From a virus, in IMG/VR virus record IMGVR_UViG_3300033571_002122, positions 1 through 33,873 of that record: 33,873 bases of DNA; one strand, 5' to 3'. Made by a program: the position numbers and the translations under genes. The notes beneath the pieces were generated by a model. That model was not told the origin of the DNA. It did no database searches and saw only the letters and a program-made list of their open reading frames with translations. Below are positions 1 through 33,873 of this stretch, piece after piece; the stretch's first letter is position 1; every line of letters begins with the position of its first letter.

Positions 1-87
1 AGAGGCTGAAAAGTTGATTGGTAAGCAGGCTCAAGAGGTTGGCGAAGTTCGCAAACTTGCTGATGAACTCATCAAACAGAACCTCGG
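1..87. repeat. Terminal direct repeat, left copy (circular contig overlap)
   Basis: These 87 bases are identical to 33787-33873. Joining the two copies restores one open reading frame (the scaffold-like gene), so the repeat is best read as the overlap of a circular or circularly permuted genome. It interrupts a gene, so it is unlikely to be a biological terminal repeat. Confidence 0.95.
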
Positions 88-616
88 AAGCAAGCAACAA
101 GTGGTTAAAGAGGAAGAGCCTGAAGTAGATTTCTTTGAGAATCCTCAGAAGGCTGTTCAGAAGACTGTTGAGAAGCATCCTGATGTATTGGCGGCCCGTC
201 AAGCGGCCTCCGAGTTCAGGAAGATGCAGACTCAGCAAAGGTTGTCACAAGTTCACCCAGACATGGGCGAGATTGTGAAAGACCAAGGCTTTGCAGATTG
301 GGTTAAAGGCTCTTCAGTGCGCCTAGCCTTGTTTGCCAGAGCTGATGCTGAGTATGACTTTGAGGCGGCTAATGAACTGCTTTCCACCTATAAGCAGCTT
401 CGTGGCGTGAAGGCAAAGCAGACTGAGAATGCTGGAGAGCAACTCAGGAAGCAGAACCTAAAGGCTGTTGGAGTTGACAGTGGTGGTACTGGAGAGTCTA
501 CAAAGCGAGTTTACCGACGGGCCGACCTTATTCGGCTGAAGATGACTGACCCTGGAAGGTATGAGGCACTCTCAGATGAGATCATGCAGGCTTACCAAGA
601 GGGTCGTGTGAAGTAA
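1..616 (+). CDS. Scaffolding-like protein, C-terminal part (continues from 33641 across the contig junction)
   Basis: This is the C-terminal 204 or so residues of a protein whose ATG is at 33641; joined, the gene encodes about 253 residues. It is highly charged and predicted helical, with many Glu, Lys and Gln residues. The segment around residues 80-200 of the joined protein (HPDMGEIVKDQGFADWVKG, then LFARADAEYDFEAANELL) has the look of internal scaffold proteins of short-tailed phages. It lies directly upstream of the coat gene, the usual place for a scaffold that directs procapsid assembly. Its stop at 616 is 20 bases before the coat start. The role comes from position and composition; no catalytic motif is visible. 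Confidence 0.8.
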   Translation, partial: EAEKLIGKQAQEVGEVRKLADELIKQNLGSKQQVVKEEEPEVDFFENPQKAVQKTVEKHPDVLAARQAASEFRKMQTQQRLSQVHPDMGEIVKDQGFADWVKGSSVRLALFARADAEYDFEAANELLSTYKQLRGVKAKQTENAGEQLRKQNLKAVGVDSGGTGESTKRVYRRADLIRLKMTDPGRYEALSDEIMQAYQEGRVK

Positions 617-636
617 CTTTTTTTGGAGATTGAATC

Positions 637-1608
637 ATGGCAACAGCTTTTAACCCAGCAAACAGTGTAACGACCACTACCGCAGCAACTTTCATTCCTG
701 AGATTTGGAGTGATGAGATTGTTGCCGCCTATAAGAAGAATCTTGTGATGGCGAACCTCGTCAAGCGCATGAACTTCAAGGGCAAAAAGGGTGACACCGT
801 TCACATTCCTGCTCCCACTCGTGGTAGCGCCAACGCCAAGACTGCCACCAACGCAGTGACTTTGATCGTTGCAACTGAAACCGAAGTGGCTGTCTCTATT
901 GACAAGCACTACGAATACAGCCGCCTGATCGAAGACATCGTTGAAGTGCAAGCCCTGACCAGCCTGCGTTCTTTCTACACGGAAGACGCTGGTTATGCAT
1001 TGGCAAAGCAGATTGATGTTGATTTGGTGCAATTGGGTCGTGCTTTCAACGGTGCTACCGTTGGTACTAACGACTACGCCACCAGCAACTCGTCCACAAA
1101 AGCCTATATTGGCTCTGATGGCACGACTGCTTACAACTCAACCACTTCCAATGCCGCCGCCCTGACTGATGCTGCTATTCGCCGCACCATTCAGCGTCTG
1201 GACGACAACGATGTGCCGATGGATGGTCGTTTCTTCATCATCCCCCCGTCGAGCCGCAATACCCTGATGGGCTTGGCTCGTTACACCGAGCAGGCTTTTG
1301 TGGGTGACGGCAACGCTATCCGCAATGGTGAGATCGGCAACCTGTACGGCATCCCCGTGTTTGTGACCAGCAATGCCGACTTCGGCGCTGGCAACAGCGG
1401 TGCTGACCGTATCTGCTTGATGGGACATCGTGATTCGATGGTTCTGGTTGAGCAGATGGGTGTTCGCACCCAGACCCAGTACAAGCAAGAATATCTTGCT
1501 AACTTGCTGACCGCTGATACTCTGTACGGCGTGAAAGCAATGCGTACTGCGGCTACAACTGGTGCGGCTCTGTCTTCCAGCGCCTTCGCTCTGGCTGTTC
1601 CTGCCTAA
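637..1608 (+). CDS. Major capsid (coat) protein, P22-coat-like HK97 fold
   Basis: This 323-residue protein forms the icosahedral shell. The N-terminus (FIPEIWSDEIVAAYKKNLV), the MNFKGKKGDTVHIPAP segment and the following EVAVSIDKHYEYSRLIEDI segment are typical of the P22 coat/podophage capsid group. A central region (about residues 110-240) reads as the peripheral domain, and FIIPPSSRNTLM with LYGIPVFVTSNAD matches the usual later capsid blocks. GGAG lies eight bases before the ATG. The gene sits between scaffold-like and decoration-like genes and is followed by a strong terminator, which fits high, separate expression. The length is normal for the group. Family recognition is from memory of sequence patterns. 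Confidence 0.93.
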   Translation: MATAFNPANSVTTTTAATFIPEIWSDEIVAAYKKNLVMANLVKRMNFKGKKGDTVHIPAPTRGSANAKTATNAVTLIVATETEVAVSIDKHYEYSRLIEDIVEVQALTSLRSFYTEDAGYALAKQIDVDLVQLGRAFNGATVGTNDYATSNSSTKAYIGSDGTTAYNSTTSNAAALTDAAIRRTIQRLDDNDVPMDGRFFIIPPSSRNTLMGLARYTEQAFVGDGNAIRNGEIGNLYGIPVFVTSNADFGAGNSGADRICLMGHRDSMVLVEQMGVRTQTQYKQEYLANLLTADTLYGVKAMRTAATTGAALSSSAFALAVPA

Positions 1609-1617
1609 TTGCAGTTG

Positions 1618-1656
1618 CCATCCCCTTCCCTGACGGGCGGGGGGTGGTCTTTTTTT
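1618..1656 (+). terminator. Rho-independent terminator after the coat gene
   Basis: CCATCCCC (1618-1625) pairs with GGGGGTGG (1640-1647), with one G-T wobble and an inner CCC/GGG, followed by a T-rich run at 1648-1656. It lies 10 bases after the coat stop. It probably makes the coat transcript end here or attenuates downstream genes. Confidence 0.85.
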
Positions 1657-1680
1657 AACCTGTAATTGGAGGAATGAAAA

Positions 1681-2007
1681 ATGGCAACCGCAACTTCTGT
1701 AACTACCCGTCGTGGTAATGACCAATTCCGTGGTTTGTTTTCGGACACTTGGCTTGTTCGTTGCACCTTGGATGCTGGTTCGTTGGTTGATGGCGCTGGT
1801 GAAACCGATGATGTGACTGTTCCCGGTGTTGCTCTTGGCGACATGGTGATTGGCGCATCTTTGGGCGTGGATTTGGTTGGTTTGACTGTGACTGGTTATG
1901 TCAGCGCAGCCAACACCGTCAAATTCCGTGTCCAGAACGAATCTGGTTCGACTGTGGACTTGGCTTCAAGCACACTTCGAATCGTGATTGCCCGTTCGCT
2001 GGCTTAA
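1681..2007 (+). CDS. Putative capsid decoration / small head protein
   Basis: This 108-residue protein has GGAGG about ten bases before its ATG. It is rich in Val, Thr, Gly and Asp, with a predicted beta-sandwich pattern: residues 45-108 alternate hydrophobic strands (VALGDMVIGASLGVDL, LTVTGYVSAANTVKFRV, STLRIVIARSLA). Small all-beta proteins coded immediately after the coat gene often decorate or stabilise the shell. Nothing catalytic is visible. It has strong terminators on both sides and so may be transcribed at its own level. An alternative is a minor head or head-fibre protein. Confidence 0.7.
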   Translation: MATATSVTTRRGNDQFRGLFSDTWLVRCTLDAGSLVDGAGETDDVTVPGVALGDMVIGASLGVDLVGLTVTGYVSAANTVKFRVQNESGSTVDLASSTLRIVIARSLA

Positions 2008-2013
2008 TCAATA

Positions 2014-2039
2014 GGGGGGCTAATAACCCCCCTTCTCTT
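2014..2039 (+). terminator. Hairpin, likely weak terminator or attenuator
   Basis: GGGGGG (2014-2019) pairs with CCCCCC (2027-2032) around a seven-base loop, followed by the T-rich TTCTCTT. The tail is weaker than that after the coat gene, so partial read-through into the small genes downstream is likely. Confidence 0.6.
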
Positions 2040-2052
2040 ATCAGAGGCTTTC

Positions 2053-2286
2053 ATGGCAACATTTCGCTGCAAGAGAAGCGGTCAGACCGTAACTTTTACA
2101 CTTCAGCATGACATTGATAGCATGAGAGGTCATCCTGACTATGTATTGGTTGATGAAGAGACTAATGAGGAAAAACCCTTAGTCGATCATGATGCTGTTA
2201 GGACTGACACTGCTTTCAGTGCGCCTGTGCCTCCAAGGAAGAAACTTGGTCGTCCACGCAAAGAGGTAGCAAATGTCGGAGATTGA
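2053..2286 (+). CDS. Small hypothetical protein with an AT-hook-like tail
   Basis: This 77-residue protein begins MATFRCKRSGQTVTF, resembling a short beta-rich domain, and has a central acidic stretch (DEETNEEKP). The C-terminal RKKLGRPRKE contains the GRPRK core of an AT-hook, suggesting possible minor-groove DNA contact. It overlaps the next gene by 14 bases. I do not recognise a family with certainty. Its place among head genes suggests a late or virion-associated role. Confidence 0.75.
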   Translation: MATFRCKRSGQTVTFTLQHDIDSMRGHPDYVLVDEETNEEKPLVDHDAVRTDTAFSAPVPPRKKLGRPRKEVANVGD

Positions 2287-2476
2287 TGCTCGTGAGTTTG
2301 GTCAACTTGAGGCTGAAGTTCGTCAGCTACAAAGAGATGTGTCTGAACTCCGTGATGATGTAAAGAAACTGCTTGCGCTTGCTAATAAGAGCAAGGGTGG
2401 GCTTTGGATGGGAATGGCAATGGCCTCCTTTATTGGGGGCATAGTCACTTTTGTGACTGGAAAGTTCTTAAAATGA
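2273..2476 (+). CDS. Small coiled-coil membrane protein (XhlA/holin-accessory-like)
   Basis: This 67-residue protein has a heptad-patterned helix at about residues 8-38 (EFGQLEAEVRQLQRDVSEL onward), followed by a single hydrophobic segment at about 45-64 (LWMGMAMASFIGGIVTFVTG). This coiled coil plus C-terminal membrane anchor is the layout of haemolysin XhlA-type and similar phage membrane proteins. It may take part in lysis or in attaching a component to the membrane. It lies far from the main lysis cassette, so the assignment is by architecture only. Confidence 0.75.
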   Translation: MSEIDAREFGQLEAEVRQLQRDVSELRDDVKKLLALANKSKGGLWMGMAMASFIGGIVTFVTGKFLK

Positions 2477-2880
2477 AAGAAGGTCTGCTCTCAGGGGTAA
2501 CTTGCCCCATTGCAACTCAGGATGTAAGTGTCAACCTGAAGAACAGAAACCATGCTTTCAAGGAGTATGGCTATGGCCCTCCTAACCCTAACGAGCCTAA
2601 TGAGGCTTTCTGGCTGAAAAAAGCCAAAATGTATAACGCCCCCACGGATTCCATCAAAGGAATGCGCTGTGGAAACTGTGCGGCCTTCATTCAGACCCCA
2701 AAAATGATGGAATGTATCGTTTCTGGGCTGGAAAAAGACGAAAAAAGCAACGAATTGAGCTATGACGAGCAATTCGTGAAGGCTGCTGACCTTGGATATT
2801 GCGATTTGTTCCAATTCACCTGTGCTTCGGCCCGTACTTGTGATGCTTGGAAGTCTGGTGGGCCTATAACCAAGGATTGA
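2473..2880 (+). CDS. Cysteine-rich conserved phage protein (possible metal or Fe-S site)
   Basis: The start at ATG 2473 is preferred because it overlaps the preceding stop (ATGA); it gives 135 residues. The second half carries ordered cysteines: MRCGNCAAF, then MECI, then LGYCDLF, then FTCASARTCDAW. The CxxC plus further single cysteines before aromatic residues recall high-potential iron-sulfur-like or zinc-binding folds. I recall similar proteins encoded next to capsid genes in uncultured aquatic phages, but their function is unknown. The conserved cysteines make metal binding plausible. Confidence 0.8.
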   Translation: MKEGLLSGVTCPIATQDVSVNLKNRNHAFKEYGYGPPNPNEPNEAFWLKKAKMYNAPTDSIKGMRCGNCAAFIQTPKMMECIVSGLEKDEKSNELSYDEQFVKAADLGYCDLFQFTCASARTCDAWKSGGPITKD

Positions 2881-2882
2881 CC

Positions 2883-3059
2883 ATGAAAAAACCATCTATG
2901 GCGATGAAAAAAGTTGGCAAAGTCATGCATGAGTACAAGGCTGGAAAACTGCACTCTGGCTCGAAAAAAGGCCCTGCTGTGACTTCCCGCAAACAGGCTA
3001 TTGCCATTGCTTTGTCTGAGGCTGGGATGTCCAAGCCCAAGAAAAAGGGCATGAAATGA
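2883..3059 (+). CDS. Small Lys-rich protein, DUF6496-like
   Basis: The 58-residue protein begins at ATG 2883, two bases after the previous stop. The core VMHEYKAGKLHSGSKKGP followed by VTSRKQAIAIALSEAG matches the short pattern I associate with DUF6496: an invariant-looking HSGS and SRKQAIAIALSEA. It is very basic, ending in KPKKKGMK, so it may bind nucleic acid or neutralise packaged DNA. Function is not established. It overlaps the next gene by four bases (ATGA). Confidence 0.8.
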   Translation: MKKPSMAMKKVGKVMHEYKAGKLHSGSKKGPAVTSRKQAIAIALSEAGMSKPKKKGMK

Positions 3060-3211
3060 AGCCGATTTGGGAGCAAAAGCGTCCTAAGTCGCTAGGCGCT
3101 TCTAAGCCCCTTACTCCAGCCAAGAAATCGGCGGCTAAAAAGATGGCAAAAGCGGCTGGTCGCCCCTATCCAAACATGGTGGATAACATTCGAGCGGCGA
3201 GGAAGAAATGA
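3056..3211 (+). CDS. Tiny basic protein (51 residues), hypothetical
   Basis: ATG at 3056 overlaps the previous stop (ATGA), and its own stop overlaps the next ATG at 3208 the same way, which is strong evidence for a translated gene. The protein begins MKPIWEQKRPKSLGASKPL and contains KKSAAKKMAKAAGRPYPNM, about one third Lys/Arg. It lies between two other small basic genes. The function is unknown; condensation or packing of DNA in the head is a possible inference. Confidence 0.8.
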   Translation: MKPIWEQKRPKSLGASKPLTPAKKSAAKKMAKAAGRPYPNMVDNIRAARKK

Positions 3212-3507
3212 AGACCCCTGCATGGCAAAGAAAAGAGGGGAAATCTGCTAGTGGGGGGTTGAATGCCAAGGGCAGAGCCTCTTATAATGCGTCAACAGGG
3301 GGCAATTTGAAGCCTCCAGTTAAAAGCGGCGACAACCCTCGACGGGCCTCCTTCTTGGCAAGAATGGGCAATATGCCTGGGCCTGAATACAAAGATGGGG
3401 AGCCGACAAGACTACTCCTATCCCTCAGAGCCTGGGGTGCAAGCTCAAAAGCAGATGCTAAGGCGAAAGCCAAGGCAATTTCTGCCAGAAACAAGGCAAA
3501 GAGGTGA
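3208..3507 (+). CDS. Small basic protein, DUF6321-like
   Basis: This 99-residue protein opens with AWQRKEGKSASGGLNAKGR and continues SYNASTGGNLKPP and RRASFLARMGNM, the pattern I associate with the phage DUF6321 family. The tail is Ala/Lys-rich (ADAKAKAKAISARNKAKR). It is translationally coupled to the gene upstream and ends three bases before the head-tail adaptor start. Biochemical function is unknown; location and charge suggest a head-associated protein. Confidence 0.82.
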   Translation: MKTPAWQRKEGKSASGGLNAKGRASYNASTGGNLKPPVKSGDNPRRASFLARMGNMPGPEYKDGEPTRLLLSLRAWGASSKADAKAKAKAISARNKAKR

Positions 3508-3510
3508 TCA

Positions 3511-4173
3511 ATGGCTCTGCCGACATATCTTGAGATCGTAAACGATGTCCTCGCTCGTATGCGTGAGACTACTGTTACGACTGTCGATCAAACAACCACA
3601 TCAGCACTGGTTGGCAAGTTTGTTAACGATGCAAAGCGGCAAGTCAATGATGCTTTTGACTGGTCTGCATTGAATACTTCTGTCAATGTCACCTTGGTTT
3701 CTGGACAAACCAACAATTACACTCTGACTGGTTCAACAGCCAAATTCAAGATTATTGACATCATCAATACAACGAAGTTTTACCAAGTCGGACTGGTTTC
3801 GGCTGCTAGGTATGACACGATGTATTACTCAACAGCCACCCCTCCGAGCACCCTTGTGAACTATGTTGCACTGGATGGGTTGGACTCTAACGGCGATCAA
3901 AAGATCAAGTTTTATCCTGCTCCTAGTTCTGCCGACAATGTTCGCTTTTCAATCATTGTCCCTGAAGTAGATTTCAGTGCTGACACGGACACTACAAAGA
4001 TGCCTAAAGATGCAATCATTTTTGGCGCTTTGGCTCGTGCTTTGGTTGAGCGTGGAGAAGATGGTGGATTGAGTTCTTCTGAGGCTTTTGGCCTGTATCG
4101 TGCAGCATTGGCTGATGCGATTGCGATTGAGAACTCTCGTGACCCGAGCAAATACGCATTTGAGGCTATTTAA
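3511..4173 (+). CDS. Head-tail adaptor (connector) protein
   Basis: This 220-residue protein starts with a helical segment (LEIVNDVLARMRETTV), then FVNDAKRQVNDAFDWSALN, a Thr/Val-rich beta region, and FYPAPSSADNVRFSIIVPE, ending in helices (GALARALVERGEDGG). The pattern is typical of the adaptor that docks beneath the portal in podovirus-like phages. The stop TAA overlaps the ATG of the next gene by one base, so the two are probably made together. Identification is by pattern and by position between capsid and connector genes. Confidence 0.82.
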   Translation: MALPTYLEIVNDVLARMRETTVTTVDQTTTSALVGKFVNDAKRQVNDAFDWSALNTSVNVTLVSGQTNNYTLTGSTAKFKIIDIINTTKFYQVGLVSAARYDTMYYSTATPPSTLVNYVALDGLDSNGDQKIKFYPAPSSADNVRFSIIVPEVDFSADTDTTKMPKDAIIFGALARALVERGEDGGLSSSEAFGLYRAALADAIAIENSRDPSKYAFEAI

Positions 4174-5732
4174 TGGCTCAGAGACTGCAAACCTACTCAA
4201 TCACAGCCCCAGGCTTCTTTGGGCTGAATACGCAAGACTCATCTCTTGATCTTGCTTCTGGGTTTGCTTTAGTTGCCAACAACTGCATCATTGACCAGTA
4301 TGGTCGTATTGGTGCTCGCAAAGGCTGGACGAAGGTTAATTCTTCTACAAATGCAGACCTTGGAACGAATCAGATTCAGGCGATTGGTGAGTTGATTGCC
4401 AATGATGGCACTTCTTATATCATCTGCGCTGGCAACAACAAACTATTTAAGGTCAGTGGCACTTCGCTGGTGACATTGACCTATGGGGGGGGAGGTACTG
4501 CCCCGACAATCACTGCAAACAATTGGCAGATGGCTACTTTGAATGGCGTTTTAGTGCTATTCCAGTCAGGCCATGACCCTTTGCAGTTTGACCCAAGCGT
4601 TTCCACAACGACTTTCAAGCGCATCAGTGAGGCTACTGGGTATGCAGGCACTGTTCAGCTTGGAAACTGTGTTCTATCCGCTTCTGGTCGTCTTTGGAAC
4701 GCAAGCACATCGACAAACAAAGTTGTTGTTCAATGGTCTGACCTGAAAGCACATCAAACCTACACAGGCGGCTCATCTGGAACTCTGGATACGACTACTG
4801 TATGGCCTAATGGCACTGACACCATTGAGGCGCTAGGCTTTCACAACGGCTTTTTGTTCATCTTTGGCAAGAACAACATTCTGATTTATACAGGCGTTGA
4901 TGACCCTGCCACGATGACTTTATACGATGTTGTGACTGGCATTGGCTGTATCGCAAGGGATTCTCTTGCTTACACAGGCACTGATCTTGTTTTCCTGTCT
5001 TATACAGGAGTTCGCTCTGTCCTGAGAACCATTGCAGAGAAGTCTGCGCCATTCAGAGATTTGTCTAAGAATGTTCGCAACGACTTGATGGCAATTGTGA
5101 ATAGCGAGACATTGGCAAACATCAATGCTGTCTATTCTCAGAACGATGCCTTCTATTTGCTGACACTGCCAAGCAGAAGCATTGTTTACTGCTTTGACAT
5201 GAGGGCTGGATTGCAAGATGGCGCTGCTCGTGTGACCACATGGGATTCAATTTTGCCTAGAAGCCTGTTTGCCTCTCAGAATGGCACTTTGTATATTGGC
5301 AAAGAAGGCTATTTGGGGACTCATACTGGCTACAACGATGACACTGCTACTTATCGAATGCAGTATGAGACAAACCATACCGATCTTGGTGAGCCAACAG
5401 TAACAAGCATCTTGAAAAAGATCATTCTGACTGTCATTGGCGGTTCAAACCAGTATGTAACGATCAAATGGGCGTATGACTTCACTGGTGACTTTCACTC
5501 AGAGAATGTGCTGATTCCAAACCAAAGTGTTGCTCAGTATGGCATTTCTGAGTATGGTGCGAATGGCTCACCAGTTGCTTACTATGCTGGAGGCATTGCA
5601 ATTCAGAGGTTGACTTCATCTGCCGATGGTTCTGGCAAAGTTGTTCAAACTGGATATGAGGCAGAGATCAACGGGAGTCTGTTGAGTTTCCAAAAGATTG
5701 AAATTCATGCCAAGAATGGCAAAGTGATTTAA
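4173..5732 (+). CDS. Beta-rich tail connector / nozzle-like protein (P22 gp10-like role)
   Basis: This 519-residue protein has repeated short beta motifs with aromatic and Gly turns (VLVLFQSGHDPLQFD, GFHNGFLFIFGKNNILIYTG, DLVFLSYTGVRSVLRT, NDAFYLLTLPSRSIVYCFD), which suggest a beta-propeller. Proteins of this size and fold follow the adaptor in many podoviruses and close the head or form the tail nozzle. The N-terminus (GFFGLNTQDSSLDLASGFALV) resembles such connector proteins. A tail-tubular-B-like role is a close alternative. Confidence 0.75.
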   Translation: MAQRLQTYSITAPGFFGLNTQDSSLDLASGFALVANNCIIDQYGRIGARKGWTKVNSSTNADLGTNQIQAIGELIANDGTSYIICAGNNKLFKVSGTSLVTLTYGGGGTAPTITANNWQMATLNGVLVLFQSGHDPLQFDPSVSTTTFKRISEATGYAGTVQLGNCVLSASGRLWNASTSTNKVVVQWSDLKAHQTYTGGSSGTLDTTTVWPNGTDTIEALGFHNGFLFIFGKNNILIYTGVDDPATMTLYDVVTGIGCIARDSLAYTGTDLVFLSYTGVRSVLRTIAEKSAPFRDLSKNVRNDLMAIVNSETLANINAVYSQNDAFYLLTLPSRSIVYCFDMRAGLQDGAARVTTWDSILPRSLFASQNGTLYIGKEGYLGTHTGYNDDTATYRMQYETNHTDLGEPTVTSILKKIILTVIGGSNQYVTIKWAYDFTGDFHSENVLIPNQSVAQYGISEYGANGSPVAYYAGGIAIQRLTSSADGSGKVVQTGYEAEINGSLLSFQKIEIHAKNGKVI

Positions 5733-5742
5733 GGAACAGATC

Positions 5743-6018
5743 ATGTCAAATTACAGTAAGACAACCAATTTCGCTGCCAAGGACTCACTTGCCACTGGCA
5801 ACGCAAACAAGATTGTTCGTGGAACTGAGATTGATACTGAGTTCAACAACATTGCTACGGCGATTGCAACAAAGATTGATGGCACATTCACTAACTTCTC
5901 ATTTGTTGAGACTTCTGGTGTTTTGTACATTGTCTCTAGTGGCACGAATGTGGCAAAGATTGATGGCTCAGGAAACTTGACTGTGCTTGGCAATGTCATC
6001 GCTAACGGGACGGTGTAA
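5743..6018 (+). CDS. Small fibre-like virion protein
   Basis: This 91-residue protein has NFAAKDSLATGNANKIVRG then TEIDTEFNNIATAIATKID, a segment I associate with the virion-attachment start of phage tail fibres. The C-terminal part (SGVLYIVSSGTNVAKIDGS) is a short beta repeat like those in fibre shafts. It may be a short fibre, an adaptor, or a fibre base whose distal parts are encoded at 27978-32606. It lies 10 bases after the connector gene with a GGAA site upstream. Confidence 0.7.
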   Translation: MSNYSKTTNFAAKDSLATGNANKIVRGTEIDTEFNNIATAIATKIDGTFTNFSFVETSGVLYIVSSGTNVAKIDGSGNLTVLGNVIANGTV

Positions 6019-6020
6019 AT

Positions 6021-6383
6021 ATGAAACCATCTGAAATCATCCGAAAAGACGCTATCAGGAATAAAGTTGACCCTGATCGCATACTTCAAAGCATTTCAAA
6101 TCAACTTTCCGCTAAAACTGCAATCATGTTGCAGTCGGGTGATTCAGTATTGATTTTGAAAAAACTTGGTGGTGGAAATGTTGAGCTACATCTTTTTACC
6201 GTTGAAGAGCCTAAAGCATTGATACGCTCTTTAAAGACATTCATTGAGAAAATTCGTGCCACAGACATTAAGTATGTTTATGGGCGTGCTGATAACCAAC
6301 AGATTTTGAAAATGTTGAGAATGCTAGGGGTTGAGGTTGAGGAATCTGACATCAAGCCTTACAACTGGAGGGCGAAAGTATGA
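6021..6383 (+). CDS. Hypothetical protein between tail genes
   Basis: This 120-residue mixed alpha/beta protein begins MKPSEIIRKDAIRNKVDP and contains FTVEEPKALIRSLKTFIEK and KYVYGRADNQQILKMLRML, ending near LGVEVEESDIKPYNW. The order (helix, beta strands with LHLFT, helix, ARADNQ, helix) faintly resembles a GNAT-like fold, as in small proteins found near podophage ejection genes, but no acyl-CoA loop is clear. It overlaps the next gene by four bases. Function is unknown. Confidence 0.7.
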   Translation: MKPSEIIRKDAIRNKVDPDRILQSISNQLSAKTAIMLQSGDSVLILKKLGGGNVELHLFTVEEPKALIRSLKTFIEKIRATDIKYVYGRADNQQILKMLRMLGVEVEESDIKPYNWRAKV

Positions 6384-8077
6384 GAGCACATCGATTTGAT
6401 TTTCCTGATCTGCCAATCAATGCGTTTTTGCATATCGGGGATAGACGCATTAAGCCTCATGGCCCTGTATCAAGTGCAGTTGAAACAGTTAGTGATGTTG
6501 TCGGTGGCGCAGTTAAATCTGTTGGCGATATTGGCTCGCAAGTTGATGACTTTGTTAACGAAGAAATCCCTGGTGGCTGGGCAACAGTTGGTATTGCCGC
6601 TGGTGTAACTGCTGGCCCTGATCTTTTTGCGGCGGCTCCTACTGGCGTTGAAGGTGGTCTTTTAGGTGGGTTGGCTGAAGATGTTGCTGCTCAACAAGCC
6701 GCCGCCTCTAGTATGGCTGGTGGTGGACTGCCTGGAGTTACATTTTTAGATGATGTATATGCTCAACAAGCCGCTGCCGCAGCTATGCCAGGTGCTGGAG
6801 CAGCATTGACTGGATATGAAGGTCTTGGCGGTGGTCTTGGTGGTGGGGAGTTATATGACCAATTAGGCGCAGGAGCCGCTGGCGCTGGCGCTTTGGGAGC
6901 CGCAGGAGCAGGAGCCGCAGGAGCAGGGGCTGCTGGTGGTGCGCTTGGCGCTGGAGGCGGTCTTCTTAGTGGGGTTGCTTCTGGAATTGCAAGAGAATTA
7001 ACTGGCCCACAAATAGCTCAAGGACTGTTGACTTTTGGAGGTGGAATTGCTCAATCTCAACAAGCTATTGAAGCTCGTCGTCAGTTGGCAGATCAGCTTC
7101 GTGCCGCTGCTCAACAGGCTTCAGCTCAGGCTCAATTCCGACCTGTTGGCATTACCACACGATTTGGCACATCAAACTTCCAAATTAACCCGCAAACTGG
7201 TCAACTAGAAGCCGCTGGATACGAAGTTTCTCCTGAAATGAAGGCTTTGCAAGACCGTTTGATGGGTCTAGCAGGCACTGGATTAACTCAGGCAGAGCAG
7301 GCTCAAGCTGAGTTTGCTCCATTGGGTGGTGCGGCTCAAGGTCTGTTTGGCCTTGGTGAGAAGTATTTGGCTCGTACCCCGCAAGAGGTTGCCCAGCAGT
7401 ATGTTGAGCGTCAACAAGCCTTGTTACAACCTGAACAAGAGCGTCAATTGGCAAGCATCCAAAACCGCTTACAGCGAACTGGTCGTGCTGGGTTGGCAGT
7501 GGCTCAAGGTGGTCAATTGCAACCTACCGGCCCTGAATTGGCTGCTTTTTACAATGCTCTTGCCAAGCAGAATCTAGAATTGGCGGCTCGGGGTGAGCAA
7601 GCTGGTCAGCAAGCAACTCAGTTTGGCGCAGGACTGTTTAGCACAGGCGCTAACTTGCTTGGTCAGCGTTACGCTGGTCAACAAGCGGCTTTGATTCCAT
7701 TTAGCCAGTATTTGACTGGTGTTGGCGGGATTGAGTCTCAGGCTCAACAGCCTCTGGCCTTGTCTTCTAACTTGGGTCAATTGGCATCCAATGCGGGTTA
7801 TCGTGCTGGATACCTTGGTCTGCAAGGCAACTTGGGTGCTGCTCAAGCAATGTATCCTGCAAATGCTTACAGCCAGACCTCTCAGGTTCTTGAAGCCTTG
7901 GGCCGAAGTCCTGCGGCGTCTGGATTGATTAGTCAAGGCGTGAATAGTTTGCTTGGCGCAGGGATTGGAATGCTTGGAAGTGGAGCACAGGCTTCTCTTG
8001 CCAACACTGCTTTAGGTAGTTCAGGGTTTGGCACTGGCCTTGCCTATGGAAACCAAGACTACGGGCAGTTTATCTAA
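6380..8077 (+). CDS. Ala/Gly/Gln-rich internal virion (ejection-like) protein
   Basis: This 565-residue protein has an unremarkable N-terminus, then a low-complexity Ala-Gly region at about residues 155-200, followed by long Gln/Ala-rich helices (QSQQAIEARRQLADQLRAA; QEVAQQYVERQQALLQ). Large Ala-rich helical proteins coded in threes after the tail connector are the hallmark of podovirus ejection proteins that enter the host envelope with DNA. No enzymatic motif is visible. It is followed at 10 and 7 bases by two further genes of similar character. Confidence 0.7.
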   Translation: MRAHRFDFPDLPINAFLHIGDRRIKPHGPVSSAVETVSDVVGGAVKSVGDIGSQVDDFVNEEIPGGWATVGIAAGVTAGPDLFAAAPTGVEGGLLGGLAEDVAAQQAAASSMAGGGLPGVTFLDDVYAQQAAAAAMPGAGAALTGYEGLGGGLGGGELYDQLGAGAAGAGALGAAGAGAAGAGAAGGALGAGGGLLSGVASGIARELTGPQIAQGLLTFGGGIAQSQQAIEARRQLADQLRAAAQQASAQAQFRPVGITTRFGTSNFQINPQTGQLEAAGYEVSPEMKALQDRLMGLAGTGLTQAEQAQAEFAPLGGAAQGLFGLGEKYLARTPQEVAQQYVERQQALLQPEQERQLASIQNRLQRTGRAGLAVAQGGQLQPTGPELAAFYNALAKQNLELAARGEQAGQQATQFGAGLFSTGANLLGQRYAGQQAALIPFSQYLTGVGGIESQAQQPLALSSNLGQLASNAGYRAGYLGLQGNLGAAQAMYPANAYSQTSQVLEALGRSPAASGLISQGVNSLLGAGIGMLGSGAQASLANTALGSSGFGTGLAYGNQDYGQFI

Positions 8078-8087
8078 GGAGTAAAGA

Positions 8088-9359
8088 ATGGCAACAGACA
8101 TCGTTGGAAGCCTGTTTGGTATATCTCCTGAGATGTACCAGCAACAGATGAACCGTCAGGCACTGCAAGATGCAGTTGCCATGCAACAGTTAGACCCTTT
8201 ACAAAGGGCTGGTGCATTGACTCAGGCTGGTGCTTATATGGCTGGTCAGGGTATTGGAGGTGCTTTTGGCATTGAAGACCCGATGTTGAAGATGTATAGC
8301 ACACGCAATGCGCTTGCTCGTCAATTTGATGTAAACACTCCAGAGGGTTTATCTCAATTTGCTCAGGCGTTGCAGCAGGCTGGGGACATTCAAGGCGCTG
8401 CTCAGGCGGCTGGACTTGCTCGTCAGATTCAAGGCGCTATGGTTGAGCAAGCTCAAAAGGCGGCTTCTGCCCAATCTAGCTTAGCAACGGCTCAAAAGAA
8501 CCTGTTTGATATTGGCCCTTCTGGTCGTGCTCAAGAACTTGCCAAAACAGGAAAATTCACGCCTGAGAGTATTGCTGCATCAGTTACGGCTGGCGATGTT
8601 TCTTTGCTTGTTCCGATTGATAAACTTGCCAAGCCTCAGACTGACTTTGTTGGAAAGGCGGTTGAGCTTGGTTTTGGTGATAAGCCGAACTATGGCTCAT
8701 ACACTCCTGAACAGGTCAAAAAGATCAATGAGGCATTGCTCAAAGACGAGATTGACAAGCGTGCGGCTGGTGCATCTGTTACCCGTTTGACGGTTAACCA
8801 GAATCAAGAGCAAGAGTTTGCTAAAAAGCGTGGTACTACACAGGCCCAGGCTCTTGATGATGCCGCTAATTTGGCTCGTGGAGCATCTCAGGCACTTTCA
8901 ACTCTGTCAAACATGAAGCAACTCAACGCTTCTGGTGAACTGTTTACAGGGCCTTTGGCTAACTCTTACATTACAGGAACGAACTTCCTTGCGAGCGTTG
9001 GTTTACTGAGTCCTTCCCAGACCAGAGTTTTGACAAGTTCTGAAGTCTATGACAAGCAAGCCAAAGATCTTGTTATGCAAGATTTGGGTGGCAAACTTGG
9101 TGCTCAGATTTCTGATGCTGACCGTAAGTTTGTTGAGGCTCGGATTCCTCAGATTACAACGAGTGCCAATGCTAGAACTGAGTTGTTGAATAAACTTGAT
9201 GAGATTCAGCGCAATAAGATTGACTACTATCGCAAGATGAACTCTCATGCGAACAAGTTTGGCAACCTTAATGATTTTGACTTTTCTGAACAGTATTCTC
9301 CGATTCAGGCTCCTAGTGCGGCGCTTGGAACTCGTGAAAACCCCATCAAACTGAAGTGA
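8088..9359 (+). CDS. Putative internal virion / ejection protein
   Basis: This 423-residue, Gln/Ala-rich, largely helical protein begins MATDIVGSLFGISPEMYQQ. It has repeated helices (FAQALQQAGDIQGAAQAAG; QALDDAANLARGASQALS) and a charged C-terminal half (AQISDADRKFVEARIPQIT). It is the second of three consecutive large proteins likely ejected with the genome. A GGAG site lies in the ten-base gap upstream. No domain is recognised with confidence. Confidence 0.68.
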   Translation: MATDIVGSLFGISPEMYQQQMNRQALQDAVAMQQLDPLQRAGALTQAGAYMAGQGIGGAFGIEDPMLKMYSTRNALARQFDVNTPEGLSQFAQALQQAGDIQGAAQAAGLARQIQGAMVEQAQKAASAQSSLATAQKNLFDIGPSGRAQELAKTGKFTPESIAASVTAGDVSLLVPIDKLAKPQTDFVGKAVELGFGDKPNYGSYTPEQVKKINEALLKDEIDKRAAGASVTRLTVNQNQEQEFAKKRGTTQAQALDDAANLARGASQALSTLSNMKQLNASGELFTGPLANSYITGTNFLASVGLLSPSQTRVLTSSEVYDKQAKDLVMQDLGGKLGAQISDADRKFVEARIPQITTSANARTELLNKLDEIQRNKIDYYRKMNSHANKFGNLNDFDFSEQYSPIQAPSAALGTRENPIKLK

Positions 9360-9366
9360 GGTAGCC

Positions 9367-10854
9367 ATGCCTGTTTACGAATACGAAGGTAAGTTCTACG
9401 ATCTTCCTACTGGTCTGAGCAATGAACAGGCTATTTCACAAATTCAGGGCTATTTAGGCATTCAACAAGCGCCTCAAGAGCCTTCTGTGATGAGCCAAGT
9501 TGGTCGTCAGGCTGGTTTGGCTGGTCGAGCCTTGTATGAAGGCATTACAGCCCCTGCAACGACTGTTTTAGAGGGCTTGCGTAGTGCTGGTAACTTGGCT
9601 CTTGGTTTAGCAGGCTCCGAACGCCGTATTCCTAGTATTGCTCAGGCTCAAAGCCAAATGCTGACTGATATTGGTTTGCCAACCCCTGAAACTGGCGTTG
9701 AAAAAGCTGCTGGTACTGGCGTACAAGCCATGACTAGTGCGGCTGGAATGGCTCGTGCCCTGCCTGGAACTATCTTTGGTCAAGATTTGGCTCGTCAACT
9801 GCCTGCCGCCGCTGTAACAGGCGCTACTGCTGAACCAATTGCCGAAAAAACCAAAGAAATCACTGGTAGTGACTTGGCTGCAACTGTGGTTGGCGTTGGT
9901 TTGGGTGCTTTGCTTGGCTCTAGCTCTGGTCGCACCATTGGCGGTCTGCTTGATCGTATTGAGACTGGTAAACAGCCTATGGCAACCCTTGATTCTGTCC
10001 GTTTGGCGGCTCAAAGGGCTTACAACGATGTGGCTGACAAAGGCATTGTTTTGAGCAACGCTTCTGGCATGAACATGGTCAAAGGTGTCAGGAATGCCTT
10101 AGATGAGAATCGCTATCTTCCTGAAAATGCGCCTGCTGTTGAGAATGTTCTCAAGCGTTTTGATACTGTTACAGCCCGTGGAAATGTAAAGTTTGATGAA
10201 GTTGATCAACTGCGTCAATTGGCAAACGACCTAAAAACCGACAAAGATCGCAATGTTCAGCGTTTGGCAGGCGTGATGGTTAAAGAGATTGACGACTTTG
10301 TTGCCCGTCTATCGCCTAAAGATGTGGTGGCTGGTGAAGGTGGTATTGACGAGGCCGTTAAAACGCTTTCTAGTGCTCGTAAAGACTGGAGAAACCTAAG
10401 TCGTGCCACGACCATTGATGACATCCTAAATACGGCTGAAATCAGGGCCATGAACCCAAATGCTTCTGAGAGCGAGTTGATTCGCCAAGGATTTATTCGT
10501 TTGGCGGCAAGCAAGCAAAAAATGGCTGTTTTCTCTGATGATGAGCAAAACGCCATCAAAGCGGTAGCAAAAGGTGGTTCTCTTGACCCGCTTTTGTCCT
10601 TCGTAGCCAAGTTTGACCCAACTCGTCGCAATGTGTTGGGTGCTGGCGCTGTTGGCGCTGCCGCCATGAAGCCTGAATACGCACTACCGCTGATTGGCGC
10701 TGGTATTGGCGCAGAAGCCATGCAAGATGTATTGCGCCGCCGTGGTGCTCAAAGGCTCATGTCTGGTCTATTGACTGGAAATGTGCCGCCTCAGCCTGTC
10801 AGCACAGTGCCGCAGGGCTTGTTCTTTGGTGGGATGACAACGCCTGGACAATAA
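9367..10854 (+). CDS. Putative internal virion / ejection protein
   Basis: This 495-residue protein begins MPVYEYEGKFYDLPTGLSN, a short beta hairpin followed by EQAISQIQGYLG; I associate this opening with structural proteins of podophages. Residues around 60-200 hold hydrophobic Gly/Ala stretches (TVVGVGLGALLGSSSG) that could insert in a membrane. Further hydrophobic stretches lie near the C-terminus (VLGAGAVGAAAMKPEYAL, IGAGIGAEAM). The middle is helical and charged. Potential membrane-active segments fit a role in DNA delivery. Its stop abuts the next start directly. Confidence 0.68.
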   Translation: MPVYEYEGKFYDLPTGLSNEQAISQIQGYLGIQQAPQEPSVMSQVGRQAGLAGRALYEGITAPATTVLEGLRSAGNLALGLAGSERRIPSIAQAQSQMLTDIGLPTPETGVEKAAGTGVQAMTSAAGMARALPGTIFGQDLARQLPAAAVTGATAEPIAEKTKEITGSDLAATVVGVGLGALLGSSSGRTIGGLLDRIETGKQPMATLDSVRLAAQRAYNDVADKGIVLSNASGMNMVKGVRNALDENRYLPENAPAVENVLKRFDTVTARGNVKFDEVDQLRQLANDLKTDKDRNVQRLAGVMVKEIDDFVARLSPKDVVAGEGGIDEAVKTLSSARKDWRNLSRATTIDDILNTAEIRAMNPNASESELIRQGFIRLAASKQKMAVFSDDEQNAIKAVAKGGSLDPLLSFVAKFDPTRRNVLGAGAVGAAAMKPEYALPLIGAGIGAEAMQDVLRRRGAQRLMSGLLTGNVPPQPVSTVPQGLFFGGMTTPGQ

Positions 10855-11355
10855 ATGGAACCAATCAGCACTGCTCTTGCCGCCTTTGCAGCCGTTCAAA
10901 AGGCTGTACAAGTCATCAAACAGGCTCAGAAGACTGTTAATGATGTTTCCTCTCTTGCCCCTATGTTGGGGCAATATTTTGGGGCAAAGAAAGATGCTAC
11001 ACAGGCGCTAGAGCAGGCAAAGAAAGAGGGTGGCTCATCCCTTGCCAAAGCAGTTGAGATTGAGATTCAACTGATGCAACAAAGGGAGTGGGAAGAGGGT
11101 CTGAAGATGATCTTTTTCCAGACTGGACGGGCTGATGTCTGGGAAGCCATCCAAAAGCGTGTGGCTGAGGGCGAAGAGGCTGAGAGAGAGGCTCGTAGAC
11201 GGGCCAATGATGCCGCCAAGAAGAGGGCCAAAAAGATGGCTCAGATGGTTGAGATAGGCATTGCTGTTGGCCTCTTGGTGATTCTGGTTCCTCCGCTAAT
11301 TTGGGTGCTGATTCAGGGCCTGCTGTATGCCAAAGACAATGGGTGGTTCAAATGA
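10855..11355 (+). CDS. Coiled-coil protein with C-terminal membrane segment
   Basis: This 166-residue protein starts immediately after the preceding stop. Residues 1-130 are helical and highly charged, with a basic/acidic run (EGEEAEREARRRANDAAKK). A hydrophobic segment follows at about 138-159 (IGIAVGLLVILVPPLIWVLI). It is the first of four successive membrane-associated proteins before the endolysin. It could be a spanin-like or envelope-interacting protein, or part of the ejection group; the sequence does not decide. The stop overlaps the next ATG (ATGA). Confidence 0.75.
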   Translation: MEPISTALAAFAAVQKAVQVIKQAQKTVNDVSSLAPMLGQYFGAKKDATQALEQAKKEGGSSLAKAVEIEIQLMQQREWEEGLKMIFFQTGRADVWEAIQKRVAEGEEAEREARRRANDAAKKRAKKMAQMVEIGIAVGLLVILVPPLIWVLIQGLLYAKDNGWFK

Positions 11356-11603
11356 ATGAAGAAGACCCGATGGGCTACTTTCTCAAGAAGTTGGCCCTAT
11401 ACACCATCGCCATGCTCTATATCGTGTTGTTGGCTGGCATTCTTACGGGCTGCGATATGCCTGAGTTCTACCGCTACCAGTGCATGGACTCAAAGAATTG
11501 GGATAAACCCGCCTGTAAGCGTCCTGAATGCGAGATTTTGGGCGAATGTCCTGACCAACTGATGAAGCCAGAACTGACTAAGGGGCAAAACAATGAACGC
11601 TGA
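11352..11603 (+). CDS. Predicted lipoprotein, Cys-rich, in the lysis cassette
   Basis: Start at ATG 11352 is chosen for its ATGA overlap with the upstream stop; the product has 83 residues. A hydrophobic segment (LYTIAMLYIVLLAGI) ends in LTGC, a good lipobox with the lipidated Cys at about residue 34. The mature part is short and Cys-rich (FYRYQCMDSKNWDKPACKR, then CEILGEC). An outer-membrane lipoprotein next to holin and endolysin could act as an o-spanin-like factor, but no matching i-spanin is clear. It may instead protect against superinfection. Confidence 0.72.
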   Translation: MNEEDPMGYFLKKLALYTIAMLYIVLLAGILTGCDMPEFYRYQCMDSKNWDKPACKRPECEILGECPDQLMKPELTKGQNNER

Positions 11604-11943
11604 AACTATTGAAGCCAAGATCAAACTGATGATCGCCGCCACCTTCTGTTTTACAGTGGTGTGCATGGTCAGTCTGTCCATGTTTAGCCTTGTGTTTGTT
11701 CCTCAGCCCATGTCTGGGATTGCTCCTGCTGACAAACAGTTTTTCTTCCTTTTGTCTGACATGAGTAAGTACATACTTGGCTCATTAGGCACTTTACTGG
11801 CAATCAAGGGCAAAGACATGGTGAAAGAGGCTTTGAACAAGGAGCCTGACCCTGAGAAGCCTGAAGAAAAGGGCACTTGGACGGGTAGAGGCGATAAACC
11901 TGAATGGGTAAAGGAGAAGACTGATGCTACCAATGATCGCTAG
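11593..11943 (+). CDS. Two-helix membrane protein in the lysis cassette
   Basis: This 116-residue protein overlaps its neighbours at both ends (11 and 20 bases). Hydrophobic helices lie at about residues 11-36 (LMIAATFCFTVVCMVSLSM) and 51-68 (FLLSDMSKYILGSLGTLLA). The C-terminal tail is charged and Pro-rich (NKEPDPEKPEEKGTWTGRG). The topology fits a holin partner or antiholin. I do not recognise a named family. A tight overlap with the next gene suggests coupled translation. Confidence 0.72.
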   Translation: MNAETIEAKIKLMIAATFCFTVVCMVSLSMFSLVFVPQPMSGIAPADKQFFFLLSDMSKYILGSLGTLLAIKGKDMVKEALNKEPDPEKPEEKGTWTGRGDKPEWVKEKTDATNDR

Positions 11944-12403
11944 TATTGTTTCTGGGCTGATTAGCAATGGCTTGCCAAAGGTCGCCGATGCGGTCATGGA
12001 GAAGGGTGTTGACTATGTTCAGGGCAAGTTGGGCGTAGAGTTAAAGCCTGAAGGTCAGATGAGCCAGGAAGATGTCTCTAAGCTCAAAGAAGCGGCTATG
12101 AAACACGAAGAGTTCATGGCTGAACTGGACGAGAAGAGCCGCCAAAGAGCCACGGATATGCAGATGCAGGCCATGAAGTCAGATGACCCTCTGGTGCGCC
12201 GTTTCGTCTATTTCTTCATTGGTTTTTGGTCTATTTTTGCCGCAGCATTCATTCCTAGCCTGATTTGGCTGGACATTCCTGACCAGAATATGCGCTTTGC
12301 AGACACGATTGTGGGCTATGTGATGGGCAGTGTTGTGACCTCTATGTTTGCCTTCCTTCTGGGGTCTAGCCAAGGCTCACGGATGAAGGATGACAAGAAA
12401 TGA
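11924..12403 (+). CDS. Holin, 3TM (gene-transfer-release) type
   Basis: This 159-residue protein has an N-terminal hydrophobic/amphipathic stretch (MLPMIASIVSGLISNGLPK), a charged helix (VSKLKEAAMKHEEFMAELD), DPLVRRFVYFFIGFWSIFA, a Pro-containing turn, and a final segment (FADTIVGYVMGSVVTSMFA) ending in a basic tail. This pattern matches the holin-of-3TMs family known from phages and gene transfer agents. It would form the membrane lesion that lets endolysin through. It overlaps the endolysin start by four bases. Confidence 0.82.
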   Translation: MLPMIASIVSGLISNGLPKVADAVMEKGVDYVQGKLGVELKPEGQMSQEDVSKLKEAAMKHEEFMAELDEKSRQRATDMQMQAMKSDDPLVRRFVYFFIGFWSIFAAAFIPSLIWLDIPDQNMRFADTIVGYVMGSVVTSMFAFLLGSSQGSRMKDDKK

Positions 12404-13050
12404 CCCCTGCAATAGAGCAATTGGTAGCCGCTGGCGTAAAAGAGCCTGATAAGTGGCTCTCAGCCATCCAACATACTTGCAGTCAGTTTCAGATCAGTAA
12501 TGAGCGTAGGATTGCTGGTTTCTTGGCTCAGACTGCCCATGAATCGGCTGGATTTACTGCTCTGACAGAGAATCTGAACTACTCTGCCGACACAATGGCG
12601 GTAGTTTGGCCTAATCGATTCGCTGAAAAAGGGCCTGATGGCAAGCCAATCAAAGAAAATGGCAAAAATAAGCCCAACAAGTTTGCCCTTGCTCTGCATC
12701 GCAAACCAGAGATGATCGCTAATGTAGTCTATTCTGCCCGAATGGGCAATGGGTCTATTGAGTCTGGAGAGGGCTGGAAATACCGTGGTAGAGGCTTAAA
12801 ACAGCTCACAGGCAAGGATAACTACACTCGGTGTGGTCAAGGGCTAGGAATCGACCTTGTCGGCTCTCCTGACCTCCTTTTAGAGCCTCAGTACGCTGCC
12901 ATGAGTGCTGGGTGGTTCTGGAAGACCAATAAGTGCTTTGAATTTGCTGACAATAACGATTTTGAGGGTCTAACCAAACGAATCAATGGTGGTTTGATCG
13001 GCTTGGCAGACCGCAAAAGTCGCTATGAGCGTGTTTTGGCGACATTCTAA
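12400..13050 (+). CDS. Endolysin, glycoside hydrolase family 19 (chitinase-like) type
   Basis: This 216-residue enzyme cleaves peptidoglycan glycan strands. The catalytic block FLAQTAHESAGF (Glu48) is followed by a second acidic residue in LTENLNYS (Glu57), the usual GH19 pair. GWKYRGRGLKQLTGKDNY is the hallmark substrate-binding segment, and WFWKTNKCFEFAD with KRINGG completes the family pattern. No signal peptide is visible, so release depends on the holin. The stop is at 13050, overlapping the convergent gene below by four bases. Identification is firm. Confidence 0.93.
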   Translation: MTPAIEQLVAAGVKEPDKWLSAIQHTCSQFQISNERRIAGFLAQTAHESAGFTALTENLNYSADTMAVVWPNRFAEKGPDGKPIKENGKNKPNKFALALHRKPEMIANVVYSARMGNGSIESGEGWKYRGRGLKQLTGKDNYTRCGQGLGIDLVGSPDLLLEPQYAAMSAGWFWKTNKCFEFADNNDFEGLTKRINGGLIGLADRKSRYERVLATF

Positions 13051-13226
13051 GAATCGCTTAAGACTTGGACTCTCCAAACCAAGAAGTTATGTTTTTTACC
13101 AATTTCTGTCAGTTTGTCTGATAGTTCTTTGGAAATTTCCATTCGGACATCGCCGTTGATTTCATAAAAAGAGGCTATTCTTGCCTCTATTCTCAAGTCT
13201 TCAGTTATTGCGATTACGCTACTCAT
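13047..13226 (-). CDS. Small hypothetical protein (59 residues), last gene of the early block
   Basis: Read leftward from ATG 13226, preceded by GGAG, the protein begins MSSVIAITEDLRIEARIAS and ends WRVQVLSDS. It is a compact alpha/beta protein of unknown function. The ATG overlaps the stop of the upstream gene (ATGA), supporting translation. Its stop (13047-13049) lies inside the last codons of the convergent endolysin. I do not recognise a family. Confidence 0.75.
   Translation of the reverse strand: MSSVIAITEDLRIEARIASFYEINGDVRMEISKELSDKLTEIGKKHNFLVWRVQVLSDS
13063..13104 (+). terminator. Possible + strand terminator inside the convergent gene
   Basis: CTTGG and CCAAG form a short stem just after the endolysin stop, followed within a few bases by a TTTTTT run. 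The stem is weak. It would end late transcription inside the opposing gene, since the two genes leave no intergenic space. Confidence 0.3.
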
Positions 13227-13525
13227 GTGTTTGCTCCTTGTCTAACATCCACCCATCTGCTTTTACAAACCTCTTTAAATCGGTCTTTGGGGTGAGGGCA
13301 ATCTTGTGGCGGGACAACCACCATGTAGACTGCCTGATACTGACCCCTTGACCCTGGTTCTCTGACCCACCTATCTATGTAGGCATCAGGCATCTTTCTC
13401 AGACTGCTCTTGATGGTTTTGATGTGATAGATGTGAGGCAATTCAGCATGGATTTGCTTGGCAGTTTTGCCATTAGGGTTGTCCCTGAGAACTGCTCTGA
13501 TTGCTGGTGTATGCGGCTTTTTCAC
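13223..13525 (-). CDS. Small winged-helix-like protein
   Basis: A GTG start at 13525 is favoured because GGAGG lies four bases before it and the downstream reading begins VKKPHTPAIRAVL. The 100-residue product has an N-terminal helix-turn-helix pattern (AIRAVLRDNPNGKTAKQIH, then HIKTIKSSLRKM) followed by a beta wing (GQYQAVYMVVVPP). It may bind DNA as an early regulator. It overlaps the upstream HTH gene by about 50 bases and the downstream gene by four. Confidence 0.7.
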   Translation of the reverse strand: MKKPHTPAIRAVLRDNPNGKTAKQIHAELPHIYHIKTIKSSLRKMPDAYIDRWVREPGSRGQYQAVYMVVVPPQDCPHPKDRFKEVCKSRWVDVRQGANT

Positions 13526-13682
13526 GCTGCCTCCTAAAGAACCAATCAATAGCCCATTTGCTCACTCCAAACCGACTGGCAATCTCTTGGTGAGAAAACC
13601 CCTGTTCTTTGAGCTTCTGTGCCCTTGCATGATCAAAATTAGCTGGCTTTTTTCCTGCTCCTGGTCGTGCTCCACCTCTCAT
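13473..13682 (-). CDS. Small HTH (resolvase-type) DNA-binding protein
   Basis: The likely start is ATG 13682 (MRGGARPGAGKKPAN), which overlaps the preceding stop. The 69-residue product carries a clear helix-turn-helix (LKEQGFSHQEIASRFGVSK, then WAIDWFFRRQ) of the kind found in resolvases and phage small regulators. The N-terminal GGARPGAGKKP is common in phage terminase-small or HTH proteins. It could be a regulator of early transcription. The C-terminal tail overlaps the next gene in another frame. Confidence 0.75.
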   Translation of the reverse strand: MRGGARPGAGKKPANFDHARAQKLKEQGFSHQEIASRFGVSKWAIDWFFRRQREKAAYTSNQSSSQGQP

Positions 13683-14209
13683 TTGTTTCCTCTGCTTTCT
13701 ATTGCAACAGCACAGTCCCAAGCCGTTCCATCATCTTCCCATAGGTCTTCACACAGTTGGGCACACGCCTCACGCTCGTTCTCCCTGATCTGCCACTCCA
13801 ACTCTTTCAACAAGTCTGCAATGGTGTCACCATGACCTGTGGCGTAACTTCTGTCGATCATCCAATTTGCTACGGCTTCTATGTCATGCTTGAGTTGGGA
13901 TGTGTATAGAGGCACATTTGCATTCTTTTCTTTTGCGACCAATTTGCTGATGTAAATATTAGTGAAATCAATGTCTGTCCACGCCACAGGCTCTGGCTCT
14001 GGTTGCATCTGAATACCCAACTCACGCTCGTTCTCTGCCATGCGGTCTAGGGATTGCTGACTTTTCTGCCACTGAACACCTGCGTCATAGCCGTAGTTCC
14101 AACCCATTTCCACTAGGTCTAGTTCGGCTTGTGAATATGCCTCTCGTCTTGGCTCGCCTGTTTCCAAAAAGTTGCCGTCTGCCCATTGGTTGAATGTCAT
14201 GTAAATCAT
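13679..14209 (-). CDS. Hypothetical early protein, acidic
   Basis: This 176-residue protein starts at ATG 14209, with GGAGG seven bases upstream. Trp- and acid-rich segments include MTFNQWADGNFLETGE and MGWNYGYDAGVQWQKS. The C-terminal REACAQLCEDLWEDDG then TAWDCAVAIESRGNK recalls a tail that recurs in many small phage proteins of unknown role (an ER-EACAK-C pattern ending in a short basic tail). It repeats an ENERE motif near residues 59 and 151. Function is unknown. Confidence 0.75.
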   Translation of the reverse strand: MIYMTFNQWADGNFLETGEPRREAYSQAELDLVEMGWNYGYDAGVQWQKSQQSLDRMAENERELGIQMQPEPEPVAWTDIDFTNIYISKLVAKEKNANVPLYTSQLKHDIEAVANWMIDRSYATGHGDTIADLLKELEWQIRENEREACAQLCEDLWEDDGTAWDCAVAIESRGNK

Positions 14210-14245
14210 TCTTTTACCTCCAATACGGTTTCAATGCTTCATCTT

Positions 14246-14401
14246 TCATTTCATGCCCCTCATTTCCCATCCCAGAAGAAAGTATTTCCAGCGTGTTTGG
14301 ACAGTATTGCTGAGATAGCCCTGATTTTTTCTTTTCAACTCTTCCTTTGAATAGCCATTTGCCTTCATCAAAGTTTCAAAGACTTTTTGAGCTTCAGTCA
14401 T
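14246..14401 (-). CDS. Tiny hypothetical protein (51 residues)
   Basis: The ATG at 14401 overlaps the stop of the upstream gene (ATGA). The product begins MTEAQKVFETLMKANGYS and continues KEELKRKNQGYLSNTVQ, ending WEMRGMK. It is predicted helical. Short proteins with this arrangement occur in early regions of related phages, but no function is known to me. The 36-base gap before the next gene contains that gene's ribosome site. Confidence 0.7.
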   Translation of the reverse strand: MTEAQKVFETLMKANGYSKEELKRKNQGYLSNTVQTRWKYFLLGWEMRGMK

Positions 14402-14715
14402 ATTGCCCTCATGATTCGCTGATTCCGACCTGATTTGCCTTTGCGAACACCAATAATTTCAATGTGGCCCTTTTCGTATAGGGCTTTGAATCTACCAGTC
14501 ACAGAAGAGTATGGGAGATGCGGGAACTCGGCAAGCACTTCATCTGAAATACAACCCTCTGGGAAGCGTTTTATGGCCTCTAAGACCATTTGCTCCATCT
14601 TTGTTGTATCGATTTTCTCTGCTGCCTCATACGAGGTTACAGGGTCATCTCTACGCACCAGCCTATGGATTGGTGTGCCGAACTTCTCTTTGACGAATTG
14701 AAATGGATTGAACAT
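14398..14715 (-). CDS. Winged-helix DNA-binding-like protein
   Basis: This 105-residue protein has a DDPVTSYEAAEKID segment followed by helices and a wing: KMEQMVLEAIKRFPEGCIS, DEVLAEFPHLPYSSVTGRF, KALYEKGHIEIIGVRKG. This matches the small phage winged-helix proteins that begin D-P-x-T-S-x-x-A-A. It likely binds DNA and may regulate early genes or assist replication. It follows the tRNA-like element and is coupled to the tiny gene downstream. Confidence 0.75.
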   Translation of the reverse strand: MFNPFQFVKEKFGTPIHRLVRRDDPVTSYEAAEKIDTTKMEQMVLEAIKRFPEGCISDEVLAEFPHLPYSSVTGRFKALYEKGHIEIIGVRKGKSGRNQRIMRAI

Positions 14716-14747
14716 GATTGACTCTTATAAAAAATAGTGGGGTACTC

Positions 14748-14834
14748 GCTGCGTCTGTGGAAGGAATCGAACCCTCGCCTCCAACCTAGCTCAAAAGCCA
14801 AGCAGTTGCTCTACCAAACGCGCTCACAGCATCC
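14748..14834 (-). tRNA. tRNA-like element with an abnormal anticodon arm (degenerate; identity uncertain)
   Basis: Read leftward, the sequence holds a D-arm-like TTTGGTAGAGC and a good T arm: GAGGG, loop TTCGATT, CCTTC. The ends pair partly (CTGTG with CACAG, and GCG with CGC). The anticodon arm does not fit the standard 5+7+5 layout: about four extra bases sit on each side of a CTTTTGA segment (anticodon would read TTT, Lys). No CCA is encoded. It exactly fills the gap between two genes. It may be a decayed tRNA or a tRNA-mimic RNA. Confidence 0.45.
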
Positions 14835-14849
14835 GCTTTCCCCCGTAAC

Positions 14850-15098
14850 TCAGAAAGGCAAATCGTCATCCATCCCTTTAGACGGACGAGGAGTTGACTT
14901 GGCAGGCGGTTGCTCATCCTTGGGCGACAGTGCCAGACCCATGAATTTGCCACTCTTGCCCTCTTTAATCCAGGCTGACAGCCAATAGTCTGTGCCATTG
15001 ACAATCATGCTGCCCTTGTAATCGGGGTGTTTCTCAGACTCTTTCTTGTCGTTCTTGAACAAAACGCCTGAGTTATCTCGTGCTTGCTTTTCCATCAT
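14850..15098 (-). CDS. Small protein with SSB-like acidic C-terminal tip
   Basis: This 82-residue protein has a beta-rich body ([19 protein letters not shown], then [19 protein letters not shown] and [10 protein letters not shown]), followed by a Pro/Ser-rich linker and the tip MDDDLPF. That ending strongly resembles the D-D-D-(I/L)-P-F tip of bacterial single-strand binding proteins, which recruits host repair and replication enzymes. It lies directly downstream of the ERF gene (ATGATG overlap), so a role at single-stranded DNA during annealing or replication is plausible. Confidence 0.78.
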
Positions 15099-15712
15099 TT
15101 GCCTTTCAGTGATTCATTGTGTTTCTTGAGTGCTGATCGCACATTGCTGGGCAGTTGCCCCCAAACATGGGTCTTCTCGTCAGCGTCTGTCAGACCCGAG
15201 AACTCTTCCCATGCGCCAATAATGTCGTCGGCATCAAAGCGGTCTTGGATGGCGATTGCGACATCTTGTAATAGACTCTCTCGTGACTCGTCTACCTCTA
15301 CTTTGGTAGGACGAACGACAGGGCCATCACCTTTTTTTCCTGTTGTGGCATCTAGCGCATCATGCTCAACAATCTCAAGTGCTGCCACCCACAGATAGCG
15401 TCTGAGGTAGGTCTGCACAGCGCCAAGGTTTTGTACCTCATGGCAACCTTTGAGTGCGGCTGATGACATGGGGGATTCAATAACGATGACCTCATCTGGC
15501 TTCTCGTTGTTGACAATACGCATATCTGCTGTTTCTTTGCCAAAGCTAATCACTGAGGTTAGACCAACCTCTTTGAAGATTTGCAGGGCGGGGACTACGA
15601 AGTCTGAGAGTTCAAAGTATTTGTAACCAGCAAACTTATTTTGACCAGACTTGTTGAGTTTTGATTGATGGAAGCGTTCACGAGCTTCATTGAGTTTTTG
15701 ATACACATTCAT
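15095..15712 (-). CDS. erf: ERF-family single-strand annealing protein
   Basis: This 205-residue protein matches the Essential Recombination Function family: an N-terminal helix ([18 protein letters not shown]), [18 protein letters not shown], then the conserved [19 protein letters not shown] and [19 protein letters not shown] ending HDALDA. ERF proteins anneal single strands and circularise or recombine phage genomes. The C-terminal 70 residues are a charged, less conserved part. Together with the SSB-tail protein and the RuvC-like gene it suggests recombination-dependent replication. Confidence 0.92.
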
Positions 15713-15739
15713 AGGTAACTCCTGTTGATTGAAGATTGA

Positions 15740-15943
15740 TTATAAATTTTTGTCGCCTGTTGACTCAAGTTTTTTTACTAAATCAGAGATGACAATTGAC
15801 ATTCTGTATATCTGCTTGTTGTGCTGACCCAACATGACCACAAAGTCATTCACCTGAGTTTCCAAAGAGTTAAGCCTTGTCAGCAACTCTTCTTCTCTCG
15901 GACTATTGCTAGTCAGGTTGATAGAACCAGTCTCGGTATTCAT
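15740..15943 (-). CDS. Small coiled-coil protein, hypothetical
   Basis: The start at ATG 15943 gives 67 residues: MNTETGSINLTSNSPREE followed by heptad-patterned helices (ELLTRLNSLETQVNDFVVM; IYRMSIVISDLVKKLES). It overlaps the upstream gene by 35 bases. A longer reading from 16108 exists but would run through the upstream gene and looks non-coding. Function is unknown; oligomerising early factor is possible. Confidence 0.7.
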   Translation of the reverse strand: MNTETGSINLTSNSPREEELLTRLNSLETQVNDFVVMLGQHNKQIYRMSIVISDLVKKLESTGDKNL

Positions 15944-16172
15944 GTTTAAGCCTTTCAATGACCTTCTTGATGTCTTTGATGATGTTCTCTGGCAGATCGC
16001 CTGTGTATGGCTCATCTTCATCATTCTTGAAGACAGGCTCATCCTCATCGTTCTTGTAGATTTCATATTTACATTCAAAGTAGCCATCGCAATCAATGTC
16101 TTGATCAATGACTTTCATGTAATACCAGTCGTCATTGAACGACCCTAAATCTTGCCAAGCATCGTCACTCAT
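15909..16172 (-). CDS. Small acidic protein, hypothetical
   Basis: ATG 16172 is preceded by GGAG at good spacing and overlaps the upstream stop, giving 87 residues. It is strikingly acidic: DDAWQDLGSFNDDWYYM, IDQDIDCDGYFECKYEIY, and two NDEDEP repeats (KNDEDEPVF and KNDEDEPYT). The duplicated NDEDEP and overall charge could mimic nucleic acid, a style used by some anti-host phage proteins; this is inference only. No family is recognised. Confidence 0.72.
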   Translation of the reverse strand: MSDDAWQDLGSFNDDWYYMKVIDQDIDCDGYFECKYEIYKNDEDEPVFKNDEDEPYTGDLPENIIKDIKKVIERLKHEYRDWFYQPD

Positions 16173-16360
16173 TTGAAGCTCCTTTTGAGTTGCTCTGCTG
16201 CAATCCAAGCACCCAGTAGAGTGGCCTTAGAGTGCAACTCAGCAATGTCAGCCAAATAGCCCTCATACTGCTTGTGCAGGCACTTGTCGTGCAAACTCCT
16301 GACCACACGCTCCATCTCCATCAGCAAACTGCTGTAATCGACGAATTCACTTTTGCTCAT
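16169..16360 (-). CDS. Small helical protein, hypothetical
   Basis: The likely start is ATG 16360 (MSKSEFVDYSSLLMEM). The 63-residue product is mostly helical (ERVVRSLHDKCLHKQYEG; LADIAELHSKATLLGAWI), with two cysteines or histidines in HDKCLHK. It overlaps the next gene downstream by four bases and the one upstream by 14. Function is unknown. Confidence 0.72.
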   Translation of the reverse strand: MSKSEFVDYSSLLMEMERVVRSLHDKCLHKQYEGYLADIAELHSKATLLGAWIAAEQLKRSFK

Positions 16361-16523
16361 AATGCTTTTCCTTGTTCTCAATTGGTGTCCAACCAAACTT
16401 TTTCCAAGTCTGCGTCACATCAGTGGCGGATGCTGGCACATACACGAATTTCTTGTCTAGCAAGGTCTGAGGGCGAACCTCAGTCTGTGGGCGATGTTCC
16501 ATCTTGATTGCCTTGAGTTTCAT
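16347..16523 (-). CDS. Small hypothetical protein (58 residues)
   Basis: From ATG 16523, with a GGGGG site just upstream, the reading gives MKLKAIKMEHRPQTEVRPQ, then LLDKKFVYVPASATDVTQT and WKKFGWTPIENK. The sequence TDVTQTWKKFGWTPI resembles short tails of other early phage proteins. The ATG overlaps the upstream stop. Function is unknown. Confidence 0.7.
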   Translation of the reverse strand: MKLKAIKMEHRPQTEVRPQTLLDKKFVYVPASATDVTQTWKKFGWTPIENKEKHYEQK

Positions 16524-16699
16524 TTGACCCCCATTAGATTTAAGATTGCGTCAATTGTTTTCCTGTCATAGGTTCCGTGGCACTCCAACTTGGCAACTGG
16601 AGTTCTAGTCATGTTCACAATTTTGACTGTGACCAAGAACTTGTCTCCCTTCTTAGTTGGGTCTGGAATATCCATGCTAATTCCTGTTGGCTTAGTCAT
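16520..16699 (-). CDS. Small hypothetical protein (59 residues)
   Basis: ATG 16699 overlaps the upstream stop (TAATG) and is preceded by GGAG. The product begins MTKPTGISMDIPDPTKKG, continues DKFLVTVKIVNMTRTPVAK and ends NLMGVK: a probable small beta-rich fold followed by a helix. No family is recognised. It is coupled at both ends, which supports it as a real gene. Confidence 0.72.
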   Translation of the reverse strand: MTKPTGISMDIPDPTKKGDKFLVTVKIVNMTRTPVAKLECHGTYDRKTIDAILNLMGVK

Positions 16700-16905
16700 T
16701 ATTTGCTCTCCAACTGGTTGAGATAGTTGATGGCGATGCTGTAACGACTGTCAGCAGACAGATCACGGAACTTGAGCCAGGATGACTGACCGCAGCACTC
16801 ATCACGGTCTAGGCGCTCTCTCATGCAGAAATAGCAGTATTCCATGCCCGAATGAGCGTCATAAGCCTCATTGATCTTCTTCTCAGAATGAATCTTCATT
16901 TGCAT
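16699..16905 (-). CDS. Small Cys-containing protein, possible zinc finger
   Basis: The start ATG 16905 overlaps the upstream TGA, giving 68 residues. MEYCYFCMRERLDRDECCG contains CxxC followed by CC, a possible small zinc-binding knuckle. The rest is helical (SRYSIAINYLNQLESK). A GTG at 16908 or ATG at 16899 are alternative starts. Function is unknown. Confidence 0.72.
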   Translation of the reverse strand: MQMKIHSEKKINEAYDAHSGMEYCYFCMRERLDRDECCGQSSWLKFRDLSADSRYSIAINYLNQLESK

Positions 16906-17387
16906 CACATCTCTCCCAAAGTCTCAAGAAGTGCCTTGGCATCCTTGTAAATTGTGTTGTCTGTTGTGCCTACCATGATGTCCGTCTTGACATAGCGTTT
17001 GAGTGAGCTGATCAGCATGAGGTTGATCTCATGCACTTTGAGTTCATCATCGTCTAGTGCGAGTTTATTGGTGATGGCCTGTTTCTTACGCTCTAGGGCT
17101 TGTTGCTGACGCTCGATCTGGCGCAACTGATACTCTTCAAGCTCTTGCACATCATCAATTGGCTTTGTAGGGTATTCATCATCCATGACCATGACACGGA
17201 ACTCTGCTGTCATCTGAGCAGTGTTCTCAATGCGATTCCTGATGATCTCTGCTACATCAGTCCAGTGGTTGTTGCGGATGGCTTGACAGAGTGCTTCTGA
17301 GCCTTGGATGGCCTCAGTGATGTCGTCAATGTTGATGTCTTGAATAAACGCCCATTTCTCAAACTTGATTTTGTCAGATTCATTCAC
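16905..17387 (-). CDS. Hypothetical early protein, first gene of the leftward block
   Basis: A GTG start at 17387 is preferred: GGAG lies eight bases upstream and the reading begins VNESDKIKFEKWAFIQDIN. The upstream part of the open frame (to 17612) spans the control region and reads like non-coding. The 160-residue product has a helical acidic N-terminal half and a long charged coiled coil (QLRQIERQQQALERKKQA). Being first after the divergent control region, it is probably an early protein. No family is recognised. Confidence 0.72.
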   Translation of the reverse strand: MNESDKIKFEKWAFIQDINIDDITEAIQGSEALCQAIRNNHWTDVAEIIRNRIENTAQMTAEFRVMVMDDEYPTKPIDDVQELEEYQLRQIERQQQALERKKQAITNKLALDDDELKVHEINLMLISSLKRYVKTDIMVGTTDNTIYKDAKALLETLGEM

Positions 17388-17428
17388 TTTTGTGACTCCT
17401 GTTGAACACTGCGTTGTTGCAGTGGGGT

Positions 17429-17515
17429 CTATTGTGCATTGATTACACACTTGGTCAATAGGGTGTGCAAAAAAGCAACGATTGTATTTTTCTATTGTGT
17501 TTTGCTTGGCAATAG
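17429..17515. promoter_or_regulatory. Four CTATTG/CAATAG half-sites in the divergent control region
   Basis: CTATTG at 17429-17434 and 17492-17497 face CAATAG at 17456-17461 and 17510-17515, making two inverted-repeat pairs with different spacing. CTATTGTG occurs twice exactly. They lie between the leftward and rightward operons, so they look like operator sites for a phage regulator. Which protein binds is unknown; the small HTH protein coded at 13473 is one candidate. Confidence 0.55.
17431..17458 (-). promoter_or_regulatory. Putative leftward promoter for the early block
   Basis: On the - strand TTGACC (17458-17453) is followed after 16 bases by CACAAT (17436-17431), the latter preceded by TG (extended -10). 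Half-sites CTATTG and CAATAG overlap both boxes, which would allow repression. Match is moderate only. Confidence 0.4.
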
Positions 17516-17531
17516 GATTTCTGTGGTGGTG

Positions 17532-17560
17532 TTGACAGTTCAAAAGTGATAGGATAAAGT
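17532..17560 (+). promoter_or_regulatory. Rightward sigma70-type promoter
   Basis: A perfect TTGACA (17532-17537) is followed by a 17-base spacer and TAAAGT (17555-17560). It points to the replication/modification block that begins at 17651, about 90 bases downstream. The -10 is imperfect (TAAAGT), but the -35 and spacing are ideal. Confidence 0.65.
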
Positions 17561-17650
17561 AGGAAATGGCTAGGGTAGCTCCCGAAAAAGCGAACCTGAC
17601 ACGCTCTGCCATGTTTCATTTGTCAGCAACCTCGGTCAGAAGGTTACAGC

Positions 17651-17884
17651 ATGGCGACTCTTTCGCTTAAAAAAGCCAAGCCAATTGGCGACACACCCCT
17701 TGAAAACTTGTCTGGCAAGTTCGTAGTGATGCGACAGGCCAGAAACATCAAGTCTTTTCGATTTACCAGTTTCCACGAATCCCAAGAGTTTGCCACCAAA
17801 GAGGCAAAACGGCTCGTCAAGGCCAACAAAACTGAGCGTTTCCTTGTGCTTCAAGTGCAAGGATGGGCCGACTGGGAGGAGTGA
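17651..17884 (+). CDS. Small hypothetical protein, first of the replication/modification block
   Basis: This 77-residue basic protein begins MATLSLKKAKPIGDTPLEN and contains FVVMRQARNIKSFRFTSF followed by SQEFATKEAKRLVKANKTE, then ERFLVLQVQGWADWEE. AGAAGG lies before the ATG. The sequence has a small beta-alpha-beta feel, but I do not recognise a family. Its stop overlaps the next start (TGATG), so it is likely cotranslated with the replication protein. Confidence 0.75.
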   Translation: MATLSLKKAKPIGDTPLENLSGKFVVMRQARNIKSFRFTSFHESQEFATKEAKRLVKANKTERFLVLQVQGWADWEE

Positions 17885-18651
17885 TGCACTACTACAAGCG
17901 GCACATTGGCGACTATGCAAAAAAGTGCGGTCGCCTGACAATGCTTCAGCATGGCGCATATACCTTGCTCATGGATTCGATCTATGACAAGGAAAAATTC
18001 CCAACTATTGACCAAGCAATCGAATGGTCGTGGGCATCAACAGAGGCAGAGGTTGAGGCGGTCAAATTTGTCCTGAGTCGATTTTTCAAGCTCACAGAAT
18101 CTGGCGAATATGTCCAGCAGCGCATCTCTGAAGAACTTGAGAATTACCATAAGAACTCTGAGACAAACAAACGAATCGCCATTGAAAGAGAAACGAAGCG
18201 TAGAGAAAACAGCACGAACCGTGCACCAACCGTTAACGAACCTCCACCTAACCATAAACCACTAACCACTAACCAAGAACCAATAGATATAGATGCTAAC
18301 GCATCTTTGTCGGAAACTGCGTTTCCTCCCTGCCCCCACAAAAAGATTATTAACCTATTTGGTAAACATCTTGGACATTTGCCTCAGCCTCGTGTTTGGG
18401 AGGGAAATAGGGAAGCCATGCTTCGCCAGAGGTGGATTCAAGCATCCAAGCCATCCGACTTTTCGCCTGAAGGCTATAAAACCGAATCTGATGGCCTCAA
18501 GTGGTGGGATTCGTTCTTTGCCTATATTGCCACAGACACCAAGTTGGCAAGAGGTTTTGAAACCAATGGGAGACTTTGGCAGCCTGATCTGCCTTGGATT
18601 GTGAACTCTTCCAATTTCGCCAAAATCATTGATGGGAAGTATGAAAAATGA
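17884..18651 (+). CDS. Replication protein with N-terminal DUF1376 (YdaU-like) domain
   Basis: The start is ATG 17884, with GGAGG immediately upstream. The 255-residue protein begins MHYYKRHIGDYAKKCGRLT, the DUF1376 signature, through about residue 95 (LSRFFKLTESGEYVQQRI). A hydrophilic Asn/Pro-rich linker follows (about 100-155). The C-terminal domain contains KIINLFGKHLGHLPQPRVW and LRQRWIQA, with SDGLKWWDSFFAYIATD, typical of phage replication initiators that load host helicase. No helicase loader or polymerase is coded beside it, so it likely acts alone with host machinery. The ending overlaps the next gene. Confidence 0.85.
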   Translation: MHYYKRHIGDYAKKCGRLTMLQHGAYTLLMDSIYDKEKFPTIDQAIEWSWASTEAEVEAVKFVLSRFFKLTESGEYVQQRISEELENYHKNSETNKRIAIERETKRRENSTNRAPTVNEPPPNHKPLTTNQEPIDIDANASLSETAFPPCPHKKIINLFGKHLGHLPQPRVWEGNREAMLRQRWIQASKPSDFSPEGYKTESDGLKWWDSFFAYIATDTKLARGFETNGRLWQPDLPWIVNSSNFAKIIDGKYEK

Positions 18652-18953
18652 CTTTTAAGAAACCAGAAACACAACAAGAGACATCCACTGCCGACCTTCT
18701 TTGTTCAGCCAATGGTTGCGGAAACAGATGGTCTGTTCAGGCTGATGGCAGACCAAGGTGCAGTTTCCATCAATGGTTTGGCTCTGTTCCAGCCCAATAT
18801 GGTTCGATGTATTTGCAGATTGGCGACTATCCTGGAGACAAAAAGGCTTGGGCTAAGCGCATCATGGACAGGCATAAAAGTGGAGAGCCTGTGCATAAGT
18901 TGAGCCTGAAGTTTGCCATGCAAGCGTTGAAGATCAACGAGGAGGTAGCGTGA
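18648..18953 (+). CDS. Small zinc-finger-like protein upstream of the methyltransferase
   Basis: This 101-residue protein overlaps the replication gene by four bases. It has CSANGCGNRWSV followed by RCSFHQW: a Cys-x5-Cys and Cys-x2-His arrangement that may bind zinc. The rest is helical and basic (DKKAWAKRIMDRHKSGEP). It may bind DNA or help the replication protein. The GAGGAGG at its 3' end serves the next two overlapping genes. Function is unknown. Confidence 0.75.
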   Translation: MTFKKPETQQETSTADLLCSANGCGNRWSVQADGRPRCSFHQWFGSVPAQYGSMYLQIGDYPGDKKAWAKRIMDRHKSGEPVHKLSLKFAMQALKINEEVA

Positions 18954-19690
18954 ATGAGTTGGCTCTTTTCGCAGGCGCTGGTGGAGGAATACTTGGGGGA
19001 AAGCTCCTTGGATGGCGAACAGTCTGTGCGGTCGAATGGGAACCATACCCAGCAAGCGTATTGTGCGCCAGACAAAATGACGGACTTCTCCCGCCTTTCC
19101 CGATTTGGGATGATGTTCAAACCTTTGATGGAAATCCTTGGAGAGGAATTGTTGATGTGGTATCTGGAGGGTTTCCCTGCCAAGACATATCCGCAGCAGG
19201 GAGAGGCGCAGGGATTGATGGAGAGCGATCAGGAATGTGGCGAGAAATGGCACGCATCATTCGTGAAGTTCGACCCCGATTCGTGTTCGTGGAAAACTCA
19301 CCAATGCTCACTTCTCGGGGGCTTGGAGTTGTTCTCGGAGACTTGGCCTCAATGGGGTTTGATGCGAGGTGGGGAGTGTTGGGAGCAGACTCCGTTGGGG
19401 CTTGTCACCATAGAGAAAGAATTTGGATATTGGCCTACACCAACGGCGACAGATTGGAAGGCAACTGGGAAATTAGAAACATTAAAACGGCAAGGGGACA
19501 AGAATGGGGTTGGGCATCAAAACAGACCTCAATACCACTATGCCCGCAAATTCAACATGAAAATGCCGTTGGCAGCGCAAGAGATATTGATGATGTGGCC
19601 GCTAGGGTGGACAGACTTAAAGCCATTGGAAATGGACAAGTGCCACTTTGTGCAGCAACAGCCTTCAAAATCCTGAGCAAAGACCTATGA
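18950..19690 (+). CDS. C5 cytosine DNA methyltransferase (short form)
   Basis: This 246-residue enzyme transfers a methyl group from SAM to cytosine C5. Motif I is ALFAGAGGGILGG (residues 5-17), motif IV is GGFPCQDIS with catalytic Cys77, motif VI is ENS near 115-117, motif VIII is HHRERIWILA near 153-162, and motifs IX-X are VDRLKAIGNGQVP near 220-232. The variable target-recognition segment is only about 55 residues. The GTG start at 18950 lies four bases after GGAGG. A second long frame (18954-19676) covers almost the whole gene. Activity is likely; specificity is unknown. Confidence 0.9.
   Translation: MNELALFAGAGGGILGGKLLGWRTVCAVEWEPYPASVLCARQNDGLLPPFPIWDDVQTFDGNPWRGIVDVVSGGFPCQDISAAGRGAGIDGERSGMWREMARIIREVRPRFVFVENSPMLTSRGLGVVLGDLASMGFDARWGVLGADSVGACHHRERIWILAYTNGDRLEGNWEIRNIKTARGQEWGWASKQTSIPLCPQIQHENAVGSARDIDDVAARVDRLKAIGNGQVPLCAATAFKILSKDL
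18954..19676 (+). CDS. Overlapping +1-frame protein, possible methyltransferase partner
   Basis: An ATG-initiated 240-residue frame lies wholly within the methyltransferase gene. GGAGG is eight bases before its ATG, better spacing than for the GTG of the enzyme. The product has 11 Trp and a patterned sequence: MSWLFSQALVEEYLGES, SRLSRFGMMFKPL, DSCSWKTHQCSLLGGLELF, SETWPQWGLMRGGECW, YWPTPTATDW and WPLGWTDLKPLEMDKC. I recall the last blocks from phage proteins usually labelled DNA methyltransferase, often C-terminal to or next to a C5 domain. A recognition subunit in trans is possible. Chance overlap is the alternative. Confidence 0.6.
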   Translation: MSWLFSQALVEEYLGESSLDGEQSVRSNGNHTQQAYCAPDKMTDFSRLSRFGMMFKPLMEILGEELLMWYLEGFPAKTYPQQGEAQGLMESDQECGEKWHASFVKFDPDSCSWKTHQCSLLGGLELFSETWPQWGLMRGGECWEQTPLGLVTIEKEFGYWPTPTATDWKATGKLETLKRQGDKNGVGHQNRPQYHYARKFNMKMPLAAQEILMMWPLGWTDLKPLEMDKCHFVQQQPSKS

Positions 19691-19872
19691 ACATTGAACA
19701 AGCCAAAAAAATCCTTGATGAGCACAAAGAAACTGGATGCCATTCGATACTCACCGTTACCCGAGCACTGTGGGCAAGCGGAGATTTATGTGGAGTGGAT
19801 GGACACTTGCTTGAGGCTGGCGAGGAACCCTGGGTGGAAGGCGCACATCTGGTGGAGAGTGCAAGACCTTGA
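19687..19872 (+). CDS. Small hypothetical protein overlapping the next frame
   Basis: ATG 19687 overlaps the methyltransferase stop (ATGA). The 61-residue product begins MNIEQAKKILDEHKETGCH and continues SILTVTRALWASGDLCGV. The first half is helical. Most of it overlaps the +1-frame gene from 19718. The coupling signal supports translation. I do not recognise a family. Confidence 0.6.
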   Translation: MNIEQAKKILDEHKETGCHSILTVTRALWASGDLCGVDGHLLEAGEEPWVEGAHLVESARP

Positions 19873-19963
19873 TGCTGACACATCTGGGCTATTCAAAGGC
19901 TTCAAAGAAGATTTTTTAACAAGAGTGAAAGAGGTTAAGAATGAATCCATTTCAGATCAATGA
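19718..19963 (+). CDS. Small hypothetical protein in the +1 frame, overlapping 19687-19872
   Basis: From ATG 19718 the frame gives 81 residues: MSTKKLDAIRYSPLPEHCG, AEIYVEWMDTCLRLARNPG, WKAHIWWRVQDLDADTSG and LFKGFKEDFLTRVKEV. The last two segments read as a genuine amphipathic helical protein. It uniquely covers 19873-19940, which would otherwise be empty, and ends overlapping the next gene by 23 bases. No strong ribosome site precedes it. A programmed shift from the 19687 frame is an alternative. Confidence 0.55.
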   Translation: MSTKKLDAIRYSPLPEHCGQAEIYVEWMDTCLRLARNPGWKAHIWWRVQDLDADTSGLFKGFKEDFLTRVKEVKNESISDQ

Positions 19964-20726
19964 GCCTACTTGCATCAGCTTCTCTGGTGGCAGGACAAGC
20001 GCCTATATGCTTTGGAGGGTGCTAGAGGCGCATGGTGGCAAACTGCCAGATGAGGCCATTGTCTGCTTTGCCAACACGGGCAAGGAAGATGAGGCAACAC
20101 TGAAGTTTGTCCATGACTGTGAAACCAATTGGGATGTGAAGATTCATTGGCTGGAGTTCATTCCAAAGTCTTTTATTGAGGTTGACTACCAAACCGCTAG
20201 TCGCAATGGAGAGCCTTTTGAGCGACTGATAGAGATGAAAAACTACCTTCCAAACCCAGTGGCAAGATTTTGCACAGAGGAATTGAAAGTCAAAACCATA
20301 GACAAGTTTTTGGAAAGCAAGGGAATAGAAGCTCAAATGATGGTTGGCATCAGGGCAGACGAACCAAGAAGGCTGCCTAAACTCAGGGCTAGAGGTTTAT
20401 CAGTCCCATTGGCAGATGCTGGAATCAAGCAGATAGATGTTCAGTCTTTTTGGAAACAAGGCGGGTTTGACCTTGGGCTGACTTTCAGGGATGGAGTTAC
20501 TGCCCTTGGAAACTGTGATTTATGCTTTCTGAAAGGCCCACATCAGATCATGGGGCTAATTAAAGACAAGCCAGATCGGGCTATTTGGTGGGCAAAGCAA
20601 GAGGAAAAGATAGGCGCAACATTTAGAAGTGATCGGCCTACTTATGGTCAGATGATGCAATTCATGAATGATCAAGCGGATATGTTCAATACTGAAGGCA
20701 CGATAGAGTGCTTTTGCGGGGATTGA
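19941..20726 (+). CDS. PAPS-reductase-like PP-loop ATPase
   Basis: This 261-residue protein has the PP-loop SGGRTS at residues 15-20, then CFANTGKEDEATLKFVHDC, ARFCTEELKVKTIDKFL near 107-123, and MMVGIRADEPRRL. This is the phosphoadenosine-phosphosulfate reductase/adenylating PP-loop family. The C-terminal part has NCDLCFLKG and IECFCGD, four cysteines that may bind a metal or Fe-S centre. Such phage proteins adenylate substrates or take part in sulfur transfer; it lies right after a methyltransferase, so nucleic acid modification is possible. Substrate is unknown. Confidence 0.85.
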   Translation: MNPFQINEPTCISFSGGRTSAYMLWRVLEAHGGKLPDEAIVCFANTGKEDEATLKFVHDCETNWDVKIHWLEFIPKSFIEVDYQTASRNGEPFERLIEMKNYLPNPVARFCTEELKVKTIDKFLESKGIEAQMMVGIRADEPRRLPKLRARGLSVPLADAGIKQIDVQSFWKQGGFDLGLTFRDGVTALGNCDLCFLKGPHQIMGLIKDKPDRAIWWAKQEEKIGATFRSDRPTYGQMMQFMNDQADMFNTEGTIECFCGD

Positions 20727-20727
20727 T

Positions 20728-21231
20728 ATGGTTTACTGCGGAATTGACCCTGGGCTTATCAGTGGTGCGGTAGGTGCGCTTGATCAGCATGGAAACTACA
20801 TCGAAGCATGGTTCATTGAGCATCAGGACAAGCGCATACTGCCCATTGTGTTCAAAAACGCCCTACTGAAGGCCATAGACCCTAAGGAAGGGGCACAAAT
20901 CTGCATTGAGAGCGTTCACAGTATGCCCGGGCAGGGAATCGCATCTACTGCCCGATTTATGCGAGCAGTAGGGGTTATTGAAGCAGTGTGTGAGCTAACC
21001 CGCTACCCTGTCCACTTTGTCAGCCCTCAAGCCTGGAAGAAGTATTGGGGCTTAAGCAGCAACAAGGATGAAAGCCTAGATGTGGCAAGGATGATGTGGC
21101 CTGAAGCGCCACTCAAGCGGAAAAAAGATCATGGGGTGGCTGAGGCACTGCTGATAGCAGACTATTGGAGGCACATGCATTTAGGGTTAAAACATGACAA
21201 AACCAATCAAGGCCCTAGCGTATCTAACTGA
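20728..21231 (+). CDS. RuvC-like Holliday junction resolvase
   Basis: This 167-residue protein has the RNase H-fold nuclease pattern: YCGIDPGLISGAVGAL (Asp7), ICIESVHSMPGQGI (Glu61), and KKDHGVAEALLIADYW (acidic residues near 134, 139 and 145). These are the metal-binding residues of RuvC-type resolvases. It would cut branched DNA before packaging, consistent with ERF-driven recombination. It starts one base after the previous stop. A related endonuclease of the same fold cannot be excluded. Confidence 0.88.
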   Translation: MVYCGIDPGLISGAVGALDQHGNYIEAWFIEHQDKRILPIVFKNALLKAIDPKEGAQICIESVHSMPGQGIASTARFMRAVGVIEAVCELTRYPVHFVSPQAWKKYWGLSSNKDESLDVARMMWPEAPLKRKKDHGVAEALLIADYWRHMHLGLKHDKTNQGPSVSN

Positions 21232-21436
21232 AACCGAGGCCCAAGTACTCGAAAACATAGGGCTAGGCACATCTAACGGCATCAAGCTGGCCTTATCCTG
21301 GGTGTCTCATTTTTACAACTGTGGACTACGGCCCGATATGGATTTACAGCGGATAGGGCTATCTATAATGGTAAACCCTGAGATATCGGAGGATTTAAAA
21401 CAATGGCTAGATAGCCAGCGCCTAGATAGTGACTAG
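21194..21436 (+). CDS. Small hypothetical protein, end of the replication/modification block
   Basis: This 80-residue protein begins MTKPIKALAYLTETEAQVL and continues ENIGLGTSNGIKLALSWVS, ending EDLKQWLDSQRLDSD. It has mostly alpha-helical character. It overlaps the resolvase gene by 38 bases and is preceded by AGGG. Its base composition already resembles the CTAG-rich cassette that follows. The terminator at 21458 ends the operon just after it. Function is unknown. Confidence 0.72.
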   Translation: MTKPIKALAYLTETEAQVLENIGLGTSNGIKLALSWVSHFYNCGLRPDMDLQRIGLSIMVNPEISEDLKQWLDSQRLDSD

Positions 21437-21457
21437 AAAACCCGCGCAAAACGCATT

Positions 21458-21480
21458 AAAACGCGATATAGGCGTTTTTT
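21458..21480 (+). terminator. Terminator of the rightward replication/modification block
   Basis: AAAACGC (21458-21464) pairs with GCGTTTT (21472-21478) around GATATAG, followed by further T residues to 21480. It lies 21 bases after the stop at 21436. The A/T-rich flanks mean it could also work in the other direction. Confidence 0.75.
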
Positions 21481-21549
21481 ATGGCTAGTGGCTAGGTACG
21501 GATAGGGTAAGGCTAAAAACGCGCTATAGCCCCTAAAATTGACGGGCAT

Positions 21550-21573
21550 AAAAAAACCCGGACTATGCCGGGT
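21550..21573 (-). terminator. Terminator of the leftward GP88/DUF6927 cassette
   Basis: Read leftward, ACCCGG and CCGGGT (21568-21573 with 21556-21561) form a GC stem with a six-base loop, followed by a run of seven T residues. It lies about 80 bases after the last gene of the cassette. Confidence 0.8.
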
Positions 21574-21652
21574 AACCCTTGGAAAATTCAAGTACTGGCT
21601 ATTTTCGCCTGAAAATGATTTTAGCCAATAGTGCCAGTGTTGCATATATCAT

Positions 21653-21826
21653 TTAATAACCCTCCGCATAGTCCTCGAGACTAGTCACAAGGCCGTCAAA
21701 ATCCTCTGTAGGGCCTAATAAATCCGCTAGGGCATACACGATACTAGGATCGATCCCCATATCATCCGCTAGGTTTTCTAAGTACTCGCGACGGCTAGAA
21801 AACCCATTTTCTTGATAGATTGACAT
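21653..21826 (-). CDS. Small conserved protein (57 residues), last gene of the leftward cassette
   Basis: The start at ATG 21826 follows the repeated AATAGGTG leader. The product begins MSIYQENGFSSRREYLENL and continues ADDMGIDPSIVYALADLLG, then PTEDFDGLVTSLEDYAEGY. I recall similar short proteins (G-F-x-x-R-x-x-Y-L-x-x-L-A, then LLGPxEDFDGLV) in phages and plasmids, without a known function. A longer reading from 21886 is less likely because it enters the leader. Predicted helical. Confidence 0.8.
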   Translation of the reverse strand: MSIYQENGFSSRREYLENLADDMGIDPSIVYALADLLGPTEDFDGLVTSLEDYAEGY

Positions 21827-21830
21827 ATCA

Positions 21831-21841
21831 ACACCTATTAA
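21831..21841 (-). promoter_or_regulatory. Repeated leader TTAATAGGTGT, copy 1
   Basis: The 11-base element is shared with 22858-22868 and 23529-23539. Here it places AGGTG five bases before ATG 21826 and probably acts as the ribosome site. Confidence 0.7.
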
Positions 21842-21922
21842 CCCGGAAAACGCCCGGATAGCGCCTATGCACAGTACATAGGACATAGGCCGCGATAAAA
21901 CGGCCTATAGCCTAGGCACTAG

Positions 21923-22186
21923 CTAAATAGTGCAACACCCGCAGCATGGCGCGTCAATACAGCGCCCGGATTTATTCCGGTAGTACTCTTTACCGCCTAT
22001 ATTGAATACATCCGATATATATTTTTTACTAGTGCGCGTATGATAGGCTAGGTATTCCGGATCGCTAGAATCCGCTAAAAAAGCATATCGCGTATAGGTG
22101 TCATATAGGATTGAATCGCCGGGTTTTATAGGTTTTCCGGTTTTACGGCATGTGCCAGAATATTTTGCATGCATGGATTTAATCAT
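21923..22186 (-). CDS. Small Cys-rich conserved protein
   Basis: This 87-residue protein starts at ATG 22186 after GGGG, or at the in-frame ATG 22174. It contains AKYSGTCRKTGKPIKPGDS, a small beta domain with CxxTGxxI, and ends GRCIDAPCCGCCTI. The C-terminal C-x3-PCCGCC motif could bind a metal. I recall this ending from proteins on mobile elements and phages, but the function is unknown. It starts 12 bases after the GP88-like gene stops. Confidence 0.8.
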   Translation of the reverse strand: MIKSMHAKYSGTCRKTGKPIKPGDSILYDTYTRYAFLADSSDPEYLAYHTRTSKKYISDVFNIGGKEYYRNKSGRCIDAPCCGCCTI

Positions 22187-22198
22187 TTTTAGCCCCTA

Positions 22199-22852
22199 TC
22201 AATGTAGCGCGTAAGATATGACGGCACTAGTCCAGCATGCGCGACAATCCCGGCATTCTCCGTTTTGATCCGGTGCGCGGCATGCTTCACCCGTAGGGGA
22301 TTTTTTGCTATGCACATTACTAGCGGTAATTCCCGGTACATTGACTAGGCTAGCCGGGATTTTGACGGGTTGATCCGGATACATAGCCGATAGCCGTACG
22401 GTTAGGTTTTCCGGGATTGATCCATGCTTAGCGACATAGGATTTAACGATAGCGTATTCACGGGTAGGCAGCCAGTGACGGGTATTAGGCGTGCGACGGC
22501 ATATCTCCGCTATTTTCTCTAGGTGCGATAGGGATTGGATATCTCCGCTATCGTGCCAGCGAAAATAAGGATCGCTACCTATGCTAGTAACCATAGAATC
22601 AACCCATAACGGGTCATTAATGCTATCTAACCGGGCAAACTGCGCGGGTTTGATAGTGTTAGCATACATAGAGTAAAAACCCTTATCCGCATAGCATGTA
22701 CTACATATCGATCCGGGTATTTTGGCCATGCGATAGCCAGTGTTGCATGCTTCCGTAGGTAGGCTATAGCTCTTACACGGCATTTTGCTGGTTTGCGTTA
22801 ACCCGCCATTGATCATTGACGCGTCGCGTTTTAACATGATAACTTTTTGCAT
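22199..22852 (-). CDS. GP88-like conserved phage protein
   Basis: The ATG 22852 is chosen because GGTG-TCAAAA-ATG repeats the spacing of GGTG-TCAACA-ATG upstream at 23523; a GTG at 22861 is an alternative. The 217-residue product (from ATG) has KMPCKSYSLPTEACNTGYR, SICSTCYADKGFYSMY, FARLDSINDPLWVDSMV, YFRWHDSGDIQSLSHLEKI and CRDCRACW, the recurrent pattern of the phage GP88 family. Many Cys and the WHDSGD motif suggest a metal site, but the role is unknown. It lies in the middle of the cassette. Confidence 0.85.
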   Translation of the reverse strand: MQKVIMLKRDASMINGGLTQTSKMPCKSYSLPTEACNTGYRMAKIPGSICSTCYADKGFYSMYANTIKPAQFARLDSINDPLWVDSMVTSIGSDPYFRWHDSGDIQSLSHLEKIAEICRRTPNTRHWLPTREYAIVKSYVAKHGSIPENLTVRLSAMYPDQPVKIPASLVNVPGITASNVHSKKSPTGEACRAPDQNGECRDCRACWTSAVISYALH

Positions 22853-22857
22853 TTTTG

Positions 22858-22868
22858 ACACCTATTAA
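22858..22868 (-). promoter_or_regulatory. Repeated leader TTAATAGGTGT, copy 2
   Basis: The second copy extends to a 15-base identity (TTTTAATAGGTGTCA) with the copy at 23527-23541. It precedes the GP88-like ATG with six bases between GGTG and start. Confidence 0.75.
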
Positions 22869-22882
22869 AAATTGATTGTTGA

Positions 22883-23437
22883 TTAGAGAATTGTTACCCG
22901 TGTTATGGCGCGTGCCGGTAGGCGGTATGTCATACGGCTAGTCTCGAGCTGGACATACAATCCGCGCCTATGTCCTGCCGTACCCGTCACAATGTAGGTA
23001 TGCCCGGCATAGGATATGCGATCCCCGGCGTTAGGTTTTACGGGTTTTTTACGGCTAGCATGTTTAGCTAGTACGCGATCGCGCCATGCATGCCCATATG
23101 TGCCGTAAGCATCTGGGCACAATGTATCCAATAATTGGATCATTTTTAGGGGCGCGTCGCATGCGTTAGGGCCGCATTCAACCCCGATATCCTTATAGCC
23201 AAAGTTATAACCATAGCTATCGGTTTTACGGCTAGTCAAAAATACCATACCAAAATAGCGCCTAGGCTGGCTAGGGCTATCGTGATACATAACGGAATAT
23301 ACCGCGCTGCCGCGCTGGCTAATGTACTCGAAACCGTAGGCGTTAGGGTTTTCAGTAGTGGCTAGTTGCGTGAATTCTCTACGGATGATATCGCTAGCTT
23401 TTTGATCCGTAGGGGCAAAAAATGTAGTCCAGCCCAT
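22883..23437 (-). CDS. DUF6927-like conserved protein
   Basis: The start MGWTTFFAPTDQ at ATG 23437 is favoured over the upstream ATGs at 23449 and 23491, because family members I recall begin MGWT. The 184-residue product has YISQRGSAVYSVMYH, RYFGMVFLTSRKTDSYGYN, FGYKDIGVECGPNACDAPL and the following LKMIQLLDT helix, consistent with that family. The C-terminal half has a beta pattern (DRISYAGHTYIVTGTAGHR). Function is unknown. It begins two bases after the 27-residue peptide gene. Confidence 0.82.
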   Translation of the reverse strand: MGWTTFFAPTDQKASDIIRREFTQLATTENPNAYGFEYISQRGSAVYSVMYHDSPSQPRRYFGMVFLTSRKTDSYGYNFGYKDIGVECGPNACDAPLKMIQLLDTLCPDAYGTYGHAWRDRVLAKHASRKKPVKPNAGDRISYAGHTYIVTGTAGHRRGLYVQLETSRMTYRLPARAITRVTIL

Positions 23438-23439
23438 GA

Positions 23440-23523
23440 TCAACCCCATACCGCTAGTATGATAGCCAGAGATACGGCAGCTATCGCGCATGCCGTCATT
23501 GTGAATTTATCGATTTTGTCCAT
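23440..23523 (-). CDS. 27-residue membrane peptide
   Basis: Read from ATG 23523 this gives MDKIDKFTMTACAIAAVSL followed by AIILAVWG: a short charged start and one hydrophobic segment. It follows the same AATAGGTG leader as the GP88-like gene and its stop lies two bases before the next ATG. It is the first gene of the cassette. It may be a toxin-like or regulatory membrane peptide, or serve only for coupling. Confidence 0.6.
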   Translation of the reverse strand: MDKIDKFTMTACAIAAVSLAIILAVWG

Positions 23524-23528
23524 TGTTG

Positions 23529-23539
23529 ACACCTATTAA
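23529..23539 (-). promoter_or_regulatory. Repeated leader TTAATAGGTGT, copy 3
   Basis: The third copy lies six bases before the peptide ATG at 23523. A likely promoter lies further right but its boxes are not clear. Confidence 0.7.
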
Positions 23540-23609
23540 AATGGCCCGGATTCAATCAATCCGTACCGCTATCTTAGCTGCTATTACACGATAGTCCAAT
23601 TGTATTTTT

Positions 23610-23620
23610 CTATCGGATAG
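23610..23620. promoter_or_regulatory. Perfect dyad CTATCGGATAG
   Basis: CTATC and GATAG flank a single G. Related TATCG/GATAG strings recur nearby, as in an operator or replication-protein-binding cluster. Confidence 0.45.
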
Positions 23621-23760
23621 CCTAACCCGATAGCCCATATATCAATTACCCCATAATCATAATTAATCGTAAAGTATTGCATGGTATGTATGCTATCGGT
23701 TATGCATTGATTGAATAGCTATGCAATATTGATATGGGTAGATTTTTGTAAGTACCGCCT

Positions 23761-23773
23761 GGAAGCTGCTTCC
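23761..23773. other. Perfect palindrome GGAAGCTGCTTCC
   Basis: GGAAGC and GCTTCC flank a single T. It could form a small hairpin or be a protein-binding site. Confidence 0.5.
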
Positions 23774-23860
23774 GCTTTCCCTATTACCCGACCGACCAGT
23801 CGGTTAATTAACCCTCTTGCATGGCTAGCGTGGTTGGTGTTGTTTTTGAGAGACATGGTA

Positions 23861-23887
23861 GGGGGGGGAGGGGTGGTGGGTGGTGGG
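23861..23887 (+). other. G-quadruplex-type tract
   Basis: The + strand has G8, G4, G3 and G3 runs separated by A, TGGT and TGGT, meeting the usual four-tract rule for an intramolecular G-quadruplex. It lies in the non-coding gap before the packaging genes. Whether it folds in the cell is unknown. Confidence 0.75.
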
Positions 23888-24232
23888 AGAAATTGATGGA
23901 GCATCCCCGATTCTGAAAAAGCAAACTTAGAAAACACAAGGGAGACGACTAGGTAGCAAGAAGAAGGTCGGACGAAGTGTATAGGCGTGAGACTGTAACC
24001 CGTATATACAGGTGAGTTCTTCTTTTGGAAGAGAGCCTCTTGTTTATCTAGGCTACTGGTTGTTTGTCAGACATTACCAGATCGAACAACATTGCCCTGT
24101 TCAAGTTAAGTGGAGTGTCATCCCGACTGCCACTGCTCTACTGGAGACTCGTCCGATTCGCCATGTTTATCCCACTTTGTCGGCTCAACAGCATGGAGGG
24201 CTGGGTCATAGCCCCGACTGCATAATAGCGTC

Positions 24233-24261
24233 TTGACAGTTTTTGTCAATGGGATTACCCT
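24233..24261 (+). promoter_or_regulatory. Late/packaging promoter with TTGACA-TGTCAA dyad
   Basis: TTGACA (24233-24238) is followed at 17 bases by TACCCT (24256-24261). The -35 is also the left arm of an inverted repeat, TTGACA-GTTTT-TGTCAA (24233-24249). This could place a regulator directly on the promoter. The -10 is weak, which suggests dependence on activation. Confidence 0.5.
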
Positions 24262-24279
24262 ACTCCATAACTTCCTTCT

Positions 24280-24687
24280 ATGGGCAAAAGAATGAGTGAT
24301 GTTTCCGTCAAGAGAGGTCGTGGTCGACCTAAGAAAACAATTGGTCAGATGACTGTAAAAGACTTGTCTAAACAGAAGCAAGACTTACTACCAGTCACTG
24401 AAGGGCAAAGACTCAAAGCCCTGAAAAACATCCTCCTCAACTCTGCTGGCACAAATGTCGTCCATAAAGCGATTGAAATCGCTATGAATGATGAACACCC
24501 TGCCCAAGCCTCTATGATTAAACTACTGATGGACAGAACACTGCCTGTCAGTATGTTTGAGAAAGAAAAGAACCAAAGAAGCGCCGTGACTATCAATATC
24601 ACAGGCATTGGGGATAACCCCATATCCATAGGCTCACCTGATGAGCCTGAGTCTGAAATCATTGATGTCGAGGATAAGAATGGCTGA
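24280..24687 (+). CDS. Terminase small subunit-like protein
   Basis: This 135-residue protein starts at ATG 24280 (an alternative ATG is 24292). It has a basic AT-hook-like VKRGRGRPKKTIG near residues 10-22, then a helical middle with LSKQKQDLLPVTEGQR and VVHKAIEIAMNDEHPAQ, and an acidic tail (DEPESEIIDVEDKNG). Position directly upstream of the large terminase, DNA-binding start and size fit the small subunit that recognises the packaging site. No close family motif beyond this is recognised. It overlaps the large subunit by eight bases. Confidence 0.78.
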   Translation: MGKRMSDVSVKRGRGRPKKTIGQMTVKDLSKQKQDLLPVTEGQRLKALKNILLNSAGTNVVHKAIEIAMNDEHPAQASMIKLLMDRTLPVSMFEKEKNQRSAVTINITGIGDNPISIGSPDEPESEIIDVEDKNG

Positions 24688-25939
24688 TTTACAGTTCAAG
24701 TTACTTCCTTGGCAGCAAACTGTCTTTGGTGACAAAACCCGCTTCAAAGTCGTAGCCGCTGGTCGCCGTTGTGGTAAATCACGCCTTGCCGCCACTAGCC
24801 TGATCATTGAAGGTCTGCGCTGTCCTGCTGGCTCGGCAGTGATGTATGTGGCTCCTACTAACGGACAGGCTCGTCAGATCATTTGGGATGTGTTGCTGGA
24901 AATCGGGCGTGAAGTCATTGCTGGTAGCCATGTGAACAACCAAGACATCACCCTGATCAACGGGGCCAAAATCTATGTCCGTGGGGCTGATAGACCCGAT
25001 ACGCTTCGTGGTGTGAGCCTGACATTCGTGGTTTTGGACGAAGTGGCTGATATTAAGCCTGAAGCCTGGGAGCAAGTCATTCGAGCCGCCCTGTCAGACA
25101 AAAAAGGCAGGGGACTGTTCATTGGTACGCCAAAGGGCAGAAACTGGTTCTACGATATGTACAAACTTGGCTTGGAAGAGGAAGACCCAGAATGGAAGTC
25201 TTGGCACTTCACCACGGCTGACAACCCCCTGATCGACCCAAAAGAGATCGAAAATGCCAAGAAAACCATGTCGACCTTCGCCTTCAACCAAGAATACAAG
25301 GCGAGCTTCAACAATGCTGGAGCCGATGTTTTCAAAGAAGAATGGCTGAAATACGGGGTTGAGCCTCAATATGGCAGTTACTACATAGCCTGTGACTTGG
25401 CTGGCTTTGAAGAAGTGGCTAGAGCCGCTGCGAACGCCAAAATCAAGCTAGATGAGTCTGCCATAGCAGTGGTCAAAGTCACAGATGATGGCGTTTGGTT
25501 CGTCAAAGAGATTGTCCACGGACGCTGGGACATCCAAGAGACTGCTACCAAGATTCTGATTGCCATTCGGGAATACAGGCCACTGGCAGTGGGCATTGAG
25601 CGTGGAGCACTGAAAAACGCTGTAATGCCCTATTTGTCAGACATGATGCGTAAAAACAACTGTTTTGCCCACATCCACGATTTGACTCACGGAAATAAGA
25701 AAAAAGCAGACAGGATAATTTGGGCATTGCAAGGGCGGTTTGAACATGGCAGAATTGTGCTAAATTCTGAGGAAGACTGGGACGAGTTTATAGACCAACT
25801 ATTGCTTTTCCCATCAAAGGGGGTGCATGATGACTTACCTGATGCACTTTCTTACATAGATCAGATGAATGTCACAACCTACTTTGAAGGCGACAACGAA
25901 GACGATTGGGAGCCAGTCGACATAATTTCGGGGGTGTGA
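24680..25939 (+). CDS. terL: Terminase large subunit
   Basis: The ATG 24680 is preferred, since it overlaps the small-subunit stop and gives MADLQFKLLPWQQTVFG. The 419-residue packaging motor has a Walker A-type VVAAGRRCGKSRLAA (about 24-38), LTFVVLDEVADIK (Walker B, Asp120-Glu121), a coupling FIGTPKGRNWFYDMY, and a nuclease domain with YYIACDLAG (Asp239) and DDLPDALSYID near the C-terminus. The layout is complete, though a little shorter than many. It pumps DNA into the procapsid. Its stop overlaps the portal start. Confidence 0.95.
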   Translation: MADLQFKLLPWQQTVFGDKTRFKVVAAGRRCGKSRLAATSLIIEGLRCPAGSAVMYVAPTNGQARQIIWDVLLEIGREVIAGSHVNNQDITLINGAKIYVRGADRPDTLRGVSLTFVVLDEVADIKPEAWEQVIRAALSDKKGRGLFIGTPKGRNWFYDMYKLGLEEEDPEWKSWHFTTADNPLIDPKEIENAKKTMSTFAFNQEYKASFNNAGADVFKEEWLKYGVEPQYGSYYIACDLAGFEEVARAAANAKIKLDESAIAVVKVTDDGVWFVKEIVHGRWDIQETATKILIAIREYRPLAVGIERGALKNAVMPYLSDMMRKNNCFAHIHDLTHGNKKKADRIIWALQGRFEHGRIVLNSEEDWDEFIDQLLLFPSKGVHDDLPDALSYIDQMNVTTYFEGDNEDDWEPVDIISGV

Positions 25940-27978
25940 TGGAAGAAAACCAGTTTGACCAGCCTAGCGACTCAGACAAAGAGATAGTCAGCTTTGTTGT
26001 TGACCATTGTGACCGCTGGAGAGACTGGCGAGACACCAACTATTTGACGCTTTGGGAGCGTTACGAGCGTATCTTCCGAGGCGAATGGGCTGCTGAAGAC
26101 AAAACCCGAGAGTCTGAGCGTAGCCGTATAGTCACCCCCGCTACCCAACAAGCCGTAGAAACCCGCCATGCCGAGATCATGGAAGCCATCTTTGGTCAGG
26201 GTGAGTTCTTTGACATTCAAGACGATGTGCGTGATGTCAATGGAACTCCGTTAGATGTTGGCTTGATCAAGGCTCAACTGATGGAAGACTTCAAGCGGGA
26301 CAAAATCCGCAAGTCTATCGACCAGATTGAGTTGATGGCTGAAATATATGGCACTGGCATTGGCGAGATCATCGTCACCACTGAGAAAGAGTTTGTCCCT
26401 GCCACGCAACCAATCCCTGGTCAGACAGGACAAGCCGCAATTGGCGTGATTGAGAAAGACCGCATTGCAGTCAAAATCAATCCCATCAACCCTAAGAACT
26501 TCCTATTTGACCCTAATGGAGCATCAATTGATGAGTGCATGGGTGTTGCCATCGAAAAGTATGTTTCTATCCACAAGGTTGTTGAGGGTCAGGAAAAGGG
26601 TATCTATCGCAAAGTGGAACTTGGGCTGGATTCACTAGACGATAGGCTGGAACCCACTCAAGAACTGACTCAGTACCAAGACGACAAGGTGAAGTTGCTC
26701 ACCTACTATGGTCTGGTTCCCCGTGAGTATCTAGAACAACTGGAAAACAATGAGGCAGAAGTTGTTGATCTGTTCCCTGAAGACAGCATTCAAGACGAGT
26801 ATTCTGACCTTGTTGAAGCCATCGTTGTGATTGCCAATGATTCTATATTGCTCAAGGCTCAAAAGAATCCTTACATGATGCAAGACCGTCCTGTGATTGC
26901 CTATCAGGACGACACTGTTCCCAATCGACTACTTGGTCGTGGTACTGTTGAGAAGGCTTACAACAGCCAAATGGCTATTGATGCCCAAGTTCGCACGCAC
27001 CTTGACTCTTTGGCGCTGACAACCAGCCCAATGATGGCGATGGATGCCACTCGACTGCCCCGTGGTGCTAAGTTTGAGGTTCGTCCTGGCAAGGCCATCC
27101 TGACCAACGGAAACCCCAACGAAATCCTGTTCCCGTTCAAGTTCGGCAACACGGATTCTGGGAATATCACGACTGCTCAGGCGTTTGAGAAGATGCTGTT
27201 GCAAGCGACTGGTACTCTGGATTCTCAGGGGATGGTTAGCCAAGTATCTCGTGATGCTGGGAATGGCGGTATCAGCATGGCTGTTGCCTCTATCATCAAG
27301 AAGTACAAGCGCACTTTGGTGAACTTCCAAGAAGACTTCTTGATTCCGTTCATCCAGAAGGCGACTTACCGCTATATGCAGTTTGACCCTGAGCGTTATC
27401 CCACTGTGGACATGACATTCATTCCGACTGCCACCTTGGGCATCATTGCTCGTGAGTACGAACAACAGCAGTTCATTTCTCTGTTGCAGACTCTTGGCCC
27501 GAACACCCCTGTTTTGCCATTGATTCTGAAGGGAATCTTGAACAATTCCAGCCTGTCTAACCGCTATGAGTTGATGGCTGCTCTTGATCAGATGTCTCAG
27601 CCCAATCCTGAAGTGCAGCAGATGGCTCAACAGCGTGCCATGTTGGAGATGCAAGCTCTGCAAGCCCAAGCCTTGGTCAATGCGACTCAGGCAGAACGCA
27701 ATCGTGCAGAAGCCAGTCAGACAATGGTTGAAACTCAGCTTCTACCTGCTGAGATACAAGCCAAAACATTGGCGGCAACGACTCAAAATCTGCCAAGTCG
27801 TCCTGATCAAGCGCAACAAGAGTTTGATCGCAGAGCCAAGGTTGCTGAACTGATGCTCAAAGAAGCTGACATCAAGAACAAGTCTAAGATTGTTGAGATG
27901 CAGATGGCTGAGAAAAGCCAAAAGATGGCTAAAATGGAAGACGACTTCCTGAAAAAATTAGTTGAGGAGTTGAAGTGA
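25939..27978 (+). CDS. Portal protein (podovirus-like)
   Basis: The ATG 25939 overlaps the terminase stop. The 679-residue protein forms the dodecameric portal ring. It has VVDHCDRWRDWRDTNYLTL near the N-terminus, FDIQDDVRDVNGTPLDVGL, FLFDPNGASIDECMGVAIE, and NRLLGRGTVEKAYNSQMAI. The C-terminal 130 residues are a Gln/Ala-rich helical barrel/coiled coil (MAQQRAMLEMQALQAQALV). The size and long C-terminal helices match large podophage portals. Identification rests on order after terminase and recognised sequence pattern. Confidence 0.88.
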   Translation: MEENQFDQPSDSDKEIVSFVVDHCDRWRDWRDTNYLTLWERYERIFRGEWAAEDKTRESERSRIVTPATQQAVETRHAEIMEAIFGQGEFFDIQDDVRDVNGTPLDVGLIKAQLMEDFKRDKIRKSIDQIELMAEIYGTGIGEIIVTTEKEFVPATQPIPGQTGQAAIGVIEKDRIAVKINPINPKNFLFDPNGASIDECMGVAIEKYVSIHKVVEGQEKGIYRKVELGLDSLDDRLEPTQELTQYQDDKVKLLTYYGLVPREYLEQLENNEAEVVDLFPEDSIQDEYSDLVEAIVVIANDSILLKAQKNPYMMQDRPVIAYQDDTVPNRLLGRGTVEKAYNSQMAIDAQVRTHLDSLALTTSPMMAMDATRLPRGAKFEVRPGKAILTNGNPNEILFPFKFGNTDSGNITTAQAFEKMLLQATGTLDSQGMVSQVSRDAGNGGISMAVASIIKKYKRTLVNFQEDFLIPFIQKATYRYMQFDPERYPTVDMTFIPTATLGIIAREYEQQQFISLLQTLGPNTPVLPLILKGILNNSSLSNRYELMAALDQMSQPNPEVQQMAQQRAMLEMQALQAQALVNATQAERNRAEASQTMVETQLLPAEIQAKTLAATTQNLPSRPDQAQQEFDRRAKVAELMLKEADIKNKSKIVEMQMAEKSQKMAKMEDDFLKKLVEELK

Positions 27979-30143
27979 TGAACATCAGCGACCTTGAATC
28001 CAAACTGGGTATTCAAGACCTGTCTTACGAAGACAGGCTAGAGTTGATGTCTCAAATTGAGCAAAATGTTGCCAAAATGAAGGCTCGGCAGACCGCCAAC
28101 AGCCTCACTGAACACACAAAACTAGTTGTTCGTGCCATCAGAAAGATCGAAGAAGACTTGATTGCCAAGTTTGAAGGTCTGAATGGTCAAATTTCTACCA
28201 AAGTTGCCTCTCTAAAAGATGGCGCCCCTGGTAAGGACGGTAAAAATGGCAAAGATGGTCGTCCTGGTCGTGATGGTGTTGGTCTTGTTGGGCCTGCTGG
28301 CCCTGCTGGTACGCCTGGGCGAGATGGTAACGATGGCGTGTCTGTTACTGGTGCAAGGATTGACTTTGATGGCTCATTGGTCATTACGCTTTCTGATGGG
28401 CGTGAGATCAATGCTGGTGAGGTTGTTCCATTAGACCTTGCAGAACGCATCAAAGTTATCACAAATGGTGGCGGCACATCTCAGTATGTGTTGGATACGC
28501 TGACATCTCTGCAACAGCAGATTGATGCAATCTCTGGTGGCTTGTCGTATGAGGGAACATGGAACGCATCGACAAATACGCCAACACTAGCATCTAGCAC
28601 TGGAACAAATGGTCATTACTATGTTGTTTCTGTGGCTGGTAGCACAAACTTAAATGGAATCACTGATTGGCAAGTTGGCGATTGGTTGATCTTCAATGGC
28701 TCTGTTTGGCAGAAGATTGACCAAAGTTGGGCCATTGCTGGTGCAAATGACAATATCACCTCAATGACTGGCATAACAGGCGGTGTTTCATCTCCTGATT
28801 TTGTTCAGTTTGATACAGGGGCAACAGTCACAAATGCGGCTGGACGGCTCTACTGGGATTCAACCCAAAAAACTCTGACTGTTGGATTGACAACAGATAT
28901 ATCCGCCGATGTTGGTCAGACGCTGTATGCCTATGTGACCAATGATGAGGCTGTCACGATCAACAAAGGTCAGCCCGTATATATGTATGCGGCTCAAGGA
29001 GATCGTGTTTCTGTCAAATTAGCATACAACACTAGTGATGCAACTTCTGCCAAGACTCTAGGCATTTGTGCTGAGAACATAGCCGCTGGGCAAGCTGGCA
29101 TGGTATTGTGCCAAGGCGTTCAAGATGGTCTTGATCTATCAGCATATTCGCCTGGAGATACGCTATATCTTGGGGCAACTGCTGGTACTCTCACGGCTAC
29201 AAAGCCTTACGCACCAAACCATTTGGTCTATATTGGCGTTGTTGAAAGAGCAAATGCAGGCAATGGTCGTCTGTATGTTCGAGTGCAAAACGGCTACGAA
29301 CTAGACGAACTTCATAATGTCTCGGCACAATCTCCGAGCAATGGTCAAACAATCATCTATAACGCCACCACATCTTTGTGGGAAAAGGCAAATCTGACTG
29401 CTGGAACTGGAATCAGTGTTACCAATGGCGCTGGCTCCATCACTGTTGCAAACACTGGAGTGACATCAGTAAGCGCAACTTCTCCTGTTGCATCTACTGG
29501 AGGCACAACTCCAGTCATCAGTATGCCTGCGGCAAGTTCTACTGTTAGTGGTTATTTGACCTCTACTGATTGGACGACTTTCAATGGAAAAGGGAATGGA
29601 ACTGTAACATCTGTTGCGGCTTTGACTCTTGGAACAACTGGAAGTGATGTTTCAAGCACTGTTGCAACAGGAACTACAACACCAGTAATTACCCTTAATC
29701 TTCCTACTGCCAGCGCCACTGCTCGTGGCCTTCTCTCCAGTACTGATTGGACAACATTTAATAACAAGGGTAATGGCACAGTTACAAGCGTAACTGGAAC
29801 ATCTCCTGTTTCTTCTAGTGGTGGCACAACGCCTGCTATTAGCTTGGCTAGTGGCTATGGCGATACCCAGAATCCTTACGCCTCTAAGACTGCCAACTAT
29901 GTCTTGGCAGCGCCTAATGGAGCATCTGGAGTACCTACATTTAGGGCTATTGTTGCGGCAGACATCCCTACTTTGAACCAGAACACGACTGGTTCGGCGG
30001 GTTCGGTTGAAACCACGAACTTTTCAATTGTTCAAAGTGGGACTAAGTTGCTGTTTAAATACAACGGAACTACAATTGCTTCAATGGACTCCACTGGAAT
30101 AATCACATCTGCAACAAACATTGTTTCTAACGGAACGCCATAA
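27978..30143 (+). CDS. Tail fibre protein with collagen-like and repeat regions
   Basis: ATG 27978 overlaps the portal stop; the product has 721 residues. An N-terminal helical part is followed at about 82-117 by collagen-like Gly-x-y triplets (GAPGKDGKNGKDGRPGRDG, then GPAGPAGTPGRDG). The distal half has a recurrent block: GTVTSV, TSPVASTGGTTPVI and STDWTTFNGKGNG recur two or three times from residue 505 onward. These are fibre-shaft patterns that bring flexible or stiff trimeric rods. It probably binds host surface sugars or proteins. Confidence 0.85.
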   Translation: MNISDLESKLGIQDLSYEDRLELMSQIEQNVAKMKARQTANSLTEHTKLVVRAIRKIEEDLIAKFEGLNGQISTKVASLKDGAPGKDGKNGKDGRPGRDGVGLVGPAGPAGTPGRDGNDGVSVTGARIDFDGSLVITLSDGREINAGEVVPLDLAERIKVITNGGGTSQYVLDTLTSLQQQIDAISGGLSYEGTWNASTNTPTLASSTGTNGHYYVVSVAGSTNLNGITDWQVGDWLIFNGSVWQKIDQSWAIAGANDNITSMTGITGGVSSPDFVQFDTGATVTNAAGRLYWDSTQKTLTVGLTTDISADVGQTLYAYVTNDEAVTINKGQPVYMYAAQGDRVSVKLAYNTSDATSAKTLGICAENIAAGQAGMVLCQGVQDGLDLSAYSPGDTLYLGATAGTLTATKPYAPNHLVYIGVVERANAGNGRLYVRVQNGYELDELHNVSAQSPSNGQTIIYNATTSLWEKANLTAGTGISVTNGAGSITVANTGVTSVSATSPVASTGGTTPVISMPAASSTVSGYLTSTDWTTFNGKGNGTVTSVAALTLGTTGSDVSSTVATGTTTPVITLNLPTASATARGLLSSTDWTTFNNKGNGTVTSVTGTSPVSSSGGTTPAISLASGYGDTQNPYASKTANYVLAAPNGASGVPTFRAIVAADIPTLNQNTTGSAGSVETTNFSIVQSGTKLLFKYNGTTIASMDSTGIITSATNIVSNGTP

Positions 30144-30156
30144 AGGAAAGTAGATC

Positions 30157-30627
30157 ATGGCTCAAATTTCTCTAAACAGCAATGGAGTGGCGAGCAACGG
30201 TGCGTTGACTTTGCAAAGCAATGGAACAACGACTGCTATTACTGTTGATACATCGCAGAATGTGGGAATTGGGACAGGCTCTCCTAGCGCAAAACTTGAT
30301 CTTGCAGGCGATTATAAAGAGGGCGTTGTAACTGCCAATACCAGCACAGCATACACAATCAGTTTGGCAAGCGGAACGGTACAGATTTTGACGCTGACTG
30401 GCAACTGTACATTTACCTTTCCAACGGCTACTTCTGGAAAGAGTTTTACGCTAATTCTGAAGCAAGATGCTACTGGTTCTCGTACAGCTACATGGCCTGC
30501 AGCTGTGAAATGGCCTAGTTCTACTGCTCCTACAATTACTGCCACAGCCTCTAAAGCAGATAAATATGTGTTTACTGCTGATGGCACAAATTGGTTTGGT
30601 TCAAATGCTGGTCAGAACTATCTGTGA
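30157..30627 (+). CDS. Short fibre-like protein
   Basis: This 156-residue beta-rich protein begins MAQISLNSNGVASNGALTL and contains ITVDTSQNVGIGTGSPSAK, a motif common near phage fibre C-termini. The rest (NCTFTFPTATSGKSFTLIL, SRTATWPAAVKWPS, ADGTNWFG) reads as a small receptor-binding or tip beta-sandwich. It sits between two larger fibre genes and may be a modular tip or an accessory fibre. Confidence 0.75.
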   Translation: MAQISLNSNGVASNGALTLQSNGTTTAITVDTSQNVGIGTGSPSAKLDLAGDYKEGVVTANTSTAYTISLASGTVQILTLTGNCTFTFPTATSGKSFTLILKQDATGSRTATWPAAVKWPSSTAPTITATASKADKYVFTADGTNWFGSNAGQNYL

Positions 30628-30635
30628 GGTGACTG

Positions 30636-32606
30636 ATGTTCAGTTCTAACACTTCGCAAGTAGCATCTTCTGCTGCTAATTATGTTGAGGATGTGTTCAG
30701 CGCATTCCTCTACGCTGGGAGCAACAGCGGTCAGACGCTGACTGATGGAATTGATCGTACGCTTGGTGCTTTGGATTGGTTCAAGGTTCGCAACCTTGCT
30801 GGTGAAAACCACATCCTGTGGGACACAGCAAGAAGCGGTGGTTTGGAAACGAACACGACAGCAAGTGAATCTTCTGTCGGCCGAGATAAGTCCACATACA
30901 TCACGCAGAACAACGGCAATGTTGTGCTGAACTTTGGCGGCAATGGAGTCTTCAACTCCAGTGGCTACAACTATGTGAAGTGGACTTTTCGGAAACAGGT
31001 TAAGTTCTTTGATGTTGTGACTTATACGGGGAACGAGGTTGTAGGAAGAACCATAGCGCATAACCTTGGTTCAGTGCCTGGTTGCATACTTATAAAAAGC
31101 ACAAGCCAAACAAGCAACTGGGCTGTATATCATAGAAGCCTTGGTGGAACACAAGTTCTTCGATTGAACAGCACTCTTGACGCGGCGTCTATTCCTTCGC
31201 CTTCTACATATTGGAATGACACAAACCCAACAAGTACAGTTTTTACTGTTGGTGACAATCTTGCTGTAAACACACTTGGCGCAACCTATGTCGCTTACAT
31301 ATTCGCCCACAACGCTGGTGGCTTTGGTCTGACGGGTTCAGACAATGTGATTTCGTGTGGGTCGTTTACGACTAGCGGAACTTCGCCAAACAATGCAACA
31401 GTAAATCTTGGGTACGAGCCTCAGTTTCTGCTTTACAAGATTTCAAACAGCACAGGAGACTGGCGCATTGTAGACAACATGAGGGGTTTTCTTGCGTCTG
31501 GTGCTTCAACCACTTCTCCTCAATTGCGCCCCAACTCGACAAGCATAGAGCAAAATAACTCTTTTGTTCAACTAACCTCAACAGGGTTTACAACAGACAC
31601 AGGTGTTGATGCACAGACCTACATCTACATCGCCATTCGCCGTGGGCCGATGAAAACGCCTACGAGTGGGACGAGTGTTTATGAGGGCACTGCTTTTTCT
31701 GGCAATGGAGCGGCAAACAGAACCATTGGAAGTTCGTTGACGGCTGATCTTGTTATGTTGATGGATAGAACTGCGAACTCTGCTGGATGGACTTCTTACG
31801 CCCAATATATGTTTGATAGGTTGCGAGGAGAAGATGTATCTCTCGCTACATCAAATACAAATGCAGAAGTAACAGGCTGGGGAAATACATATTTCAATCT
31901 TGATCAACAGATTGGTTGGAGTAACGGTTCAAACGCAAGTTATACCAACAACAGCGGAACGAATTATGTAAGCCAAACTTTTAAGCGTGCCCCTTCCTTT
32001 ATGGATGTGGTCTGCTACACAGGGACAGGTTCTGCCACTACGGTGACTCATAACTTAGGCGTAACACCAGAACTTATTATCTGCAAATCCAGATCTTCCA
32101 CTTATGACTGGGCGGTTTACTCAGCAGCAGTTGGTAATTCGTATGTAATGTACCTAAATACTGATTTTAGCGCTAGTAACTTTGGCGCTGGAATGTGGAA
32201 TAACACATCGCCAACATCATCGGTGTTTTCTGTTGGAACAAATAACGCAACTAACGGCTCAAGTATTACTTATGTTGCTTATCTGTTTGCTACTTGTGCA
32301 GGTGTGAGCAAAGTTGGTTCATACACAGGTACAGGCACTACCAAACAAATTGACTGCGGGTTCACAGGTGGCGCAAGGTTCGTACTTATCAAGCGCACCG
32401 ACAGCACAGGCGATTGGTATGTTTGGGACTCTGCCCGTGGCATTGTTGCTGGTAACGACCCCTATTTGCTCCTGAACAGCACTGCCGCAGAAGTCACCAA
32501 CACCGACTATATCGACACCTACTCTGCTGGTTTTGAAATCAGTAGCACAGCACCTGCGGCAATCAACGCCAACGGTGGGACATTCATTTTCTTGGCGATA
32601 GCGTAA
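30636..32606 (+). CDS. Large fibre protein with tandem DUF7483-like domains
   Basis: This 656-residue protein contains two homologous units, about residues 120-335 and 445-656. Each has FxDVVxYTG, a HNLGxxPxxxIxKS segment, WAVY, PTSxVFxVG, TYVAYxFA, an FxLxK/W-x-xxD block and a final IFLAIA/IYIAIRR. A linker with MFDRLRGEDVSLATSN separates them. The pattern matches repeated DUF7483-like fibre domains that I associate with aquatic phages. It likely supplies host recognition. An internal duplication is clear from sequence. Confidence 0.82.
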   Translation: MFSSNTSQVASSAANYVEDVFSAFLYAGSNSGQTLTDGIDRTLGALDWFKVRNLAGENHILWDTARSGGLETNTTASESSVGRDKSTYITQNNGNVVLNFGGNGVFNSSGYNYVKWTFRKQVKFFDVVTYTGNEVVGRTIAHNLGSVPGCILIKSTSQTSNWAVYHRSLGGTQVLRLNSTLDAASIPSPSTYWNDTNPTSTVFTVGDNLAVNTLGATYVAYIFAHNAGGFGLTGSDNVISCGSFTTSGTSPNNATVNLGYEPQFLLYKISNSTGDWRIVDNMRGFLASGASTTSPQLRPNSTSIEQNNSFVQLTSTGFTTDTGVDAQTYIYIAIRRGPMKTPTSGTSVYEGTAFSGNGAANRTIGSSLTADLVMLMDRTANSAGWTSYAQYMFDRLRGEDVSLATSNTNAEVTGWGNTYFNLDQQIGWSNGSNASYTNNSGTNYVSQTFKRAPSFMDVVCYTGTGSATTVTHNLGVTPELIICKSRSSTYDWAVYSAAVGNSYVMYLNTDFSASNFGAGMWNNTSPTSSVFSVGTNNATNGSSITYVAYLFATCAGVSKVGSYTGTGTTKQIDCGFTGGARFVLIKRTDSTGDWYVWDSARGIVAGNDPYLLLNSTAAEVTNTDYIDTYSAGFEISSTAPAAINANGGTFIFLAIA

Positions 32607-32615
32607 GGAAGCATC

Positions 32616-33113
32616 ATGGAAATCAGAATCAGACAATCAGGCGCAGTAGTCACCGAAGGTGAGTTTCGTGCCATGTTCCCTAACACGGGATTCCCTGTCC
32701 AACTGACAGAGCAAATCATTAACGACTTTGGTGGTGATGTGGTCTTTGAAGGGCCACAAGCCTCTGGTGGAACTGTCTACCAATATAGTCAGCGTCAAGG
32801 CGTTGAGCAAATTGATGGCAAGTGGTACACCAAGTATGTGCTTGGCCCGATCTTCACTGATCGCCCTGCTACTGATGACCAACCCGCTAAGACTGCGGCA
32901 GAGCAAGAAGCAGAATATAAGGCTCAAAAAGACGCAGATCAAGCTAAATCTGTTCGTGATGACCGCACTAATCGCTTATCTGAGTGTGATTGGACGCAAC
33001 TTGCTGATGCGCCTGTTGATAAAACAGCTTGGGCTACTTATCGTCAAGCCTTGCGTGATGTGACGACTCAAGATGGATTCCCTTGGTCTGTTTCTTGGCC
33101 TGTTAAGCCTTAA
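32616..33113 (+). CDS. Tail fibre assembly chaperone-like protein
   Basis: This 165-residue protein has a beta N-terminus (MEIRIRQSGAVVTEGEFRA) and GGTVYQYSQRQGVEQIDG, a charged helix (AEQEAEYKAQKDADQAKS), and the conserved RTNRLSECDWTQLADAPVD then KTAWATYRQALRDVTTQDG, ending FPWSVSWPVKP. This C-terminus is the hallmark of the phage tail assembly chaperone (APC-like) family, which aids fibre trimerisation. It follows the fibre genes by 10 bases, consistent with that job. Confidence 0.88.
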   Translation: MEIRIRQSGAVVTEGEFRAMFPNTGFPVQLTEQIINDFGGDVVFEGPQASGGTVYQYSQRQGVEQIDGKWYTKYVLGPIFTDRPATDDQPAKTAAEQEAEYKAQKDADQAKSVRDDRTNRLSECDWTQLADAPVDKTAWATYRQALRDVTTQDGFPWSVSWPVKP

Positions 33114-33124
33114 ATGGAAGAAAA

Positions 33125-33364
33125 ATGACCCCTGAACTACAAAAGTATTACGAAGATCGTTTTTCCATGATGGCGACTCAAGGATGGAGGGATTTACTTG
33201 AGGATATTGACAACATGGTAAACGCTTTGAATAATATATCCGTAGTTCAGGATGAGAAAGACCTCATGTACAAGAAAGGCGAATTGTCTATCTTGACTTG
33301 GCTGAAAACCTTGAAAGAGGTCAGCGAACGAGCTTATGAGGAACTGAATGAAAAGAATGTATGA
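33125..33364 (+). CDS. Small helical protein, hypothetical
   Basis: This 79-residue protein begins MTPELQKYYEDRFSMMATQ and continues WRDLLEDIDNMVNALNNIS and LSILTWLKTLKEVSERAY. It is almost entirely helical and amphipathic. I recall related proteins near podophage scaffold genes, without a known role. It overlaps the zinc-ribbon gene downstream by 17 bases. Confidence 0.78.
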   Translation: MTPELQKYYEDRFSMMATQGWRDLLEDIDNMVNALNNISVVQDEKDLMYKKGELSILTWLKTLKEVSERAYEELNEKNV

Positions 33365-33581
33365 ATTTGTGTGTGGTGAATGCCACCATGTCACTGAGAA
33401 ACTGACTGGTTATGAGACAGTCGATGTCCAGTGTAATGCCTGCGGTAACTCCGCAGTACGCAAACTAAGTGCTCCAGCAATCAAGTTGGAAGGGTGGTCT
33501 GGGAGTTTCCCAGGTGCGGCTAACAAGTTTGACCGCATACATCGTGAAAAGTTGGCTGCGGAGCAAAAAGCGAACTCATAA
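33348..33581 (+). CDS. Small zinc-ribbon protein (FmdB-like)
   Basis: ATG 33348, with GAGG nearby, gives 77 residues; ATG 33357 (MYEFVCGECHH) is an alternative that better matches family starts. VCGECHHVTEKL and VQCNACGNSAVRKLS form a four-Cys zinc ribbon of the FmdB regulator type. The C-terminal part is helical and basic (NKFDRIHREKLAAEQKANS). It may bind nucleic acid or act as a regulator; a virion-associated role is also possible. Confidence 0.85.
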   Translation: MKRMYEFVCGECHHVTEKLTGYETVDVQCNACGNSAVRKLSAPAIKLEGWSGSFPGAANKFDRIHREKLAAEQKANS

Positions 33582-33640
33582 ACAAGGTGTTGTCGAGTTC
33601 ATATCTCCTAGAACCGTAACGGCAGGAAAAGGAAAAAACC

Positions 33641-33873
33641 ATGCTAGTTGACAATGAAGACGAGAAGTTGGGTGAGGAAATCAAGATTGAAGAACAGACC
33701 CTAGAAAAGTCTGTTGAGCCAGCAACTTCAGAGATTCCCGAGAAATATCGGGGTAAGTCCCTAGAAGACATCGTAAGGATGCACCAAGAGGCTGAAAAGT
33801 TGATTGGTAAGCAGGCTCAAGAGGTTGGCGAAGTTCGCAAACTTGCTGATGAACTCATCAAACAGAACCTCGG
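33641..33873 (+). CDS. Scaffolding-like protein, N-terminal part (continues at 1)
   Basis: The ATG at 33641 is preceded by a purine-rich GGAAAAGGAAAA site. It begins MLVDNEDEKLGEEIKIEEQ, then EIPEKYRGKSLEDIVRMHQ. The frame continues through the terminal repeat and on from position 2 to the stop at 616. The N-terminus is strongly acidic, with an (I/V)PEKYRGKS-(L/F)ED segment typical of podophage scaffolds. Its completion across the ends is direct evidence for circularity. Confidence 0.85.
   Translation, partial: MLVDNEDEKLGEEIKIEEQTLEKSVEPATSEIPEKYRGKSLEDIVRMHQEAEKLIGKQAQEVGEVRKLADELIKQNL
33787..33873. repeat. Terminal direct repeat, right copy
   Basis: It is identical over 87 bases to 1-87. 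See the left copy for interpretation. Confidence 0.95.

Follow-up and report, generated by a model that had tools for sequence, protein, structure and literature searches.

The locus poses the question of why a short gene for a C5 cytosine DNA methyltransferase stays open a second time, on the same strand and in the +1 frame, over nearly its whole length, and what the second protein would do. The window, that is, the whole stretch of DNA analysed, is a virus record of 33,873 bases carrying phage terminase, portal, tail and replication genes. The two frames that the earlier note had described, frame 0 and a +1 frame open for 240 codons, were borne out; the +1 product is referred to below as f1. 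The features of the locus are the following:

18648..18953, + strand: upstream ORF, 101 aa, function unknown; open frame.
18940..18945, + strand: AGGAGG, Shine-Dalgarno-like by its sequence, 4 nt before GTG 18950 and 8 nt before ATG 18954.
18950..19690, + strand: frame 0, C5 cytosine DNA methyltransferase catalytic subunit, 246 aa; GTG start; motifs I–VIII and X, no IX.
18954..19676, + strand: f1, the +1-frame overlapping protein, 240 aa; ATG start; proposed recognition/motif IX subunit (open frame, phrog_1008, conservation and selection tests).
18965..18985, + strand: frame-0 motif I (LFAGAGG); invariant alignment columns.
19169..19183, + strand: frame-0 motif IV, GFPCQ, with the catalytic cysteine; invariant alignment columns.
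19292..19300, + strand: frame-0 motif VI (ENS); invariant alignment columns.
19406..19435, + strand: frame-0 motif VIII region (HHRERIWILA); invariant R155 and R157.
19431..19568, + strand: f1 variable region with WPTPTATDW at its start (consensus of homologues); hypervariable in sequence and length; presumed target recognition.
19569..19613, + strand: f1 motif-IX-like segment (PLAAQEILMMWPLGW); near-invariant P206, E210, M213, P216, W219 and T220; profile alignment to classical motif IX.
19610..19657, + strand: frame-0 motif X (DRLKAIGNGQVPLCAA), ca. 8.7 codons downstream of the motif-IX-like segment of f1.

Frame 0 matched PF00145 in Pfam (1.5e-29, profile positions 4–169 of 324 only) and phrog_363 (1.4e-63). 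No match to f1 was found in Pfam or NCBIfam; among the PHROG families it matched phrog_1008 (3.4e-17), labelled 'DNA methyltransferase', to which the methyltransferase-associated proteins mentioned in the earlier note correspond. The stop codon TGA (18951–18953) of the upstream 101-aa ORF, itself without a Pfam or PHROG match, abuts the +1 ATG and overlaps the frame-0 GTG. Right behind the methyltransferase gene lies an 89-aa ORF of unknown function (19694–19963, TTG start).

The start sites were compared across homologues. The +1 ATG was kept in 163/164 loci, 133 of which had a frame-0 ATG, GTG or TTG 4 nt upstream of it; in loci without a frame-0 start at this distance, an in-frame start was usually found 13–22 nt upstream. 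A Shine-Dalgarno match of at least 4 bases was present in 92/108 homologues, mostly 5–10 nt before the +1 ATG. Since AGGAGG stands near both starts in the window, it is inferred that one binding site could serve both.

With the frame-0 protein and codon usage kept fixed, the window gene was expected to contain 4.5 +1 stops, and the probability of an open frame was ca. 0.001; the open frame is thus unlikely to be due to chance, as had been claimed, at a level less extreme for a single gene than the 1e-5 then given. The longest +1 run was 240 codons (shuffles: mean 97, maximum 211). No internal +1 stop occurred in any of 108 non-redundant homologues vs 4.9 expected per sequence (frame-0 synonymous codons shuffled). 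For single-chain methyltransferases from genomes carrying the pair, 15.9 +1 stops were counted vs 16.2 expected, and no excess of +1 openness was seen in single-chain enzymes of up to 68% GC. Similarity of f1 between homologues was 5.7–12 SD above that of codon-shuffled pairs at every identity level and exceeded the null along the whole length, the smallest excess being that of the variable region (160–205). Profile scores for f1: window gene – 371 bits, codon-shuffled copies – ca. 209 bits (z 11.7); single-chain methyltransferases – at the null (z ca. 0); distant members tested – above all 200 shuffles, also with the C-terminal part alone. As the shuffled copies still reach ca. 209 bits from frame-0 conservation alone, raw E-values overstate the homology of f1; they were discarded as inflated, and only the excess over shuffles was used.

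Selection was measured as dSN/dSS, i.e., changes silent in frame 0 that alter f1 relative to changes silent in both frames: 0.37–0.47 in three divergence bins; 0.61–0.77 in flanking-gene controls of the same loci. Variation at frame-0 third codon positions, relative to first positions, was likewise below that of the controls. Sequence pairs in this test share ancestry, so the confidence intervals are too narrow and it is the contrast with the controls that counts. The earlier note would have been refuted if no homologue kept the +1 frame or its open length and if substitutions fitted the methyltransferase frame only; instead, the frame and its length are kept, f1-altering silent changes are depleted relative to neighbouring genes, as expected under purifying selection on the +1 frame, and the methyltransferase frame alone does not account for the substitutions. 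Purifying selection was detected on both frames, which is one criterion for dual coding.

The +1 frame might still be regarded as a non-coding by-product of codon bias, frame-0 conservation or GC content, and the ca. 209 bits retained by shuffled copies do show that frame-0 conservation alone yields f1-like similarity. This account is already contradicted and was left with almost no credence: the real gene stands far above its shuffled copies, the 108 homologues are free of stops, GC-rich single-chain enzymes have no excess openness, and silent sites are constrained relative to neighbouring genes. An origin by chance or codon bias was accordingly ruled out by the codon shuffles, the single-chain controls and the silent-site tests. 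Dual coding of the window gene is close to certain, the evidence being computational only.

The pair is widespread. A tblastn search with f1 gave 27 phage records, 13 of them covering at least 80% of f1, and every match that was opened sits on a methyltransferase gene. The IMG/VR scans gave 80 loci with f1 as the query and 80 loci with the methyltransferase as the query; with the latter alone, an overlapping +1 f1 ORF was present at 80/80 loci, and overall in 176/177 sequences. Each of the 80 f1 relatives from genome contigs lies across a methyltransferase gene in its +1 frame, and f1 away from this methyltransferase was not found among them. Titles of the f1-bearing contigs name Proteobacteria, Actinomycetota, Verrucomicrobiota, Patescibacteria, an archaeal bin and others. 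In Enterobacteriaceae (26 loci, including three of the window type) a more distant methyltransferase group also carries f1 in the +1 frame; its frame 0 is ca. 230–400 aa long, often with MTAYYNEIDP near its start. PHROG 1008 was matched by all 77 f1 proteins scanned. Single-chain enzymes in 18 genomes were without f1; the short methyltransferases of the same genomes all had it, but these are mostly the loci by which the genomes had been chosen, and only the single-chain negative was used. Two loci with frame disruptions (L226 and L309), possibly assembly errors, were excluded from the argument.

In the public records examined, mostly one of the two frames is annotated, and some records choose the +1 frame. 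A Pseudomonas phage (L162:3001-3729) and a Vibrio phage (L168:1501-2199) are annotated in the +1 frame only, the methyltransferase frame being missing.

What f1 contributes was sought in the division of motifs between the two chains. The catalytic motifs of a C5 methyltransferase (PF00145), namely I, IV (PCQ), VI (EN), VIII and X, are all met in frame 0, whose profile aligned to M.HhaI residues 16–179 only (1e-19), corresponding to motifs I–VIII, and whose C-terminal end is motif X (DRLKAIGNGQVP). That chain does not also include the target-recognition region and motif IX; the statement that frame 0 holds all key C5 motifs therefore stands for I–VIII and X and fails for IX. Frame 0 meets the description of a large subunit of the M.EcoHK31I type (I–VIII and X, without IX). 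The motif IX pattern was observed in 209/258 f1 proteins vs 0/258 frame-0 proteins, and the distance from the f1 segment to frame-0 motif X was constant (8.7 codons) in 190 loci. The window's own f1 segment (PLAAQEILMMWPLGWT) is diverged and fails the pattern; the family consensus is LNPxWxEWLMGWPxGWT, and the most conserved f1 residues of a diverse alignment lie largely inside this segment. In profile–profile comparison (hhalign), the f1 consensus LNPxWxEWLMGWP and the corresponding LNPAHSRWLMGFP of the distant group were placed best on LTPRECARLMGFP of single-chain enzymes; the match of the f1 profile to classical motif IX (E 0.12–0.22) is short, weak and not significant alone. Since the second protein holds a motif-IX-like piece that the short enzyme is without, both parts of a divided enzyme are probably encoded in the same DNA.

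Rearranged relatives carry the same motifs with other boundaries. In a Paraburkholderia locus (L224) frame 0 ends past motif VIII, and the f1 ORF holds IX and then X in one frame. The same partition, with IX and X on the f1-type protein, was found in mycobacteriophage Shaka (gp77/gp76) and Arthrobacter phage Andrew (gp43/gp44), where the second genes lie in the +1 frame and overlap the first by 23 nt or ca. 240 nt. In Paenibacillus phage DevRi (gp56/gp57) f1 is embedded; it is annotated as a second methyltransferase and was missed by all gene callers. These pairs fit one enzyme shared by two chains with a movable boundary. The guess in the earlier note of a trans-acting subunit for the short enzyme gains support from the location of motif IX and from the shift of motif X to the f1-type protein; the function remains an inference because there are no peptide, expression or activity data.

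At two further loci (L202:1426-2215 and L204:3960-4746) a single in-frame stop breaks frame 0, past motif VIII in the former and immediately ahead of that motif in the latter; f1 is open in both, and motif X lies on a separate ORF.

Ribosomal frameshifting was also considered, by which the frames would be joined into one chain, frame 0 through motif VIII followed by the +1 recognition region and IX. It would give the order I–VIII, recognition region, IX in a single chain, and the split genes of Shaka, Llama and Andrew are likewise +1 related. However, a conserved ATG and a Shine-Dalgarno site belong to f1 itself, which is conserved from residue 1, and the fused chain would be without motif X, which is retained in frame 0; frameshifting is considered highly improbable.

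In a FastTree tree of motif I–VIII regions, rooted at midpoint, all 46 dual or split enzymes grouped together, apart from 22 single-chain enzymes (local support 0.87); co-start forms nest within embedded forms, alongside L224 and L241. The simplest reading is a single origin of f1 as an embedded second subunit and its later upstream extension to the co-start; the root and weak nodes leave the order open.

The likely products of the two frames are the subunits of a split C5 methyltransferase comparable to M.EcoHK31I, a reading without biochemical data behind it. By this mechanism, one Shine-Dalgarno site would recruit ribosomes, and initiation would occur at GTG 18950 or ATG 18954. The GTG product would be the subunit for catalysis, with SAM binding, the catalytic Cys and motifs I–VIII and X; its partner from the ATG would bring the variable region, presumed to recognise DNA, together with the motif-IX-like segment. 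In single-chain enzymes motif IX packs the small domain. Neither subunit alone would be expected to methylate; both jointly would modify phage DNA, presumably countering host restriction. The analysis itself established the two open frames, their conservation under selection, how the motifs are divided and the single clade; translation of both frames, formation of a heterodimer, specificity derived from f1 and the anti-restriction role are inferred.

The most substantial alternative is that f1 is a real overlapping protein with a separate job, e.g., counter-defence or host takeover, tied to the methyltransferase only by shared DNA. Residues 1–160 of f1 are conserved, far past what motif IX requires (just the last 30), and the lack of a Pfam or NCBIfam match would suit an independent protein. 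In two streptococcal phages checked (L323:1309-2172 and L324:1348-2481) the enzyme is single-chain and its frame 0 includes motif IX; these and a C. difficile phage enzyme of the single-chain type (L326:1303-2133) have +1 open frames of 141–160 codons, which exceed almost every codon shuffle and weakly resemble the f1 core. As the streptococcal enzymes and that of C. difficile phage phiCD27 keep long +1 frames, the former together with an in-frame IX, some +1 function may not need the absence of IX. Against a separate job, f1 terminates in a motif-IX-like segment that is absent from its frame-0 partners, motif X has been relocated to the f1-type protein in L224, Shaka and Andrew, and the genome contigs gave no f1 apart from this methyltransferase. 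The alternative was judged unlikely, and two subunits of one split enzyme remain the preferred explanation.

The length of f1 rises with the number of WPTP-type modules (mean 234 aa without a module, 317 aa at three modules). WPTPxxxD-like repeats are mostly ca. 28–50 residues apart, e.g., in the long variable regions of L224, L236 and L225. They look like recognition units that could be exchanged, which is a guess as to their role. AlphaFold gave no confident fold for f1 alone (two runs, mean pLDDT 52 and 59), residues 201–230 around motif IX being the exception to the low confidence. Such a model could be what an obligate partner looks like in isolation and proves nothing. Searches of the PDB by f1 sequence gave nothing real, and by the fold of the f1 model nothing was found; four fold matches in a viral library (E <0.001) were not used because query TM-scores were <0.25.

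No restriction enzyme was recognised beside the methyltransferase among ten neighbours scanned. A PAPS-reductase-like gene (phrog_424; window 19941-20726) lies just downstream of the methyltransferase, and in Dictyobacter a PAPS-reductase-like ORF below the Pfam cut-off (L256:2902-3741) lies directly upstream. Adenine methyltransferase genes adjoin or lie near the dual-coded gene at several unrelated loci (L243:2758-3633, L256:5051-5893 and L163:2407-3000); one neighbour (L255:5160-5984) weakly resembles the Mom DNA-modification family, at a score below the cut-off.

The small-subunit gene of M.EcoHK31I lies inside the large-subunit gene in a different frame. This enzyme (YGGCCR; Lee, Kam and Shaw 1995) consists of two polypeptides, the large one with motifs I–VIII and X and the small one with IX, and its predicted recognition domain is in the large subunit, as summarised in PMC3404938. 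The motif division resembles the one proposed for the window; the window f1, however, has its start 4 nt downstream of that of the methyltransferase and spans nearly all of the gene, and the recognition region is proposed to be on f1, the presumed small-subunit counterpart, rather than on the large subunit as described for M.EcoHK31I (PMC3404938). In a search for an M.EcoHK31I-like pair on plasmids, the three enterobacterial plasmids examined carry longer methyltransferases (379–475 aa). M.AquI is a natural split C5 methyltransferase whose second subunit has motifs IX and X (PMC3404938); its partition is matched by L224, Shaka gp77/gp76 and Andrew gp43/gp44, not by the window.

Fully overlapping C5 methyltransferase ORFs have been noted in Streptococcus thermophilus 5093-group phages; earlier cases are a pneumococcal phage and a streptococcal conjugative transposon (PMC5601072). 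As in the window, C5-methyltransferase-like products are read there from the same DNA in different frames; the passage concerned offers this as a remark and contains no selection tests, motif partition or wider survey. PHROG 363 (frame 0) and PHROG 1008 (f1) are both labelled DNA methyltransferase and listed separately, the labels being silent on the shared DNA. The ShiLan domain, a hidden HNH endonuclease of mycobacteriophage methylases, is encoded by an out-of-frame gene within the methylase gene (PMC11855218); it is an inserted homing element of patchy distribution, whereas f1 overlaps the methyltransferase's own conserved motifs. The relaxed-specificity m5C enzymes of Paracoccus prophages (PMC3925955) may be related to the pair. 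With two-polypeptide enzymes and overlapping ORFs already reported, the arrangement of the window is not without precedent; new, as far as the literature searched shows, are the co-start, an almost complete overlap, the signs of selection, the wide occurrence within one clade and the way in which the motifs are divided.

One ancient event may have dual-coded a whole clade of phage and bacterial C5 methyltransferases, with a catalytic and a recognition subunit in two frames; one derived clade would have extended f1 upstream to starts 4 nt apart, and the +1 subunit would gain or swap repeated WPTPxxxD modules, changing or widening specificity, with frame 0 tolerating them as a loop. This full account is offered tentatively, as a serious possibility that is rather to be doubted than accepted.

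Long same-strand overlapping genes are usually taken to be rare or to be annotation errors; here the overlap covers almost all of an enzyme gene, has been retained in phages and in many bacterial phyla, and joins two protein families listed separately despite their common DNA. The pair could serve engineering as a split methyltransferase found in nature, and it is a clear test case for the co-evolution of two overlapping frames. If f1 is the recognition subunit, many short-looking orphan phage C5 methyltransferases would be half enzymes, and expression of frame 0 only, from a recoded gene, would miss the activity.
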